This document shows, one piece after another, positions 1-64,000 of a stretch of DNA of 64,000 nucleotides. Positions within the stretch are counted from its first letter, which is position 1, and each line of letters begins with the position of its first letter. The notes under the pieces are model-generated. The model saw only the letters and a list, made by a program, of their open reading frames with translations. It did no database searches and was not told the origin of the DNA. This DNA comes from Candidatus Bathyarchaeota archaeon. GTDB lineage: Archaea; Thermoproteota; Bathyarchaeia; Bathyarchaeales; Bathycorpusculaceae. Where the stretch lies: positions 75,077 to 139,076 of the forward strand of contig JAGTQG010000001.1 in assembly GCA_018396875.1 (NCBI GenBank), written 5' to 3'. The position numbers and the translations under genes are program-made.

Positions 1-2205
1 ACGTTTCTTGCCAGTCAAGCCTTTCACGTCAACGCTTCCGTCCTCCAAAACGCCTAGATAGTTCTTTTTGCGGGAGCTGAAAACCGCGTAGCGGTAAACC
101 TTGTCCACGTCCAAGCCCATTTTAAGCGTTTTTTCAGCCCAATCTTCAAGAGCTTGTATCTGTTCCCTTGTAGGGTTTTTTAGGAAGACACTGTCGGTGT
201 CGCCGTAAAGCACTTGAATGCCTAGCTCCTCCGCCTTCTTGATTATTTGGGTTATAGAGTGTCTGCCCACAGCAGCGGTGGCTTCAGCCACTGGTGGACA
301 GTAGAGGTCGAAGGTTTCTGCACCGAAAACTCCGTAACTGGCGTTCAAAATCACTTTCAAAGCACCTTGGATTATGTTGTACCAGCTTCTAAGCTCCGGC
401 GGTAAAGTCTTATCCTTTGATTTGGGCTTGTACCAGTAAACCCGCAGGTCTCGCAACGCGCCTATTAACAGGCTTTCTAAAGCGCGTTTTTTACGGCAAA
501 CCCAGTGGGGGGTGTCTGGCACAAGGTTTGACCGGCATTCTGGATGACTGCACAAAATTGACTGATAGCCTAGGTTCCAAACTTTTATTATGGATGGGTA
601 TAGGCTTGGGAAGTCCATTACGGCTACGTTGAAGTGAACGCCTGGCACGGGTTCGACAACTATGGCGCCTTTGTACTTTTTGCCCTTGATTATGGCTTTT
701 GTGGCTGTTTTGCCTTTTAAGGCTAGGATGTCTTCCGCGTTTGGAATCAGCATGCCTTTTCGACGGTGTTCGCGGTGCATAAAGTTTCTTATCCAGCGTG
801 AGACACCTTGTCGGCTCACGTCTTCCATGGGCATGCTGCTTATCCTAGCCAAAACAAGGATCAACTTCAAAACAAGCTCGTCGTCGAAGCTTGTAAGCTT
901 GTAGGCGATCTCCGCGTCTCTGAAACAGTATTTGGCAAGTTCTGTGTAGGTTAATTCTCCTATACTCTTTTCCAGCGGTATTTTGTCCAAGCCTACTAGG
1001 GCTTTTCCAACATCGCCTAAAGTGACGTCGCGGTAGCGGTTGTTGAAGGCGTAGATTTGAATGGAACGGTTAAAGAAGAACTTGTAAAGGTCTATGTGCA
1101 CGCCGTATTTCAGCAGGCAAACGCGTTTGCCGAGTTCTATTGGGATTTCATCCCTTTTGAAGCCGAATTTTTCTGCTCTATGCGCTAAATACCGCAGGTC
1201 AAAGTCGTCGCCGTTGAAGGTGATGATGAATGGGTAATCCCACAAGACGTCAAAAACAGCTTTCATTAACGCTTCTTCAGAATCGTAAAACTCCATTTTA
1301 ACATCTGCAGGCAAACGTTCCGTGCCTTCACGCACACCCACACGTTTTAAAAGGAGCACCCGTTTCTGCCCGTCTGAACCATAAACTGAAACGCAGACTA
1401 TGGGGTATTCTGCGACGCGGGGGTCTGGCATACGCGTAGGGATCGGTGACTGCACTTCAATGTCTATGGCGGCGTAGCGAAACCTTGGCGCCGGATACTC
1501 CAACAGCCTAGCCCACTGTTCAATGTATTCAAGCTCTTCGGCGTTCGCGTCCTTAAACGTGCCGACAATTTGCTTGACCATCTTTTCAGCTTCATCCAAA
1601 AATGTTTGAACAAGACTGCCGTTCTTAACTTCGTAAACCATGCCCGGCAAAAGCCCACGGTCATAAATGTAGGATTGGTAATACTTTATTTTGGCTTCCC
1701 AAACCTTAATGGACTCAGCTGGCACTGGCACAACCTTCGGAAAATCTTCCGGAATGATGTCCCTAATACAGCCTTTTGGGCGTCCGCCAATAGCCAACGG
1801 ATCTTTAGCCACAACTTTTGTAACAGTGACTGTTTTGTCCATAAGGGGGTTATATTTTTCCTCAATTTCAAAGTGGTCGAAGCCGGGATGCTTAACCAAC
1901 CGGTCAATTTTTTCCAACTCAAGAGGTGAAAGGTTCGTGTAGCAGTATGGCTTATGTCCAGTGTTATCGTACCAAAAATAGATCCGCCCAGAAACAGGCT
2001 CGTACAGTTTTATCACGGCCTTGCCGACTTTCCCGTCGTAGGTGGCTGAGACAAAATAGGATTGTGGGAGATTTTCCGGAGCCTCAAAGCGGCGTCGCTC
2101 TTCCTCTAAGGCTTTCGTGAATGGAAGAGTTTCCCCTTCTTTTTCTTTCGGTTTTATTGTTTCTTGCATTGAGAACTCGTCGAGCCGCTTCTGGGTCAAC
2201 TTCAT
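1..2205 (-). CDS. polB: Family-B DNA polymerase (PolB), C-terminus cut by window edge
   Basis: Replicative or repair DNA polymerase with proofreading exonuclease. Reading leftward from ATG at 2205, 735 codons are open to base 1, so the thumb end is missing. Exonuclease motifs are visible as AIDIEV (Exo I), FNGDDFDLRYL (Exo II) and YCFRDAEIAY (Exo III). Polymerase motif A is DFPSLYPSII, motif B is KVILNASYGVFG and motif C is YGDTDSVF, with both catalytic Asp residues. The N-terminal beta domain (about residues 40-220) corresponds to the region that holds the uracil-sensing pocket in archaeal PolB. The N-terminus carries QKRLDEFS, which resembles a PCNA-interacting peptide. All key residues are present, so the enzyme should be active. 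Confidence 0.96.
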   Translation of the reverse strand, partial: MKLTQKRLDEFSMQETIKPKEKEGETLPFTKALEEERRRFEAPENLPQSYFVSATYDGKVGKAVIKLYEPVSGRIYFWYDNTGHKPYCYTNLSPLELEKIDRLVKHPGFDHFEIEEKYNPLMDKTVTVTKVVAKDPLAIGGRPKGCIRDIIPEDFPKVVPVPAESIKVWEAKIKYYQSYIYDRGLLPGMVYEVKNGSLVQTFLDEAEKMVKQIVGTFKDANAEELEYIEQWARLLEYPAPRFRYAAIDIEVQSPIPTRMPDPRVAEYPIVCVSVYGSDGQKRVLLLKRVGVREGTERLPADVKMEFYDSEEALMKAVFDVLWDYPFIITFNGDDFDLRYLAHRAEKFGFKRDEIPIELGKRVCLLKYGVHIDLYKFFFNRSIQIYAFNNRYRDVTLGDVGKALVGLDKIPLEKSIGELTYTELAKYCFRDAEIAYKLTSFDDELVLKLILVLARISSMPMEDVSRQGVSRWIRNFMHREHRRKGMLIPNAEDILALKGKTATKAIIKGKKYKGAIVVEPVPGVHFNVAVMDFPSLYPSIIKVWNLGYQSILCSHPECRSNLVPDTPHWVCRKKRALESLLIGALRDLRVYWYKPKSKDKTLPPELRSWYNIIQGALKVILNASYGVFGAETFDLYCPPVAEATAAVGRHSITQIIKKAEELGIQVLYGDTDSVFLKNPTREQIQALEDWAEKTLKMGLDVDKVYRYAVFSSRKKNYLGVLEDGSVDVKGLTGKKR

Positions 2206-2275
2206 TCTTTAACCTAACTTTTAATATGTGCTGGGTGGACTAAAATCTTACTAAGCCCGGCTAGGATGGTGAAGC

Positions 2276-3631
2276 TTGCTAAAGGAAGCTTGGACTTTAG
2301 CCGTTGAGGCTCTAAGTTGGATGGAGAAGGAGCGTATAAGCGAACGCTTAGCCTTGGCTCGAACAGCCAGACAGTTAGAGATAAGCGACGTGGACGCTTT
2401 ACGGCTAGCTCACGGGCTTGTCTGCGAAACAGTGCGATGCCGCAACATGATAGACCGCTTCATAAACGAGGTCTTGAAACCAAAAGCCTTAAGCGATTTC
2501 TCTTTCGGTGTCCAGTCTTTTTTGAGACTTTACGTTTACCAAACCCGCGTGGCGAAAAACTGGGATAAAGCGGACTTGGAAGAAGCCAAAAACGTGGCTA
2601 GGCTGGCTCGTTCAATCTTGGGGTGGAGAACCCTACAGCCCGTCGAGCCTTATCTTGGATTGTTGTTAACTGAAAGCCCAAAAACCCTATTTAGAAGCGT
2701 AGGCGACGAAGAACGAGTCGGTCTTTCAACCTATCACCCAACATGGTTTGTGCGGTACTGTTTCCGACTTTTTGGAAGAAGCGAAGCCCTAGCCTTTTTG
2801 GAGGCAAGCGCCAAAACCCCACCTACATACATAAGGCTGAACACCATCAAGGCATGTGAAGACGAGATTCTAAAAAGACTTGAAGAGGAAAAAGTTAAAG
2901 TGGAAAAAGTTGAGGGGCTACGCCACGCCTACAAGGTTTTGAGCACAAAGCATCCCTTGACCAGAACAAAAAGCTTCCACGAAGGCTTGTTCTACATACA
3001 GGACAAGGCAAGCTGTTATGCTGCTGAAGTGGCGGATCCTAAGCCTGGCATGATGCTTTTAGACGTTTGCGCAGCTCCCGGCGCAAAAACCACTTATTTG
3101 GCTCAGCTTATGCAAAACTGTGGCACAATCTACTCCATAGACTATTCGAGGCGTAGGATGAACACGTGGAAAAGCGAGGTTGCACGGATGGGCGTAAAAA
3201 TCGCCGAGCCAGTGATTGCAGATGCATGCAATTCCCTGCCGATAGCTGTGGAAGCTGACATGGTGGTTTTAGACCCGCCGTGCACAAGCACCGGAGCTTT
3301 CGCCAAGATCCCATCTGCCAAGTGGAGGCTTACCGCCCGTTCAGCCGAAAAGATGGCTGAAATCCAGTGGCAGATGCTGGAGAACTGCGCTGAAAAACTG
3401 AAGCCCGGCGGCACATTGGTCTATTCCACATGTAGCATAACAGTTGAAGAGAATGAGATGTTAATTGAACGTTTTCTGAAATGGCATCCAGAATTCCAAC
3501 TGGCCGAAATAACTCCAAAAATAGGACTGCCCGGACTTAGAGGCTTAACAAAATGCCAAAGGCTTTATCCTCACATGCACGAATGCAACGGCTTCTTCAT
3601 AGCAAAACTAGTAAAAAGTTATGCGCACTAA
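2276..3631 (+). CDS. NOL1/NOP2/Sun-family RNA (cytosine-5) methyltransferase
   Basis: SAM-dependent methyltransferase that makes m5C in tRNA or rRNA. The protein has 451 residues. An N-terminal helical NusB-like region (about 1-150) precedes a Rossmann methyltransferase domain. The SAM loop is CAAPGAKTTYLA near residue 264. The two catalytic cysteines lie in DPPCTSTG (about 332) and YSTCSITVEENE (about 383), so both the PPC and TCS motifs are intact. The start is TTG at 2276, preceded by a GGTGA ribosome site. It is divergent from the PolB gene with a short intergenic region. The exact RNA target (tRNA C48/C49 or rRNA) cannot be told from sequence. Confidence 0.93.
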   Translation: MLKEAWTLAVEALSWMEKERISERLALARTARQLEISDVDALRLAHGLVCETVRCRNMIDRFINEVLKPKALSDFSFGVQSFLRLYVYQTRVAKNWDKADLEEAKNVARLARSILGWRTLQPVEPYLGLLLTESPKTLFRSVGDEERVGLSTYHPTWFVRYCFRLFGRSEALAFLEASAKTPPTYIRLNTIKACEDEILKRLEEEKVKVEKVEGLRHAYKVLSTKHPLTRTKSFHEGLFYIQDKASCYAAEVADPKPGMMLLDVCAAPGAKTTYLAQLMQNCGTIYSIDYSRRRMNTWKSEVARMGVKIAEPVIADACNSLPIAVEADMVVLDPPCTSTGAFAKIPSAKWRLTARSAEKMAEIQWQMLENCAEKLKPGGTLVYSTCSITVEENEMLIERFLKWHPEFQLAEITPKIGLPGLRGLTKCQRLYPHMHECNGFFIAKLVKSYAH

Positions 3632-3683
3632 ACCTAGTTGCCTCTGGCATTAGCTCATCAAGGGATTTTCTTGCAGAACTTTT

Positions 3684-4616
3684 CTAACCCTTCTTTGCTT
3701 TTTCTATACAGCATAGCATTTCAAAAATCACTTTTGCCGCTTGTATGGCCGTAACCCCTTGATCAAAGTTCGGTGCAACCTCCACAACGTCAAAACCCAC
3801 CACACGCTTGTCGCAGACACTACCTAAAATGTCCAGAAACGTGGGTGCATCCAAACCCTCTGGTTCCGGGTTCTGCACAGCCGGAGCATACGCCGGGTCG
3901 AGAACATCCACGTCTATGGACAAGTAAAGATTCTTACACTTTTCCAGTTCCTTCAAAAGCCGGTTTGCGGTTTTTTCGCTGCCCATTTTCCTTATTTGAT
4001 GCGCCGTGAAAAACTCTATTCCAACTTTTTTGGCGTATTCAAGCTCTTCTTTGCAGACGGCTCTTGTCCCCACTTCTAGGATTTTCGCTGGCTTTAACTG
4101 CTCATTCGCTCTCCGCATGAACGTGGTGTGCGAAAGCTTTAATCCCATGAACTCGTCGCGAAGGTCGAGGTGAGCGTCAAAACTGACGATGGCGGTTTGC
4201 GAAAAATCAACATCCAAACCTTTCAAAACGCCCAATGTTATGGTGTGTTCGCCCCCAATTACAACAGGCATTTTTCCAGCTTCTCTAATCTCTCTAACAA
4301 CTTTTGCAAGCCTTTCAAGCGTTTGTTCCGTGTCTGTGGAGACATGCAAGTCCCCCAAGTCATGGATTCGCAAATCTTCCACATCTACGCCACTGCGGAA
4401 GCTGTAGGTTTCAATGTTCAGAGAAGCCATCCTGATAGCATTTGGACCGAAGCGTGCACCAGTTCTAAAAGTGCTTGTCACATCGAAGGACACGCCTAAA
4501 ACCACGTAGTCAGCCTCTTCAAAAGCCTTTTGAAAGCCGCTAAAAACGTTAGGCTGAGAAACAAAAAGTTCCCTGAAACCCATCCACATTACTTCCTTCA
4601 ATTTTGCTTTAAACAT
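3684..4616 (-). CDS. speB: Agmatinase / arginase-family ureohydrolase
   Basis: Binuclear-manganese ureohydrolase of about 310 residues, the usual family length. Metal ligands are visible in GGEHTIT (about residue 121), SFDAHLDLRDE (about 147) and SIDVDVLDPAYAPA (about 235). The VQNPEPEGL segment matches the substrate loop of archaeal agmatinases. The likely reaction is agmatine to putrescine plus urea. A homologous enzyme on aminopropylagmatine, giving spermidine, is equally possible because thermophilic archaea use that route. SpeD and BpsA are encoded about 28 kb away, which supports a polyamine role. The start may be internal at 4589 or 4583, where an AAGGAA element is better spaced than the GGTGA abutting 4616. 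Confidence 0.88.
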   Translation of the reverse strand: MFKAKLKEVMWMGFRELFVSQPNVFSGFQKAFEEADYVVLGVSFDVTSTFRTGARFGPNAIRMASLNIETYSFRSGVDVEDLRIHDLGDLHVSTDTEQTLERLAKVVREIREAGKMPVVIGGEHTITLGVLKGLDVDFSQTAIVSFDAHLDLRDEFMGLKLSHTTFMRRANEQLKPAKILEVGTRAVCKEELEYAKKVGIEFFTAHQIRKMGSEKTANRLLKELEKCKNLYLSIDVDVLDPAYAPAVQNPEPEGLDAPTFLDILGSVCDKRVVGFDVVEVAPNFDQGVTAIQAAKVIFEMLCCIEKAKKG

Positions 4617-4659
4617 TCACCTTTTAAGCTCTAAAATTCTTTCGCTTTAGTTAAGCGTG

Positions 4660-6345
4660 CTACAGACTTGAAGCCAAAAATGTAGTGGCTGTGGGGGTGC
4701 GTTTTCGTCTATTCAGATGCAAATAGTAGGCTGTGGAGGCTAGGACTGCAAATATGGCGAGCACCGCCAACGCAAGCCAATACAAGGGGATGCCGGCGAA
4801 GCCCTCGGCTGTAACAGCCTTAACCACATAATAGTTTTCCGCTGACCTTGCAGTGTTCCCAGCCTTGTCAACACATTCCACGTAGAAAATCACCGTGCTA
4901 CCTTCTTCAAATCCTCGAATTGTAGCCGTCCAGTTGCCATCCTGCAAAGCCATAGAAATTTTCTGCCACTCTTCGCCTAGACGCTTAAACCATAAGGAAA
5001 CGCTTCTTATTCCGCTGCCTATCTCGGTTATTTGAGCAGTAACAGTCACTGTTCTGTTCGTTGTTGGTGTTTCAGGCGTCCACTTCACGCTGTTTATTGT
5101 TGGCGCCGTGTTATCCACAACGACTATCACTTGTTTCTCAGCTTTGTTCCCTGCCTTATCCACAGCCACCAGCGTGATTCTATATTCGCCGTCGCCATAT
5201 TCCGCCGTTTTCCACACGTAAATTTGAGTTTTCGCTTCCCACGTGTGGACTGCCTCGTTTATTGTTAGCTCTATATGGTCAAAGTTTGCATCGTCAGAGA
5301 GAACTTCAACCAGCACCAGTCCACTAACAAAACTTCCGTCAAGAGGTTGAAGGATTGCAACTTCAGGCGGGGTGTTGTCAACCACTATGGAAAGAGTGCT
5401 CTCCACAACGTTTCCAGCCTTGTCAAGCGCCCTCAATTTAAGCTCATGAACCCCATCGTTAAGCGCGACAGCGTCAATCACATACGTGTACGTCCCCGTC
5501 TGGTTCCACAAGTTCAAGAGCACGTCGTCAAGCATCAACTTGGCTTCGCAAAGATTATCATCGTACACATAAAACGTGACATTCACAGTTTTTGATAGGA
5601 AGCTTCCGTTTTTAGGCATAAGGAAAACGGCGACTGGCAAATATTGATCCTCAACGCTGTAGGAGCATAAATCTAAAGAGGCTATGTTTCCTGCATGATC
5701 GACCGCGGACACTTTATACTGGACCGTCGTACCGTAAGGAAAACTTGGAATAGTCGCTGTGTACATTGTTCCGTTTTGCGTCATAACCATGGTTGTCCAA
5801 TCGACGCCAGTCGAGTAGGATAGGCAAAGTTCTTTAACGCCGCTGGCGTTGGTTGGCTCTGTTGCGTTTACGATCACCATGACGGTTTCGTTATAGTTTG
5901 GTTTGGCTGGAAATTGCTTGATGAAGGTTATGGTTGGAGGGTGAAAGTCGCCTACCACATAGATGTATTCCCCAGAACACGCCTTGTTTCCAGCCTTGTC
6001 GAAAGCGCAAACCTTGTAGGCTAATGTTGAATTGTAGGGTAAGGCTGGAATCTCAGCGAAGAATAGGCTGCCGTTTCGATCCATGCCTATTTCAAATTTT
6101 TGTTCTCCGTTAAGTATACAGCACAAGGTTGCGTTAGCAACACCACTTTTAGAGTCCGTGATGTAAGCCAAAACAAGAACGCTATCCTCATATTCAGGAA
6201 CTTTTGGGTGTTGCATTACCCAATGAATCTTCGGAGGCTTGCGATCCCAGCGTCCACATCCAACCGCAAGCGGCGCATAAACTGAAACAACAATTAGCAC
6301 TGCTAAAATGGCTGCAAACATGGTGAAACATTTGGTTTTAGACAT
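4660..6345 (-). CDS. Secreted Ig-like repeat surface protein with C-terminal membrane anchor
   Basis: Hypothetical cell-surface protein of 561 residues. An N-terminal signal peptide (basic MSKTK, hydrophobic 9-27, small residues before GC) is followed by about five beta-rich repeats. Their recurring signatures are DKAGN or DHAGN and VDNTPP or VDNTAP, typical of bacterial/archaeal Ig-like and Y_Y_Y-type modules. One transmembrane helix lies near residues 515-540 and is followed by a basic HLNRRKR stretch, which places the repeats outside the cell. A TATA-like element (CTTTTATAGG on the minus strand, near 6380-6390) lies just upstream. The function is unknown; adhesion or S-layer association is a guess. 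Confidence 0.75.
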   Translation of the reverse strand: MSKTKCFTMFAAILAVLIVVSVYAPLAVGCGRWDRKPPKIHWVMQHPKVPEYEDSVLVLAYITDSKSGVANATLCCILNGEQKFEIGMDRNGSLFFAEIPALPYNSTLAYKVCAFDKAGNKACSGEYIYVVGDFHPPTITFIKQFPAKPNYNETVMVIVNATEPTNASGVKELCLSYSTGVDWTTMVMTQNGTMYTATIPSFPYGTTVQYKVSAVDHAGNIASLDLCSYSVEDQYLPVAVFLMPKNGSFLSKTVNVTFYVYDDNLCEAKLMLDDVLLNLWNQTGTYTYVIDAVALNDGVHELKLRALDKAGNVVESTLSIVVDNTPPEVAILQPLDGSFVSGLVLVEVLSDDANFDHIELTINEAVHTWEAKTQIYVWKTAEYGDGEYRITLVAVDKAGNKAEKQVIVVVDNTAPTINSVKWTPETPTTNRTVTVTAQITEIGSGIRSVSLWFKRLGEEWQKISMALQDGNWTATIRGFEEGSTVIFYVECVDKAGNTARSAENYYVVKAVTAEGFAGIPLYWLALAVLAIFAVLASTAYYLHLNRRKRTPTATTFLASSL

Positions 6346-6493
6346 GCCTTCTCTTTCTCCAATAGCAATGCAAACACATGCCTATAAAAGAGGTATTTCA
6401 GAATGGAAATATCAGACGCTGCTCAGAGGGAGGCATATAATTTATTAATCTAATGGCATTTCAATTAATGCGTTAACTCGGAAGGCGGATAAC

Positions 6494-6853
6494 ATGAGTT
6501 TAAAGTTAAAGCTGAAGGTGGAGGACGCTGGAATTTTAGCGGCGTCTATTTTCCACGTGGCAATAGGTATCGCGTGTTTTGTTGTTCTCGCCCTTGTAGA
6601 CCCTGGACTGGCCCACATTGGGCTTCTTGGCATAATCAGTTTAGCCACAGCTTATGGGCTGTTCAAACGAAGGTTTTGGGCGCTCTGGAGCATATTCGTT
6701 GTCGCATTTATGGCTACTGTTTTATCGTTTTCCATGATTTACTTCACCATGGGAAGCGACATCCTAATTGACATAACAATGATAGTCTACTTGATCTTAA
6801 CATGGATATTCACAGTTTATGTAGCCTCGAAAAGGGGTAAACTTGGGTTTTAG
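6494..6853 (+). CDS. Small polytopic membrane protein, unknown function
   Basis: A 119-residue protein with a short basic N-terminus and about four hydrophobic helices (residues 12-35, 38-56, 60-84 and 90-111), separated by the basic loop FKRRF and ending KRGKLGF. No catalytic motif is apparent and I do not recognise the family. A TATA-like sequence (CATATAATTT, 6434-6443) lies upstream, and the ATG at 6494 has a GGCGGAT ribosome site. Its stop overlaps the end of the convergent moeA gene by 4 bases. Confidence 0.6.
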   Translation: MSLKLKLKVEDAGILAASIFHVAIGIACFVVLALVDPGLAHIGLLGIISLATAYGLFKRRFWALWSIFVVAFMATVLSFSMIYFTMGSDILIDITMIVYLILTWIFTVYVASKRGKLGF

Positions 6854-8103
6854 GACTTAATACACGCTTTTTCACTTTTGAAAAGGTGAACCATAACTTC
6901 CTCGCCTTCATCTACAAATTGTTGGTTTTCTGGAATTTCAATGAAACCGTCAGCTCTCAGAAGGGTTGTTATGGCGCCTGAAAGCCCCATTGGAACGGGC
7001 TCCGCCACCAGTTTGCCAGATTCCTCTTTAAGTTTCACGGTAACGAAGGTTTTTCTCCCCCTCGCTGGAAACATTCGCGTTGAAGCCAAAGCCTTAACGG
7101 TGGCATATTTTGTTGGCATCCTCCCAGCCATACATTCTATCACCGGACGCACCAACAAATGGAAAATGAGCAATGCAGAGGTCGGATGCCCAGGCAACGC
7201 GAAAATGGGTTTTCCGTCAACCACAGCCACCGTTGTTGGTTTTCCAGGCTTTATGGCGATTCCACAGACAACGACGCCGGGTTTTCCAAGTTGACTTAGG
7301 GTTGTTGGCATAACATCTTTGGGACCGACGGAGACGCCACCCGAGGTTACAACCATGTCGGCTGAAGCTAAAGCCGTTTTTAGTGCTTTTTCAAGTTCGG
7401 CTGCTTCGTCTGGAAAAACTCCAAGGTAAACTGGTTTTCCGCCGCTTTCTTGAACCGCAGCGCTTAAGCTGTAAGCGTTTATATCGTAAATTTTTGCCGG
7501 CGCAAGAGGTTTGCCTGGTTCAGTTACTTCCGCGCCGGTTGAGAGAACCGCCACTTTTGGAACCTTGTAAACTTTTACTTTGGCGCGCCCCACAGCGGCT
7601 ATGGCGCCTATTTCTCGCGCTGTTAAAAGCTGCCCTTTCCGTGCTACAACTTCGCCCTTTTTTATGTCGGCTCCAGCCTTCATGATGTTCCCGTCTCTTG
7701 CCGCAGCTACGTAAACATAGACTTCGCCGTTTTTCCGCTCAGCGTCCTCAAGCATTACAACGGCGTCTGCGCCTTCAGGTATAGGGGCGCCGGTCATTAT
7801 TTCAGCGGCAGTTCCATGTTCGACTCTGATTTTTGGCTTCTCTCCAACACATACCATTCCACAGAGCTTCAGTTTCACTGGCTTGTTTTCATCAGCCCCA
7901 AAAGTGTCTTCAGCTTTAACGGCATAGCCGTCCACCGTTGAACGATTAAAGGGCGGAATGTCAATTTCCGCCACAACGTCCTCGGCTAGAACGCGGTTAA
8001 AAGCCTCTAGCAGTGGAATTTCCTCCACGCCCAACGGTTTAGCTTCAAAATGTTTTTGGATTACCAGTTTTGCCTCTTCGAGGGTAAGAAGTCTCCTAAA
8101 CAT
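6850..8103 (-). CDS. moeA: Molybdopterin molybdenumtransferase MoeA, copy 1
   Basis: Inserts molybdate or tungstate into adenylylated molybdopterin in cofactor synthesis. The recognisable MoeA core contains FNRSTVDGYAVKAEDTFGA, the MTGAPIPEGADAVVMLED loop, the VLSTGAEV strand, TSGGVSVGPKD with the metal-site region, and PGHPTSALL. The C-terminal domain IV ends in EVMVHLFK. I set the start at ATG 8103 (MFRRLLTLEEAK). Here the gene overlaps the upstream moeA stop by eight bases, and the extra residues encoded beyond it are shadow of that gene. The tandem pair suggests one paralogue for Mo and one for W, but that split is inference. Confidence 0.92.
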   Translation of the reverse strand: MFRRLLTLEEAKLVIQKHFEAKPLGVEEIPLLEAFNRVLAEDVVAEIDIPPFNRSTVDGYAVKAEDTFGADENKPVKLKLCGMVCVGEKPKIRVEHGTAAEIMTGAPIPEGADAVVMLEDAERKNGEVYVYVAAARDGNIMKAGADIKKGEVVARKGQLLTAREIGAIAAVGRAKVKVYKVPKVAVLSTGAEVTEPGKPLAPAKIYDINAYSLSAAVQESGGKPVYLGVFPDEAAELEKALKTALASADMVVTSGGVSVGPKDVMPTTLSQLGKPGVVVCGIAIKPGKPTTVAVVDGKPIFALPGHPTSALLIFHLLVRPVIECMAGRMPTKYATVKALASTRMFPARGRKTFVTVKLKEESGKLVAEPVPMGLSGAITTLLRADGFIEIPENQQFVDEGEEVMVHLFKSEKACIKS

Positions 8104-9352
8104 GTTCACCAGTTGCCTCCACAGCGTCGAAAAGGTGTACCAGCACCGTTTCGCCTTCCTCCAAGCCTTCGCGGTTTTCGGGAACAACCACGTAGCCATT
8201 GGCCTTCGTCATGGTGGAAAGTACGCCGGAGCCCCTAGCGCTTATGGGTTCAGCGTAAAACTCACCGTTGCATTGGAAGACGCGCACACGCACAAACGTT
8301 TTCCGACCAAGAGCTGTTGATATTCTCCGCGTCAGCTTCGCCTTTAAGACTGGTCTAGACTCGTGTTCCGCTCCCAGCATCTTGAGAATTAACGGTCCAG
8401 CGAAAACTTCAAAGCCGAACATGGCGGCGACAGGGTTTCCCGAAAGCACTATTACTGGCTTGTTGTTTATCACGGCGAGAGCTGTAGGCATGGCTGGTCG
8501 CATGGCTACTCCATGAACGACTACGCCTGGCTTGCCAATGCTGTTTATGACTGCTGGAACAAGGTCTGAGGCGCCGACGCTTGTGCCGCCTGTGGTCACA
8601 ACCACATCAGCCTTTTCTAGTCCAAGCCTAATTTTTCCAAAAATCTCCTCTATATCGTCCCTTGCTATACCCAAGTCCACTGGTTCGGCGCCGAGCTCAC
8701 GGCATAAGGAGGCTATAACCAGCCTATTAACTTCGTAAACCTGATTTTCCCCTAGTGTTTTTCCAATCTCTACAAGCTCGTTTCCAGTGGCTAAAACCGC
8801 CACCTTCGGCTTTTCATAAACGCGTACTTGGTTTTTGCCTAAAGCAGCAATAAGCCCTAAATGATGAGGTTTTAAACGGGTTCCAGCTTTAACAGCCACC
8901 TCGCCCTTTGCAACGTCTTCTCCCCTTTTTGAAACATTTTCGCCAGGTGCAACAGCAACCAAAACTTCTATTTCGTTGTCGCTGACCCGTTTAGTATGCT
9001 CCAACATTAAAACGGCGTTTGCCCCTTTGGGAAGAGGAGTTCCGGTCCAAACTTGTTTGGCTTCTCCAACTTTAACCTCGTCTGCATGGGTTAACCTAAA
9101 TCTTTTCGGCTTAAACTGCGAGGCTCCAAAAGTGTCTTCAGCTCTGACAGCATAACCGTCCACCGCCGACCTGTCAAATCTTGGCAAGTCTTCATCTGCC
9201 ACTATGTCTTCGGCTAAAACTCGGTTAAGCGCCTCAGCCAATGGAACAACTACCGTTCTTCTTTCAATTTTTAAATTGTTGAAGAGCTTCTGCCTCGCCT
9301 CTTCAATGGTTACGAGTTTTTGAAAGCCTTTCAATCTAACCAGAAGAGACAC
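8096..9352 (-). CDS. moeA: Molybdopterin molybdenumtransferase MoeA, copy 2
   Basis: Second MoeA paralogue of 418 residues, first in the leftward pair. The core shows DRSAVDGYAVRAEDTFGA, WTGTPLPKGANAVLMLEH, VLATGNELVEIG, TTGGTSVGASDLVP and LSGNPVAAM, the last in place of the PGHPTSAL loop of its neighbour. Domain IV ends in ETVLVHLFD. The two proteins are clearly diverged, so this is an old duplication and not a recent tandem copy. The start is GTG 9352; a TTG at 9334 is possible. A MoaD-like sulphur carrier is encoded at 24.0-24.3 kb. Confidence 0.92.
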   Translation of the reverse strand: MSLLVRLKGFQKLVTIEEARQKLFNNLKIERRTVVVPLAEALNRVLAEDIVADEDLPRFDRSAVDGYAVRAEDTFGASQFKPKRFRLTHADEVKVGEAKQVWTGTPLPKGANAVLMLEHTKRVSDNEIEVLVAVAPGENVSKRGEDVAKGEVAVKAGTRLKPHHLGLIAALGKNQVRVYEKPKVAVLATGNELVEIGKTLGENQVYEVNRLVIASLCRELGAEPVDLGIARDDIEEIFGKIRLGLEKADVVVTTGGTSVGASDLVPAVINSIGKPGVVVHGVAMRPAMPTALAVINNKPVIVLSGNPVAAMFGFEVFAGPLILKMLGAEHESRPVLKAKLTRRISTALGRKTFVRVRVFQCNGEFYAEPISARGSGVLSTMTKANGYVVVPENREGLEEGETVLVHLFDAVEATGEHV

Positions 9353-9411
9353 CTACAAACAGCACACATGCTTTGCTGAAAAAGATATCGCCCAATTCCT
9401 CTAGAAATTGT

Positions 9412-10275
9412 TCATGAAGCCAGCTCTTTTTTGAGTATATCACGCATTTTTATGGCGTCCACATCCAGCACTGGGCTTTCACTTATTACAACAGGGTTAA
9501 GCTTGAACTCAGCGATAACTTTTGCAAGTAAGGCAAAGTCAGGACCATACCCAGCTTCGTCCAGCGTATGGTGGCATTTTTCACCCTTCTCTGTAAACTC
9601 CACCTTGGTGAAGTGGCAGTGCATGTTTTTGACTGCATCAGTCCCTAAACGTTTTTCAACAGTCTCAACAATCCGACGGAAGTCTTCAACAGTCTTAAAT
9701 AAGCCCTTTTCCCTCGCGTGGAGGTGCGCCCAGTCTATGACAGGCTGGGTTTGCTCAACATTTTCGCATAAAGCTATAACTTCCTCGAGGCTTCCAAGCT
9801 GGGAGGGTTTTCCCATGGTTTCTGGACCAAGTTTGACACGAGTTACTCCAAGCGACTTCAACCTTTCAACAACATCTTTTAAGGCTTCTAGACAGTTGGC
9901 AAAGGCTTCCTTCGACGCTTTCTTACCATAAAACCCGGGGTGAAAAACAACTGTTTGAGCTTGCATCCACTGAGCCGCAGTGGCGCATGCCACTAAACGC
10001 GTTTTGCTGGCTTCAATGGTTTCTTTGTCACCACAAAAGTTTATGAAATAAGAGGCGTGGAGACTAAGTAGCACATCGTTCTCCTTAGCTTTTAAACCAA
10101 ATTTCTCCGCATCTTCACGTCTTATCTGTGGTTTCACACCCCATCGAACAGCTTGATACTCAAAAGCGTCTAGCCCTTCTTCCCGCAACAGCCTAGGAAC
10201 ATCCATCAAAGTGGCTTTCAGAGCTCTAAAACCAGGCGGAACCCCCGCTGGACCAAATCTTGGGCGATCAGCCAT
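9412..10275 (-). CDS. Endonuclease IV-like AP endonuclease / TIM-barrel protein
   Basis: A 287-residue xylose-isomerase-like TIM barrel of the AP endonuclease family 2. Putative zinc ligands follow the Nfo order: SLHASYFINF, VFHPGF, LGPETMGK, DWAHLHAR, NMHCHFT and HHTLDEAG. Nfo normally has DTCH where this has DWAH, and the Glu of the ENT motif appears as PETMG, so most of the tri-zinc site is retained. The likely role is incision of abasic DNA. A sugar isomerase of the same fold cannot be excluded. It lies leftward and alone, with a 59-base gap before the moeA pair. Confidence 0.8.
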   Translation of the reverse strand: MADRPRFGPAGVPPGFRALKATLMDVPRLLREEGLDAFEYQAVRWGVKPQIRREDAEKFGLKAKENDVLLSLHASYFINFCGDKETIEASKTRLVACATAAQWMQAQTVVFHPGFYGKKASKEAFANCLEALKDVVERLKSLGVTRVKLGPETMGKPSQLGSLEEVIALCENVEQTQPVIDWAHLHAREKGLFKTVEDFRRIVETVEKRLGTDAVKNMHCHFTKVEFTEKGEKCHHTLDEAGYGPDFALLAKVIAEFKLNPVVISESPVLDVDAIKMRDILKKELAS

Positions 10276-10295
10276 TTCTAAGCCTCTAAAGGCTT

Positions 10296-11144
10296 TTATC
10301 TTCTCTTGTAGCGATAACTTTTACGCACAAAAACCCCGTAAAGCAAAACTGCCAAGGCGGAAAACCAAGCCGCAAGATTCTGAAAAACCAGATACTTGCC
10401 ATGGGCTGGCAGGTCAGCCAAAGGCTTAATTAAGGATCCAAGGGCTGCGGCGGAAGCCCTAATGCCGGGGGCAGCAGCCTTTATGGCGTTGTCAAAAGCC
10501 GAGCACACCCATCCAAGGGGCGCAACTGTTTGGATGAAACTTTGCAAAGCATTGTTAGTTGCCGTTACAAATCCGAGAAGCTGGGGATTACTCTGATAAA
10601 CGTGGGCGAAAGCTCTATAAACAAGCCAAGGGTTGGCTAAAACTGAAATTAGTGTGGCTAAAGCCAGAAAAACAAGCAGCACCGTCACGGCGCCTTTCAC
10701 ACCTTTAACCTCAAGTAGCCCAGCTTTCATTTTACCTAAGAAAGCACTTATTCTGGCACTTAGCCCAGCACCGGTTTTCTCTGAACCCTTCGCTTTTTTG
10801 GACTGCCTAACTTTTTCTAGCGGTCTCATGGCGAGGTACTCCACCATGCAGGCCCAGCTCGCAGCGAGCACAATAACTATTGATGCAGGGACCATGTGGA
10901 AAAGGGGGCTGATCGAAAAGCCTAACAATGGAGCTTGAAAAGTAGCTTCATCCCGTACCCCAATGCTTATGGCGTAAAAAACAATTAAACATTCAACCAA
11001 GGATGCTGAGGCAATAAAAAGTGCCAGCGCCGTAAGCCCTTTTAGGGTTGACCAGCGAAACGGCACACTTCCAGAGGGCTTCTGCGCGGTCAATCGATCA
11101 CCACAAGCTAAACGTTTCGACCTTGTGTTTATGATGCTGTTCAA
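10296..11144 (-). CDS. Hypothetical membrane protein with four predicted helices
   Basis: A 282-residue protein that I do not recognise. Hydrophobic helices lie at about residues 33-58, 80-100, 152-178 and 250-272. A basic cytoplasmic stretch with KKAKGSEK separates the second and third. Between the last two helices is an Ala/Gly-rich amphipathic segment (NAIKAAAPGIRASAAALGSLIKPL). The C-terminus is strongly basic (RKSYRYKRR). The start is TTG 11144 or a later codon. It lies 20 bases upstream of the endonuclease IV-like gene, so the two may be co-transcribed. Confidence 0.55.
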   Translation of the reverse strand: MNSIINTRSKRLACGDRLTAQKPSGSVPFRWSTLKGLTALALFIASASLVECLIVFYAISIGVRDEATFQAPLLGFSISPLFHMVPASIVIVLAASWACMVEYLAMRPLEKVRQSKKAKGSEKTGAGLSARISAFLGKMKAGLLEVKGVKGAVTVLLVFLALATLISVLANPWLVYRAFAHVYQSNPQLLGFVTATNNALQSFIQTVAPLGWVCSAFDNAIKAAAPGIRASAAALGSLIKPLADLPAHGKYLVFQNLAAWFSALAVLLYGVFVRKSYRYKRR

Positions 11145-11161
11145 GTTAAAAAACGTGACTG

Positions 11162-11323
11162 TTATATGGGGAATTCATGTCCACACTTTGGGCACTTGGC
11201 GTATCCACACTGAACCGTGGACGGACATCCAGAACAGGCGAAAGCTCTCCCATAAGATATGTCAAACGTGAAACCACATTTTGTACAATGCACTATCCGC
11301 TTCGCTTTCGTTTTAACATCCAT
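11162..11323 (-). CDS. Small zinc-ribbon protein
   Basis: A 53-residue protein, MDVKTKAKR onward, rich in cysteine. CTKCG, CSGC, a single Cys in QCGY and a terminal CPKCGHEFP provide enough ligands for two zinc knuckles. I chose ATG 11323 because a GGGTGA ribosome site lies six bases upstream; longer versions add only MLLMLFEKRVTG. It sits 17 bases upstream of the 282-residue membrane protein on the same strand and is probably its operon leader. Function unknown; nucleic-acid or protein binding is typical of such ribbons. Confidence 0.65.
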   Translation of the reverse strand: MDVKTKAKRIVHCTKCGFTFDISYGRAFACSGCPSTVQCGYAKCPKCGHEFPI

Positions 11324-11479
11324 TCCTGTCACCCTTTTCTCGAAAAGCATGAGCAACAACGAAACTTTAAACTTTTCTAGATGCTTGAATTTTTAAAGGA
11401 AAGTCTTAACAACAAATAAATCTTATTAAAAAGATACAACCTTTAAAAAATAGGCTTCGACCGTTGGCACAGGGCTCAG

Positions 11480-12463
11480 ATGTTGAAAGCTGGAAAAAAT
11501 GAGAGGCTGGAACTGTACAAGGACAGAAATGTTCAAGTTTTTTTAGGTAAGTTTCTAAGCGGCGAGATTAGTGAGCTTAAACCAACCTTTGACGCGAAAG
11601 TTGGTTACAGGTATCCTGAAGTTGAAGCAGTTTTAGGAGGAACATCAGACGTCGAAGAGTTTCTCGAAAAACTTTACTTAGCCGGAATTCTTGAAAGAAG
11701 GCTTTATGACAAGATTATTTATTGTCCGAACTGCGGCTCACAAAACGTTTCAACTCATTACTGTTGTCCCTACTGCAAATCCTTCAACATTCGTAAGGGC
11801 TCTCTAATAGAGCACGTGAAATGTGGATATATGGATGTGGAGGAAAACTTCCGGAAAGGCGAGAAACTTGTTTGTCCAAAATGTCGGGAGGAACTGAAAA
11901 AGCCGGACGCCGACTACAGAAGGGCTGGAATATGGTGTACCTGCCAGGAATGCGGCAAAAGCTTTGACATACCGGTTCCAAGACATTTTTGCAGGGACTG
12001 TCAATCAGAATTCACATTTGAGGATGTAGAGATTAAAGACGTTTATGCCTACACGTTGAACGAGAATGTAAAGGGCGAAATAACCGCTGGATGGATTTTC
12101 GTTGCGCCTATAAGAGAGTTTCTAATGGAAAACGGGTTTGAGGTTGAGGCCCCAGCCTTTATCAAAGGCAAGTCGGGCGCAAATCACATGTTTGACATAG
12201 CTGCCTACAAGGAAGGCAAAACGGGAAAAGTAACTGTCTTGGATGTAGCGATAGCCACAGAGAACGCTGTTATGGAGCAACCGGTTATAGCGCTTTTCGC
12301 TAAGATGTATGATGTTTCGCCGGAACACGCTTTTCTGGTGGCTATTCCAAAGCTAAGCGAAAATGCGAAAAAGATGGCGGAGCTTTACAACATAAAGGTT
12401 ATAGAGGCAAAAGACGCAAAGGAAGTGATGAAATCCCTAAAAGAGAAAATAGCCAAAAAATAG
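11480..12463 (+). CDS. Zinc-ribbon (TackOD1-like) protein with C-terminal nuclease-fold-like domain
   Basis: A 327-residue protein. The central part (about 75-190) carries paired cysteine knuckles: CPNCG, CCPYC, CxYMDVEENF, CPKC, CTCQECGK and CRDCQSEF. This spacing resembles the TackOD1 output domain described in Thaumarchaeota. The C-terminal part (about 205-325) reads like a restriction-endonuclease-fold domain: a helix with FLMENGFEVEAPA, then GANHMFDIAAY, KVTVLDVAIA and a helical tail. The second catalytic signature would be LDVA, lacking the usual Lys, so nuclease activity is doubtful. It is divergent from the small zinc-ribbon gene. A regulator or DNA-sensing role is inference. Confidence 0.65.
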   Translation: MLKAGKNERLELYKDRNVQVFLGKFLSGEISELKPTFDAKVGYRYPEVEAVLGGTSDVEEFLEKLYLAGILERRLYDKIIYCPNCGSQNVSTHYCCPYCKSFNIRKGSLIEHVKCGYMDVEENFRKGEKLVCPKCREELKKPDADYRRAGIWCTCQECGKSFDIPVPRHFCRDCQSEFTFEDVEIKDVYAYTLNENVKGEITAGWIFVAPIREFLMENGFEVEAPAFIKGKSGANHMFDIAAYKEGKTGKVTVLDVAIATENAVMEQPVIALFAKMYDVSPEHAFLVAIPKLSENAKKMAELYNIKVIEAKDAKEVMKSLKEKIAKK

Positions 12464-12474
12464 GTTTGCAACAT

Positions 12475-14913
12475 TTAACCACATGAAAAAACCGCAACGT
12501 TTCCCAGTTCAGTTACAACCTTAATTATGAAGCCATCCGACGGTAAGAGCAGGTCTTCCCTACTGTAGTCTACTGTTTCGCCTGAATTAATGAAAAAGTC
12601 CACGCTATGGCGCATGTGAGATTTCTCGGTTATTATCCATAAGGCGACTATGTGGGCTGTTGTAGCCCCTTCATTTTTGAGCATGAAGATGGCGCCATAT
12701 TTCAAGCCTACTTTAACTGTGAAAGAGTTTATACTTACTGTTGTGGGAGCCCCGTCCGGGTTTTCGTCGTGGAAGACAAGCTTTATTGTACCGTTGTTTG
12801 GGTTGATGTAGCATTGCCAAGAGTTTTCTAGGCTTATCGTGTGGTCTTTGAAGTACAATGTTGGTGAGATGGTTTCTATTTTGTCGTATTGATTGTTTAT
12901 CCAGTTGTATGCTTCTAGAATCCATTGTTCTTTTGTATCATTTGTCTTGAAACGAATGTTGATCTTAACAAAGGAAATGTTTTCAATGGGGTATCTCGTC
13001 AAATTTAGCGTGAAATCTCCTCCGATAGATAGGCTATATGTTTTGCTTTCTAACTGGGCTTTCAGTTCTATAAGGTCTAACCAAAGCTCAAAGGGTGTTG
13101 AGGTGGGTTTCACCGCGGTGATTTTCAATTTCCATACGCTGGTTACTGGGTCCTTGAAGCTTGTGGCGTTGACTGTTATTGTTTGACTTATGGTTGTATC
13201 ATATGTCCCCATCATTGTGAAGTTATAGCCATCACCGCTGTTGGGATATTCATTTATCTGATAGAGCTGAAATGTTGCGTTAACTCCATCGGTTGTGCAT
13301 TTGCCGTTTACAGTCCAGTTTAAGCTTGCCCATTCTTCGAAATTGCTGTTCCCGGTGAACTCAACCTCGGCAACATGCCTTGGAGGCGGTAGGCGTATAG
13401 CCAAGACATCAGAGTTCTTCACGTAAACGGTCATAGCTGAGCTTAGAGAGCGGTATTTCGTAGCGATAACATGAGGGTTATCGTCCAGCGTTATGTTCTG
13501 TATGAAAACCTTGGGCACATAATCATTCACGTCTTGAGGTCTGATTTGCTGCTGTCCATAAATTACGTTGTCTATTGTGAGGGTGGTTTCATAGCTATAA
13601 CTTGTCGAGGACCCCCGCGTCGTTATTCCGCCTAAAACGAGATAGTTGCCAGCCCGTTCAGGCGGTATGGTTAGTGACGTGTATGTTTGGAGTGTTGTTT
13701 GAGTGGTTTGCGCTTGCGTCACTGTCGAGCTGGCTTGGAACTCGAAGACATCTGTAAGTCTTATCGCTAATAGGCTTATATACTGCCAGTCTGCGCTTGG
13801 AGTTGTGTCAGTATCTGCTATTTGGAACTTGATGCTGTGCGCACCTGCAGTAAAATAGCGGACAGCAATTATTGCAAAGCAATGTTCCTCGTTAGTGCTC
13901 GTATCTTCGATTCGGGCATAGCTCCATGTGGATTCGCCGCCCACCAAGTATGGGATGTATTCAACTCCATCGTCGATGTTTAGCCTAACTGAAACAGAGC
14001 TTAACGTAGAGTCTGATTCAACTTTTGCACTTGCCCAAATTAAATAGTAGCCAGCAGTGGAAGGGTTCACAGTTATTTCATAAGTGTCTCCTTGAAGGTT
14101 TCCCCAAACATTATCAACGTTTACCTGCTCACCACTCTCATAGACGCCTACGTATTCGGCGTTTGGTAAGTTATCAAGTCTAATTGCGTAAATCCCGCCT
14201 CTTAATGCTGTTACACTGGCACCAGAACTCGAGACAGCGATTTGCCACTTGAAAGTTACACTGCTTCCTGTCCCCTCATATAAGTAGGCAAACATCTGTG
14301 GCATTACTTCACTGTTAGCGACTCTTGGGCGGTCCATGTATCTGGCTAAGACAGTTGAGTCTTGAACAAACTGGGCATGCGCTTGACGTGACGTGGAGGA
14401 GCATGTTAGCTCTATGTAGCCCAACACAAGGTATTCTGCCTGATTTTCCGCCTGGAACGTTAACGATAGATAATCCGAGTATTGGGTTGAACTGACGGTG
14501 AAAGCCGTCTCACTTGCTATGAAATAATAAGTGACGCCGACAAGGGAACTTCGGATTTTCATGTAACTACCATCATCATTCCGCAAATCATCCACCGTGC
14601 CTGAAACAATCACCCCATTTATAGGATCGGATACGTCTGGGTGGAAACTCCATTCAACACCAGCTGCTTTCTCCTCTGTAAATGACCCGATGAGACTATT
14701 ATTTTCAAGTCGCAGTGAGAGAGGTTCAACGTTTGATATTTTCACATTTTCCTGAGTCTTTTGCCAGTCGAATTGGCTCATTTGGTAGCTCCATAAAACT
14801 ACGTTTGCAACTATCACTGTTATGAGTATTAGGCTTAACATTACAACTAGAACGTTGCTTACGCCCCGCCTGTCAGACTTTATCCTTCTAAGGTGCCTTA
14901 TAATAGCCTTCAA
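12475..14913 (-). CDS. Giant type IV pilin-like surface protein
   Basis: About 812 residues. The N-terminus is a class III (prepilin) signal: basic RRIKSDRRG followed by the hydrophobic helix VSNVLVVMLSLILITVIVAN. The rest is beta-rich, with repeated aromatic/Thr strands that resemble lectin-like or jelly-roll domains, and no cysteine clusters. It is the last gene of the leftward pilus operon and overlaps the end of the small pilin gene. Start codons GTG 14916 and TTG 14913 are both possible. Assembly as a minor pilin or tip adhesin is inferred from position and size. Confidence 0.72.
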   Translation of the reverse strand: MKAIIRHLRRIKSDRRGVSNVLVVMLSLILITVIVANVVLWSYQMSQFDWQKTQENVKISNVEPLSLRLENNSLIGSFTEEKAAGVEWSFHPDVSDPINGVIVSGTVDDLRNDDGSYMKIRSSLVGVTYYFIASETAFTVSSTQYSDYLSLTFQAENQAEYLVLGYIELTCSSTSRQAHAQFVQDSTVLARYMDRPRVANSEVMPQMFAYLYEGTGSSVTFKWQIAVSSSGASVTALRGGIYAIRLDNLPNAEYVGVYESGEQVNVDNVWGNLQGDTYEITVNPSTAGYYLIWASAKVESDSTLSSVSVRLNIDDGVEYIPYLVGGESTWSYARIEDTSTNEEHCFAIIAVRYFTAGAHSIKFQIADTDTTPSADWQYISLLAIRLTDVFEFQASSTVTQAQTTQTTLQTYTSLTIPPERAGNYLVLGGITTRGSSTSYSYETTLTIDNVIYGQQQIRPQDVNDYVPKVFIQNITLDDNPHVIATKYRSLSSAMTVYVKNSDVLAIRLPPPRHVAEVEFTGNSNFEEWASLNWTVNGKCTTDGVNATFQLYQINEYPNSGDGYNFTMMGTYDTTISQTITVNATSFKDPVTSVWKLKITAVKPTSTPFELWLDLIELKAQLESKTYSLSIGGDFTLNLTRYPIENISFVKINIRFKTNDTKEQWILEAYNWINNQYDKIETISPTLYFKDHTISLENSWQCYINPNNGTIKLVFHDENPDGAPTTVSINSFTVKVGLKYGAIFMLKNEGATTAHIVALWIITEKSHMRHSVDFFINSGETVDYSREDLLLPSDGFIIKVVTELGNVAVFSCG

Positions 14914-15310
14914 CACTGTTCCCTCTTAACGTTACAATCTTTATGCGGTACACGCTGCCGCTTTCCCATGGATACGTGATGTTCAACCATCCATGGCTGC
15001 CTATTTCCAAATCAAGCCTTGCAAAGGCTTGAGTAGGAGTGCTGTTTATGTAGACTGCTGAAACTGTGATTGCAACTTTTCCAGTGTTGCGTATGTATAC
15101 GCCTATGCGGTTAACCCTTGTTTCATTGTTGAACCAGACATCCTCTATGATGAAGCGTTCACCCATAACCTCCCTAAGATTCGCTGTAACCACGTATGTG
15201 GTAGCTGCGGCTATTGACATGGCGGCTACAGCCACAACCATAAGCAGAAGATTGCTTAACACTGGGCTTACAGCCCGTCTGTCCATGAGAAATCTCAAAA
15301 ACATGCACAT
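14888..15310 (-). CDS. Archaeal type IV pilin
   Basis: Small pilin precursor of up to 140 residues. MDRRAVSPVLSNLLLMVVAV is the classic archaeal prepilin pattern: two Arg, small residue, VSP, then a long hydrophobic helix cut by prepilin peptidase. The remaining 95 residues form a beta-rich head ending in GYYKAP. The real start is probably ATG 15286 (MDRRAVSP), because MCMFLRFL is unusual ahead of the basic motif. It follows the TadC-like gene by 14 bases and overlaps the large pilin-like gene. It is the likely main fibre subunit. Confidence 0.8.
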   Translation of the reverse strand: MCMFLRFLMDRRAVSPVLSNLLLMVVAVAAMSIAAATTYVVTANLREVMGERFIIEDVWFNNETRVNRIGVYIRNTGKVAITVSAVYINSTPTQAFARLDLEIGSHGWLNITYPWESGSVYRIKIVTLRGNSVEGYYKAP

Positions 15311-15324
15311 GCCTCACCAGCCTC

Positions 15325-16140
15325 CTACAAGAAAAGTTTTAGGGCAATATAACCACAGATCATTAGAGCCAAGCTATGCTTTAGTCCAGCGTTTATGGTG
15401 CCTTCGCCCATTTTGCCAGCCACCAGACCGCCGAAAAATGCTTGAATAACCGTCAAATGAAAGAATAGCCGTTTAACCTCTTCTGGCGCCATTATAGCTG
15501 CGCCGAGTATTGGCAAACCTTGCATGTCCACGAAGAACGACTTGAACAGCAGTATAATGGTGAATATGAAGACGAAGAAGGCCACGTAAATTATGGCGAT
15601 GTATGGGCGTGTCTGGTTTCGCCTTTCCTTATGCAACAGCAGTGTTGACTGGACAAACTTGCCCATGGGGTCAAAAATCTTCTCCACATGTCCGCCTGAA
15701 CGGTTTGCCTCAATTATTAAGGGGACTGTCCGCTGCACAAGAAGGGTGTTGACACGTTTAGCAAAAGCAACCAAAGCCTCCTCTAGAGTCATGCCCCATG
15801 AAATCTGCGCCGTCATTTTACGCAGTTCAGCCGTTAAGGGTCCAAAATCCCTTTTCGCCGCTTCTTCAAGGGCACGTGGCAAAGTCATGCCAGTTTCTTG
15901 AGCTTGCACTATGCTTCTGAAAAGGTCTGGCAAGTGTTCGTCTATGGCTTTCCTCCACCTGTATTCAACGTAATTCAGCACCGTGGGAGGAGTGAATGTT
16001 ACTATGATAGCGAAAAAGACAAAATCGTCGAAAACAGGGGTTCCGCCAGTCCTAAAAAAGCCGAAAACAGTTATGGCTAAAGCTACCGTGACGGACGCAA
16101 ACCACACGACTCGTTTCACTTTCCTCTCTATTTTCGGCAT
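15325..16140 (-). CDS. Type II/IV secretion membrane platform protein, TadC/FlaJ-like
   Basis: A 271-residue integral membrane protein of the GspF/TadC family. Helices lie at about residues 10-50, 190-215 and 235-268, around a cytoplasmic helical domain (DLFRSIVQAQETGMTLPRAL, with the family pattern of a Gly-Met turn and RALEEAA). A second helical domain follows with SGGHVEKIFDPMGKF. These proteins form the inner-membrane platform driven by the adjacent ATPase. It lies three bases after its paralogue in a leftward operon. Confidence 0.85.
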   Translation of the reverse strand: MPKIERKVKRVVWFASVTVALAITVFGFFRTGGTPVFDDFVFFAIIVTFTPPTVLNYVEYRWRKAIDEHLPDLFRSIVQAQETGMTLPRALEEAAKRDFGPLTAELRKMTAQISWGMTLEEALVAFAKRVNTLLVQRTVPLIIEANRSGGHVEKIFDPMGKFVQSTLLLHKERRNQTRPYIAIIYVAFFVFIFTIILLFKSFFVDMQGLPILGAAIMAPEEVKRLFFHLTVIQAFFGGLVAGKMGEGTINAGLKHSLALMICGYIALKLFL

Positions 16141-16143
16141 GCT

Positions 16144-17151
16144 CTACCACTTTGGCGAAACAGAATCCAAAATTATGAGGAACATTATGGAACACACAGG
16201 AACCCCTATGTAGGTTAATAAGTTAAGCAGCAAGTCTGGACTCAGAGGACCGAGGCTGCCGCCGCCCATCATAGCCATAACCGCAAGCATAATGATCAAC
16301 AGCAATGGCCCAGTCACAAGAAGAGCTACGTAAAACTCTGAAAGAATGGACAGCGTGTCTGAGAACTTTTGAAGGCTTATCCTCTTCAGTTTCATGTGTT
16401 CCTTGGACTTTGCCCTAAGGAAAGAGGAAAGACTGCTACCAGAGTGAATTGTCGAAATGAAGCCCTCGAGCATTTCCCGAAATAGCGTGGAAGGTGATCT
16501 TTTAGACGCGTTTTCCAAAGCCGAAATTATGTCCAGTCCGAAGATGTTAATGTCGCGGATTATGTTTTTCGCCTCTGCCGAAACCGCCAAAGGCACTGGA
16601 AGATTTGATAATGAATGGAAGATTTTCTCGGGTGGAACGCCTGCACTTGCAAGAATAGACATGTAACCCGTGGCAAAGGCTAACTCATCCTCTAAATCCC
16701 GCTTAATCTTATCAGCACGATAAACCGGGTAAACATAAAACCCGACAACTGAAAAAGCCACCGTGAAAAGGCTGCCTCCCAAACCAAATAGTATGGCAGG
16801 AAAAACCGGTGTTTGGAAAACGAAGAGGAGCACGCATGGTACACATATGAAGACGGCTAGCGCGGTTATGGCTGTTGAAAAAACCGTTAAGCTGACATAG
16901 GCTCTAAAACTGGTTTTAATTCCAGCCCTTTGCAGATGTATGCTTAAATCTTGAAAAAGAGGCAGAATTGGTCCAATTCTTCCGCCAACAAGCCTGTAAG
17001 CAATGGAAGAAAGACTTTCAGCCTTAAACTCCACGTTGCGGCTGCCACTTTCATTTATAATCTTTTCATCTTTGGTTTTGAGCCTTTTAAATTGCAACAG
17101 CAGATGATTGTAGAAGTTCTTAAAAGTTTCAGATATTTTCGCCCTTTTCAT
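16144..17151 (-). CDS. Type II/IV secretion membrane platform protein, TadB/FlaJ-like
   Basis: A 335-residue membrane protein, the partner of the following TadC-like protein. A soluble N-terminal segment (about 1-75) precedes two helices near 85-140. A cytoplasmic helical domain contains LASAGVPPEKIFHSLSNLP and the second-half motif GLDIISALENASKRSP. Two C-terminal helices lie at about 270-330. It overlaps the ATPase gene by four bases (ATGA), showing translational coupling. Two half-size platform proteins in place of one FlaJ resemble Tad and archaeal adhesion-pilus systems more than an archaellum. Confidence 0.85.
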   Translation of the reverse strand: MKRAKISETFKNFYNHLLLQFKRLKTKDEKIINESGSRNVEFKAESLSSIAYRLVGGRIGPILPLFQDLSIHLQRAGIKTSFRAYVSLTVFSTAITALAVFICVPCVLLFVFQTPVFPAILFGLGGSLFTVAFSVVGFYVYPVYRADKIKRDLEDELAFATGYMSILASAGVPPEKIFHSLSNLPVPLAVSAEAKNIIRDINIFGLDIISALENASKRSPSTLFREMLEGFISTIHSGSSLSSFLRAKSKEHMKLKRISLQKFSDTLSILSEFYVALLVTGPLLLIIMLAVMAMMGGGSLGPLSPDLLLNLLTYIGVPVCSIMFLIILDSVSPKW

Positions 17152-18701
17152 TTGAGCCCCATCCTTGCTCTTTGGAAAACTCTCGCCGGGTTGGTGTAGT
17201 ATTCACGGATTACATTGGCTACTTCCGTGTATCTGCGGATACCTCTCTTAACCATCCATTCGAGAACCGTTTTTCTGCGATAAAGCTCCCGTCTAACGTC
17301 GTCTTCGCTTAAATCCATCTTTCTCATATGCTCCTCCAAGAGGGAGCTGTGACCCAGAAACTCGAATGCGTCGTTCTTTGGCTTCCACCGGAAAACTTCC
17401 TCCGTCAATATGTTACTTGTTTTCACATCAAACCCGAGGACTTCCGTTGCCGTAATTGTTCTTCTAGCCGGCTTTCCCTCGATTTCGGTTCTCGCCATAA
17501 CCATTACGAGGTCAATCATAGCTATGAGGGGCTTTGGAATATTCATGGGTTCAGACTCGAGGCGGTTTATCACGGCTTCCACGGATTCTGCGTGAATGGT
17601 GCACATTCCAAGATGCCCCGTCGCCATAGCCTGAAAAAGCGTGTAAGCTTCTTCGCCGCGGATTTCGCCTACAATTATGTAGTCTGGTCTCTGTCGTACA
17701 GCTGCTTTCAAAAGGTCGAATAGGGTTATGGCGCTTTTGTTGTCGTATCCAAAGCCTTCCCTAACAACGGATGGAATCCAGTTTTCATGGGGCAAATTAA
17801 GCTCTTGAGTGTCTTCTACACTTACGATCTTCATTTCAGGCTTTATGAACATGGATAAGCAGTTAAGCATGGTTGTTTTTCCAGCAGCTATACCGCCTGC
17901 TACAAGCACTGAGGCGCGGTTTTCTATAATGTACCAGAGGTAAGCAGCCATCTCCGACGAGAGCGTGTTAAAGGCAATGAGGTCTGAAATTGTTAGAGGG
18001 TCCACTCTGAAACGGCGCACCGTGAAAGTTGAGCCTCTCTTCGTTATTTCATTTCCATATGTTAATTGTATGCGGCTTCCATCCGGCAGCGAAGCGTCCA
18101 AGATTGGAGAAGCTATGGAAATGTTTTTGCCTGCCAGATAGGCTAAGCGAACTATGAAGGAGTTGAGTTCCGCTTCGTCGCTGAAAATTATGTTTGTGGG
18201 CAGTGACTCGTAAGACCTGTGCCAAACATATATTGGTATGTTTACGCCGTCGCATGAAATGTCCTCAATCATATGGTCCTTCATTAACGGGTCAATTTTG
18301 CCATAGCCTATGAAGTCCCTTGTAAGGTAGTATAGGAGTTTGTCAATGGATTCTGTTGGAATTTTTATATGGTATTTTTTAATCACATGCCTTGCTTTTT
18401 CGCGAAGATACTCCTCGGCTTTTTCTTTGGTTTCTATTTCCTTCAGGTTTACGTCAATTTCTTCCATCAGAATGCTTTTGACCTCTTTTAGACGCCCTTC
18501 CTCCTCCTTTGTCAGGGTGGGCTCAATGACCTCATAACGGGTTTTCTGGGTTTCTGGATCCTTGACTATAGCGGCATAGACGTAGGGCTCCTGTATTGGG
18601 TAAACTTCCCTAAAGACGGCTGGTTTTCTCTCTTTTGCCTCTACTACTATGCTGAATTCTGTTTCTTCGGTTGTTTTTGCCTTTTTAGTGGTTTTTGGCA
18701 T
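17148..18701 (-). CDS. Type II/IV secretion system ATPase (TadA/VirB11/PilT family)
   Basis: Hexameric assembly ATPase of 517 residues that powers pilin polymerisation. Walker A is GGIAAGKTTML (about 268), the Asp box VEDTQEL, Walker B region DYIIVGEIRGEEAY (about 343) and the His box ATGHLGMCTIHAES (about 365). The N-terminal domain (1-240) is the two-part NTD of this family, with the GYGKIDPLM signature. It heads the leftward operon. A TATA-like ATAATATAC (18745-18753) sits about 45 bases ahead of the ATG, and AAAGGG lies close to it. No prepilin peptidase is in the window. Confidence 0.92.
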   Translation of the reverse strand: MPKTTKKAKTTEETEFSIVVEAKERKPAVFREVYPIQEPYVYAAIVKDPETQKTRYEVIEPTLTKEEEGRLKEVKSILMEEIDVNLKEIETKEKAEEYLREKARHVIKKYHIKIPTESIDKLLYYLTRDFIGYGKIDPLMKDHMIEDISCDGVNIPIYVWHRSYESLPTNIIFSDEAELNSFIVRLAYLAGKNISIASPILDASLPDGSRIQLTYGNEITKRGSTFTVRRFRVDPLTISDLIAFNTLSSEMAAYLWYIIENRASVLVAGGIAAGKTTMLNCLSMFIKPEMKIVSVEDTQELNLPHENWIPSVVREGFGYDNKSAITLFDLLKAAVRQRPDYIIVGEIRGEEAYTLFQAMATGHLGMCTIHAESVEAVINRLESEPMNIPKPLIAMIDLVMVMARTEIEGKPARRTITATEVLGFDVKTSNILTEEVFRWKPKNDAFEFLGHSSLLEEHMRKMDLSEDDVRRELYRRKTVLEWMVKRGIRRYTEVANVIREYYTNPARVFQRARMGLK

Positions 18702-18834
18702 TTTATTTTCCCTTTTGTGGTTTAGGGTTTGGGCTGCTTTTCTGGATAATATACTATCGCAAGTCTTAATAAGCTATATGCATGTTCAATCTTTAACGCG
18801 CTTAAAAACACAACATCAACAATAAAACATCATA

Positions 18835-18921
18835 CTACTTGTATCTAGCTCTTCTCTTCTGCCTTTTCTTCTTTTGTCTGCGCATTCTCTTCTTTTTCCA
18901 CTTCGCCCGGATATCACTCAC
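18835..18921 (-). CDS. rpl41e: Ribosomal protein eL41 (28 codons)
   Basis: A very small gene encoding a 28-residue, extremely basic peptide. Its core, IRAKWKKKRMRRQKKKR and then QKRRARYK, matches the known eL41 pattern RAKW-KKRMRR-K. In the ribosome eL41 is a single helix bridging the two subunits. The start is GTG 18921, preceded by a perfect AGGAG site five bases upstream. The gene begins 14 bases after the hexuloisomerase stop, so it is probably translated from the same leftward transcript. It is too short for ordinary gene-length cut-offs. Confidence 0.9.
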   Translation of the reverse strand: MSDIRAKWKKKRMRRQKKKRQKRRARYK

Positions 18922-18935
18922 ACTCCTAGAAGTGA

Positions 18936-19535
18936 CTACTCTATAGTGGCGTGTCTCCGCCTTAACTCTTCTTCGGTTGTTCCCATGCGGTGCATCAACT
19001 CTACTATTAGGCTGTCCAAGAAAACCATACAGTTATTTTCGAAGATGCTTCCAAGAGGCGTTAGAGGCTCCCTCTCACCCATAAGTTGCCTAGCCAAATA
19101 ATCTTCCTCGCGAGGCCATCCGGCTTTTGTTCTACCCTTAACTGTGACGACGAGGTCGGCTATTTGTCCCAACGGCGACTCTGGGAAGGAGGTTATTGCC
19201 ACCACTGTGGCGCCTATCTCCTTTGCGGCTGCGCTTGCCGTTAAAACCATTTTTGTGGCTCCGGTCCCAGATATGGCGATCAAAACATCTCCCTTTCCAG
19301 CAGCTGGAGTTATGGTTTCGCCTAGGAAGTATACGTTGAAACCTAGGTTCATTAGGCGTAGGGCGAAGGCTCTGCCCACGAAGCCGCTTCTCCCCATGCC
19401 TACAACGAATATTTTCTTGTCTTTCGCCGCTAATAGAAGTTGTATGAAACGTTCCACCTCGTTTGGGTTAAGCTCTTCAATGGCGTTTTTAATCCCTGAG
19501 ATGATTTCTTCAGCCGCAGCCCTCAACCATCTCAA
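18936..19535 (-). CDS. hxlB: 6-phospho-3-hexuloisomerase (SIS domain)
   Basis: Interconverts 6-phospho-3-hexulose and fructose 6-phosphate, normally as the second step of the ribulose-monophosphate route, used in reverse by many archaea for pentose synthesis. It has 199 residues, matching the family. The SIS domain shows VVGMGRSGFVGRAFALRLMN, LISGTGAT as IAISGTGATKMVLTAS, and the TSFPESPLGQIAD loop typical of PHI. No hexulose-phosphate synthase gene is nearby. The start is TTG 19535 with a GGAG-containing leader. The eL41 gene follows 14 bases downstream. Confidence 0.92.
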   Translation of the reverse strand: MRWLRAAAEEIISGIKNAIEELNPNEVERFIQLLLAAKDKKIFVVGMGRSGFVGRAFALRLMNLGFNVYFLGETITPAAGKGDVLIAISGTGATKMVLTASAAAKEIGATVVAITSFPESPLGQIADLVVTVKGRTKAGWPREEDYLARQLMGEREPLTPLGSIFENNCMVFLDSLIVELMHRMGTTEEELRRRHATIE

Positions 19536-19591
19536 GTTTTCCAGCTCCGTGAAACCTCTTTACACTAGAGTCTATGTTAAAAGTCTTGCGG

Positions 19592-20386
19592 TTAAACTAT
19601 TCCCGCCAAAATTTCTTCTAAACGAGGTATATAGAAACATAGGCGGACAAAAATGGCTATAGCAAGTATGGCAACAGTTATAGCCGCGAAAAGGTAGTCC
19701 TCGCGGCGCAGCTTCAAAACGTACAGGTTTGTGCGTTTTTTGGTGGCTCCCCAAGCGCGGGATTCCATGGCTTCTGCAAGTTCAAGACTTCTGCGGATGG
19801 CGCTTACAATCAATGGTATCAGTATTGGGATGTAGTTTCTCACCCTCCTCAGAAAGTTTCCTTTTTCAAGCTCTAATCCTCTTGCCTTTTGAGCGTCCAT
19901 TATTGTCTGGGCTTCTTCGGCTAAGACTGGAACGAAGCGCACCGCCGTTGTGAAGGCAAAGCAAAACTCGTAAGGCACCCGCGACTGTTCTAGGGCTAGT
20001 CCTAAATGATCCGGCGAAGTGGTTAAGAAGAATATGGAGAAGGAGCCCACCAACACCAAAAAACGTATGGTCATAGCTAACGCGTACTCCAAAGAAGAAA
20101 AAGTAATCACGTAACCAGCGCTTATGAAGGGAAAAAGCAGGTTTGTGAAGAAAATTATTGATGCCAAGAAGGCTGCTCCCTTCATGGAACGGAACCATTC
20201 TCTTTTTACACCAGCAATAAGCACGAATGGAATTTGCATGACAAAAAGCACTACGAGGGGGAGTAGCTGCCAGAAAATTATTGCCACTGCAAAAATGACA
20301 CATGCGTAAATGAATTTTATTCTTGGGTCAAGGTTGTGGATTGGCGAGCTAACCCTTCTAAAACGCAATCCATCAAAAAAACTCAT
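19592..20386 (-). CDS. ecfT: ECF transporter T component (EcfT)
   Basis: Transmembrane energy-coupling protein of 264 residues that links the ATPases to vitamin- or metal-binding S components. Four to five hydrophobic helices lie at about 28-70, 85-125 and 240-258. The cytoplasmic coupling helices carry AQKARGLE (about 167) and a second motif AMESRAWGA (about 212), matching the Ala-Arg-Gly and Ala-x-Arg-Gly motifs of the family. It is the last of a T-A-A module and abuts the upstream ATPase gene. No S component lies nearby. Confidence 0.92.
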   Translation of the reverse strand: MSFFDGLRFRRVSSPIHNLDPRIKFIYACVIFAVAIIFWQLLPLVVLFVMQIPFVLIAGVKREWFRSMKGAAFLASIIFFTNLLFPFISAGYVITFSSLEYALAMTIRFLVLVGSFSIFFLTTSPDHLGLALEQSRVPYEFCFAFTTAVRFVPVLAEEAQTIMDAQKARGLELEKGNFLRRVRNYIPILIPLIVSAIRRSLELAEAMESRAWGATKKRTNLYVLKLRREDYLFAAITVAILAIAIFVRLCFYIPRLEEILAGIV

Positions 20387-21207
20387 TATCTCAGCCCCTT
20401 GAAGGCTTTCGTGAGGAACTCCTTCGCCTCGTAAATGTCTATCACATCCCTCGGGAAACCTAGGTCTGAAAGGTTTAGGAAAATTTGAGCTATCTGCGGC
20501 GGCACTAAGGAGGCTTGCTCCACTATCTCTGGATTTGTAAGCACTTTCCTAGCTTCTCCATCCGCGACGATTTTGCCGCCCCTCATAAGTACGACCCGCG
20601 GATTGCATTCAGCCACAAACTCAACGTCGTGAGTCACAACGACCACGGTTTTTTCTTGGGCGTTCATTTGTAAAATGAACTGGCGGAGCTTTTCCTTCTG
20701 CTGATAATCCTGCCCGATGGTGGGTTCGTCCAAAATCAGTATTTTTGGGTCCCAAGCCAACACGGAAGCTAAGGCGACACGTTTTCTTTCGCCGCCACTA
20801 AGCATGAAAGGAGAAGTCTTCCTATATTGGGATAGCCCCAAAAGATTAAGCGCCCACTCAACGCGTTTTTCTATCACGTCCGGGCTGAAACCGAAATTTT
20901 TGAGGGCGAAGGCAATCTCCTCCTCTACTGTTTCGCAGAAAAGCTGGTGGTCTGGATTCTGAAAAACAAAGCCTACTTTACGCGCCAACGTTGCAACACT
21001 AACCTTTGTGGTTTCCACCCCGTCCACAAGCACCCTTCCCCTTGTAGGCTTTAACAGTCCATTGAAATGTTTCACAAGAGTTGTTTTTCCAGCACCATTC
21101 TCTCCCATTATAGCTACAAATTCGCCGTCCCGAATGGTTAGGGAAACTCCTTTCAAAGCTTCCACACCGCTTGGATAGGTGAAGTAGACGTCTTCAACCT
21201 CAATCAT
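20386..21207 (-). CDS. ecfA: ECF transporter ATPase, second copy
   Basis: ABC ATPase of about 273 residues. Walker A is GENGAGKTT, Q-loop FQNPDHQLF, signature LSGGERKRVALAS and Walker B ILILDEPTIGQD with the H-loop VVTHD. I chose ATG 21207 (MIEVEDVYFTYPSG) because it overlaps the upstream gene by eight bases and starts at the usual family N-terminus; a longer reading adds only shadow sequence. It pairs with the adjacent ATPase to form the EcfA heterodimer that drives EcfT. Confidence 0.94.
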   Translation of the reverse strand: MIEVEDVYFTYPSGVEALKGVSLTIRDGEFVAIMGENGAGKTTLVKHFNGLLKPTRGRVLVDGVETTKVSVATLARKVGFVFQNPDHQLFCETVEEEIAFALKNFGFSPDVIEKRVEWALNLLGLSQYRKTSPFMLSGGERKRVALASVLAWDPKILILDEPTIGQDYQQKEKLRQFILQMNAQEKTVVVVTHDVEFVAECNPRVVLMRGGKIVADGEARKVLTNPEIVEQASLVPPQIAQIFLNLSDLGFPRDVIDIYEAKEFLTKAFKGLR

Positions 21208-22090
21208 GACGTTTGAACGCCTCCCTAATTTTTTCAGCCATCTCCTCCGATGAAAGAGGCACCTTCCCGCCAAGCTTTACCCCTTCAGCCTTTAACATTT
21301 GGTAGAGGCGTGTAGCCTTTGGAATACCAACTCCAATGAGTCGAGCTTCCTCAGAGCTTAAAATCGCGTGGGGCTCTCCATCCAAAACAACGCGCCCCCC
21401 ATCCATTATGATTATGTGGTCTGCATATTTCGCCGTTAAATCCAACCTGTGTTCGACAAGCACTATGGTTATTCCAAGCTTCTTGTTCAGCTCATAAATA
21501 ACCTCGAAAATTTTCTTGGCGCCAAGAGGGTCAAGAAACGAAGTTGGCTCATCTAGAACTATAACTTCTGGCTGCATGGCTAAAACTGAGGCTATGGCAA
21601 CGCGTTGCTGCTGTCCGCCTGAGAGTTCTGTAGGCGCCCTTTCCCGCAACTCGTATATGCCTGTCAGTTGAAGAGCCCAGTCCACCCTTTTGCGGATTTC
21701 CTCCCTTGGCAATCCAAGGTTTTCAAGCCCAAAAGCCACGTCCTTCTCCACTGATAATGCGAAAAGCTGGTTTTCAGGGTTCTGGAAAACCATGCCCACA
21801 TGGGTTGCCAACTCGTAAACCGGATGCTCTTGCACTCTCAGTCCAGCAACGGTTATTTCGCCCTTCAACTCGCCCTGATAAAAGTGGGGGATAAGCCCAT
21901 TAAAACATCTACATAAGGTTGTTTTCCCACAGCCGCTTGGCCCTGTGATCAACGCAAATTCGCCCTTCTCAATTTTTATTGAGACATCTTTTATTGCGGG
22001 CCAAGCAGCGCCTGGATATGTGTATGTCAAGTTTTTTGTTTCGATTATTGCCATGCGGGTTTCCACGGCACTTAAAGGCTTTCTTCTCAT
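21200..22090 (-). CDS. ecfA: ECF transporter ATPase, first copy
   Basis: ABC ATPase of up to 296 residues and first gene of the leftward T-A-A module. Walker A is GPSGCGKTT, Q-loop FQNPENQLF, signature ELSGGQQQRVAIAS, Walker B VIVLDEPTSFLD and H-loop VLVEH. The true start may be ATG 22054 (MAIIETKNLTYTYPG), which matches homologue N-termini, or ATG 22090; neither has a strong ribosome site. The gene lies 14 bases after the DHH phosphoesterase gene, which may be in the same transcript. Confidence 0.93.
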   Translation of the reverse strand: MRRKPLSAVETRMAIIETKNLTYTYPGAAWPAIKDVSIKIEKGEFALITGPSGCGKTTLCRCFNGLIPHFYQGELKGEITVAGLRVQEHPVYELATHVGMVFQNPENQLFALSVEKDVAFGLENLGLPREEIRKRVDWALQLTGIYELRERAPTELSGGQQQRVAIASVLAMQPEVIVLDEPTSFLDPLGAKKIFEVIYELNKKLGITIVLVEHRLDLTAKYADHIIIMDGGRVVLDGEPHAILSSEEARLIGVGIPKATRLYQMLKAEGVKLGGKVPLSSEEMAEKIREAFKRHD

Positions 22091-22104
22091 TTAAGAGTAA
22101 CTAC

Positions 22105-23103
22105 TCAAATTTTGGTTTGAGATAAACGCTCCTTCAAAAGTTTCCAACATTTTTTGAGGCCAACTTCAAGCTCGCCATAACCGTTAACTCCGGCAGCTGT
22201 TGCGTGGCCTCCACCCATGCCTTTGAGATATTCGCCCAAAGGTTTAGCTATGTCTCTGCCCAAGTGGATGCCGGTTTTTTCATGAAACTCGTTCGTGCAA
22301 CGGAGGCTTATTTCAAGGCTGTCGTTTTTCTGCCCGCCAACCACAGCTACGTGTGCACCCAAATCGATTATGGCGCGGGCGGCTGACGCTTGAAAAGCGC
22401 TCACATGGGATATGGCGATTATCCACTCGCCAACCTTGAAGAGCTTAGCTCTTCTACAAGCCTTTAGCCTTGCCACCCTTTCAGAGAAATCCATTGGTAG
22501 TGAAAGCATAGCTAACGCTTCTTGGGCGTTAACCCCAGAGTCTATAAGTTCTGCGATAATTTTCAATGTCGATGAGCTGGCTAAAACAAAGTGGCGTGTG
22601 TCAAAAGCAATTCCCAGAAAAAGGGCTTTAGCCTCGCTTTCTCCAATCTTCACACCCATATGCCTATAGAAATTGTAGACTATTTCACATGTTGAGGAAA
22701 CGTTCTCATCTGTTATGCATAGCCTAGCTATTTTCTCGGTTTCTGGATGAGCCGCGTGATGGTCAACAACTATTATTGGGGCTCTTGAAGCCTTAACTTT
22801 CTCGGCTAGGTTGTTAAGCTGCTGTACTGTGTTCGTGTCCATAAGTATTATGGTGTCTGCCTTTTCAATGCTAGGGTCCGTTTCAACGTCTATGGGCAGA
22901 CTTTTCAGAATGTGCTTTGAAAGGCGGCTGATGCTTTGGGCAGCCCCGATCTGCACGGTTGCTTGGGGTCTAAATTGTTTTATAAGGCTTGATAAGGCGT
23001 AGGCCGAACATACGGCGTCAGGGTCCGCGTTGTGATGACATAATAAAACAACATGTTTGGCATTTTGTTCATCCAATATTTTGGCTATTTCTGTAAACGA
23101 CAC
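22105..23103 (-). CDS. DHH/DHHA1-family phosphoesterase (NrnA/RecJ-like)
   Basis: A 332-residue phosphodiesterase. The DHH domain (about 1-150) has CHHNADPDAV, ILMDTN and VVDHHAAHP metal-binding motifs. The DHHA1 substrate domain (about 200-320) ends with GMGGGHATAAG. Enzymes of this build degrade nanoRNA, cyclic dinucleotides or pAp; a RecJ-like DNA role in archaea is also known. Its start overlaps the preceding DUF3194-like gene by 19 bases, and that gene is in turn close to prefoldin beta, forming a compact leftward group. Confidence 0.88.
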   Translation of the reverse strand: MSFTEIAKILDEQNAKHVVLLCHHNADPDAVCSAYALSSLIKQFRPQATVQIGAAQSISRLSKHILKSLPIDVETDPSIEKADTIILMDTNTVQQLNNLAEKVKASRAPIIVVDHHAAHPETEKIARLCITDENVSSTCEIVYNFYRHMGVKIGESEAKALFLGIAFDTRHFVLASSSTLKIIAELIDSGVNAQEALAMLSLPMDFSERVARLKACRRAKLFKVGEWIIAISHVSAFQASAARAIIDLGAHVAVVGGQKNDSLEISLRCTNEFHEKTGIHLGRDIAKPLGEYLKGMGGGHATAAGVNGYGELEVGLKKCWKLLKERLSQTKI

Positions 23104-23405
23104 TTCAACTCCCTCAAGTATCTTTCGGCTGTGGCAAAGGATTCTTTCACGGCTTCATCTGCAAGCCTTTGAGCGTCAAAAGTTCCCATGATAGGCGAGA
23201 GAACCAATTCAACCTCCACAGTTAACGTTAAGGGTTTTCCGTTTTCCGCTTCCACGTCAGCACTTATATTTAAAGTTTCAACTCGTTTAGGCGGAACCTT
23301 TGATAGGATGTACTCTCGCGCTGTCTCCTCAACCATTGAACACAACTCTTCAATCTGTTCTGGCGTAAGCTCTGGCAAACCAAGCTCTTCCAAACTTTCA
23401 CCCAA
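23085..23405 (-). CDS. DUF3194-like conserved archaeal protein
   Basis: A 106-residue protein with an acidic helical N-terminus (LTPEQIEELCSMVEETA), a beta-strand region (VETLNISADVE and LTLTVEVELVLSP) and a helical C-terminus. I assign it to DUF3194 from its size and its position between prefoldin beta and a DHH phosphoesterase, an arrangement I recall from other archaea. No enzymatic motif is visible. It follows prefoldin beta by 12 bases, so co-translation is likely. Confidence 0.65.
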   Translation of the reverse strand: MGESLEELGLPELTPEQIEELCSMVEETAREYILSKVPPKRVETLNISADVEAENGKPLTLTVEVELVLSPIMGTFDAQRLADEAVKESFATAERYLRELKCRLQK

Positions 23406-23417
23406 GATTTTACGCGT

Positions 23418-23789
23418 TTATGGCTGGGTTCCCGAAATTGGAGCCAAGTCCTGCTGAAGTTTTGCTTGAAGTTCTTTCATTTGACTGCGCAGGCGCTCCT
23501 CTTGCTTGCCCAAAACTGTTGCCCGCATGTTCAGCAACTCTTTTCTTTCGTTCAAGTCTGCAGTAACCTTTGCCTTGTCGGTTCTAACAAGCAAGGAGCC
23601 TATGGACTTGTATATAACTGCGTCGTCGGAAACCTTCTGCAGCTCACTCAAAGCCTGCTCAATCTCCGTCAACTCCAGCTCCACCTGCTGTTTCTGAGCC
23701 AAAACAGACTGCAAAGTCTGCTGCAGCTGTTGAAGCCTTAAGAGGCGCTCCTGAACCTGTGGGGGAAGTTTCGCCAAATCTTCGCTCAA
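23418..23789 (-). CDS. pfdB: Prefoldin subunit beta
   Basis: A 123-residue subunit of the hexameric chaperone that hands unfolded proteins to the thermosome. Two long coiled-coil helices (about 8-45 and 75-112) flank the beta-hairpin region VYKSIGSLLV as YKSIGSLLVRTDKAKV, typical of the beta subunit. The start is TTG 23789 with a good GGAAGGA ribosome site. The alpha subunit is encoded at 30.1 kb, on the other strand and in another operon. The tail ends with a short flexible SGTQP. Confidence 0.92.
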   Translation of the reverse strand: MSEDLAKLPPQVQERLLRLQQLQQTLQSVLAQKQQVELELTEIEQALSELQKVSDDAVIYKSIGSLLVRTDKAKVTADLNERKELLNMRATVLGKQEERLRSQMKELQAKLQQDLAPISGTQP

Positions 23790-23998
23790 ATCTTATCCTT
23801 CCATCTGCACAGCTCTTACATCAAACCAATTAATTAAACGTTTCCAAACGAAACAACGGCAAACCCGAAATCAAAAGCTATTGACGCTCGTCAGCTAGTT
23901 TCACCCAAAAGGCTAAGACTCTAGAGGGAAGGGGCTAGAGAAAATAAACTTTCACATCAAACCATTTTCCAGCAAAACATAATTGGCTAAAAGCTTGT

Positions 23999-24301
23999 TT
24001 ATCCTCCGCCCACGGGCGGTATAATGGCTAAAACATCACCGTCTGCAAGTTCGGTTTCTAGCCCTTTAAGGGTTGATGCGCTTCGTCCATTTATAAGGAA
24101 CTGTAGAAAACCTTTGACATCGCCGGTCTTGCTGTCGTAAACGTATTCCACAAAGCCTTTTCCGTAACGCTCAGACAGTCGCTTTAAAACACTCGCTAAA
24201 GTGACATGCTCCCCCTCTGGAAACTCTAGGGTTTCTTCTCTTTTGCCAGTTATTTCCCGCAGCGTAGTGAAAAAGCGCACCGAAACTCGCAAGCCCTTCA
24301 C
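23999..24301 (-). CDS. MoaD/ThiS-family ubiquitin-like sulphur carrier
   Basis: A 100-residue beta-grasp protein ending in the diglycine-type tail PPVGGG, which is activated as a C-terminal thiocarboxylate or adenylate. The archaeal family includes MoaD (molybdopterin synthase small subunit) and SAMP modifiers, and the sequence alone does not separate them. Recognisable features are the initial strand RVSVRFFTTLREITGK, the central TLASVLKRL helix, the FLINGR strand and LADGDVLAIIPP. The two moeA genes at 6.9-9.4 kb make a molybdopterin role plausible. Confidence 0.85.
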   Translation of the reverse strand: MKGLRVSVRFFTTLREITGKREETLEFPEGEHVTLASVLKRLSERYGKGFVEYVYDSKTGDVKGFLQFLINGRSASTLKGLETELADGDVLAIIPPVGGG

Positions 24302-24382
24302 CAGACAATAGTGAAATTACAGCAAGATTTAAACAGTTCCCAAGAAAAAGCCATTTGCAAATCTTAGAAGGGGTGTACATGC

Positions 24383-24943
24383 GTGGACGCGGCAACAACT
24401 CTCGCCGTGGCTTTTAGCCTCGCCATGGATGCCTTCAGCGTATCTGTAGCCTACGGAGTATGCTCTAAAGGAGACAGCGGAATAAACGCCCTAAAAATGG
24501 CTTCGTCCTTCGGAACCTTCCAAATGCTCATGCCTGTGCTTGGATGGATGACAGGCGAGAAAATGCTGGACTTTATAGCTGGATTTGACCATTGGATTGC
24601 GTTTGGGCTTCTACTTTTAATTGGATGCAAAATGATCTACGAAGCGACTAAACAACAAACTCTTGAAAAAACAAAACCATTAACTGCATATGTACTCCTA
24701 GCCCTTTCAATAGCCACAAGCATAGACGCCCTAGCTGTGGGCTTAAGCTTCGCTTTCCTAAAAGTGCAGACAGCCACCCCAATAATAGTTATTGGAATAG
24801 TGACTTTTACGCTTTCGCTAGCTGGTGCGCTCCTTGGTGATAAACTGCGACGGTTACATGTAAACAAGATTGAAGTGTTAGGTGGATTAATCTTAGTCGT
24901 TATAGGTGTGAAGATTCTCTTAGAACACTTAACCCTAGGTTAA
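24383..24943 (+). CDS. mntP: Putative manganese efflux pump MntP
   Basis: A 186-residue membrane protein of the MntP (YebN) family that exports Mn2+. Six hydrophobic helices form an inverted repeat. The conserved intramembrane Asp motifs are visible in both halves: SLAMDAFSVSVAYG (about residue 15) and ATSIDALAVGLSF (about 115). The start is GTG 24383 after a GGGGTG site. It is convergent to no gene but divergent from the MoaD-like gene, with 81 bases between the two. Its end is followed by the thermosome promoter. Confidence 0.92.
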   Translation: MDAATTLAVAFSLAMDAFSVSVAYGVCSKGDSGINALKMASSFGTFQMLMPVLGWMTGEKMLDFIAGFDHWIAFGLLLLIGCKMIYEATKQQTLEKTKPLTAYVLLALSIATSIDALAVGLSFAFLKVQTATPIIVIGIVTFTLSLAGALLGDKLRRLHVNKIEVLGGLILVVIGVKILLEHLTLG

Positions 24944-24960
24944 ATCCCGTTTAAGGGCAA

Positions 24961-24974
24961 GTAAAAGTTTATAT
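24961..24974 (+). promoter_or_regulatory. BRE/TATA promoter of the thermosome gene
   Basis: GTAAAAG (BRE-like) followed by TTTATAT is a strong archaeal promoter. A start near 24998 would give a leader of about 39 bases, which carries GGAGG at 25023-25027 and a GGTGAT directly before the ATG. Confidence 0.75.
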
Positions 24975-25036
24975 GTTACCACATTTTTGCTTAAACCACG
25001 CATAAGCCTTTTAACATCTAACGGAGGAAAGGTGAT

Positions 25037-26689
25037 ATGGCTTACTTAACAACAACCGCTTCAGGACAGCCCGTACTAATCCTAAAAGAGGGGACAGCCC
25101 GAAGCCGTGGAAGGGAAGCCCAGAGAAACAACATTATGGCTGCCCGTATTATAGGCGAAGTCTTGAAAACAACGCTTGGACCCCGTGGAATGGACAAAAT
25201 GCTCATTGACAGCCTAGGCGACATAACGATAACCAACGACGGCGCCGCTATTTTAAACGAGATAGAGGTGGAGCACCCAGCGGCGAAAATGATGGTTGAG
25301 GTGGCTAAAACCCAAGACGACATGGTCGGCGACGGAACAACAACCGCCGTGGTTCTGGCAAGCGAACTATTAAGGAAAGCTGAGGAACTCTTAGACCAGA
25401 ACATCCATCCAACAATAGTTGTAAGCGGCTATAGAAAAGCCGCCCAAAAAGCCATCGAAGTCATAAATCGGATAGCCAAACCCGTGGACATTGAAGACAG
25501 ACAGACCCTCCGCAAAGTGGCGCTCACCTCTATGGCAAGCAAAGCAGTAGGCCCGGCCAAGGAGCATTTAGCGGAAATAGCCATAGACGCCGTAAAACAA
25601 ATAGTCGAACAAAGAGGCGACAAAAGAATCGCCGACATAGACAACATCCAAATCATAAAGAAAACTGGAAAAGGCCTCTTCGAATCCCAGCTTGTGAAAG
25701 GCGTAATCATCGACAAAGAAGTTGTTCACCCTGGAATGCCTAAGAAGATTGAAAATGCAAAGATTGCGCTGCTGGACTGCCCATTGGAGATTGAGAAAAC
25801 CGAGTTCAGCGCTGAAATACGTATCCGCGACCCATCTCAAATGAAGGCATTCCTGGATCAGGAAACCAAAATGTTGAAGGAAATGGTTGACAAGATTAAG
25901 GCCGCAGGCGCCAATGTGGTGTTCTGTCAGAAAGGCATAGATGACATGGCCCAACACTTCCTGGCGAAGGAAGGCATATTGGCCGCCAGAAGGGTCAAAC
26001 AGTCGGACATGGAAAAACTTGCAAGAGCCACAGGTGGAAGGATAGTTACGGACCTCGACGACTTGACGACTCAAGATCTTGGCACCGCCGGCCTTGTTGA
26101 AGAGCGAAAAATCGGCGAAGACAAAATGATATTTGTTGAAGACTGCAAGAACCCCCGCTCAGTCGGCATACTCATAAGGGCTGGCCTCGAAAGGATGGTG
26201 GACGAAGCAGAACGGGCCATGACTGATGCCCTTTCAGTGGTTTCAGACGTTATAGAAAACAGCAAAATCGTGGCGGGCGGAGGAGCAGTTGAAACTGAAA
26301 TAGCCAAAGAACTACGAGACTACGCCGCCAAAGTTGGCGGAAGAGAACAGCTAGCCATCGAAGCCTTCGCAGACGCAATAGAGGTGATCCCAAGAACCCT
26401 CGCAGAAAACGCCGGCTTAGAGCCAATAGACATACTTGTCGAACTAAGAGCAGCACACGAAAAAACAGACGGCCACTTCATGGGCGTAAACGTGTTCACA
26501 GGAAAAATAGAAAACATGTTTGACAACGGCGTCGTCGAACCAGCCATAGTCAAAGAACAAGCCATCAAATCAGCAACAGAAGCCGCATCGATGATCCTAC
26601 GCATAGACGACGTCATAGCAGCCTCAAAACCAAAAGAGGAAAAGGAGAAAGAGAAGAAACCAAGTGAAACAGAAAGCGAAGAATTCTAA
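25037..26689 (+). CDS. thsA: Thermosome (group II chaperonin) subunit
   Basis: A 550-residue subunit of the ATP-driven double-ring chaperonin in the cytosol. The equatorial domain shows [16 protein letters not shown] and the nucleotide loop [15 protein letters not shown]. The C-terminal equatorial part shows [13 protein letters not shown]. The apical domain (about 210-370) holds the helical-protrusion region. The acidic-basic tail ([14 protein letters not shown]) ends in EEF and has no GGM repeats. Only one subunit gene is in the window. Prefoldin subunits are encoded at 23.4 kb and 30.1 kb. Confidence 0.97.
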
Positions 26690-26754
26690 ACCCCAATTTT
26701 TTCTAAGCCTACGCATTCTAAAAAGCTGTTTTAGAAAAACGCTATTCTTAAAAA

Positions 26755-26829
26755 CGGGCGGGGTGGGATTTGAACCCACGACCACAGGCTTAGGAGGCCT
26801 GCGCCCTATCCTTGCTAGGCTACCCGCCC
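26755..26829 (-). tRNA. tRNA-Arg (anticodon CCT)
   Basis: A 75-nt cloverleaf on the minus strand. The acceptor stem GGGCGGG pairs with CCCGCCC, and the discriminator base is G. The D arm is GCCT / AGGGC, the anticodon loop is CTCCTAA between CAGGC and GCCTG, and the T arm is GTGGG-TTCAAAT-CCCAC. No intron is present and CCA is not encoded. Confidence 0.96.
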
Positions 26830-26913
26830 AATAGAATAGCGACCCTTTAAATCTTAAATGTGTTTTGACACGGAAAACTTAAACATTGGAAAATCTTTTG
26901 GAGTATTGCGGGT

Positions 26914-27035
26914 GCGGGGGTACCCGAGCCAGGTCTAAATAGGCTGTTGGGGCTTAGACCAGCCTAAGATAAGGGGGAGGACTTAAGATCCTCTGGCGTA
27001 GGCCTTCGTGGGTTCAAATCCCACCCCCCGCACCA
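26914..27035 (+). tRNA. tRNA-Leu (anticodon TAA) with a D-arm intron
   Basis: Gene of 119 nt plus an encoded CCA (27033-27035). The acceptor GCGGGGG pairs with CCCCCGC, the anticodon arm is GAGGA-CTTAAGA-TCCTC (anticodon TAA) and the T arm is GTGGG-TTCAAAT-CCCAC, with a long variable arm typical of tRNA-Leu. The anticodon loop is intact. The extra 34 nt lie in the D arm, at the position-22/23 junction. Removing them restores a normal Leu D arm (CCC / GGG stem, GG in the loop, AA at 21-22). Confidence 0.93.
26939..26972 (+). other. Intron in the D arm of tRNA-Leu (position 22/23)
   Basis: A 34-nt insert with a recognisable bulge-helix-bulge. The outer intron stem is TAGGCTG (26940-26946) with CAGCCTA (26960-26966). 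A three-base bulge AAA (26937-26939) follows on the left. The central four-base helix is GTCT (26933-26936) with AGAT (26967-26970), using one G-T pair. A three-base bulge AAG (26971-26973) lies on the right. Cutting after the second bulge base on each side removes 26939-26972 and yields the expected mature sequence. Confidence 0.82.
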
Positions 27036-27063
27036 TAATGGGCGACAATAAAATGTCGGATTA

Positions 27064-27387
27064 GTGAACATGGACACCTCTATCAAGCGTATAGCAAAAC
27101 AGCGCATTCATACGCTTTTTCGCTTGGCCATCGAAACATGTAGGGAAGACCCGCAGTTGGCTCAGCGTTACGTGGATGTAGCGCGCCGCGTGGCCATGGC
27201 GGCTAGGGTGCGCTTGCCAACCGAGTATAGGCGCTTGGTTTGCCGCCGCTGCAAAAGCTTTATCTTACCCGGCGTTAGCTGTCGTGTGCGTATTAAACAG
27301 CGACGGGAGCCCCACGTAGTTATCACGTGTCTTAAATGCGGTGGGTACATGCGAATACCTCTGCGGAGGAAAAGCCAAGGTGAGTAA
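27064..27387 (+). CDS. rnp4: RNase P protein subunit Rpp21/Rnp4
   Basis: A 107-residue component of archaeal RNase P, which trims tRNA 5' ends. The helical N-terminus is IAKQRIHTLFRLAIETC, followed by YVDVARRVAMAARVRLP. The zinc ribbon uses CRRCKSF and ITCLKCGGY, giving four cysteines. The start is GTG 27064 or ATG 27070. It opens the rightward operon, 29 bases after tRNA-Leu, so tRNA and processing protein are side by side. The YhbY gene overlaps its last eight bases. Confidence 0.93.
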   Translation: MNMDTSIKRIAKQRIHTLFRLAIETCREDPQLAQRYVDVARRVAMAARVRLPTEYRRLVCRRCKSFILPGVSCRVRIKQRREPHVVITCLKCGGYMRIPLRRKSQGE

Positions 27388-27673
27388 GCTTACCGCCGGT
27401 ATGAGAAAGCGCATAAAAAGAGAATTTGGTGCTGAGAAGCCTACAGTGTGGGTTGGTAAAGGGCAAGTTTCGGAAGAAATCGTAAAGGAGATTGAGAAGC
27501 AGTTGAAGGCTAGGGAAGTGGTCAAGGTTAAGGTTTTAAGAACTGCTTTAAAAGAGGCAAAAACTGCAGACATAGCCATGGAAATTTCCCGACGCACAGA
27601 AGCAGAACTTGTGGAGGTTAGAGGACACACGTTTATCCTTTACAAGCGACGAAGAAAAACCGCTGGAAAGTGA
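27380..27673 (+). CDS. YhbY/CRM-domain RNA-binding protein
   Basis: A 97-residue CRM-domain protein from GTG 27380. GKGQVSEEIVKEIEKQLK matches the GxxG-like and helix motif of the fold, and the basic strands ADIAMEISRRTEAELVEVRGHTFILYKRRR end it. The family associates with large-subunit ribosome assembly. A GGAGGA ribosome site at 27365-27370 supports this internal start, nine bases away; a longer reading would only repeat shadow sequence of rnp4. The eS19 gene follows within the same operon. Confidence 0.88.
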   Translation: MSKLTAGMRKRIKREFGAEKPTVWVGKGQVSEEIVKEIEKQLKAREVVKVKVLRTALKEAKTADIAMEISRRTEAELVEVRGHTFILYKRRRKTAGK

Positions 27674-27728
27674 AAGCCTTTATATTGGGCTTGTTGAATT
27701 ACTGAAGGAGCAAAACGAGGAAAAAGAG

Positions 27729-28196
27729 TTGCCAACACCATATGACGTTCCAGCTCAAGAATTCATTCAAAGACTAGCAGATTACATAAAGGAGAACATC
27801 GACGAAGTTAAACCACCACCGTGGGCAAACAATGTTAAAACAGGTGCACATGTGCAGAGACCACCTGATGATCCGGACTGGTGGTATGTGCGTTGTGCTT
27901 CGTTGCTTCGCAAAATTTACGTCCATGGACCAATAGGTATAGAGAAGCTACGCGCCGAATACGGTGGAAGAAAAGATTTTGGCGTCAGACCTGAACATGC
28001 CGTCAAAGCTAGTGGCGCAATTATAAGAAAGGTGCTTCAACAGCTTGAAAAGGCAGGCCTGGTCGAGAAATACCAGAACAAGGGAAGACGAATAACAAAG
28101 GAAGGACGAAAGCTCCTTGAGGAAATAGCTGACGAAGTGATGAAGGATTTGTTGAAAAAAATGCCGGAGTTGGAGAAATATCAGAAGAGCGGGTAA
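27729..28196 (+). CDS. rps19e: Ribosomal protein eS19
   Basis: Small-subunit protein of 155 residues from TTG 27729 ([12 protein letters not shown]), matching the usual family length near 150. Recognisable parts are [18 protein letters not shown], the [13 protein letters not shown] helix, [13 protein letters not shown] and the [18 protein letters not shown] segment [21 protein letters not shown]. Longer readings add about 40 residues not typical of eS19 and were rejected. A GAGGA site at 27716-27720 supports the TTG. It is needed for 18S-type rRNA maturation in archaea and eukaryotes. Confidence 0.95.
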
Positions 28197-28201
28197 ATAC
28201 A

Positions 28202-28531
28202 ATGTCGGAGGATGAACTTGAAGAGATACGTCAAAGAAAACTCTTGGCTTTACAGCGAAAACTTGCTGAAGAGCAGCGGAAAGCCCAAATGGAACAGCAA
28301 CTTGAACTTCAAAAACAAGCTATATTGAAAAGCATTTTGACCCCTGAAGCTCGACAGAGACTGGCAAACCTCAAGCTTGTAAAACCTGAATTCACAGCTC
28401 AACTTGAACTGCAGCTAATTCAATTAGCCCAAATGGGGAGGCTTCCAATTCCACTAACGGATGAACAGCTCAAACAAATCCTCGTCCAACTACAGTCCCA
28501 AAAACGTGAGATAAAAATAAGGAGGATTTGA
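28202..28531 (+). CDS. PDCD5-family DNA-binding protein
   Basis: A 109-residue protein of the PDCD5/TFAR19 family. An acidic start ([13 protein letters not shown]) precedes a Lys/Gln-rich helix ([14 protein letters not shown]) and the globular helical core [23 protein letters not shown], ending with [15 protein letters not shown]. Archaeal homologues bind DNA or chaperonin; the exact role is unsettled. It is five bases after eS19 and two bases before eL39, a conserved archaeal neighbour order. Confidence 0.93.
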
Positions 28532-28533
28532 GA

Positions 28534-28689
28534 ATGGCTAGGTTCAAGCCCCCCGCAAAGAAGAGAAGGCTGGCAAAAGCTGGAAAAGTAAAAAGAGCTG
28601 TTCCAACATGGGTTATCGCCAAAACTGCTGGAAAATTTAGAACTCACCCTAAAAGGAGACATTGGAGAGTTAGAAAAATAAAGGCTTAA
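28534..28689 (+). CDS. rpl39e: Ribosomal protein eL39
   Basis: A 51-residue basic protein: [18 protein letters not shown], then a central VPTWVIAKT and a [14 protein letters not shown] tail, the standard eL39 pattern. It lines the lower part of the ribosomal exit tunnel. GGAGG at 28521-28525 lies nine bases before ATG 28534. It is shorter than common gene cut-offs but clearly coding, between PDCD5 and eL31. Confidence 0.97.
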
Positions 28690-28699
28690 GGTGAGGAAC

Positions 28700-29158
28700 A
28701 TGAAAACGGAGGAAGGAAAGCCTAACGAAGAGCACGTTGAAAAAGTGAAGGACGCAACTGAGAAAAACAGCGAAGAAGCCCTAGAGAAAGTTGAAACTGC
28801 CGAAGAAGAAAAAGCTGAAGAAGCTAAACCTCCAGCAAAAGAAGAAATGATTGAAGAGGAAATTATAGAAGAAAGATTTTACACAATCCCCCTTGGAAAG
28901 GCATGGATTGTGCCTCCCAACAAAAGGGCGCCTAAAGCCATTAGGATAATTCGGGATTTTATAAAACGACATATGAAACTGGAAGCTAAAAGAGGAAACG
29001 AGGAAGAAGAGGAAACGCCTCGAAGGGTTATTATAAGTAGCGAAGTAAACGAGAAGATTTGGAGCAGAGGCATAGAAAATCCCCCGCGAAAAATCCGCGT
29101 AAGAGCCGCGAAGGATAAAGAAGGGAATGTTACGGTTTATTTAGCCGAAGGAGACTGA
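28700..29158 (+). CDS. rpl31e: Ribosomal protein eL31 with a charged N-terminal extension
   Basis: Large-subunit protein located at the exit-tunnel rim, 152 residues from ATG 28700 with GGTGAGG upstream. The eL31 core begins at ERFYTIPLGKAWIVPPNKRA (about residue 58) and includes the RDFIKRHMK helix and KIWSRGIENPPRKIRVRA. Ahead of it are about 55 residues made almost wholly of Glu, Lys and Ala. Most archaeal eL31 proteins are 85-100 residues, so the extension is unusual. It lies within an operon in the same frame with no stop, so it should be translated. Confidence 0.94.
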   Translation: MKTEEGKPNEEHVEKVKDATEKNSEEALEKVETAEEEKAEEAKPPAKEEMIEEEIIEERFYTIPLGKAWIVPPNKRAPKAIRIIRDFIKRHMKLEAKRGNEEEEETPRRVIISSEVNEKIWSRGIENPPRKIRVRAAKDKEGNVTVYLAEGD

Positions 29159-29160
29159 GT

Positions 29161-29841
29161 TTGGCAATTTACCTAACAAGTCTCTTTGGAAGCGCAAGCA
29201 TAGGTGTATACCTACTAGCCAATGAAAGAATGCTTATTGTTCCAAAATTTGTCCCAGTTAAAAAGGCTGAAAAAATGGCAGAATGGCTTAAAGTTAAACT
29301 TGTACACACAAACATAGGTGGCTCGGTTCTGGTTGGTGCATTGGCATGTGCAAACTCTAATGGAATTCTGCTTCCACATTTTGTGAAAGACGAGGAAATA
29401 AAGGCAATAAAATCAGTCTTCGATGGAAACATAGCAATCATGGAGACAAAAAAGACGGCTTACGGTAACATGGTTTTGGCAAATGACCACGGAGCCATAG
29501 TAGACCCAAGACTGAAGCCGTCTGAAATAAGAAGAATATCTGATACTTTGGGCGTGGAGGCTGTTCCAGGTGAAATTGCCCAGCTTCCCTACGTCGGCTC
29601 TCTAGCCGTCGCAACAAACAAGGGGGTTTTGGCGCACCCGCTTTTGAAGGACTCCGAGAGAAAGCTTTTGGAAGAGGTGTTGAAAGTTCCTGTGGATGTG
29701 GGTACAGTTAATTGTGGCATACCCTACGTGAGGACGGGATTAATCTGCAACAGTCATGCTGCGGTTGCTGGTTCCTTGACGACTGGTCCAGAAATGTTTA
29801 TAATTGGACATGCTCTGGGTGTAGTGAAGGAAGATGAGTGA
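29161..29841 (+). CDS. eif6: Translation initiation factor aIF6
   Basis: A 226-residue anti-association factor that binds the large ribosomal subunit. The five-fold pentein repeats are visible, for example GSASIGVYLLANERMLIVPKF, NIGGSVLVGALACANSNGILLP, NDHGAIVDP and YVGSLAVATNKGVLAHP. The start is TTG 29161, two bases after the eL31 stop. The next gene, eL20, overlaps its last eight bases. The length equals the family norm. Confidence 0.97.
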   Translation: MAIYLTSLFGSASIGVYLLANERMLIVPKFVPVKKAEKMAEWLKVKLVHTNIGGSVLVGALACANSNGILLPHFVKDEEIKAIKSVFDGNIAIMETKKTAYGNMVLANDHGAIVDPRLKPSEIRRISDTLGVEAVPGEIAQLPYVGSLAVATNKGVLAHPLLKDSERKLLEEVLKVPVDVGTVNCGIPYVRTGLICNSHAAVAGSLTTGPEMFIIGHALGVVKEDE

Positions 29842-30091
29842 AGTGAAAGTCTTTAGGATTGTAGGTGAGATTCGAAAACCAAACTGGAAAACCCCTTTTG
29901 AGAAAGAAGTGATGGCTATTAAGCCGGAGCACGCCATAGAAAAGGTTTACACAGAGTTGGGCAGCAAACACCGGGTTAAACGTTTCCACATAAAAATAGA
30001 AAGGGTCGAGGAAATCGCACCCAGCGAGGTTGAAGACCCGTTAATAAGAAAACTTTTGGCTGGAGAAGGTAAAATTGGCGGGCAAAGTTGA
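29834..30091 (+). CDS. rpl18ae: Ribosomal protein eL20 (LX)
   Basis: An 85-residue protein of the archaeal LX family, related to the two domains of eukaryotic eL20. Recognisable parts are VKVFRIVGEIRK, the WKTPFEKEVMAIKPEHAIEKVY helix and SKHRVKRFHIKIERVEEI. It overlaps aIF6 upstream by eight bases and prefoldin alpha downstream by 17 bases, the usual archaeal gene order. Confidence 0.95.
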   Translation: MSEVKVFRIVGEIRKPNWKTPFEKEVMAIKPEHAIEKVYTELGSKHRVKRFHIKIERVEEIAPSEVEDPLIRKLLAGEGKIGGQS

Positions 30092-30521
30092 AGAGGAACT
30101 GCGAAGACTTAGCGTCGAAATGCGTATCCTAGAGCAGACAGCTGAAGCCCTACAAGCCAGAATAAACATGGTGAACGCCGTCATAACAGACTTAACCTAT
30201 GCTAACATGACGCTTGAAGGCTTAGAAAAACAGAAAGAAAACACTGAACTGCTGATTCCCATAGGTGGGAACTCTTTCATAAGGGCGCGACTTGAAAACC
30301 CGGACAGGATTACAGTTGGCATAGGCGCCGGCGTCTCAGTTGAAAAAAACATTCAAGAGGCAAAGGAAATCATTAGAAAAAGGCTTGAGGATTTAGAAAA
30401 AAGCAGAACCTCCCTTCAGCAGCAGCTCTCACAAGTTATAGATAAGATTAACGAGGATAGGGAGCGCTTCGAAGAACTGGCAGTCATGTTAAGGAAGGAG
30501 ACGCCCGCCAAGGATGTTTGA
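30075..30521 (+). CDS. pfdA: Prefoldin subunit alpha
   Basis: A 148-residue alpha subunit of the jellyfish-shaped prefoldin hexamer. Two long coiled-coil helices (about 3-45 and 95-140) flank a beta-rich core (ELLIPIGGNSFIRARL and ITVGIGAGVSVE), which has the two-hairpin pattern of the alpha subunit. The start is TTG 30075. It overlaps eL20 at the start and ftsY at the end, so translation of all three is coupled. Confidence 0.93.
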   Translation: MAGKVEEELRRLSVEMRILEQTAEALQARINMVNAVITDLTYANMTLEGLEKQKENTELLIPIGGNSFIRARLENPDRITVGIGAGVSVEKNIQEAKEIIRKRLEDLEKSRTSLQQQLSQVIDKINEDRERFEELAVMLRKETPAKDV

Positions 30522-31419
30522 AAGGCTTAAGTCCGGTTTAAGCAGCCTAGTAAACAAGATAACAACCACAGAGCTTAAAGCCGAAAACCTCCGCCCAATT
30601 CTTTCAGAGTTTAAGTTAACCCTAATAGAGAACGATGTAGCGGTGCCAGTGGCGGAGCGCATCTGCGAGGAAATGGAAAAACGTCTCAACGGACTACAAA
30701 TTAAGAGAATTGAGGATAAAAGAAAAATTGTAGAGCAAAACCTTCGAGAAGTACTCCTTGAAATCATGACGACCAACGAGAGAATAGATTTTTTAAAGAC
30801 TGTTGAAGAAAAAAGAAAGAAAAATGAACCATTTGTAGCTCTTTTTGTTGGAATTAACGGCACGGGTAAAACCACAACTATAGCTAAAGTTGCCCATTTG
30901 TTAAACAAAAAGGGTTGCACTGTTGTTTTGGCGTGCAGCGACACCTACAGAGCTGGCTCCATCGAACAGCTAGAAACCCATGCCAAACGGCTAGGTATAA
31001 AAATGATAAAACACAAGTATGGTGCGGACCCTGCGGCAGTGGCATATGACGCGATATGCCATGCAAAAGCCCATGGGATACATGCAGTTTTAATCGACAC
31101 CGCTGGACGAATGCAGACAAACAAAAACCTCATGAACGAACTCGCAAAAATTAAACGTGTAGTAAACCCAGACTTGACAGTTCTAACTGTGGATGCGTTG
31201 ACAGGCAACGATGCGGTTGTTCAGGCAGAGGAATTTCACAAAAACGTAGGCATAGATGCAACTATATTAACAAAAGTTGATGCAGATGTCAAAGGAGGAG
31301 CAGCCCTAAGCGTAACATACGTAACACGAAAACCAATAATTTTTGTTGGAACCGGACAGAGCTATGACGCCCTTGAAGAGTTCAAGCCGGAAAAGTTCGT
31401 GGAAATGATTATTAGGTGA
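30514..31419 (+). CDS. ftsY: Signal recognition particle receptor FtsY
   Basis: SRP GTPase receptor of 301 residues that docks ribosome-SRP complexes at the membrane. The N domain (about 1-85) is short and lacks the acidic A domain of bacteria, as is usual in archaea. The G domain shows GINGTGKTTT (G1), DTYRAGSIEQL, DTAGRMQTNKNLMNEL (G3), TKVDADVKGGAALS (G4) and GTGQSYDAL. It ends the first rightward information operon. SecE is encoded 4 kb downstream. Confidence 0.97.
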   Translation: MFERLKSGLSSLVNKITTTELKAENLRPILSEFKLTLIENDVAVPVAERICEEMEKRLNGLQIKRIEDKRKIVEQNLREVLLEIMTTNERIDFLKTVEEKRKKNEPFVALFVGINGTGKTTTIAKVAHLLNKKGCTVVLACSDTYRAGSIEQLETHAKRLGIKMIKHKYGADPAAVAYDAICHAKAHGIHAVLIDTAGRMQTNKNLMNELAKIKRVVNPDLTVLTVDALTGNDAVVQAEEFHKNVGIDATILTKVDADVKGGAALSVTYVTRKPIIFVGTGQSYDALEEFKPEKFVEMIIR

Positions 31420-31428
31420 CCAAAATTA

Positions 31429-31935
31429 TTATCTTTTGAACGTTAGACGGAGCCTTTTTGAAACTTCCTTGAAGCCTAAGCCCTTAAATAAAGCTAAGGA
31501 TGGAATGTTCTTGGAGTAAATGTCTGCTTCCACACATTCCACACCTTTATCCTTGAACCATTCAAGCATAGCTTTCACCAAAGCCTTGCCGATACCCTGA
31601 CGTCTATGGGATTTCTCAACAAAGCAGTCGCAAATGTACCCTCTTTTAGCTTTGTATGACCAAGGCTGACTAATCCATCCTAAAGAATAACCTACGATTT
31701 TCCCGTTGGTCTCAGCGACGAAGACAACGGTGTTTTCACCTTTAATGTTTTTGAGAATCCATTTCGGATTTTGAAACTCGCTCGGCAATGGTGAAACCAT
31801 AGAGTCCATGGTGCTTTCATCTTTCCCAAGCTTCTCGGATAACTTGACAATCTGCTGCAAGTCTGACTCATTTGCACGTCGGATTTTTAAGCTCTCAAGA
31901 AGAACGCTGGAAGACTTCATTTTGCGAGAAGGCAT
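31429..31935 (-). CDS. GNAT-family N-acetyltransferase
   Basis: A protein of about 168 residues. The GNAT core includes IRRANESDLQQIVKLSEKLG (alpha1), VFVAETNGKIVGYSLG, the acetyl-CoA loop as GYICDCFVEKSHRRQGIGKALVKAML (about 98-125, motif A with RRQGIG) and VEADIYSKNIPSLALFKGLGF. The substrate is not deducible. It is convergent to ftsY and downstream of the bpsA-speD pair on the same strand; a polyamine N-acetyltransferase is possible but unproven. The start is ATG 31935. Confidence 0.85.
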   Translation of the reverse strand: MPSRKMKSSSVLLESLKIRRANESDLQQIVKLSEKLGKDESTMDSMVSPLPSEFQNPKWILKNIKGENTVVFVAETNGKIVGYSLGWISQPWSYKAKRGYICDCFVEKSHRRQGIGKALVKAMLEWFKDKGVECVEADIYSKNIPSLALFKGLGFKEVSKRLRLTFKR

Positions 31936-31980
31936 AAACACCACTTGCCAAAAGCAACTAAACTTTCAGCACTCCTTGTT

Positions 31981-33027
31981 TCAAGAACCATCCTTAAACT
32001 TATGATACAATGCGGGATGAGTTAAATCTTCCTCCTTGTCAACAAACTGAATCCTCAACTTTTTATTGGCACTCATTGGAAGCTTCGCTTTGCCAAGCAC
32101 CTCAAACCTAAACAAGGCAGACTTGTACCAGTTAACCCCGAGATTCCTGCCAACTTTAAAGCCCAAATTGTAGGCAAACTCTTCATAATTCGCGGTACCA
32201 TAATCCATCGGATAAACCGAGAACCCTTGAATAATATCGGTGACAACACAGTTCATCCTCGACAAGAGCCTTTGAACAGCTAACCACTTTTTAAGAGAAG
32301 CTTCGTAGAGAGTCAAGCCAAAATAGCCGACACCATTCTCCTTTAAGCAAGCCAAGCCGCGCGTTAGGAAAGCTCTTAAACCGGACAAAGTTTCAAGGGG
32401 TTCAGAAGAGAATACATCAAACTTTCCCAGTAGTTCCGTAGGCAGTGGATCAGCAACATTGTATTCTACGTATTCAATGTTGAAGCTATACTCTCTGTTG
32501 ATCGATCCTATGAATTCGCCCAACCGTTTATCAATGTCTAAGACTGTTATTCGAGAAGGAAGCCTTGTCAATGCTAAAGCAACACTTAACAAATCATCGT
32601 CGCCAATCAAGACTACATTTTTCCCAGCTAAATCGCCATAATAATGCATGAGGGCTGCTCTTGCAACAACATCGCTTTCAAGCATGTATCCCTGGAAAAA
32701 GTTGACGGTTGGACTTGGCCTCTTTTGGGCTATCCTTTTGAACTCGTCTAGAACTTCCTTGAATTTTGCCTCTGGGATTATTCGTTTACCACGGCACAAC
32801 GGACAGGGCTTGGCCTCAAAACTCAAGCTCTCTAATTTTATTTGGCCTCTACCCATATCAGTAAGAGAAAAGCCAGCCTCGTCGGCAGCTATCAAAGCAT
32901 TTTCATTAAGCCTTTTTAAGGCTGCCACAAAATCCTTAAGGGGAGCATTAACTCTATCAAGAAGTTCCCAGAAAGTTTTCTTGGACGAAGCAAGTTCATA
33001 CAGTATTTTTGTTTCAACCTTCTCCAT
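31981..33027 (-). CDS. bpsA: N4-bis(aminopropyl)spermidine synthase (BpsA)
   Basis: Branched-polyamine synthase of about 348 residues. It adds two aminopropyl groups from decarboxylated SAM to spermidine. An N-terminal winged-helix-like region (1-65) and a CPLC knuckle precede a Rossmann domain with NVVLIGDDDLLSVALAL and YNVADPLP, matching the catalytic acidic stretch of known BpsA enzymes. The start at ATG 33027 is chosen because GGAGG is placed seven bases upstream, inside the end of speD, which it overlaps by 14 bases. Its presence is typical of thermophiles. Confidence 0.92.
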   Translation of the reverse strand: MEKVETKILYELASSKKTFWELLDRVNAPLKDFVAALKRLNENALIAADEAGFSLTDMGRGQIKLESLSFEAKPCPLCRGKRIIPEAKFKEVLDEFKRIAQKRPSPTVNFFQGYMLESDVVARAALMHYYGDLAGKNVVLIGDDDLLSVALALTRLPSRITVLDIDKRLGEFIGSINREYSFNIEYVEYNVADPLPTELLGKFDVFSSEPLETLSGLRAFLTRGLACLKENGVGYFGLTLYEASLKKWLAVQRLLSRMNCVVTDIIQGFSVYPMDYGTANYEEFAYNLGFKVGRNLGVNWYKSALFRFEVLGKAKLPMSANKKLRIQFVDKEEDLTHPALYHKFKDGS

Positions 33028-33361
33028 AAACATCCCTCCTTATAACGCGCTTTTCAACACTTTTAGGCTTAAACTCTTCTACTAACAGTTCAAAAGCCTT
33101 TAAGGCTGGGCCATCATCCCCACAGGTGAAAATGTCCAAAGCCATATAACCGTACTCCGGCCATGTGTGGACACTCAAGTGCGACTCACTTAGAAGGTAT
33201 ATGGCAGAAACACCATGAGGCTCAAATTGATGAAAACTTGAAGAAACAACATGCAAGCCAGATTTAGCGACTACCCTATCCAAAATCGGTCGCAGATCTT
33301 CCACTCTCGAAAGCTTTCGGGGATCCACGCCCCGAAATTCGGCGATAATGTGGATGCCCAT
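33014..33361 (-). CDS. speD: S-adenosylmethionine decarboxylase proenzyme
   Basis: A 115-residue pyruvoyl enzyme that supplies aminopropyl groups. The self-cleavage site is in LLSESHLSVHTWPE, where the Ser after Glu becomes pyruvoyl. Further conserved parts are DIFTCGDD and the C-terminal KRVIRRDV. The start is ATG 33361 (MGIHIIAEFRG), three codons inside the longest frame and matching family N-termini. bpsA overlaps its end, so donor and acceptor enzymes are coupled. A TATA box and a structured leader lie upstream. Confidence 0.94.
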   Translation of the reverse strand: MGIHIIAEFRGVDPRKLSRVEDLRPILDRVVAKSGLHVVSSSFHQFEPHGVSAIYLLSESHLSVHTWPEYGYMALDIFTCGDDGPALKAFELLVEEFKPKSVEKRVIRRDVYGEG

Positions 33362-33456
33362 ATCGAACACCCAACATTATCGTCCGAACTCAGGACGGGA
33401 CCGAACATGGTGTTTGGCCTATTTGGCCAACTACGCATACTTCTTTCTATCCTCTA
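33362..33456 (-). promoter_or_regulatory. Structured 5' leader of the speD-bpsA mRNA
   Basis: From the predicted start (TATA at 33481-33487) about 95 nt precede the speD ATG. Read on the plus strand, three helices can form: TTGGCC (33414-33419) with GGCCAA (33425-33430); CGTCC (33381-33385) with GGACG (33393-33397) around a seven-base loop; and AACACC (33366-33371) with GGTGTT (33409-33414). The last helix pairs the GGGTG ribosome site. This is the layout of a translational switch, but no ligand is shown. Confidence 0.5.
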
Positions 33457-33480
33457 AAATGAGCCGCAAAAATCTCTTCC

Positions 33481-33487
33481 TTATAAA
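33481..33487 (-). promoter_or_regulatory. TATA box of speD-bpsA
   Basis: TTTATAA on the minus strand within GAAAAGTTTATAAGG, about 120 bases upstream of the speD ATG; the BRE-like AAAAG precedes it. Transcription is expected to start around 33456. Confidence 0.6.
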
Positions 33488-33538
33488 CTTTTCTATACAA
33501 CATGAGCGAAACCTTCTTACTTTAGAACTAAGAAACCG

Positions 33539-34453
33539 CTAGAAAGTTCCCAAAAGCTTCAACAGTATGGCTTTAGCCGCATAAAGCCTGTTTTCACTTT
33601 GCTCATAAATTATTGAGTTGGGACTTTCAATTACGTCGGCGCTTATCTCATATCCCCTGTGGATTGGCATATCATGCATTATGAGGGCGTTGCTTCCCTT
33701 GAGCAGTTCTTTGTTTACCTGGTAGGGCATCATAAGTTTGATGCGCTTTTCCTTCTCAGCCGCATATTTTGGATCGTTAAAGAATTCCATATCAACCCAA
33801 GTGTCAGTATAGACGAAATCCGCATCTTTTAAGGCTTCTTTCACGTCGAGCGTCGTTTCATACAACCCCGTCTTCTTAGCCTCTTCAAGAAGCTCGTCAT
33901 CCCTCGAAGGTTCATTAAAGATCGGTGTAACCGTAACAATTTTGACACCCGTCTTAGTGCATCCTTCTATTAACGAGTTACAAACATTGTTGTGCACGCC
34001 AATGTAAACCAATTTCAGTCCTTTCAGTTTACCCTTTTTCTCCTTCATGGTCATGAGGTCAGCTATTGCTTGACTTGGGTGATACTTTTCGTCGCATCCA
34101 TTTATGACGGGAACTCTGGAGGCTTTAGCCATAACTTGCAGGTCAGCGTTGCGGAGAAGTCTCGCCATTATACAATCAACGTTCCGTGACAAATACTGAG
34201 TTTCGTCATATATATCTGCTATCGTAAAGTTTGTTGTCCGCCAATCAATATAGAGAGCGTGCCCCCCAAGCTGAGTCATAGCAACTTCAAAAGAAACTCT
34301 GGTCCTGGTTGAGGTTTTTTGGAAAATCATGGCTAAAGATTTGCCGTCCAAGGCTTTTCGATACTTTTCTGGGTTATGCTTCACCTCAATAGCCTTGTCA
34401 ATTATTTCCATAAGCTGCTGACCAGACAACTCTTTAAAACTGATTAGATGCAT
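33539..34453 (-). CDS. argF: Ornithine-carbamoyltransferase-like transcarbamylase, atypical motifs
   Basis: A 304-residue transcarbamylase. Carbamoyl-phosphate residues are present in KTSTRTRVSFEVAMTQLGG and the helix SRNVDCIMARLL. In ornithine enzymes the amino-acid site uses HPCQ and HCLP motifs. Here they read HPSQAIADL and MHDMPIHRGYEI, so both cysteines are replaced. The start is ATG 34453 (MHLISFKEL) after GGTG. It may be a true but divergent ArgF, or act on another amine such as putrescine. It lies upstream of, and parallel to, speD-bpsA. Confidence 0.8.
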   Translation of the reverse strand: MHLISFKELSGQQLMEIIDKAIEVKHNPEKYRKALDGKSLAMIFQKTSTRTRVSFEVAMTQLGGHALYIDWRTTNFTIADIYDETQYLSRNVDCIMARLLRNADLQVMAKASRVPVINGCDEKYHPSQAIADLMTMKEKKGKLKGLKLVYIGVHNNVCNSLIEGCTKTGVKIVTVTPIFNEPSRDDELLEEAKKTGLYETTLDVKEALKDADFVYTDTWVDMEFFNDPKYAAEKEKRIKLMMPYQVNKELLKGSNALIMHDMPIHRGYEISADVIESPNSIIYEQSENRLYAAKAILLKLLGTF

Positions 34454-34553
34454 TCTCGCACCGTCACGCGTGAAACTCAAACTTCACCAACTATTATAAG
34501 TTTTGTGGAAAAGGTTTTCTGGTCGAAATGCAACATGCAACGGGGGAAAACTA

Positions 34554-35375
34554 TTGATTTTGCTAGTTGCGTCCACCAAAGACCCAGCAAGCATGAATAT
34601 TGCAAACCGGATTTTGGAAAATTATCCCTTCGAACTATGCAAAGAGCATTTCAAAGCGCAGGTTTATGTACTCAAAGAGTATAGAAAGGAAGTAAGGCTG
34701 GTCGTGCTAGACGAGGAGTTAGTTTATGCCCAAAACATAACTGATTTTTCACCCACCCTTGAACTTATCATATTTCTTTCAAGGCACAGCAGCGAAAAAG
34801 GAATACCCACTCTTTCAGTGCACACACCGGGCAACTTCGGAAAAGCAGAGCTGGGCGGAATTTCTAGAAAACTTTCGGTTGCCCCGGCAAACGCCATGAG
34901 AACAGCTCTAAAAACCATGGCGCACTTGACCGAAGAAGAAGGCCTCGCTTACAAGGTGTCCTATGAATGTACCCATCACGGTCCCTCTCTAGATAGACCA
35001 ACCATGTTCGTCGAACTGGGAAGCACACCAAAACAATGGACAGATATAGAAGCCGCAAAAGTCATAGCTCATGCGGCAATGGAAACCATCTCAAATTTTG
35101 AAAAAAGGGACGCCCCAGCAGCACTGGGTATTGGTGGCCCCCATTATAACGAAAAATTCACAAAGATCGCTTTAGAAAGCAACATAGCCTTCGGCCACAT
35201 AATTCCAAAGTATGCAATTCAAGAAGTTGACAAAGAAGTCCTCCGCCAGTGCCTTCAAAAAACGCTGGAAAAAGTTGAACTGGCATTGTTAGACTGGAAA
35301 GGAATAAGGGGTGAAGACAAACAGCGTCTCGTCAAAACTCTTGAAGAAATGCATCTAAAAATCCAAAAGGTTTAA
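34554..35375 (+). CDS. dtdA: D-aminoacyl-tRNA deacylase (DTD2, archaeal type)
   Basis: Removes D-amino acids mischarged onto tRNA. The protein has 273 residues from TTG 34554 with GGGGG upstream. Recognisable features are ILLVASTKDPASMNIA at the N-terminus, STPGNFG-like HTPGNFGKAELGG, the VSYECTHHGPSLDRPTMFVELGS block with two adjacent His, and ALGIGGPHYNEKFT with the substrate-site GGPHY. The length matches DTD2. It is divergent from argF and precedes secE. Confidence 0.93.
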   Translation: MILLVASTKDPASMNIANRILENYPFELCKEHFKAQVYVLKEYRKEVRLVVLDEELVYAQNITDFSPTLELIIFLSRHSSEKGIPTLSVHTPGNFGKAELGGISRKLSVAPANAMRTALKTMAHLTEEEGLAYKVSYECTHHGPSLDRPTMFVELGSTPKQWTDIEAAKVIAHAAMETISNFEKRDAPAALGIGGPHYNEKFTKIALESNIAFGHIIPKYAIQEVDKEVLRQCLQKTLEKVELALLDWKGIRGEDKQRLVKTLEEMHLKIQKV

Positions 35376-35447
35376 CACGAGGATCAAATTCCTTAATAGA
35401 AAAGTTAATAGAAACGCAAGCAAACTATCAAACTGCTGGTAAACAAA

Positions 35448-35618
35448 ATGGGCCTAAGATCCTTCCTAGAACAATGTGCTAAAACGCTAAAGTTAGCGGT
35501 GAAACCGGGGAAAAGCGAGTTATGGCTGTCAATAAAAATATGCTTTTTAGGTATAAGCATTGTTGGACTTATAGGTTTTATTATAAAATTGTTAACAGCT
35601 CCGTTCTCCCAAATGTAG
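35448..35618 (+). CDS. secE: Preprotein translocase subunit SecE
   Basis: A 56-residue protein, MGLRSFLEQCAKTLKLAVKP then a single hydrophobic helix (ICFLGISIVGLIGFIIKLL), the standard archaeal SecE build: amphipathic helix, KP hinge and one membrane anchor. SecE clamps the SecY channel. It lies 21 bases ahead of the nusG gene, the usual archaeal pair. The gene is below common length cut-offs but position and pattern make it secure. Confidence 0.93.
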   Translation: MGLRSFLEQCAKTLKLAVKPGKSELWLSIKICFLGISIVGLIGFIIKLLTAPFSQM

Positions 35619-35639
35619 AGCGTCAAGGATGACTGAGTT

Positions 35640-36101
35640 ATGGAAAAAAATCCAACAAAAATTTTTGCAGTGAGAATAACAACAGGACAGGAAAAAAACG
35701 TGGCCAAGCTTGTGGCCGCTAGAATAGAGTTAAACAAGATACCAATAAAGGCCATTCTCGTTCCAGACACCCTCAGAGGATACATATTCATGGAGGCAGA
35801 AGGCCCTCACTTTGTGGAGCAAGCTATAATGGGCATTAAACATGTAAAGTCAAAGGTTCCAGACTTTGTAAACTTTTCAGAAATTGAAAAATACATTGTT
35901 AGAAAGCCCGTAATCGAAGAACTGAACGAAAACGATATTGTGGAGGTTACTGGTGGCCCATTTAAGGGAATGCGCGCCAAAATAACACGTATTGATAAAG
36001 CTAAAGAGGAAGTTACCCTAGAACTCTTAGAGGCAACCTTCACGCTTCCGATAACCGTTCACGCAGACTACGTGAAGCTTGTTGAGAAAGCGAAAACCTA
36101 A
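35640..36101 (+). CDS. spt5: Transcription elongation factor NusG/Spt5
   Basis: A 153-residue factor that closes RNA polymerase with Spt4. The NGN domain (about 1-90) is seen in IFAVRITTGQEKNVAKLVAAR and DTLRGYIFMEAEG. The KOW domain (about 98-150) begins ENDIVEVTGGPFKGMRAKI. The order secE-nusG-L11-L1-L10-L12 is conserved. No Spt4 gene is in the window. Confidence 0.96.
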   Translation: MEKNPTKIFAVRITTGQEKNVAKLVAARIELNKIPIKAILVPDTLRGYIFMEAEGPHFVEQAIMGIKHVKSKVPDFVNFSEIEKYIVRKPVIEELNENDIVEVTGGPFKGMRAKITRIDKAKEEVTLELLEATFTLPITVHADYVKLVEKAKT

Positions 36102-36113
36102 AGGTGAGCGAAA

Positions 36114-36608
36114 ATGAGTGAGAAAAAAGTTGTGGAGCTTCTTGTAAGCGGCGGGCAAGCAACAGCAGGTCCACCATTGGGGCCAGCGCTTGGCCCTTTG
36201 GGCGTGAATGTTCTAGCGGTTGTGAACAAGATAAACGAGCTCACAAAAGACTATGCTGGAATGAAAGTTCCAGTTAAGGTTATTGTGGACCCCGAGACGA
36301 AACAGTTTGAGGTTAACGTTGGAGTTCCAACAACCTCCGCTTTAATTGTAAGCGAACTCAAAATTGAAAAGGGTTCAGGAAACCCGAAAGCACAGAAAGT
36401 TGGAAACCTTTCAATGCAACAGCTTATACGCATAGCGAAAATAAAGCGTCCAGAGCTCCTATCGAAAACTTTGAAGGCAGCCGTCAAGGAAGTCTTGGGA
36501 ACATGCGTGAGCATGGGAGTTACCGTCGAAGGAAAAGACCCGAAGGAAGTCATAAGGGAAATCGACGCTGGGAAATATGACGAAATGTTTGCCGAAAACG
36601 AAGCCTAA
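36114..36608 (+). CDS. rpl11: Ribosomal protein uL11
   Basis: A 164-residue protein of the GTPase-associated centre that binds the 23S rRNA stalk base. The proline switch is [18 protein letters not shown]. The C-terminal rRNA-binding domain includes the [20 protein letters not shown] helix. It is 12 bases after nusG. The family length is respected and no change is seen in key residues. Confidence 0.97.
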
Positions 36609-36664
36609 GAGAACCTTTTTATAATGGCTTAATAATCCATCAATGGCACGAGGCGCCCAACGAA

Positions 36665-37318
36665 ATGTCAATAGAACCTAAAACCATCATAAACGCATTG
36701 AAAGAGGTTAAAGAAAAAACTGGAAAAAGAAACTTTACCCAGTCAGTGGAGCTTATAGTGACCTTACAGGATATAGACATGAAATCCCCCGAGGGCAGGC
36801 TCCAAGAAAACGTTGAGCTGCCCCATCCACCGCCGGAAAAACCAAACAAAATGTGTGTTATCGCCACAGGGGAGCTGGCGCTTAAAGCGAAAAGGGCTAA
36901 CGCAGACTTAGTGATCGATAAAGAAGAGCTGGAGGCTCTTGCTGGCAAGAAAAAGGAAACGCGAAAAATTGCCAACGAATATGACTTTTTCCTCGCCGAA
37001 GCTCCGTTAATGCCCCTTGTGGGCAAAGTTTTAGGCGCTGTGCTGGGTCCTAGGGGAAAAATGCCAATACCAGTTCCACCAACAGCCGATATAGAAAGCT
37101 TGCTTAACAAGTACCGCAAAACAGTTGTCATCAGAATGCGCAACCAACCCGTGATACAGTGTCGTGTAGGAACGGAGAACATGAATGAGGAGGAACTGGC
37201 GGAAAACATACAGACAATACTAAAGGTTATCGAGGGAAAAATGAAAAGGGGAATAAAAAACATAAAATCAATTCACATTAAAACAACAATGGGTGCTCCT
37301 GTAAAGATTAAATTGTAA
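36665..37318 (+). CDS. rpl1: Ribosomal protein uL1
   Basis: A 217-residue protein of the L1 stalk near the E site, and in archaea also a translational repressor of its own operon. The FTQSVELIVTLQDID strand motif (equivalent to the NFxQSVEL signature), the GKVLGAVLGPRGKMPIPVPP loop and the MNEEELAENIQTIL helix are present. The 56-base gap before it holds a TATA-like TTTTATAATG (36616-36625), so an internal promoter for L1-L10-L12 is possible. Confidence 0.96.
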   Translation: MSIEPKTIINALKEVKEKTGKRNFTQSVELIVTLQDIDMKSPEGRLQENVELPHPPPEKPNKMCVIATGELALKAKRANADLVIDKEELEALAGKKKETRKIANEYDFFLAEAPLMPLVGKVLGAVLGPRGKMPIPVPPTADIESLLNKYRKTVVIRMRNQPVIQCRVGTENMNEEELAENIQTILKVIEGKMKRGIKNIKSIHIKTTMGAPVKIKL

Positions 37319-37330
37319 GAGGGAAAACGG

Positions 37331-38206
37331 TTGCCATCTCAATTAGTTTTGCAAGAGAAGGCCGCTGAAGTTGAAGAGATTTCAAAACTTCTTAAACGGT
37401 ACAAGGTGGTAGGGGTAGCAAGCCTTCAAAAAGTTAGGGCGTCTCAGCTTCAAGAGTTAAAGAAAAAGCTGGCGAAAGAAGCCCATATGCGCGTTGCAAA
37501 AAACACGTTGATAAAAAGGGCTATTGAGAATGTAAAGGAAAAACCTGAACTGAAAAAGTTAGAGAAGTACTTGACCGGACCAAACATTTTCCTCTTTACA
37601 GATATGAACCCATTCAAGTTAGCGTCGCTCCTCGAAAAGGGCAAGGTGCGAATGATCGCAAAGGCAGGCGACATTGCATCCTTTGACATCATTGTACCCG
37701 CTGGAAACACTGGTCAGCCCCCGGGACCAATAATAAGCCAGTTAAATGCTGTTGGTTTACCGACGAGAATTGAGTCTGGAAGCGTTTGGATAACGAAGGA
37801 CACTCTTGTAGCTCGAAAAGGAGATGTCATTTCAGAAAGGCTTGCAAGCGTGTTGTCAAAACTTGGGATAAAGGCTGTTGAGGCTGGATTAACCTTAAAG
37901 GTCGTATATGATGATGGCTTAATAATAGAGGGAGAACAGCTCAAAATAAATGTGGAGGAAACCAAAAAGCAGCTCGAAAACGCCCACGCAGAAGCCTTTA
38001 AACTTTCGCTTGGCATCGCTTACCCAACAAAAGAAAACATACAAGTTCTGTTACAAATCGCGTATCAGGAGGCCTACGCCCTTTCGCTTGGAGCGGCCAT
38101 TCCAACGAAGGAAACCATAGAAGACCTTATAAGGAAGGCTTACATGGAGATGTTAAGTTTAAGTATGAGAATTCCTAATTTGGAAGAAGAACCAAAAAAG
38201 GCTTAA
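37331..38206 (+). CDS. rpl10: Ribosomal protein uL10 (P0)
   Basis: A 291-residue stalk base that holds L12 dimers. The N-terminal rRNA-binding domain has YKVVGVASLQKVRASQL and the RVAKNTLIKRAI helix; the archaeal insert (about 110-185) includes PGPIISQLNAVGLPTRI. The C-terminal helices form an internal repeat, LSLGIAYPTKENIQVLLQIAY then LSLGAAIPTKETIEDLIRKAY, each expected to bind an L12 dimer. The protein ends EEEPKKA and lacks the acidic tail with GLxxLFG found in many P0 proteins. The start is TTG 37331. Confidence 0.95.
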   Translation: MPSQLVLQEKAAEVEEISKLLKRYKVVGVASLQKVRASQLQELKKKLAKEAHMRVAKNTLIKRAIENVKEKPELKKLEKYLTGPNIFLFTDMNPFKLASLLEKGKVRMIAKAGDIASFDIIVPAGNTGQPPGPIISQLNAVGLPTRIESGSVWITKDTLVARKGDVISERLASVLSKLGIKAVEAGLTLKVVYDDGLIIEGEQLKINVEETKKQLENAHAEAFKLSLGIAYPTKENIQVLLQIAYQEAYALSLGAAIPTKETIEDLIRKAYMEMLSLSMRIPNLEEEPKKA

Positions 38207-38228
38207 GAGAGGTGTGAGGTGAAAAAGG

Positions 38229-38558
38229 GTGGAGTACATATATGCGGCAATGCTCCTACACAAAGCTGGAAAACCAATAAACGAGGAAAACTTAACACAA
38301 GTTTTGACAGCCGCAGGAGTGAATGTTGACGCTGTGAGAGTTAAAGCTTTAGTGGCATCCCTAGCAGAAGTTAACATAGACGAAGTCATCAAGTCAGCCC
38401 CAGCAATGATGGCTGCACCGGTAGCGGCACCAGTGTCCGCAGCGGCGGCCCCAGCAGCGGAATCTAAGCCAAAAGAAGAGGAGAAGAAAAAGAAAGAGGA
38501 AGAGGAGAAAGCTAAAGAAGAAGCCGCGCTTGAAGGTCTAAGTGCGCTTTTCGGTTAA
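38229..38558 (+). CDS. rpl12: Ribosomal protein L12 (P1/P2 type)
   Basis: A 109-residue stalk protein that recruits GTPase factors. The helical dimerisation domain starts [20 protein letters not shown] and includes [21 protein letters not shown]. An Ala/Pro linker and a Lys/Glu-rich stretch lead to the conserved factor-binding tail LEGLSALFG. The start is GTG 38229. It is the last gene of the operon; the intergenic region after it has no obvious hairpin terminator. Confidence 0.96.
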
Positions 38559-38599
38559 AAATCATCAACATCCACGATTCTTTAGACTTTAGAGTTTGA

Positions 38600-38607
38600 A
38601 TTATAAA
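38600..38607 (+). promoter_or_regulatory. TATA box of the DUF523 gene
   Basis: ATTATAAA lies 25-32 bases ahead of the ATG at 38632, which predicts a leaderless or nearly leaderless transcript. Confidence 0.5.
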
Positions 38608-38631
38608 CGGGACTATTCTAGTTAGTTACCG

Positions 38632-39051
38632 ATGGATATGAAGCTTTGCAGCGCATGTTTATTGGGCATAAAATGCCGCTATGACGGAAAAGACTGCCGA
38701 AACGAAAAAGTCGTTGAACTATTAAAAATAGAACTTCTGATTCCTGTTTGCCCTGAACAGCTTGGCGGTTTACCAACTCCGAGGGAGCCAGCAGAAATTG
38801 TTGGAGGGAAAGTGTTAACGAAGTCCGGAAGGGATGTTACGGAAAATTTCATTCGAGGAGCGAGGGAAACCTTGAAAATAGTCAAACTGCTCGGTGTTAA
38901 AGAGGCTGTATTAAAACAGGGAAGCCCTTCATGTGGTTGTGGAAGAATATACAATGGAACTTTTTCTGGAAAAACAGTTGAGGGTGATGGGATAACAGCA
39001 GCCCTTCTTAAAAAACATGGAATCAAAGTGATTACCGAAGAGGATCTATAA
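38632..39051 (+). CDS. DUF523-family protein
   Basis: A 139-residue protein with the DUF523 signatures: CSACLLGIKCRYDGK at the start, PVCPEQLGGLPTPREPAEI and KQGSPSCGCGRIYNGTFSG. It has seven cysteines, several in CxxC or CGCG patterns, consistent with metal or Fe-S binding. The function of the family is not established. The ends of this gene and the convergent membrane-protein gene overlap by six bases. Confidence 0.9.
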   Translation: MDMKLCSACLLGIKCRYDGKDCRNEKVVELLKIELLIPVCPEQLGGLPTPREPAEIVGGKVLTKSGRDVTENFIRGARETLKIVKLLGVKEAVLKQGSPSCGCGRIYNGTFSGKTVEGDGITAALLKKHGIKVITEEDL

Positions 39052-40080
39052 CTTTTCGACTCCCATCTTTGCAACTTTTCTATCCTTTAGATATTTAAGA
39101 AGCGCAACGGGCGTCCAGCCGGTTATAATCATCAACGTTCCTGGAAAAACCCTCACACCAAAGTTTAGTATGAACATTTCATAAATGAAAAACGAAGACG
39201 CCATTGCCGCCGAAGAGAGAAACGCAAAATTTTTTCCAAATTTTTTGTAAGCTTGCAAAGCTAGGAGCCCGGCAAAGAAGAAGTCTCCTAAGCCGAGAGA
39301 CATAAAAAGCGCACCTTCCTCGGTCACAACTTGTGGAAGAGTTGGCAAAATAACCAAGATTGGAAGCCTTAAACCAGATACATGCGTTGCCGCGGAAACC
39401 ATGGATCCAGTTACCAGCACAAGAACTATGTCTGCAACCGTCAAAAGACCAGCGAAAACCAGTGAAGTTTTCCACGTGAAAAGACTCCCCAAATAAAGGA
39501 CTATCAAAACTGCAAAAATAAGCCCGTAGACGTTTTGCAAATATGGAAACCATAATGGTGTTCTATTAAAGAAAACGTATAGTAAAACAAACAATGTTGA
39601 AGGCATGGCTGCGAGATACCAACGTTCACCTTTGTGTAGTCTATCCTCCTCGTAGATTGCGGCAATAAAAGAAAAACCGCACAGGCAATAGAGGGCTGCA
39701 GCTCCGTAGGCAACTAACGTGTTGACAGGGAACAATGTGAAAAGACTTGTTGTTGCGATTAAAAAACTTACAGCAAAAAATGCTTCGGAGACTAGCTTGG
39801 CTAAGGCTTTTTTAAAGTCTGAGAAAATGTAGGTGAAGATGAAAAACAAAAGAGAATATGCAAGGAGAAATAGTATTATAATAGCCATTTGCGGAATGAA
39901 GGCCATAACAGAAACAGTTGCCGTTATCATTGCCACAAGAAGTATAGCATCTTTAACTTGGAACTCTTTTTCCTCAAACGCCTTTTTGAGCTTTTTCTCA
40001 ACTTTTTCAAATGCAAGGACAGCAATTGTTGTAGTTGCAAAAAGAGTTAAAGGCATAGCTATGTCGAAATACATAGGCAC
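39046..40080 (-). CDS. Presenilin/SPP-like intramembrane aspartyl protease candidate
   Basis: A 344-residue protein with about nine hydrophobic helices. One helix contains ADIVLVLVTGSMV with a buried Asp, and a later one contains SLGLGDFFFAG, which is the GxGD motif of presenilin-like proteases. The last helix has WTPVALLKYL, a poor match to the PAL motif. These enzymes cut signal peptides or other membrane helices inside the bilayer. The weak PAL motif and loose first Asp context keep this tentative. An alternative is an uncharacterised archaeal DUF1119 protein, which is the same fold. Confidence 0.65.
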   Translation of the reverse strand: MPMYFDIAMPLTLFATTTIAVLAFEKVEKKLKKAFEEKEFQVKDAILLVAMITATVSVMAFIPQMAIIILFLLAYSLLFFIFTYIFSDFKKALAKLVSEAFFAVSFLIATTSLFTLFPVNTLVAYGAAALYCLCGFSFIAAIYEEDRLHKGERWYLAAMPSTLFVLLYVFFNRTPLWFPYLQNVYGLIFAVLIVLYLGSLFTWKTSLVFAGLLTVADIVLVLVTGSMVSAATHVSGLRLPILVILPTLPQVVTEEGALFMSLGLGDFFFAGLLALQAYKKFGKNFAFLSSAAMASSFFIYEMFILNFGVRVFPGTLMIITGWTPVALLKYLKDRKVAKMGVEKL

Positions 40081-40100
40081 ACAATATGGAGAACAAGCAT

Positions 40101-40967
40101 TTAAGCCTTAAAGCCTAAGAAACAGTTAAAGACGGCAAGCGAAGCAATAAGCGCCTCTTCAGTTCTCACGGTTTCAGTCCACTGTCCCGGGATCGTGTTA
40201 ACAACAAAGTCCACAAGATCCGTTAGGTTAAGCCCTTCACGTTTAACTATCTCAAAAAGCCCTTGTGCGGGCGCTCCAAAACCCACCAGCACTTTTTCCG
40301 CTTTTTTCCATCTTTCAGCAATTTCGTCTTTAACTTCCATAAAAGCCGAGCCATACCTTGATGTGGCAATTTTCAAGTCGAACAGTCCACTTTTGATCAA
40401 ACTTCCAAAGGAGCCATCCCAAACTGAAACAGTGTATCCCCAATAAAACGGGATCTTTTGGCGTTCTATAACATCTACAGCAATTTGTTCGCCAACACTT
40501 ACAATTTTTACAGTCACCCTCTCGCCGATAGGTATACGCTTAAGCACAAGAGCGGGCTTTTCAACGCCAATGTCCACAAGTGTTCCCTTCTTTATTTTTG
40601 CAATCGTTACGCCCTCACGATATTCTCCGACCTTTAGATCAGCCGCCCTTTTACCAAGAGGATGATGCGGCGTCCTTAACGGCGGCAAAATTCCAGCATA
40701 CCGCAGCTCAGGCCTCAACTTAAACAGCCTTTTGCGAAGATATTGAGGAGTTTCCATGTAGCGAAGCAATGTAACAATAAGGTCTATCTCGCTTCTTTGA
40801 TCCGTTTCTGGTTCATCCTTATAGATTATGATTTCCTCAACGCCAAAGATTGCGGCAGCTCTGCCAACCATGCCAATCTTAGATGTTTTCTCCCTCAAAT
40901 GAGGAACATCTGAGACTATGGAGGCTGGAATAGCTATTGAAACTTTTTTCCGCCTTAAAGATGACAT
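40101..40967 (-). CDS. SPOUT-family RNA methyltransferase with embedded OB domain
   Basis: A protein of about 288 residues related to human SPOUT1 (C9orf114). It begins KKVSIAIPASIVSDVPHLREKT, the first strand of a SPOUT fold. A nested OB-like domain (about 95-170) includes GTLVDIGVEKPALVLKRIPIGERV. The SAM knot is near VLVGFGAPAQGLFEIV and the FVVNTIPGQWTETVRTEEAL loop. The likely product is methyl-uridine in rRNA. The start may be ATG 40967 or ATG 40991, the latter overlapping the upstream gene by eight bases. Confidence 0.85.
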   Translation of the reverse strand: MSSLRRKKVSIAIPASIVSDVPHLREKTSKIGMVGRAAAIFGVEEIIIYKDEPETDQRSEIDLIVTLLRYMETPQYLRKRLFKLRPELRYAGILPPLRTPHHPLGKRAADLKVGEYREGVTIAKIKKGTLVDIGVEKPALVLKRIPIGERVTVKIVSVGEQIAVDVIERQKIPFYWGYTVSVWDGSFGSLIKSGLFDLKIATSRYGSAFMEVKDEIAERWKKAEKVLVGFGAPAQGLFEIVKREGLNLTDLVDFVVNTIPGQWTETVRTEEALIASLAVFNCFLGFKA

Positions 40968-40983
40968 TAATGACGCCCCATAT

Positions 40984-41760
40984 TTATCCATTAAAGTAGA
41001 ACTTTGCATTTTTCTCCGGATCTTCAAGAACATCCTTTAGCTTTTCAGGATCCCTTTCGATCAGCTTGAAAGCGTCAATCTCCTTAACCTTTTTCACGGC
41101 TTTGTATGATGCATCAAATTTTGGGTTTCTTTTAATCTCAACTCTTTTTTTCTCAGCGTTATAGAACAGGCTGACGGGGAAGCCTCTCCCCTTGACACAA
41201 AGGTAATCGTGACCAGCCTTTTCCGGAGCTAACGTCAAAAATAAACAGTCCTTTCGGTGAACCGTCATCCTATGCATGAAACGGGGATGAATGAAAAACG
41301 AGTCTCCCTCATTTAGCCACACCACAAAACTTTGAAAAGTGCTTCTATCTGATAGTACAAGGAAACACTTGTTCTTCAAAACTATGTAGAGTTCTCCGAA
41401 AAATTTTTCGTGAGCGTGACCGTATGTGCAGAAAAGCTCGCCTTCATTTTGGGTTGAGAAGAAACCATGATTTAGAAGGGTTAAATCGCCAACAAGTCCA
41501 GTTTTCACATACAATTCTTTAAAGAAATCCACAGATTTCCATAGATTGTAAACCGAATAGACAACGCAGTCGCCGAGTTCCTTCACCTTCCTCTTTGCAT
41601 TTTCCAAGTCCAAGATAACCTCGTCCTCGATTAGTCTTGAAGCATGCCTCCGGTAGTATGGTGTGTTCTCCTTTACGACAAGGGAAATTTTCCCCTTTTC
41701 CTGCCGATAGCTGAAGCCTAACTGAGTTCTAATGTCCCCCTCGTCGAAGCTTAACTTCAT
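40984..41760 (-). CDS. pgiA: Cupin-type phosphoglucose isomerase
   Basis: Interconverts glucose 6-phosphate and fructose 6-phosphate. The cupin metal site is seen in CTYGHAHEKFFGELYIVLKN (His-x-His and Glu) and FFIHPRFMHRM. The length of 258 residues exceeds the classic archaeal cPGI of about 190 by an N- and C-terminal extension. I chose ATG 41760 (MKLSFDEGDIRTQLGFSY) because GAGGA is placed seven bases upstream. It lies 11 bases after the inositol-phosphate synthase gene, so both glucose-6-phosphate enzymes are co-transcribed. Confidence 0.88.
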   Translation of the reverse strand: MKLSFDEGDIRTQLGFSYRQEKGKISLVVKENTPYYRRHASRLIEDEVILDLENAKRKVKELGDCVVYSVYNLWKSVDFFKELYVKTGLVGDLTLLNHGFFSTQNEGELFCTYGHAHEKFFGELYIVLKNKCFLVLSDRSTFQSFVVWLNEGDSFFIHPRFMHRMTVHRKDCLFLTLAPEKAGHDYLCVKGRGFPVSLFYNAEKKRVEIKRNPKFDASYKAVKKVKEIDAFKLIERDPEKLKDVLEDPEKNAKFYFNG

Positions 41761-41770
41761 AGCGTCTTCC

Positions 41771-42841
41771 TCAAAGTGTTGGAGAAACTTGTGCCACAAA
41801 TTCTTCGAACATTTTTTCAGCAAATTCTAACGGGACAAGTTTTGGTGGACGTTTGAAGGCGTAAACGCATATTGGAAGAATTGCCCCGCTCATTTTGCGA
41901 TCCAACGCCACTTTCACAGCTCTTATCACATCGAACAGAACCGAACCAGCGTTTGGCGCGTCAATGGTTGAAAGGCGTATGTCCATCTGCATGGGTGCAC
42001 CGCAGAAGTACACCCCCCTAATCCAAAAGAAGCTGTCACGTCTATTCCCTAGAAAATCCACATAGTCTGTGGATCCCGCAACAACCTCCGCCTCATAGGG
42101 CAACGCCGCCTTCACCGTTTCAGTCTTTATTGTTCGCTTAAGCTCGCGGGTCCGCTCAAGCGTATCAAGAGACTCTGTTCCACCACCAACATCCAGCTGA
42201 TAGGTTTCAGTCACATGCACGCCATGCCTAGAAAGAAGCTGCAGCAGAGTCTTGTGAATGGTGGTTGCACCAACCTGATCAATTAAATCGTCGCCCACAA
42301 GAGGCAAACCAGCCTCCTCAAAAAGTTTCGCCCAGTTGGGGTTGCTTGCAATGAAAGCCGGTGTTGCGTTCACAAAGGCACATCCAGCCTTCAAAGATTG
42401 ACTAGCATACCACTCAGAAGCCTTAACAGCACCACTTGGAAGCAAATTAACCACGATTTGGGCGCCGCTTTCTCGAAGCACTTGCGCAACATCCGCCTCG
42501 GGCAGATTGCTAACTTGAATAACGCGCCCCGTATATTCGCCAACACCGTCCAAAACGGGCCCCTTAGAGACTATTGTACCTGTGGGGGGCACTTCAACCA
42601 TTTTGGGAGCACTGTTGGGAGGGGCGAAGATGGCTTCTGATAAGTCCTTTCCTACTTTTCGGCTGTCAATGTCGAAGGCTGCCACTATTTGAATATCCCT
42701 TGGATGATATCCTCCGAGGATCAAGTTTCGAATACCCAAACACTTATCGTCTTTAGCTATGCCACTATAAAAATGGAGCCCTTGAACGAGGGCGGACGCG
42801 CAGTTTCCGACGCCGACTAACGCTATTTTTATGTTTGGCAA
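41771..42841 (-). CDS. ino1: Myo-inositol-1-phosphate synthase
   Basis: Converts glucose 6-phosphate to inositol 3-phosphate with bound NAD. The NAD loop is ALVGVGNCASALVQGL, and conserved stretches include NLLPSGAVKASEWYASQSL, GDDLIDQVGATTIHKTLLQLL, YQLDVGGGTESL and STIDAPNAGSVLFDVIRAVK. I set the start at TTG 42841 because a TATA box (42880-42887) lies too close to ATG 42874, and GGTG precedes the TTG. Products go to archaetidylinositol lipids or to di-inositol-phosphate solutes in thermophiles. Confidence 0.94.
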   Translation of the reverse strand: MPNIKIALVGVGNCASALVQGLHFYSGIAKDDKCLGIRNLILGGYHPRDIQIVAAFDIDSRKVGKDLSEAIFAPPNSAPKMVEVPPTGTIVSKGPVLDGVGEYTGRVIQVSNLPEADVAQVLRESGAQIVVNLLPSGAVKASEWYASQSLKAGCAFVNATPAFIASNPNWAKLFEEAGLPLVGDDLIDQVGATTIHKTLLQLLSRHGVHVTETYQLDVGGGTESLDTLERTRELKRTIKTETVKAALPYEAEVVAGSTDYVDFLGNRRDSFFWIRGVYFCGAPMQMDIRLSTIDAPNAGSVLFDVIRAVKVALDRKMSGAILPICVYAFKRPPKLVPLEFAEKMFEEFVAQVSPTL

Positions 42842-42879
42842 CGCGTGCACCACTTGTCTTCTCAATATTTGCATACGAA

Positions 42880-42887
42880 TTTATAAA
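42880..42887. promoter_or_regulatory. Palindromic TATA box shared by ino1 and the 73-residue gene
   Basis: TTTATAAA is self-complementary. On the minus strand it predicts a start near 42857, just ahead of the TTG at 42841. On the plus strand it predicts a start near 42912, ten bases ahead of the ATG at 42922. Confidence 0.5.
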
Positions 42888-42921
42888 GCTCTATGCAATA
42901 ATACTTTGAAGTGGTCTTATA

Positions 42922-43143
42922 ATGAAAGCATGGTTGGACGTTGCCGTTTTACGCTGCCCAAACTGTGGGCGCCTTTACGTGGAGACTTCTTGGTATGTTG
43001 TTGAGATGGAGTCAGACATTGAGTGCGGAGAATGCGGCAACGAATTTAACAGCAGAAAGAACATGTTGTCTAGAGCGCTGTTGGAATTTCAACTAGACGA
43101 AAACGGCGAAATACAAAACGTGCATGTTTCCAAAAGATTGTAG
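42922..43143 (+). CDS. Small zinc-ribbon protein
   Basis: A 73-residue protein. Two knuckles, CPNCGRLYVE and CGECGNEFNS, form a zinc ribbon, and the C-terminal 25 residues are predicted helical. I do not recognise a named family. The gene is divergent from ino1 and lies 13 bases from the end of the convergent DUF917 gene. It is probably a nucleic-acid- or complex-associated ribbon. Confidence 0.6.
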   Translation: MKAWLDVAVLRCPNCGRLYVETSWYVVEMESDIECGECGNEFNSRKNMLSRALLEFQLDENGEIQNVHVSKRL

Positions 43144-43156
43144 CCGAAAATGAACG

Positions 43157-44227
43157 CTATAACGCCAACTTTTCGATTGGAACATACGCTTCATAAATTC
43201 CAGACCTTTGGAGAACATCCTTCCAAAGTTCCAGCCCTTTCTTTGTCCGCCACTTGTCGGGAGCCGGCAAGCCCAAAATTGTAAGTTTTTCTCCTTCAAC
43301 AATTTTTTCAGCAGTTACACACTTGCATGTTGCTGGATCCACCGGAGTAATTATGTCGGGCGCGATGGCGGAAAGCTTTCCGTTTTTATAAGCAATAAGC
43401 ACCTCATTTTTAGCCTTAAACTCAAAAACTTCGCCAGCGAAACCATCAGCCCCTTTCATAATCACATTAACAAAAGTGAACCCTTCTTTCGTTTCTTTTT
43501 GCACTGAAGCCACCACGCCCTCAAAAAGTTTGAAGCCTCCGGTTTCCTTCAACACATGTTCAAGCGGATTATCGGTCTCCCTCAAAATTTTTCCAATCCT
43601 CATAGCTTTTGATAAACTGCGCTGGATAGGTGAGGTTCTGACTTGTTCAGCGGTTAATATTCGCCTAGCTGTGTAGGCGGAGTGCCCCCATTCGGCAGCC
43701 AGTATTCGTGCAATTCGCTCAGCGGCTTTGGCATCGCTTGTCGCCTTAACTATAACTATGTTCTTGGCGTGGACGTCTGCAACACACATCGGTGCAAGTG
43801 GAATATCGTCAATCGTGTAAACCTTCAAATGCACTTCGGGAACAGATCTACCTGCCCCATCAGCATCCACAATAGGAAGATCACATCTAGCAGCGACGTC
43901 TACAGCTGCTAGCGTATTAAAGCCGCCAAGCTCAACTGGAATGGTGGCAAAAGCCCGAAACCCCACATACTCCTCTAGAACCCTCAAAGTTTTTACAGCC
44001 GCTTCAGGATCGTAGCCAACGGAAGTTGTTGCGCCAACACAAGCAAAGTTCACAACCCTAGCATCTTCCGGCAATTCTGAAGGATCAACCATTTTCACTG
44101 GAATACCTTGCGACGACAAACCCTCAACTATTTTATAACCTTCTTCGGGGGAGCCCCCTCCACCAGCTGAAAAGATGGCAGCCCCGTCAACCAAGTCGAT
44201 TAAATCTTGACGAAACAAAGTTTTCAA
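43157..44227 (-). CDS. DUF917-family protein (hydantoin-related)
   Basis: A protein of about 356 residues. Signatures are GAAIFSAGGGGSPEEGYKIV, VNFACVGATTSVGYDPEAAV, IPVELGGFNTLAAVDVAARC and PIVDADGAGRSVPEVHLK, all typical of DUF917, which is related to hydantoinase/oxoprolinase components. A catalytic role in S-methyl-thiohydantoin or amide chemistry is known for a few relatives only. I chose TTG 44227 because GGTGAT lies seven bases upstream. It is divergent from glyS. Confidence 0.85.
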   Translation of the reverse strand: MKTLFRQDLIDLVDGAAIFSAGGGGSPEEGYKIVEGLSSQGIPVKMVDPSELPEDARVVNFACVGATTSVGYDPEAAVKTLRVLEEYVGFRAFATIPVELGGFNTLAAVDVAARCDLPIVDADGAGRSVPEVHLKVYTIDDIPLAPMCVADVHAKNIVIVKATSDAKAAERIARILAAEWGHSAYTARRILTAEQVRTSPIQRSLSKAMRIGKILRETDNPLEHVLKETGGFKLFEGVVASVQKETKEGFTFVNVIMKGADGFAGEVFEFKAKNEVLIAYKNGKLSAIAPDIITPVDPATCKCVTAEKIVEGEKLTILGLPAPDKWRTKKGLELWKDVLQRSGIYEAYVPIEKLAL

Positions 44228-44311
44228 ATGAGCATCACCACGAACGCTTATAACGTTTATTATATGGAACACCTTAAAGAATTTAGCCATCAAAACGAAG
44301 GGGAAATAAGA

Positions 44312-46069
44312 GTGAATAGTCAAACACAAGACAAGTTCACATTGATAAACGAGTTAGCCCGTCGCAGAGGATTCTTCTGGCAGTCCTACGAAATCTACGG
44401 CGGAGCCAGCGGTTTCGTGACGTACGGCTTTTTGGGTACAAGGCTAAAACAGAACATCGAAAAAAAGCTTAGAGACCTCTTCGTCAACAAGCTGGGGATT
44501 TTGGAAATAGAAGCCCCCATAATAGCACCAGCCAAAGTTTTTGAGGCTTCAGGACACGTCGAACATTTTAAAGAGCCCATGGTGGAATGTCTGAAATGTG
44601 GGAGACGCTTCAGAGCAGACCACCTTCTAAAGGAAAAAGCAAGGCTAAGCGAAACAGAGGTTGAGAAACTCACGCTGGAAGAACTGAAGAACGCCATAGA
44701 AAGAAATGACGTCCGCTGCCCAGAATGTGGCGGAGCCTTCGGAGAACCAAAATATTTCTTAACAATGTTTAAAACCTCAATAGGCCCGTATTCGGAGGCT
44801 GTTGGTTACGGACGGCCAGAAGCGGCACAGAATATTTTCGTGGAGTTCAGGCGCTTATACGAAAATGCCCGGGAGAAGCTTCCCTTTGGTGTAATGCAAA
44901 TTGGTCATGCCCTGCGAAATGAAATCTCGCCTCGGCAAGGTTTGATAAGGCTGAGAGAATTCACAATAGTGGACGTCGAATTTTTCTTTGATCCAGAGGA
45001 GCCCAACTGTTATCTGTTAAAGGACTTGGAGAATGAAACCTTGCGCCTAGTTTTAGCTGAAAGCAAACTTCGGGGTTCAGAAGAAATTGTAGAAGTAACC
45101 GTGAAAGAAGCTCTTGAAAAAGGGTTTATAAAGGTTCCATGGCAAGCGGTCTTCATGGCCCTAGCAAAAAAGCTTCTAACCGAGTTGGGGGTTCCCGCCG
45201 AGAAGCAGCGTTTTATTGAAAAGCTTCCATGGGAACGCGCCCACTATTCCCTTCAAAGCTTTGACCAAGAGGTTTACGTGGATCGCTGGGGTTGGGTTGA
45301 AGTTTCCGGCCATGCCTATAGAACAGACTATGACCTAAAAAGGCACATGCAATTCAGCGGTGTTGACACAAGAGTGTTCAAGGAGTATGAGAAGCCTGTT
45401 GAGATAGAAAAAACTGTTGTCAAACCTCTGATGGCAAAGCTTGGACCTAAATTCAAAGGCGAAACGCAAAAAATAGCGGAAATTTTGGCGGAGATGAATC
45501 CAGAAGAAGTTGAGGAATCCTTTAAAAAGAAGGGTTACTATATGCTTGGAGAGCATAAGATTCTGCCAGAATACGTGGAAATCGTCAAGTGCAAGGTTAC
45601 AGAAAAAGGAAAACATTTCATACCACATGTCGTCGAACCAAGTTTCGGCCTGGACAGGCTTGTTTATGTAACTCTTGAATACGCCTACCACGTCAAAGAC
45701 GACAGAGTAATCCTAAGTTTTCCAAGAGACATAGCACCCATACAAGTAGGAGTATACCCGCTTGTCAGCAAGGATGGCTTACCAGAAAAAGCTATGCAAG
45801 TTTATAAAATGCTCATTGACGAAGGATTCATAGCTGAGTATGACGAAGCCGGCTCCATTGGAAGGCGTTATGCAAGAGCAGATGAGGCAGGAATACCTTT
45901 GGGAATAACTATAGACTATGAAACACTCAAAGATGATACAGTTACTATCCGTGACAGAGACACTTGGAGGCAAGTTCGAAATAAAATTGCCGTTTTACCA
46001 GAACTCTTACACAAATATTTCCGCAATAAAATAGATTTTGAAGATTTGGGAGAACCCCTAAAAGAGTAA
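44312..46069 (+). CDS. glyS: Glycyl-tRNA synthetase
   Basis: Class II synthetase of about 585 residues (alpha2 type). Recognisable parts are RRRGFFWQSYEIYGGASGF, the zinc-knuckle pair CLKCGRRF and CPECGGAF, motif-2 region RNEISPRQGLIRLREFTI, the VSGHAYRTDYDL block and GLDRLVY (motif 3). The C-terminal anticodon domain begins APIQVGVYPLVSK. I chose GTG 44312 (VNSQTQDKF); a GGGG-containing site lies upstream. TATA-like TTTATTATATG (near 44255-44265) lies ahead. Confidence 0.96.
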   Translation: MNSQTQDKFTLINELARRRGFFWQSYEIYGGASGFVTYGFLGTRLKQNIEKKLRDLFVNKLGILEIEAPIIAPAKVFEASGHVEHFKEPMVECLKCGRRFRADHLLKEKARLSETEVEKLTLEELKNAIERNDVRCPECGGAFGEPKYFLTMFKTSIGPYSEAVGYGRPEAAQNIFVEFRRLYENAREKLPFGVMQIGHALRNEISPRQGLIRLREFTIVDVEFFFDPEEPNCYLLKDLENETLRLVLAESKLRGSEEIVEVTVKEALEKGFIKVPWQAVFMALAKKLLTELGVPAEKQRFIEKLPWERAHYSLQSFDQEVYVDRWGWVEVSGHAYRTDYDLKRHMQFSGVDTRVFKEYEKPVEIEKTVVKPLMAKLGPKFKGETQKIAEILAEMNPEEVEESFKKKGYYMLGEHKILPEYVEIVKCKVTEKGKHFIPHVVEPSFGLDRLVYVTLEYAYHVKDDRVILSFPRDIAPIQVGVYPLVSKDGLPEKAMQVYKMLIDEGFIAEYDEAGSIGRRYARADEAGIPLGITIDYETLKDDTVTIRDRDTWRQVRNKIAVLPELLHKYFRNKIDFEDLGEPLKE

Positions 46070-46144
46070 CTTTCGCTACCTTTTTTAACACTGAAACTTA
46101 ACATAATATCGCTTAAAACTAGGATCTATACGGACGGGGATACT

Positions 46145-46804
46145 TTGGTGCTCCCAACGGAAACCGAAGAACGTGTCAGACGGAGAGCATTAGGCATTTG
46201 CCAAGAACATTTAAGAAAGGTTGTGGACTTAACGAGAAAAGTTCCCCAGATAATTGAGTGTTTTCTAAAAAACGATAGAGAAAAAGCAAAACAACTCTAC
46301 AACGAAATAAGGGCTAGCAAGGACGATGTGGATAACGCTAGGCGTCTTGTTTCAAGTGAGTTGGCACAAATTGGCGCCATACTCTTAAGCAGGGAAGACT
46401 TTTTGAGGTTTACAAACCTTGCTAATGAAATAGCCGATTTCTCTGAGGGAATAGCCTTTCGCCTCCTACAAATGATGCAACATGACTGGCAAGCACCCGC
46501 AGACATAAAAAAGGATCTCCTAAAACTTTCAGAATCCGTCCTCGAAGCAATCATAAAACTCAGGGAAACCATGATGGTATTGTCATATAGTCCTGAAAAA
46601 GTGACAGAAAAAGCTGGGGAAGTCGAGGTTGCAGAAAGACGAGTCGACGAATTATATCGTACCCTTGAAATAAAGATTCTGAATGGCAAACTCGAAATTC
46701 AAGCGCTTTTACTCTTGTGGGATATACTACAACTTTTAGAGGGATCCGCCGACAAGGCTGAAGACGCTGTGGAAGCTGCCCGCATCATATCCTTTATAAT
46801 GTGA
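46145..46804 (+). CDS. DUF47/PhoU-like protein
   Basis: A 219-residue all-helical protein of the PhoU-related DUF47 family. Signatures are VPQIIECFLKNDREKAKQLYNEI, the EIADFSEGIAFRLL helix and GSADKAEDAVEAARII, where Glu/Asp residues bind metal clusters. DUF47 proteins often sit beside phosphate transporters, but none is here. The start is TTG 46145 after GGGGATAC. The endA gene follows 10 bases later. Confidence 0.88.
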   Translation: MVLPTETEERVRRRALGICQEHLRKVVDLTRKVPQIIECFLKNDREKAKQLYNEIRASKDDVDNARRLVSSELAQIGAILLSREDFLRFTNLANEIADFSEGIAFRLLQMMQHDWQAPADIKKDLLKLSESVLEAIIKLRETMMVLSYSPEKVTEKAGEVEVAERRVDELYRTLEIKILNGKLEIQALLLLWDILQLLEGSADKAEDAVEAARIISFIM

Positions 46805-46814
46805 AGGGTGAAGG

Positions 46815-47372
46815 ATGGCGAAAAAAATACCGGTTGAATTCATAGAAAACTTTTTAGTCGTCTGGGATCTTGCAGCAGGCTCAGAACTTTATAAGATGGG
46901 CTTTTATGGCAAACCTTTAGGCATACCAAAACCCAAAGTTCCAGAATTCAATGTCCCATTAATTCTAGACTTAATGGAGGGGTTATACCTTGCCGAGAAA
47001 GGAATCATAACAGTGTATGAGGGCGCCGACAAGCGGAAAGTAAACTTGAAAAAGCTCCGTCAAAAGGCAAGAACGCTGTACGAGGAGTTTGACGAAAAAT
47101 ATGCAGTTTATCGAGATTTGCGCGAAAAAGGGATGGTTGTTACTCCGGGCATAAAGTTTGGATGCGACTTCGCAGTCTATAAGTATGGTCCAGGATTAGA
47201 GCATGCGCCCTTCATGGTTTCAGTGAAAAAGGCTGCTTCAGAGTTAACAGCTACAGAAATAGTCAAGGCTGGGAGGTTGGCGACAACGGTCCGCAAAAGG
47301 TTCATAGTCGCGGTGCCAGACTTAGAGGTAGGGAAAGTTCGATACCTCATATTTAAATGGTTTAAGGCTTAA
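46815..47372 (+). CDS. endA: tRNA-intron splicing endonuclease EndA
   Basis: A 185-residue endonuclease that cuts bulge-helix-bulge sites. The N-terminal domain (about 1-80) and catalytic domain (about 95-185) match one alpha-type unit. Catalytic residues fit the Tyr-His-Lys triad: Tyr in CDFAVYKYG, His in GLEHAPF and Lys in TVRKRFIVAV. Two intron-bearing tRNA genes lie in this window. As a single-unit enzyme it may need a structural partner to cut sites at non-canonical positions. Confidence 0.93.
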   Translation: MAKKIPVEFIENFLVVWDLAAGSELYKMGFYGKPLGIPKPKVPEFNVPLILDLMEGLYLAEKGIITVYEGADKRKVNLKKLRQKARTLYEEFDEKYAVYRDLREKGMVVTPGIKFGCDFAVYKYGPGLEHAPFMVSVKKAASELTATEIVKAGRLATTVRKRFIVAVPDLEVGKVRYLIFKWFKA

Positions 47373-47844
47373 CTTTTCCAGCATCCTCAGATATTATTTT
47401 AAGAATCTCCTCTTCCAAGGTCAAACCATATTTTGGATTCTCTATTATTTCGCCTACTTTCTCGCCCTTTGTGTTGAAGATTAAAATGTGGGGAATCTTA
47501 TCCACGTGAAAAGTTTCAACCTCAGGAGGGGAAGGAGGAACGCTCCATTTTTTACCTGGACTAAGGGGGTCTCTTTTAAGCCCACCAAAAACCCTAACTT
47601 CGAGTCCAGTTGCTTCGGAAAGCAAGGCTAGAATTGGAATATTAGCTGCACAGTCTTTGCACCATTCCGCTGAGAAGGCGACGATAAGGTAGTCTGCTCT
47701 AAACCTTTTTAGTTCATTTAAAACTTCGGCTTTGAGCTGGTATGTTCTTTTACGCTCCAGGAAGCTATATTTGAAAGGAGGAGACATGTTGTTGACGTAC
47801 TGGTTCACGTCGATGGTTCTTTGCTTCAACGTTGACAAGTCCAA
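47362..47844 (-). CDS. Thioredoxin-family protein
   Basis: A 160-residue protein with a thioredoxin fold. The active-site motif is SAEWCKDCAAN (about residue 63), so WCKDC replaces WCGPC. A cis-Pro is seen in DKIPHILIF. The N-terminal 45 residues are a Ser/Thr-rich and helical extension. It could reduce disulphides or resemble the TrxA-like part of an assembly protein. The gene is convergent with endA and overlaps its end. Confidence 0.85.
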   Translation of the reverse strand: MDLSTLKQRTIDVNQYVNNMSPPFKYSFLERKRTYQLKAEVLNELKRFRADYLIVAFSAEWCKDCAANIPILALLSEATGLEVRVFGGLKRDPLSPGKKWSVPPSPPEVETFHVDKIPHILIFNTKGEKVGEIIENPKYGLTLEEEILKIISEDAGKVKP

Positions 47845-47960
47845 TTTTATCCCGTTCGGTGTGAATGCCTAATCGTTCTGATCGTCATGCAAATATTAAA
47901 TCTTTAAGGGAATAAACCAATATTGAGTGGATTACACGCATAAAAGAGTAAGTGATAAAC

Positions 47961-48833
47961 TTGGACATTAGACAGTTTGTTGGTTACATACGCTTGATGC
48001 GGCCAGTAAACTGTTTCATGATGGGAATTGCAGTCATCGTTGGTGCTGTTCTCGCTGATGTAAACATTGTTTATGGTCGCTATTTGCCAAACATGTTTTT
48101 TGGCTTTTTCACAGGCTTTCTGTTGACAGCAGCTTCGATGGTTATAAACGATTATTATGACCGAGAGATAGATGCCATAAACGAGCCAACGCGGCCCATA
48201 CCCAGCGGCTTGATAAAGCCGAAAAATGCGTTGATTTTTGCCATAGTGTTAACGATTCTTGGTTTAGCGGCGGGATTCTTGACCAGTGAAACAGCAACTC
48301 TTCAGTGCTTTTTGACCGCTACGGTTTTTTGGCTTATTTCAGTAATCTACGCTACTTTTGGAAAGAAAACTGGTTTTACGGGGAACCTTCTGGTCAGCGC
48401 ATGTGTCTCAGCCCCATTCATTTATGGGAGTCTAGCCGCTGTTGGTGTTATAAAGGAGAATATCTGGATTTTTGTTTCCATGGTGTTCCTCTCAAACACA
48501 GGCAGAGAAATAACTAAGGGGATCGTGGACGTTCAAGGGGATAAAGCGCGAAATGTAAAAACGTTGGCGGTTCTATACGGAGAACGCACAGCAGCAAAAA
48601 TTGCGGTGCTCTTTTACCTACTTGCCGTGGCTTTGACGCCCATTCCGCCCCTCTTAAACATGGTTTCACTTTGGTTCATTCCACCAGTAACGATAACAGA
48701 CTTGGGTCTTATTGCTTCTTCAGTAAAGCTTTTGAAAGACTGCACACGGGAAAACGCCAAAAGGGTGAAAAGCCAAGTTTTAGGCTGGTTTTTGACCGGA
48801 TTACTTGCTTTTCTTGTCGGAAGCATACCGTAA
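47961..48833 (+). CDS. UbiA-family digeranylgeranylglyceryl phosphate synthase
   Basis: Integral prenyltransferase that adds the second geranylgeranyl chain to glycerol phosphate in archaeal ether-lipid synthesis. The Asp-rich motifs are NDYYDREIDAINEPTRPIPSG (about 65) and REITKGIVDVQGDKARNVKTL (about 180). About eight hydrophobic helices surround them. I use TTG 47961, which follows GTGAT. A menaquinone-type prenyltransferase is the alternative, but the RPIPSG context fits the lipid enzyme. Confidence 0.9.
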   Translation: MDIRQFVGYIRLMRPVNCFMMGIAVIVGAVLADVNIVYGRYLPNMFFGFFTGFLLTAASMVINDYYDREIDAINEPTRPIPSGLIKPKNALIFAIVLTILGLAAGFLTSETATLQCFLTATVFWLISVIYATFGKKTGFTGNLLVSACVSAPFIYGSLAAVGVIKENIWIFVSMVFLSNTGREITKGIVDVQGDKARNVKTLAVLYGERTAAKIAVLFYLLAVALTPIPPLLNMVSLWFIPPVTITDLGLIASSVKLLKDCTRENAKRVKSQVLGWFLTGLLAFLVGSIP

Positions 48834-48840
48834 ACAGGGA

Positions 48841-50202
48841 TTATTCGGGTTCAACATGTACCGTTACAACCGTTTTTGCAAATCTTCTCCTAACACCATT
48901 TTCGATTTTCGACGCAACTTTATGCGCTTCCTCAATGGAGGCTTGCCCAGCAATACAACAATCAATGTTTACGTAGCGTTTTCCATCAGCCACACAAGTG
49001 ATCACACGCTTTACAGTTATAGACTGCTGAAAACGTTCAGCTAACTCATAGATTGTTTGCTGAATTTCCTCCTCGTCTGCCATGGGCCCTTTTTGAACGT
49101 CTGAGTTGAAGGGTTCCACGTGGACTGTTACGTTTCCGATCTTTGGAATTTTTTGATTTAAGTTATGCTCGATTTTCTCTGCAAGCTCATGCGCCTCATT
49201 AACTGAAAGTTTGGGATCCACGCGAGCATGTAAGGTTACGTATAACTTGCCGTGAGCGTAAACAACATTTACTTCATGAACATCTTTCACGCCATCAATT
49301 TCTCTGGCAATTTTCTCTACAAGCTCCTCCGTTAACATTTCTGTTTCCAAAGGCTCCACGTGAATCGAAACGTGGGCTTCACCTAAAAATTGTTTGAGAT
49401 TCTCTTCAACTCTTGAGGCCACTTCATGAGCAGCTTTCAGGTTCATGTAGTCTGGAACTTGAATTGAAGCTTCTACAAAGGTTTTGGCGCCCGCCTTTCT
49501 AACTTTGAGACTTGTAACATTGGAAACATTTTCTGTGGCAGCGATAATCTCTCTAACCTTTTCAATAATTTGCTTTGGTGCTGCGTCACTTAGCTCCATG
49601 CCACTTGCCTTAACCAGTTTAATGCTGAGGTAGCCGATAGCTCCACTTAAAACAAGGGATGCCAACGCATCAAATATTGGAAAACCAAAAGTCGCCATCC
49701 CAAAACCAAAAAGGGCTACCAGTGTTGAACCCAAATCCGCTACCGAATGATAAAAACCAGCCTTAACAGTTGTGCTTTCCCCGCTTGCCCTATGCAAAAC
49801 GCCAACCCTTAGAACATCAACGCATAAGGTATAGGCTATTGCCATGAAACCGAAGACCTCCAAGCTAGGCACAATTAGCGATTCGCCTTGAATTATCCGT
49901 TGAAAGGCTCTAGCAATAATGATTAGGGCTGTGGCGAAAAGAATTAGTCCACCCACTAATCCGCCAAGCGACTCAATTTTTTCGTGACCATACATGTGTT
50001 CTTCGTCGGATGGCTTCAACGAGACCTTTGTGGCTACCAAAAGGATAAACATTGAAATGGCGTCCAACAATGCGTGTGCTCCATCGCTTAGAATGGCTAA
50101 GCTGCCAACAACAAAACCCAAAGTGAACTCTACTAAAACGACGCTGGTGATGGCTAACGCTGAAATTTTTAAGGCCTTAAGCCTTTCATTGTTTGGTTGC
50201 AT
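48841..50202 (-). CDS. Cation diffusion facilitator with three C-terminal domains
   Basis: A 453-residue divalent-metal transporter. The membrane part (about 1-205) has six helices and the metal sites SDGAHALLDA (TM2) and HSVADLGS (TM5). After it come three copies of the cytoplasmic ferredoxin-like metal-sensing domain. Each copy ends in the same phrase: VSIHVEPLE (about 280), VTVHVEPFN (about 360) and VVTVHVEPE (about 450). CDF proteins normally have one. The substrate (Zn, Fe, Mn or Ni) cannot be told. Confidence 0.92.
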   Translation of the reverse strand: MQPNNERLKALKISALAITSVVLVEFTLGFVVGSLAILSDGAHALLDAISMFILLVATKVSLKPSDEEHMYGHEKIESLGGLVGGLILFATALIIIARAFQRIIQGESLIVPSLEVFGFMAIAYTLCVDVLRVGVLHRASGESTTVKAGFYHSVADLGSTLVALFGFGMATFGFPIFDALASLVLSGAIGYLSIKLVKASGMELSDAAPKQIIEKVREIIAATENVSNVTSLKVRKAGAKTFVEASIQVPDYMNLKAAHEVASRVEENLKQFLGEAHVSIHVEPLETEMLTEELVEKIAREIDGVKDVHEVNVVYAHGKLYVTLHARVDPKLSVNEAHELAEKIEHNLNQKIPKIGNVTVHVEPFNSDVQKGPMADEEEIQQTIYELAERFQQSITVKRVITCVADGKRYVNIDCCIAGQASIEEAHKVASKIENGVRRRFAKTVVTVHVEPE

Positions 50203-50291
50203 TTATCTAACCGTGTAGAGCCACCAAGCTGGATTTAAGGGTTGTGAAGCTTAGAGCCAAAACATTTAAAATGTAAAAAGCCTATGTTATG

Positions 50292-50352
50292 TGGGATAAA
50301 AGTGCAAGGTGAACACTTTAACGTGGCCTAAACTCTTCACGGTTTTATCCCA
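50292..50352 (+). promoter_or_regulatory. Inverted-repeat leader upstream of asnS
   Basis: TGGGATAAAA (50292-50301) is exactly complementary to TTTTATCCCA (50343-50352), and inside them GTGAA (50309-50313) pairs with TTCAC (50336-50340). A TATA-like CATTTAAAATG (near 50265-50276) would place the start at the beginning of the hairpin. It could be an RNA hairpin in the asnS leader or an operator. Confidence 0.5.
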
Positions 50353-50400
50353 AAAGTTAGCATCACCCATAAAAGCGGATTTTGAGGGGTGTGCAAGCTA

Positions 50401-51693
50401 GTGAGCGTGAGTGATATCCTAGATGGAAAACTCACCGAAAAAGAGGTTGAAATAAAGGGTTGGCTTGTCACCAAACGTTCAAGCGGTGGCGTGCAATTCC
50501 TAATAATCAGAGACGGAACAGGCTTCATACAAGCCACTGTACACAAGAACGAAGTAAGCGAAGCAACTTTTAAAGCTGCAGACGAGCTTACCCAAGAATC
50601 TTCTTTGATAATCAGAGGAGTGGTGAAGGAGGATAAGAGAGCACCTGGTGGTTATGAAATCCGCGTGAAAGACCTGCAAATTATACATTTGGCGGAGCAG
50701 GATTATCCTTTGGCGAAGAAGGAGCATGGTATAGATTTTTTGATGAAACATCGACAGCTATGGATTAGAAGCCCACGGCAAACCGCCATATTAAGGATTA
50801 GAGCTGAAGTGATTAAGGCTTGCAGAGACTTTCTTGACAGCCGAGGGTTTGTTCTAACGGATGCACCCATATTCACGCCAGCCGCCGTGGAGGGAACAAC
50901 AACCCTTTTTGAGGTGCCCTATTTCGGAGAAAAAGCTTACCTAACTCAAAGCGGCCAACTTTATGTTGAGGCGACCATAGCGGCTTTTGGAAAAGTCTAC
51001 TGTTTTGGGCCAACTTTCAGGGCAGAAAAATCGAAGACGCCGCGGCATTTAACAGAGTTTTGGATGGTTGAGCCGGAAATGGCTTTCTGCGACTTCGAGG
51101 AGAACTTGAAGGTTCAAGAGGAAATGGTAACATACATTGTTAAGACTGTTTTGGAGAGACGCCGAAGAGAATTGGAAACTCTAAAGAGGGATGTAAAGCC
51201 TTTGCAAAAGGTTGAGCCGCCCTTCGAAAGAATAAGCTACACAGAAGCCATAGACATGTTGCAGAAAGCTGGCTTTCCAATACAATGGGGTGAAGACCTT
51301 GGAGCCCCCCACGAACGATACATTTCATTGCAATTCGAGAAGCCAGTCTTCGTTCACAGGTATCCGGCTAAGGCCAAAGCCTTTTACATGCAGCCAGACC
51401 CAGAAAACCCCGAAGTTGTGCTTTGCGCAGATCTAATGGCGCCGGAAGGCTACGGCGAAATAATCGGCGGAAGCCAACGCATCCACGATCTAAAACTATT
51501 AGAGAAACGCATAGAAGAATTCGGTTTGCCAAGACAAGCCTACGAATGGTACCTAGACTTGCGAAGATACGGTTCAGTGCCGCACTCAGGCTTTGGATTG
51601 GGAATAGAGCGCACAGTAATGTGGATTTGTAAACTCAAACATATACGTGAAGCCATACCCTTTCCTAGGACCATTACACGCATATATCCTTGA
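50401..51693 (+). CDS. asnS: Asparaginyl-tRNA synthetase
   Basis: Class IIb synthetase of about 430 residues. The OB-fold anticodon domain (1-105) has [24 protein letters not shown]. The catalytic core shows [37 protein letters not shown] (motif 2 begins here) and [20 protein letters not shown] (motif 3). The absence of a GAD domain and the EGTTTLF context fit AsnRS or archaeal AspRS-like relatives; I prefer AsnRS. The start is GTG 50401 after GAGGGGTG; GTG 50389 is possible. Confidence 0.92.
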
Positions 51694-51704
51694 TTTCCAT
51701 CACG

Positions 51705-54530
51705 TTACTCCCATTTCCAAACTTTTCGACCCATGAATATTTCTGGAAAAATTAACAGCCCCCAACTGGCTACCCCTGCGACGTAAGCTAAGTCTGTTAA
51801 ACTTAAGCCAGTGAGATGGAACAACTGTTGAGTTATTGGTATGTAGGTTATCCCCAGCGTTAGGGCAACAGAAACCAAATCCGCAAGAACGAAGAACTTG
51901 TTTTCAAAAGCTTTTCTACCCATCCTCCAAACGCTGCGCTTTTCAGAGCGACAGTTCCAGACAACAAACAATTCAAACAGCGCTGCTTGTACAAACGCCG
52001 TTGTGGTAGCCTCTCTATAGGTTAGTTGTCTCGCTACCTCGTCAATGGTTCCGTCTGGGCGAATCCATGGATGTGACGGCCAGATATAATATTCTAGGCA
52101 GAACACTAAGAAAGTGCCAGTTGCTTGAAGTAGAAACGATGCTATTATAAAGGCGCCCATTCCATGGAGAATGCCCTCTTCAGGTTTGCGGGGCGGTCTA
52201 TCCATAACGTCAACATCGGGAGGGTCTGTTGCAAGCGCCACTGCGGGGGCTCCGTCTGTTACAAGGTTTATCCACAGTATCATGGCTGGCAAGAGCGGCA
52301 GCGGGAACATTTCAGGAGAGAATATTCCGCCAAGAATTGCAAAGGTTCCTATGACCAGCAGTTCGTCAAAGTTGCACGCCAAAAGGAAACGCGCATACTT
52401 GCGTATATTATCATATATTACTCTGCCCTGCTCCACAGCCTTAACAATGGTTGCAAAATTATCATCTGTGAGGACTAGGTCAGCTGCCTCTCTTGTGACG
52501 TCTGTTCCGCTTATGCCCATGGCGACGCCTACATCGGCGGCTTTCACTGCTGGCGCATCATTTACGCCGTCACCCGTCATTGCCACTATGTGACCCTTCT
52601 TTTTCAAGGCGTTGACAATTCGAAGTTTATGCTCTGGCGAAACTCTGGCATACACGGTTACTCTTTCAACGATTTCTTCGAATTCTTTGTCGCTCATTTT
52701 GTCCAGTTCAGCACCTGTTAGGACAATATCGCCTTCTTTGTAGATTCCCACCTCTTTTGCAACAGCTATGGCGGTCAGTTTGTGGTCGCCTGTAATCATG
52801 ACTGTTTTTATGCCTGCCTTCTGGCATTTTTTGTTGGCGTCTATGGCTTCTTCTCTCGGTGGGTCTATCATGCCTTGGAGCCCAACAAACACCATTCCAT
52901 TTTCAACTGTTTCGGCATCATACTTTGTAAGGGTTGTTGGCAAGCGCCTATAAGCCATGGCAAGAACTCTTAGGGCGTTTCCAGCAAGCTGCTCGTTAAT
53001 AGCCAGAATCTCTTTTTTCCGTTCCTCCGTGAGCCTCTTTTCTTTTCCACCTTCGAAAATGTGGGTGCACCTTTCTAAGACAACTTCAGGGGCGCCTTTC
53101 ATGTAGGCGTGGATTTCGCCTTTCGGTGTCTTGTGAATTGTAGTCATGCGCTTCCTTTCAGAGGTGAAGGGAATTTCGCTAATACGCGGATAACCATTCT
53201 CTAACGCCTCTTTGCTAAGTCCAGCCTTGGCAGCCGCAACAATTAGGGCGCCTTCTGTTGGGTCGCCGAAGATTTCCCAGCTATTGTTTTGTTCATTTTT
53301 CCTTAAGCTTGCATTATTGCACAAGGCGCCTACTCTCAAAAGCAGTTCAAGACTGCCTTCTGGTTTAACCGCATCCTCACCTATACGAAACTCGCCTTTA
53401 GGCTCGTAGCCAACACCAGCAACTTCGACAAGCTTCCCATCAACATAGACTTGACGAACTGTCATCTCCCCCTTAGTTATTGTTCCAGTTTTATCCGAAC
53501 AAATAACCGTCACCGCTCCAAGACTTTCTGCAGCCGACAACTTCCTGACAATGGCATTGCGTTTTGCAAACTCCCGCGCACCCAGCGCCAGCGCTATAGT
53601 CACTATTGCCGGAAGACCCTCTGGAACAGCGGATATCGCCAAGGATATTGAGGACATGAAGGCTTGGATGAATCCCTCGACTTCAAAGTGCATTTTCATT
53701 ATTACTTCAAAGGCTTCGAGGGCGAAAATTAAGGCACAAACAGCAATCACAACCTTAGCTATCTTGCTTGCAAACCTGTCCAGCTTCTTCTGTAAGGGTG
53801 TTTCTTCTTCCTCAGCTGTTTGCACCATCTCTGCGATTTTTCCAAACTCCGTGTTCATGCCTGTCGCTACAACAACGGCTTTCCCGCGACCATAAACCAC
53901 GTGGGTGGCGGAAAAAACCATGTTGCGCCTCTCGGAAACCGGCGTATCCTCGGGTAAGACCGCTAACTCTTTGTTTACAGGTGTCGACTCACCAGTGAGA
54001 ACAGCCTCGTTTGTCTTAAGCTCCACAACCTCTATCAGACGGGCGTCGGCAGGGACATGATCTCCCTCTTCTAGCGCTAAGATATCTCCGGGCACCACTT
54101 CGCTTGCAGGGATAATGATCTCTTTGCCATCTCTCACCACTCGGGCCTTTGGAGCGGCCAACTTCTTAAGGGCTTCAACTGCCTTTTCCGCTCTATACTC
54201 CTGAACAAAACCTGTCACAGCACACAGGAAAACTATGGCACTTATAGTTATGGTGTCAGCAAAGGCCTCCATGAATTCTCCGCCATGCACCATCTCCCAA
54301 TAGCCTATAACAGCAGAAAACACGGTTGCAGCAAGCAACAACAAGATGAATATGTCTTTAAATTCGTCAAGAAACATATGGAGGGCTGTTCGCCTCTTCA
54401 CCTTTCTAATCTCGTTTGGTCCATACTTCTTGAGCCTTTCAAGAGCCTCAGAAAAAGATAAACCGTTACGACTTACCCCTAACTCGCTTAAAACTTCGTC
54501 AACTTCCATGGCATGCCAAGGCTTTGACAT
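51705..54530 (-). CDS. Calcium-type P-type ATPase (P2A)
   Basis: A 941-residue ion pump with ten helices. The cation-transporter N domain precedes TM1-2. The actuator loop is VLTGESTPVNKE. TM4 carries the SAVPEGLPAIVT site that binds Ca2+. The phosphorylation motif is CSDKTGTITKGEM (Asp near 346). The hinge is TGDGVNDAPAVKAADVGVAMG. It is a SERCA/PMCA-like family member that exports Ca2+ or, in some archaea, other cations. ATG 54530 is chosen with GGAGAT upstream. It is in the same orientation as the pyrophosphatase gene. Confidence 0.94.
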   Translation of the reverse strand: MSKPWHAMEVDEVLSELGVSRNGLSFSEALERLKKYGPNEIRKVKRRTALHMFLDEFKDIFILLLLAATVFSAVIGYWEMVHGGEFMEAFADTITISAIVFLCAVTGFVQEYRAEKAVEALKKLAAPKARVVRDGKEIIIPASEVVPGDILALEEGDHVPADARLIEVVELKTNEAVLTGESTPVNKELAVLPEDTPVSERRNMVFSATHVVYGRGKAVVVATGMNTEFGKIAEMVQTAEEEETPLQKKLDRFASKIAKVVIAVCALIFALEAFEVIMKMHFEVEGFIQAFMSSISLAISAVPEGLPAIVTIALALGAREFAKRNAIVRKLSAAESLGAVTVICSDKTGTITKGEMTVRQVYVDGKLVEVAGVGYEPKGEFRIGEDAVKPEGSLELLLRVGALCNNASLRKNEQNNSWEIFGDPTEGALIVAAAKAGLSKEALENGYPRISEIPFTSERKRMTTIHKTPKGEIHAYMKGAPEVVLERCTHIFEGGKEKRLTEERKKEILAINEQLAGNALRVLAMAYRRLPTTLTKYDAETVENGMVFVGLQGMIDPPREEAIDANKKCQKAGIKTVMITGDHKLTAIAVAKEVGIYKEGDIVLTGAELDKMSDKEFEEIVERVTVYARVSPEHKLRIVNALKKKGHIVAMTGDGVNDAPAVKAADVGVAMGISGTDVTREAADLVLTDDNFATIVKAVEQGRVIYDNIRKYARFLLACNFDELLVIGTFAILGGIFSPEMFPLPLLPAMILWINLVTDGAPAVALATDPPDVDVMDRPPRKPEEGILHGMGAFIIASFLLQATGTFLVFCLEYYIWPSHPWIRPDGTIDEVARQLTYREATTTAFVQAALFELFVVWNCRSEKRSVWRMGRKAFENKFFVLADLVSVALTLGITYIPITQQLFHLTGLSLTDLAYVAGVASWGLLIFPEIFMGRKVWKWE

Positions 54531-54633
54531 ATAAATCTCCTTTGTTAGACTTGTAAAGATTAAAAGATTCATGCTACAACTTGTTTATAAAATTCTCTAT
54601 GCATAGAACTTTCTGCAAAATAAAAAAGGGAAA

Positions 54634-56697
54634 CTAAGCAATTAGCAAAAGAATTAATGGAGCAAAAACTTCAGCTACCAGAGACATTACAGTAATCATG
54701 GTGTTCAACGAAGGCCCTGCTGTGTCCTTGAATGGATCTCCAACAGTGTCGCCTGTAACAGCAGCCTTATGAGCCTCTGATCCTTTCCCACCATAAGCTC
54801 CGGCCTCGATATATTTTTTGGCGTTGTCCCATAAGCCGCCAGCGTTAGCCATAAACAAAGCGAAAATTATGCCAGTCACAATGCTTCCCGCTAAAAAGCC
54901 GGCCAGGGCTTCCTTGCCAAGCACTATCATGGTTAGGATCGGAACTATTATGGCTAAGAGGCATGGCAGCATAAGCTCTTTAAGCGCGCCTTTGGTGGCA
55001 ATATCCACACATTTAGCGTAGTCCGGTTTTGCCTTGCCCTCCATCAATCCCGGAATTTCCTTGAACTGACGTCTAACCTCCTCAACCATTCTTTCAGCGT
55101 TTCTTCCCACAGCTAAGATCAGCAACGCCGAAAGCAGCGGGGGCATCATGCCACCCAAGAAAACGCCAGCCACAATTTTTGGATCCATCAAGTTAAGGAT
55201 CAGTTCCGTGCCAAGAAAGTGTTCGACCAACTCTTTATAGGCGCCGAAAAGTGCCAGCACTGTTAGGGCTGCAGCGCCTATGGCGAACCCCTTTGTTATA
55301 GCCTTCGTGGTGTTGCCAGCAGCATCAAGTCTATCCGCAACCTCAATAACCTCCTCGCCTAACCCTGACTGCTCAGCAATGCCCTTCGCGTTGTCCGACA
55401 CTGGCCCATAGGCGTCAGCCGATATTGTCATCCCAACGGTTGCAAGCATACCCACAGCTGCTATGGCGATTCCATAAACAGCATTTATATTAAATGTCTC
55501 AGCCAAATACCAAGCAGCAATTGTGGCGGCACAAATGCCAATTACAGGCGGAACAATGCTAACAACGCCATAGGAGAACCCTGTAAGAATGTTTATTGCC
55601 GCGCCAGTTGTTGAAGCCTTTGCCACTTTCTGAGCCGGCATTCTGTCAATAGAAGTGAAATAATCAGAAGTTATCCCTATCACTACTCCGGCAACCAACC
55701 CAGCGACGGTAGGCAAAAACACTCCAAGCCACTGATCCTCCGGTAGTCCCGAGAAACGGGTAACAACGAATAGGAAGACAGCGAAAATTATCCATGTAGC
55801 GAAGGATCCTCTGTTAAGGGCTGCACCCGGGTTGCCTTTTATGCTCAACTTAACAACAAAAGCGCCTATTATCGAAGCAAAAAGTCCAACAGCCGCGATT
55901 AAAAGTGGCAACGCTACGAGGGCAGGCGCGCCTGCTGTTGCGCCGATTATCATGGCAGCTACGATGCTAGCAATGTATGAGTCTATTAGGTCAGCACCCA
56001 TGCCAGCCACATCGCCTACATTGTCGCCAACGTTATCAGCAATCACAGCGGGATTCCGAGGATCATCCTCAGGGATTCCAAGCTCAACCTTCCCTACAAG
56101 ATCTGCACTGATGTCAGCTGTTTTTGTGTATATGCCTCCGCCAGCCTTCGCGAAGAGGGCTAAGGCACTAGCTCCAAAACTGAAACCTAAGACAACGTTG
56201 GCTGCGTTAACTTCACTCCACCCCAAAACAACGTTAAAAACGTAATAGAGCAGACTTATTCCTAGAAGGGCTAAACCAACAATGAATAAGCCCATAACAG
56301 CCCCACCGTAGAAAGCCACCGGAAACGCTTTCTTCAGCCCCTGTTTTGCAGCATTCGCTGTCCTAACGTTTGCCTCGACAGCAGCCATCATTCCAACGTA
56401 TGCGGCAATCGTTGTGCAGATAGAACCGAAAACGTAGGCAACAGCCATGCTCAGCCCAAACACGGCATTTTCGTAAAACGTGTATAGCACTCCTAAAACC
56501 GCAGCCATCACAACTACGAAAACAGCCAACGTCATGTTCTGTCTCCGAAGATACGCTTTTGCGCCTTCCTTTATGGCGCCAGCAATTTCCCGCATCCTTT
56601 CAGTGCCAGCATCCTGGCTAGTCACATATCTATACAAATAACTGGCCAAGCCCACAGCAGCCAAGCCTGCTATTGGTGTGATATAAAACCACTCCAT
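54634..56697 (-). CDS. hppA: Membrane-bound proton-pumping pyrophosphatase
   Basis: A 687-residue, 16-helix pyrophosphatase that couples PPi hydrolysis to H+ transfer. PPi-binding motifs are [21 protein letters not shown] (about 205) and the late [16 protein letters not shown]. The K+-dependence marker reads [10 protein letters not shown] (about 462-470): Lys and Thr at the two positions that are Ala and Gly in K+-dependent enzymes, so it should not need K+. It recovers energy from biosynthetic PPi. Confidence 0.96.
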
Positions 56698-56858
56698 TGC
56701 AAACGCTCTCCAGTTTCGTCCTTACAAACCGTCTGAAATTAATCCACCTCCATATAAAGTCTGCTGTACTAACGTAAAGGAAAGCATAATCACTTCTTGA
56801 CTTTTCTACAAAAGAGTTAATTTGCAGATTCATCCTAACACGCTTAGCGTGGTGTATC

Positions 56859-58013
56859 TTGTTGACCTCTGAAAGGGCTGTCAGCTTGTTATCGAAACTT
56901 GTATCGATAGACACCACGTCCACGGAAAGGAAAAACTTTGAGAAAATGGCAGACATTCTCGTAGAAGAATCCCAAAGAATGAATTTAACCGCCGAGAAAA
57001 GGACCGACAAAAGAGGAATTCCACATGTTCTAGTATCTGTTCCAGGAGCACCGAAGAAGGCAAAGAAAGTTATCTTTGTAACTCATTATGACATTGTTCC
57101 GGCTGGCGAAGGATGGGACTTTGACCCTTTCAAACCTTTTGTGAGGGATGGCAAGCTTTACGGAAGGGGGGCGGCTGATAACAAGTCAAACATTGTGGCA
57201 GCGCTCGTGGCATTTCATGAAGTTTTAGAGGAAAACCTACAGTTAAAAGTAAATCCCGTCTTAGCTGTAGCAGGCGGTGAGGAAACGGGTGAATCTGAAG
57301 GCTTCTTCAAGACATTAGAGGGAGACTTAGCTGTTATACTCGACGTAGGCTGCGAGTCAATTTCCATTGGTGCTTCTGGATCGGTACGTTTAGTGGTTAA
57401 AGTGTTTGGACAGCAAGCACATTCCGCATATCCCTATAAGGGGGTGAACGCCATCTATGAGGCGGTAAAAGTAATCGAATTCATAAAGAGAAAGGCGGAG
57501 GAATTTGAGAAAACTGTTCTTTCAAAATTTCCAGCACCAACGCACTACGAGAGACTCCCTAGACGAATGAGTGCCACAATGGTAAGCGGTGGCGTTGCCG
57601 CCAACATAATTCCAGGCGAGTGCAACATAACCGTTGATGTTAGAACAATCCCAGAAGAAAATGCGAAAGAAGTTGCCAAAGAAGTTGGAGACATGCTAGA
57701 ACATTTTGCGAAGGAAAACAAGCTGAACATGATGGTTGAAGTTAAGTCTTTTTCAAACGGTTGGTATACAGCTGATGAAAAAGTTGTAAACACCGTTAGA
57801 AAAGTAGCTGAAGAGGTTGTTGGAAAGCCTTTAAAAGTAAGTGTTGAGCTCGGTGGAACGGATGGAAGATACCTCATTGAAAGAATGCCAGTAGTTCAAT
57901 TTGGCACTTTAAGGGAAGACACAAACTTTCACGGCATAAACGAGTTTGTGTACCTAACGGACTTGATGATTGTGAAAAGTTTCGTTAAAAGATTGTTAGC
58001 TACCGAGCTCTGA
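56859..58013 (+). CDS. M20-family metallopeptidase / deacylase
   Basis: A 384-residue zinc enzyme of the ArgE/DapE/carboxypeptidase G2 type. Metal ligands are in THYDIVPAG, GRGAADNKSNIVAAL, AGGEETGESEGF and the closing GTDGRYL / TNFHGINE. The lid domain lies at about 175-290. The substrate may be an N-acyl amino acid or a dipeptide. It precedes threonine synthase by 19 bases and may be co-transcribed. A short hairpin, CACGC-TTA-GCGTG (56839-56851), is in its leader. Confidence 0.9.
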   Translation: MLTSERAVSLLSKLVSIDTTSTERKNFEKMADILVEESQRMNLTAEKRTDKRGIPHVLVSVPGAPKKAKKVIFVTHYDIVPAGEGWDFDPFKPFVRDGKLYGRGAADNKSNIVAALVAFHEVLEENLQLKVNPVLAVAGGEETGESEGFFKTLEGDLAVILDVGCESISIGASGSVRLVVKVFGQQAHSAYPYKGVNAIYEAVKVIEFIKRKAEEFEKTVLSKFPAPTHYERLPRRMSATMVSGGVAANIIPGECNITVDVRTIPEENAKEVAKEVGDMLEHFAKENKLNMMVEVKSFSNGWYTADEKVVNTVRKVAEEVVGKPLKVSVELGGTDGRYLIERMPVVQFGTLREDTNFHGINEFVYLTDLMIVKSFVKRLLATEL

Positions 58014-58032
58014 CCAGGAGAGGAAACCAGAA

Positions 58033-59220
58033 ATGTATGTTACAAGTGTTAAATGCAGCAAATGCGAACAAGAGTATTCGCCACACAACCTTTTAACAGT
58101 TTGCAAGGACTGTGGAGGCGCATTGCTATTCCAATACCACCTAGACAAAGTAGCTGAAGCCATCTCCAAAGAGACTTTAAGGTATAGGGAGTCAACGTTT
58201 TGGAAATTCAAAGAACTTCTCCCAATAACCTCGCCAAAAAATATTGTATCCCTTGGGGAGCCTTACACACCGTTGCTAAAACTTCCAAAGAGCCTTGTTA
58301 AGCCTTTCAAAAACGTGTACGCTAAGGATGAAGGCCGACTCCCGACGGGAACCTTTAAGGCTAGAGGTATGGCTGTTACGGTTTCAAAACTTAAAGAGCT
58401 AGGCGTAAAACGTTTGGCGATACCTTCAGCTGGAAATGCGGCTGCAGCTCTAGCGGCTTACGGAGCAAGGGCAGGCATGGAAGTTCACGCTTTCATACCG
58501 AAGGATGCTCCAGAAACCACTATAAAGGAATGCTTTTTTCTGGGGGCAAAAGTGCACCTTGTTGACGGTTTAATCAGCAATGCCGCTGCATTAATGAACA
58601 AACTTAAAGACCAACACGGCTGGTTTGACGCTTCAACAAACAAACAGCCCTACAGGTTTGAGGGCTACAAGGCTATGGCTTTTGAAATAGCTGAACAATA
58701 CAATTGGAAACCACCCGACGCCATAATCTTTCCAACCGGTGGAGGAGAAGGCGTAATAGGACTATGGAAAGGATTCAAAGAACTTGTTGAACTCGGATGG
58801 ATAAACGAAACGCCCCGTATAATAATTGCACAATCCACTGGATGCGCTCCGCTGGTGGAAGCCTTCCATAAAAGGGCAAATGAATTAGTGAAACCTTGGC
58901 CAAACGCCCAAACAATAGCTGCTGGTCTCCGAGTTCCAAGCCCATACGCAAGTTATCTGACACTTAGGGCTATAAGAGAGACTAACGGAAACGCCATAGC
59001 AGTAAGCGACGAAGAAATTATTCAATCCATGAAGAGCCTTCTTAAGAGCGGCGTATATGCGTGCCCCGAGGCCGCTGCAACCCTAGCAGCATTAAACAAA
59101 AGCGTAGAATACAATGTTTTCGATCCGGATGAAAGAATACTGCTTTGCTTGACTGGCACAGTTATGAAAAATTTTGATTTACTAACAGTGAACAAAGATA
59201 AACTTTCCAGCAACCACTAG
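58033..59220 (+). CDS. thrC: Threonine synthase
   Basis: PLP enzyme that makes threonine from phosphohomoserine. An N-terminal zinc ribbon (CSKCEQEY and CKDCGGALL) precedes the fold-type II catalytic domain. The PLP lysine is in GTFKARGMA (about 118). Other conserved parts are IPSAGNAAAALAAYGA, the phosphate loop PTGGGEGVIGLWKG and LTGTVMKN near the end. Its 395 residues fit thermophilic threonine synthases. tRNA-Ser lies convergent after it. Confidence 0.93.
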   Translation: MYVTSVKCSKCEQEYSPHNLLTVCKDCGGALLFQYHLDKVAEAISKETLRYRESTFWKFKELLPITSPKNIVSLGEPYTPLLKLPKSLVKPFKNVYAKDEGRLPTGTFKARGMAVTVSKLKELGVKRLAIPSAGNAAAALAAYGARAGMEVHAFIPKDAPETTIKECFFLGAKVHLVDGLISNAAALMNKLKDQHGWFDASTNKQPYRFEGYKAMAFEIAEQYNWKPPDAIIFPTGGGEGVIGLWKGFKELVELGWINETPRIIIAQSTGCAPLVEAFHKRANELVKPWPNAQTIAAGLRVPSPYASYLTLRAIRETNGNAIAVSDEEIIQSMKSLLKSGVYACPEAAATLAALNKSVEYNVFDPDERILLCLTGTVMKNFDLLTVNKDKLSSNH

Positions 59221-59231
59221 CCCTAAATTGG

Positions 59232-59348
59232 CGCCGGGGAGGGGATTTGAACCCCTGCGAGCCCGAAGGCCCACTGGCTTACTTGTCAAGGCCCCATTTG
59301 GCGTTTAAGATCTCGAGGCCAGCGCGTTGACCACTCCGCCACCCCGGC
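59232..59348 (-). tRNA. tRNA-Ser (anticodon CGA) with an anticodon-loop intron
   Basis: A 117-nt gene on the minus strand. The acceptor GCCGGGG pairs with CCCCGGC and the discriminator is G, as expected for Ser. The anticodon stem is CTGGC / GCCAG with anticodon CGA at plus-strand 59313-59315. A long variable arm and T arm (CAGGGGTTCAAATCCCCT region) complete it. A 32-nt intron (plus 59280-59311) interrupts the loop after position 37. No CCA is encoded. Confidence 0.94.
59280..59311 (-). other. Intron of tRNA-Ser at the canonical position 37/38
   Basis: The anticodon region CTCG can pair with CAAG just ahead of the three-base TAA bulge, with one C-A mismatch in the four-base central helix. 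Cutting after bulge base two gives the expected exon ends. The helix is imperfect, so the site is relaxed. Confidence 0.75.
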
Positions 59349-59384
59349 CCAAAGCCTTAAAGAACTTGTTCGATTCTAAAAGGG

Positions 59385-60185
59385 TTATGTTATAAGTGAT
59401 GGATAAAGCCATCTTTTGCCTTTTGCGCGTTTCTGCTCATCCCATTCGTGAAGGATTTTGACTGCTTCGTTAGCAACTTTTATGGCGTTTTCTTCACCAG
59501 CACCGGGTTTAAATTCGCCGGTGCATCTGTTTGCATAGACGGCACATATGGCTCCGGCCCTTAAACCGTAAAGGTTTGCCAGCGTGAACAGTGTTGCAGT
59601 CTCCATTTCAAAGTTGAGCACGCCTGCCTTCTGTAAGACTGGCAGAATATGGCTTGTTTGGGTTTTTGTTGGACGGTTTTGTCCAGCATAGAAGTCGGAG
59701 GTTGTGGCGGTTATGCCCACGTGATAGTTGCATATGCCTAAAGCCTCAGCTGCCTCAACAAGGGCTAGTAAAACTTCAGGGTTGGCTACGGCCGGATATT
59801 CGGGCATTACATAGCAGTTGCTTGTACCGTCGAGGCGAACGGCCGCGGAGGAAATGATCAAATCGCCACACGCAATGCTCTCCTGTATTGCTCCGGAACT
59901 TCCCACGCGGATAAACGTGTGTACACCTATGGCTGACGCTTCGTTAACAACTATAGACATGCAGGCTGGGCCGATTCCGCTGGACAAAGCGGATAAAGGA
60001 ACGCCTTTATAAGTGCCCGTTGCACTCCGGAATTCACGGTGGCATGAAACTTCTCTGGCAGAATCCCAGAATTTCGCTATTTTAGGAACACGATCCGGGT
60101 CTCCTGGAACTAAAAGGTACTCGGCTAGATCACCCTTTTTGCAGGCAATATGGTATTGCTTTTCATCCGTGTTTGTCCAATGCAA
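59385..60185 (-). CDS. udp: Uridine/nucleoside phosphorylase family protein
   Basis: A 266-residue phosphorylase. The phosphate loop is LLVPGDPDRVPKIA, the second site TFIRVGSSGAIQES, and the ribose/base site NFEMETATLFTLA with the MET-Glu ribose ligand. It splits uridine or another nucleoside to base and ribose 1-phosphate, a step of archaeal pentose-bisphosphate salvage. The assignment to uridine over purine substrates is likely but not certain. It follows the AbrB-PhoU gene by 15 bases on the same strand. Confidence 0.9.
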   Translation of the reverse strand: MHWTNTDEKQYHIACKKGDLAEYLLVPGDPDRVPKIAKFWDSAREVSCHREFRSATGTYKGVPLSALSSGIGPACMSIVVNEASAIGVHTFIRVGSSGAIQESIACGDLIISSAAVRLDGTSNCYVMPEYPAVANPEVLLALVEAAEALGICNYHVGITATTSDFYAGQNRPTKTQTSHILPVLQKAGVLNFEMETATLFTLANLYGLRAGAICAVYANRCTGEFKPGAGEENAIKVANEAVKILHEWDEQKRAKGKRWLYPSLIT

Positions 60186-60200
60186 TGACTTCCACCAGCT

Positions 60201-61190
60201 TTAGGGTTTTCTGGATTTTGGCGTAACTAAGTCGGCGATGTCCACACTGTGTTCGTATATCTGCTGCAATGTTGAAACCGCGGCTAGTATGTATGGCATG
60301 GCTTCAAGGCTTTGTTCTTTAACGCTTTTCTCTAGAGCCCCTAAAGTTTTCTCCACTTGTGGTCTCATGTTTCGAACTTCTTCAGCTAAGGCAATGTCGC
60401 CTTCAAGGAATGATTTTAAAGCGTTTTCGTGTGCTCCATAAACCATAACGTGAAACTCGACTATCAATTTTTTAAGGGCTTCAGTAAGCTTTGTGCCCTT
60501 CAAGTCCAAAACTTTGAAAGCTGTCCGTACACATTCATCTCCTATTGTCTCAACGAGGCTGGCAGTTAAGCGGTAGTCAAGACATTCAATGGGCTGCAAG
60601 CCTAACTTCTCGCTTAAACTTGGGTTTTGGATTATGGTTCGCAGAATCCTAACAAGCAGAAAATAGAGCCTGTTAACTTCTTCATCCCTTGCAATAACAC
60701 TTCTCGCCATGTGAACATCACCATTCACCAATGCATTGACAACGTCTCTATGCATACCAGCAACAGTCGCGTACCCACGTCGAAGAATCTTTTCGGGAGG
60801 AAAACTCGTCGGTTCAAGGAGACATTGTAAAACAATTTTTGAATAGTCTTCCTCAACGATCTCCAAACCAATCAAACGGCTAACTGTTTTTTTAACGATT
60901 TCCCGCGTCTCAAAGCTAATACTTTCCTTAGCTTCAACCCGTATTATGTCAAAACCTAGTAAATACTTGCCAATAATTTCACGACTCAAATATGGTCCAG
61001 GCTCTAAGACAACCACACGAGAGGGAGGAGCAGCACCATATTCTGGATCTATTAGGAGTTTACCGTCGCTTGTCTCGTCTATAGCCACCACTGAACCCCT
61101 TTTCAAACCATAACGTTCAGCCCACTCCTTTGGCAAGCAAACGAAAAATGTGCCACTTGGTGTCCGCTGTATTCTACGAATCACACCCAT
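60201..61190 (-). CDS. AbrB-like/PhoU fusion regulator
   Basis: A 329-residue protein. The N-terminal SpoVT-AbrB swapped-hairpin domain is GVIRRIQRTPSGTFFVCLPKEWAERYGLKRGS. The rest (about 110-320) is two PhoU helical bundles with DEEVNRLYFLLVRILRTII and SLVETIGDECVRTAFKVLD. This archaeal architecture is thought to regulate phosphate uptake, but no transporter gene is adjacent. ATG at 61190 is preceded by GGTTTGAATG. Confidence 0.9.
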   Translation of the reverse strand: MGVIRRIQRTPSGTFFVCLPKEWAERYGLKRGSVVAIDETSDGKLLIDPEYGAAPPSRVVVLEPGPYLSREIIGKYLLGFDIIRVEAKESISFETREIVKKTVSRLIGLEIVEEDYSKIVLQCLLEPTSFPPEKILRRGYATVAGMHRDVVNALVNGDVHMARSVIARDEEVNRLYFLLVRILRTIIQNPSLSEKLGLQPIECLDYRLTASLVETIGDECVRTAFKVLDLKGTKLTEALKKLIVEFHVMVYGAHENALKSFLEGDIALAEEVRNMRPQVEKTLGALEKSVKEQSLEAMPYILAAVSTLQQIYEHSVDIADLVTPKSRKP

Positions 61191-61262
61191 TCAAACCACC
61201 AACAAGGTTTGAGCATGTTAATAAATTTAAAACAAAAACAGATTATATAAACTTGAGTGTAA

Positions 61263-61859
61263 GTGTTGAAATTGGAAAGCAAAGGTATAATCGGTATAGA
61301 CTTAGCAGGTAAGGAGAAAAACCCAACAGGTCTTGCAATTCTGAAACATAAAAAAGTTGAAACTCGCCTAGTTTACACGGACAAGGAAATTCTCGATGCT
61401 GTGAGAGTTACTGAACCATCAATCGCAGCAATAGACGCCCCACTTAAACTCCCAAAAAAAGGAATCCTACGCAAAGGAGACTTTGAACTTATCAAAAAAG
61501 GCTATCGCGTCTTTCCACCGGGCTTGCCAGCTATGAAAACGCTCACACTGCGAGCTATAAGGCTAAATAGGTTAATAACAAAAAGCGGAGTAAGAACAAT
61601 AGAAGTGCATCCCACATCAACCAGAAAGGCGCTAAGTATGCCAACAAAAAACTGGGAGGACATCCAAGAAATCTTCAAAAAAATAGGTTTAAGTGGGACG
61701 ATAGAAGAGCGTACACTAACCCATCATGAACTGGATGCCATCACGGCTGCGCTCACCGCGCACCTTTACTTGCAAGGCCTCACAGAAAATTTCGGCGACA
61801 GCAGAGAAGGCCTTATCATAGTTCCAAAAAGGCTTAATTGGCAGGAAATAAGGCTATGA
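61263..61859 (+). CDS. DUF429 (predicted RNase H-fold) protein
   Basis: A 198-residue protein of DUF429, predicted to share the RNase H-like fold. The first strand is IIGIDLAGKEKNPTGLAIL with an Asp. The second strand is SIAAIDAPLKLPKKG with another Asp, and HHELDAITAALTAHLYL has a third. These three acids could bind metal. The function is unestablished. Its TGA overlaps the ATG of the PolD small subunit gene (ATGA), so they are translationally coupled. The start is TTG 61263 or nearby. Confidence 0.8.
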   Translation: MLKLESKGIIGIDLAGKEKNPTGLAILKHKKVETRLVYTDKEILDAVRVTEPSIAAIDAPLKLPKKGILRKGDFELIKKGYRVFPPGLPAMKTLTLRAIRLNRLITKSGVRTIEVHPTSTRKALSMPTKNWEDIQEIFKKIGLSGTIEERTLTHHELDAITAALTAHLYLQGLTENFGDSREGLIIVPKRLNWQEIRL

Positions 61860-63430
61860 ACAGCTCTTTTGAGAAACTCCAAAAAGCTGTTGAATTAACA
61901 ATTTCGGCAGGCTACCAGCTTAAAAAGGACGCGTTTGAGTTTTTGAGCTTAATAGCTGCAACCGAAGATCCTGTGGATGTTATAAGCAGAGCCTTGGAAA
62001 AGATCAATGGACTTAAGGATAAGCCACTGTTCATCGAGAGGCCTTTTCTTGAGGAACTTGTGAAAAAGCCAGACATTCTTAAAGACTCAATTTCACATCC
62101 TCAAACAATGCAAGCGCTCACCTCATCAGCAATCCAGCTTGAGCAGCCACAGATTTTGGAAGGGAAAAAAGCCTTCCGTCCCCTTGCAAAGGAAATAGAG
62201 GCAGAAATCTCCGTCATCGATGATCCGGGCGCCAAACTGAGTTCAAGTGGAACTTTAAGCGATTACTTGGACTATTTTAGAGATCGGTTCAAACGAATGG
62301 AGAAATTGCTGAGGCAGAGAATGGATGCTCGTGGTGCTGTGTCTGTTATTGATGCTTTGCACGCCCAGCCTGGCACAAAGCTTGAGATTATTGGCATGGT
62401 TGTTGAAAAAAGGGAGGCAAGACAGAAAATTTTCTTGACCATCGAGGACTTGCATGCAAGCGCTACAGTGCTTGTCCCACAGAATGCGCCAAGCGAACTT
62501 CTAGACAAAGCAAGAGCCCTACTACTCGACCAAGTTGTTTGTGTAAGCGTCGTGAAAACACGGGAAAAGTTGTTAATAGCTCAAGACATCATATTGCCGG
62601 ATATTGCTCCAAAAACTCAGAACAAGGCGCACGCTCCTGTGTACGCAGTTCTTACATCGGACATGCATGTCGGCAGCGTGAAATTTCAGAAAGAAGCCTT
62701 TAACAGGTTTGTGTTGTGGCTTAATGGCAAATATGGAAACGAAAGGATGCGTGAAATAGCAAGCCACGTGAAGTATGTGTTAATAGCAGGCGATATAGTT
62801 GACGGTATAGGGGTTTATCCCAACCAGATAAAGGAGTTAGCAATCAGAGACATTTATGGACAGTACAGATCAGCAGCAAAATTTATCGAACAGATTCCAG
62901 ACTACATTGAAGTCATAATTATACCTGGAAACCACGACGCTCCAAGAAAGGCACTCCCTCAACCACCCATCTCAGATGATTACCTTGAACCCTTACAAGA
63001 ATCGAGGAAGATCTATTCATTGGGGAACCCCTGCACAATAAGCCTCCACAAAGTTGAGTTTCTGCTTTATCACGGACGCAGTCTCGATGACTTAATATCA
63101 ACAGTCCCGGGAGTGGAGTACACGCATCCGGAAAAGGCAATGACACTGCTCTTGCAAAGCCGCCACTTGGCGCCGACATACGGAGGAAAAACCCCGCTGG
63201 CGCCGGAGAGTAAAGACCGCCTAGTCATAGAGCGTGTCCCGGATGTTTTTCACGCGGGCCATATTCATACGTTGGGTTATACAAATTATCGAGGGGTTTT
63301 AGTCGTAAACTCAGGATGCTGGCAGGAACAGACTGACTATATGCGACGTTTGGGCCTTGCCCCCACCCCATGCCTAGTTCCAGTTATTAATCTGCAAACC
63401 TTCGAGATAACCGTGCTATCCTTTGCCTAA
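61856..63430 (+). CDS. polD1: DNA polymerase D small subunit (DP1), 3'-5' exonuclease
   Basis: A 524-residue proofreading subunit of the two-subunit archaeal polymerase D. An N-terminal helical part (1-80) and linker are followed by an OB fold (about 175-250) and the calcineurin-like phosphoesterase. Metal motifs are SDMHVGS (268), AGDIVDG (312), PGNHDAP (358), LLYHGR (about 404) and HAGHIHTLG (about 468). ATG 61856 is chosen for the ATGA overlap with DUF429. The large subunit is not in the window. Confidence 0.95.
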   Translation: MNSSFEKLQKAVELTISAGYQLKKDAFEFLSLIAATEDPVDVISRALEKINGLKDKPLFIERPFLEELVKKPDILKDSISHPQTMQALTSSAIQLEQPQILEGKKAFRPLAKEIEAEISVIDDPGAKLSSSGTLSDYLDYFRDRFKRMEKLLRQRMDARGAVSVIDALHAQPGTKLEIIGMVVEKREARQKIFLTIEDLHASATVLVPQNAPSELLDKARALLLDQVVCVSVVKTREKLLIAQDIILPDIAPKTQNKAHAPVYAVLTSDMHVGSVKFQKEAFNRFVLWLNGKYGNERMREIASHVKYVLIAGDIVDGIGVYPNQIKELAIRDIYGQYRSAAKFIEQIPDYIEVIIIPGNHDAPRKALPQPPISDDYLEPLQESRKIYSLGNPCTISLHKVEFLLYHGRSLDDLISTVPGVEYTHPEKAMTLLLQSRHLAPTYGGKTPLAPESKDRLVIERVPDVFHAGHIHTLGYTNYRGVLVVNSGCWQEQTDYMRRLGLAPTPCLVPVINLQTFEITVLSFA

Positions 63431-63450
63431 ACTCAAAATAAAACTGCAAT

Positions 63451-64000
63451 CTAACTTTTGTTTGATGCCCTTTGGATGCAGCGAGGTTCATAGTCCAATA
63501 AGCGTTCAAGCATCACATCACTGGAAAACGCCTCCTTGATAAGTGTGCGCGTCACCTCCAACCGTATCCTTTTGGTTCGCCCATAGCGCCCCATGCTAAT
63601 GACCTGCGTATTCAAAAGCCCCAACGCGTCAAGCTCGTTGACTAGAGTACTCACCCGCCGCTGAGTCAGCGGAGTAACCCCTAGCTCTCTGCAAAGCTCA
63701 CTGTACACCTCGTATATTTCCCCAGTAATGGCCTTGTACCCATTAGCCCTCACTAGATGGAAAACACTTAGCATAACCAGCTTAGAATGTAGAGTTAAGT
63801 TTGCCAAGGCCTCAATAACACGGTTGTGCTCGATTAATTTTTCAGCTTCTCGAACATGCTCTTCGGTAACTGTTTTTGCACCCTTACGCTCCGCAACTTC
63901 ACCAGCCACTCGCAATAGATCCAAAGCTCTACGAGCATCACCATGTTCAGCCGCAGCCAAGGCTGCGCAAAGGCTTAGTGCTCCTTCGCTTAGGACACCT
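63451..64000 (-). CDS. cdc6: Orc1/Cdc6 origin-recognition protein, C-terminal part
   Basis: The leftward frame stays open to the right edge, so the AAA+ Walker motifs lie outside the window. Visible are AAAEHGDARRALDLLRVAGEVA, the sensor-2 arginine region, then the winged-helix domain with GEIYEVYSELCRELGVTPLTQRRVSTLVNELDALGLL, followed by the recognition strand RYGRTKRIRLEV. It is convergent with the PolD small subunit gene, a pairing often seen near archaeal replication origins. Confidence 0.93.
   Translation of the reverse strand, partial: GVLSEGALSLCAALAAAEHGDARRALDLLRVAGEVAERKGAKTVTEEHVREAEKLIEHNRVIEALANLTLHSKLVMLSVFHLVRANGYKAITGEIYEVYSELCRELGVTPLTQRRVSTLVNELDALGLLNTQVISMGRYGRTKRIRLEVTRTLIKEAFSSDVMLERLLDYEPRCIQRASNKS

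What the first reader, a model, noticed from the sequence alone, without database searches (positions are those of the whole stretch)
26914..27035. tRNA-Leu intron in the D arm at position 22/23
The insert is 34 nt and the anticodon loop is intact. Removing it restores a standard Leu D arm. The ends form a proper bulge-helix-bulge: a seven-base intron stem, AAA bulge, four-base GTCT/AGAT helix and AAG bulge. Cutting after the second base of each bulge predicts exactly the expected junction. Non-canonical introns of this sort are known in some TACK archaea but are uncommon, and the companion EndA is a single-unit type.
Basis: partly seen in the sequence, partly recalled or inferred. Interest (0 to 1): 0.62.

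Follow-up and report, generated by a model that had tools for sequence, protein, structure and literature searches.

The report
Conserved D-arm intron in bathyarchaeal tRNA-Leu(UAA)
A leucine tRNA gene of an uncultured Bathyarchaeia archaeon carries a 34-base intron in an unusual place, the D arm; nearly the same intron is found across a whole order of these archaea, so it is real and ancient, but it belongs to an already known kind of archaeal tRNA intron.

Summary
Window 26914-27035 is the tRNA-Leu(UAA) gene of a Bathyarchaeia MAG. Removing 26939-26972 (34 nt, position 22/23) gives a complete Leu cloverleaf. Comparison makes this far stronger than one sequence could: at least 99 of 163 genomes of the order carry a 20-44-nt insert at the same site. 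An intron-less ortholog reads exactly as the predicted spliced product. The bulge-helix-bulge helices covary, including exon-intron changes GUCU/AGAU to GACC/GGUU. D-stem pair 10-25 switches C-G to U-A across the insert. The motif is a relaxed BHB: the exon-side helix is not adjacent. The endonuclease is not single-unit: the genome has two EndA paralogs, a catalytic one in the window and one without the catalytic His on another contig. This is the (alpha beta)2 pattern, and the catalytic subunit has the loop lysine tied to broad specificity; RtcB is present too. Introns at 22/23 are already described in archaea, so this is a new member of a known kind. The new points are its fixation across a bathyarchaeal order and an unexplained conserved loop motif, G(C/U)CA(A/G)A, in 66 of 89 distinct introns. 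Splicing is inferred, not observed.

The parts
26914..26938 (+). 5' exon of tRNA-Leu(UAA), positions 1-22
26939..26972 (+). 34-nt intron at position 22/23 (D arm)
   Evidence: intron-less ortholog G068 reads AGCCAGGTCTAA|GGGGGAGGACTTAAGATCC
26973..27035 (+). 3' exon of tRNA-Leu(UAA), positions 23-76, CCA encoded
26933..26936 (+). exon strand of the 4-bp central helix of the BHB (GTCT, positions 19-20b)
   Evidence: pairs in 97.8% of cells, with compensatory changes
26937..26939 (+). 5' bulge AAA; predicted cut after 26938
   Evidence: AAA in 87 of 89, AAT in 2
26940..26946 (+). intron stem, 5' strand TAGGCTG
26960..26966 (+). intron stem, 3' strand CAGCCTA
26967..26970 (+). intron strand of the 4-bp central helix (AGAT)
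26971..26973 (+). 3' bulge AAG; predicted cut after 26972
   Evidence: AAG 55, ATG 23, AGG 7, ACG 4 of 89
46815..47372 (+). EndA catalytic (alpha-type) subunit, 185 aa, with the His of the triad (EHAPF) and a Lys aligned to A. pernix K44 of the Crenarchaea-specific loop

Best explanation
A non-canonical archaeal tRNA intron at position 22/23 of the tRNA-Leu(UAA) gene. The precursor folds a relaxed bulge-helix-bulge in which exon bases 19-20b pair with the last part of the intron. An (alpha beta)2 EndA cuts after the second base of each bulge (after 26938 and 26972), and RtcB joins the exons, restoring D-stem pairs 10-25, 11-24 and 12-23. The intron is fixed and, most simply, vertically inherited across this bathyarchaeal order, with at least one loss. 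Shown by sequence: gene anatomy, junction, covariation, distribution, presence of two EndA subunits and RtcB. Inferred: that splicing happens, and that this enzyme does it.
For: Spliced gene is a complete Leu cloverleaf; unspliced is not. Same-site insert in congeners G001-G003 and in at least 99 of 163 order genomes. Intron-less ortholog G068 equals the predicted spliced D arm. Exon-intron compensatory changes: GTCT with AGAT, AGAC, GGAC or GGAT, versus GACC/GGTT. D-stem bases 10 and 25 change together from C-G to U-A across the insert in the Bathycorpusculum-type genes. AAA 5' bulge in 87 of 89. Two EndA genes, with the catalytic His in one only, and two in most relatives; RtcB present. The same genome has further inserts in tRNA-Lys(CUU), in the D arm of tRNA-Arg(UCU) and in the V loop of a tRNA-Met.
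Against: No RNA data. In this species the BHB fold is 1.5 kcal/mol above the predicted minimum, and exon GGTCTAA can also pair with intron TTAGACC (26954-26960). The exon-side helix is not adjacent to the central helix. Six of 89 relatives have one mismatch and one has two in the central helix.
Confidence: 0.96

Rival explanations
1. The gene is a degenerate or misassembled copy and the insert is never removed; another tRNA-Leu(UAA) serves the cell.
For: ARAGORN and Rfam do not see a good tRNA in the unspliced gene.
Against: Only one Leu(UAA) gene was matched in the own genome. All exons are intact, and the insert is conserved with compensatory changes in about 99 separate genomes.
Confidence: 0.01
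2. The insert is spliced at a different junction, within the adenines around 21-23.
For: Adenines flank both sites, so a shift of one base on both sides gives the same product. D-arm inserts of other orders and classes read as 21/22 (L173, L174; G412).
Against: Only 22/23 puts both cuts after the second base of a 3-nt bulge; the last intron base varies (A, T, G, C) next to invariant G23.
Confidence: 0.03
3. Besides being removed, the intron does a job before splicing: its loop motif GYCARA holds the pre-tRNA in a tRNA-like or protected fold, for instance by standing in for D-loop bases that the BHB sequesters.
For: Motif in 66 of 89 introns against 2.4 expected after shuffling, in 7 of 8 families with introns, at offsets from 5 to 25 while the stems around it change. 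It resembles the Leu D-loop sequence GGUCARA.
Against: Absent from 9 of 10 introns of family f7, and from the window's own species, which has GGCTTAGA. The one partner tested (V arm UCUGGC) does not covary: genes with V arm TCTGAC have GCCAAA or GCCAAT. Shared descent inflates the count.
Confidence: 0.15

Closest known systems
Non-canonical archaeal tRNA introns in Thermoproteota (positions 20/21, 22/23, 25/26, 29/30, 30/31, 45/46 and others; review PMC4090602)
   Same: Position 22/23 is on the published list; small size; removal through a (relaxed) BHB by an (alpha beta)2 EndA.
   Different: Here the same isoacceptor carries it across a whole bathyarchaeal order, with a conserved loop motif. 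No paper found in the library describes introns of bathyarchaeal tRNAs.
(alpha beta)2 EndA with Crenarchaea-specific loop (Aeropyrum pernix, PDB 3P1Z; review PMC6379350)
   Same: Two paralogs; the alpha is closest in sequence to PDB chains 2CV8 and 3P1Z_B; its K39 aligns with A. pernix K44.
   Different: The beta-like subunit keeps both EndA domains and is closest in sequence to the M. jannaschii subunit 1A79, not to the A. pernix or Pyrobaculum beta chains.

Membership tests
Archaeal BHB tRNA intron | Removal restores a canonical tRNA | tested here: met
   natural intron-less ortholog
Archaeal BHB tRNA intron | 4-bp helix flanked by two 3-nt bulges on opposite strands | tested here: met
Archaeal BHB tRNA intron | Strict form only: helix on both the intron and the exon side (relaxed forms lack one) | tested here: not met
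   The exon-side D stem is separated by seven unpaired 5' bases, so it is filed as the relaxed form
Archaeal BHB tRNA intron | Cut after the second base of each bulge and ligation | not testable with these tools
   needs RNA or enzyme data
(alpha beta)2 EndA | Two paralogous subunits, only one with the full catalytic Tyr-His-Lys triad | tested here: met
   the second paralog has T in place of the catalytic His
(alpha beta)2 EndA | Heterotetramer assembly | not testable with these tools
   inferred from homologs only
(alpha beta)2 EndA | Crenarchaea-specific loop with conserved Lys in alpha | tested here: met
   alignment to 3p1z_B: query K39 at A. pernix K44; role of the Lys from PMC6379350

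The most novel reading that the evidence does not exclude
The order-wide D-arm intron is kept because its loop does something in the precursor before splicing (folding, order of modification or quality control of tRNA-Leu(UAA)), read through the conserved GYCARA motif.
Probability: 0.15. Interest if true: 0.6.

Novelty: new member of a known kind. Interest (0 to 1): 0.33.

Why it matters
It shows a non-canonical tRNA intron fixed in one isoacceptor over a large uncultured archaeal order, with clean exon-intron covariation and a natural intron-less control. That makes a good comparative case for how BHB introns persist and for EndA-intron coevolution. It also warns that a standard tRNA caller mis-predicts this essential gene in Bathyarchaeia genomes (ARAGORN gave a wrong start).

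Tried and rejected
Single-unit EndA: rejected, two paralogs. Pairing of the intron loop motif with the V arm (UCUGGC): no covariation, not supported. A split (trans-spliced) tRNA-Thr(GGU): considered for G000:C6 because only a 3' half is present, but congeners have the intact gene and the break lies at a repeated hairpin, so an integration event fits better. The minimum-energy fold of the window gene alone does not show the BHB; comparative evidence was given more weight. The tmRNA hits are sub-threshold cross-hits to tRNA genes.

Full report
Identity. The window lies in a 1.25-Mb, 41-contig genome. The 75 named records with the same kind of intron are all archaeal metagenome or single-lineage assemblies, nearly all labelled Bathyarchaeota/Bathyarchaeia, including Bathycorpusculum, Bathyarchaeum, B26-1, B24-2, UBA233 and JdFR-07. 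One congener contig, G003:C7, has the same length (187262) as the contig of isolate SKYB16, which fits their being the same record.

Gene anatomy. The gene lies between the thermosome gene and tRNA-Arg(CCU) on one side and an ORF for a protein conserved in 55 of 61 relatives on the other; from memory of the family this protein looks like RNase P Rpp21. The insert is 26939-26972. Unspliced, ARAGORN forces a wrong start and Rfam scores only the 3' part at 27.2 bits, below its cut-off of 29. Spliced, ARAGORN finds a clean 88-nt tRNA-Leu(taa) with C10-G25, C11-G24 and C12-G23.

Comparison. Three congeners have the same-site insert with different stems: TAGGCT/AGCCTA, TGGGCGT/ACGCCTA and TAGGC/GCCTA. 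A pattern search of all 163 held genomes of the order matched 100; 99 have the insert (20-44 nt) and one, G068, has none and reads AGCCAGGTCTAAGGGGGAGGACTTAAGATCC, exactly the predicted product. Non-matches are not proven absences: one was masked by N (G123) and one had a shorter D loop but still an insert (G052). Over 89 distinct inserts the central helix pairs in 97.8% of cells, against 18-58% when slid. Three genomes changed both strands (GACC/GGTT), and dealing introns at random among exons never reached the observed pairing in 2000 trials, though shared descent is not controlled there. In the Bathycorpusculum-type genes D-stem position 25 is A and position 10 is U; these two bases are brought together only by splicing.

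Beyond the order. In other classes of the phylum most matched tRNA-Leu(UAA) genes have no D-arm insert, but scattered ones do, at what reads by eye as 21/22 or nearby (G412, G442, G260, G267, G274). Within the class, G212 and G223 have D-arm inserts that read as 21/22, and the G223 one also holds GGTCCAGA. Whether these share an origin with the order's intron was not tested.

Enzyme. The window holds the catalytic EndA (46815-47372). A second paralog is at G000:C2:8471-8725 (C-terminal domain); it aligns with M. jannaschii EndA but has T in place of the catalytic His. Most order relatives have two EndA genes. The alpha subunit's K39 aligns to A. pernix K44, the loop lysine reported as needed for broad specificity (PMC6379350). 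RtcB is present.

Other introns. Inserts in tRNA-Lys(CUU) (30/31 by eye), tRNA-Gly(UCC), tRNA-Tyr, tRNA-Ser(GGA), tRNA-Ser(CGA), tRNA-Leu(CAA) and tRNA-Leu(GAG), a D-arm insert in tRNA-Arg(UCU) and a V-loop insert in tRNA-Met(CAU) show that this genome carries many tRNA introns, several non-canonical. Positions and anticodons of these were read by eye; ARAGORN misnames two of them.

Loop motif. G(C/T)CA(A/G)A occurs in 66 of 89 inserts against 2.4 expected when the interior is shuffled, in 7 of 8 families with inserts. It sits at variable distance from the splice site and in different stem contexts. It resembles the Leu D-loop sequence. A pairing with the V arm was checked and not supported. 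Its role is unknown, and the window's own intron has a diverged version.

Novelty. Position 22/23 is on the published list of archaeal non-canonical positions (PMC4090602), and broad-specificity EndA is known (PMC6379350; PMC7714728). No paper in the library describes bathyarchaeal tRNA introns, but only open-licence papers are held. The result is a well-supported new member of a known kind.

Noticed in passing
window 59232-59348 (-): tRNA-Ser(CGA) with a 32-nt canonical 37/38 intron; ARAGORN with introns allowed miscalls it as Thr(CGT).
   Followed up: partly
L073 (G000:C20, about 15050-15155): tRNA-Arg(UCU) with a second D-arm insert in the same genome (AGCTTGGACA...AAAGCGC).
   Followed up: partly
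L058 (G000:C32:4116-4220): tRNA-Met(CAU)-type gene with an insert in the V loop near 45/46, with CTGG/CCAG forming the putative BHB helix.
   Followed up: partly
G000:C6:30059-30131 (L161): tRNA-Thr(GGU) lacks its 5' half; the break is at a perfect hairpin TATCGGAAACTACGTTTCCGATAC that also lies beside a tRNA-Met in G001:C9 and near a tRNA-Pro in G000:C41. Congeners have the intact gene (two with an anticodon-loop insert). Looks like an integrative element at tRNA genes.
   Followed up: partly
introns of the order, e.g. L083, L137: Conserved intron-loop motif GYCARA of unknown role.
   Followed up: partly
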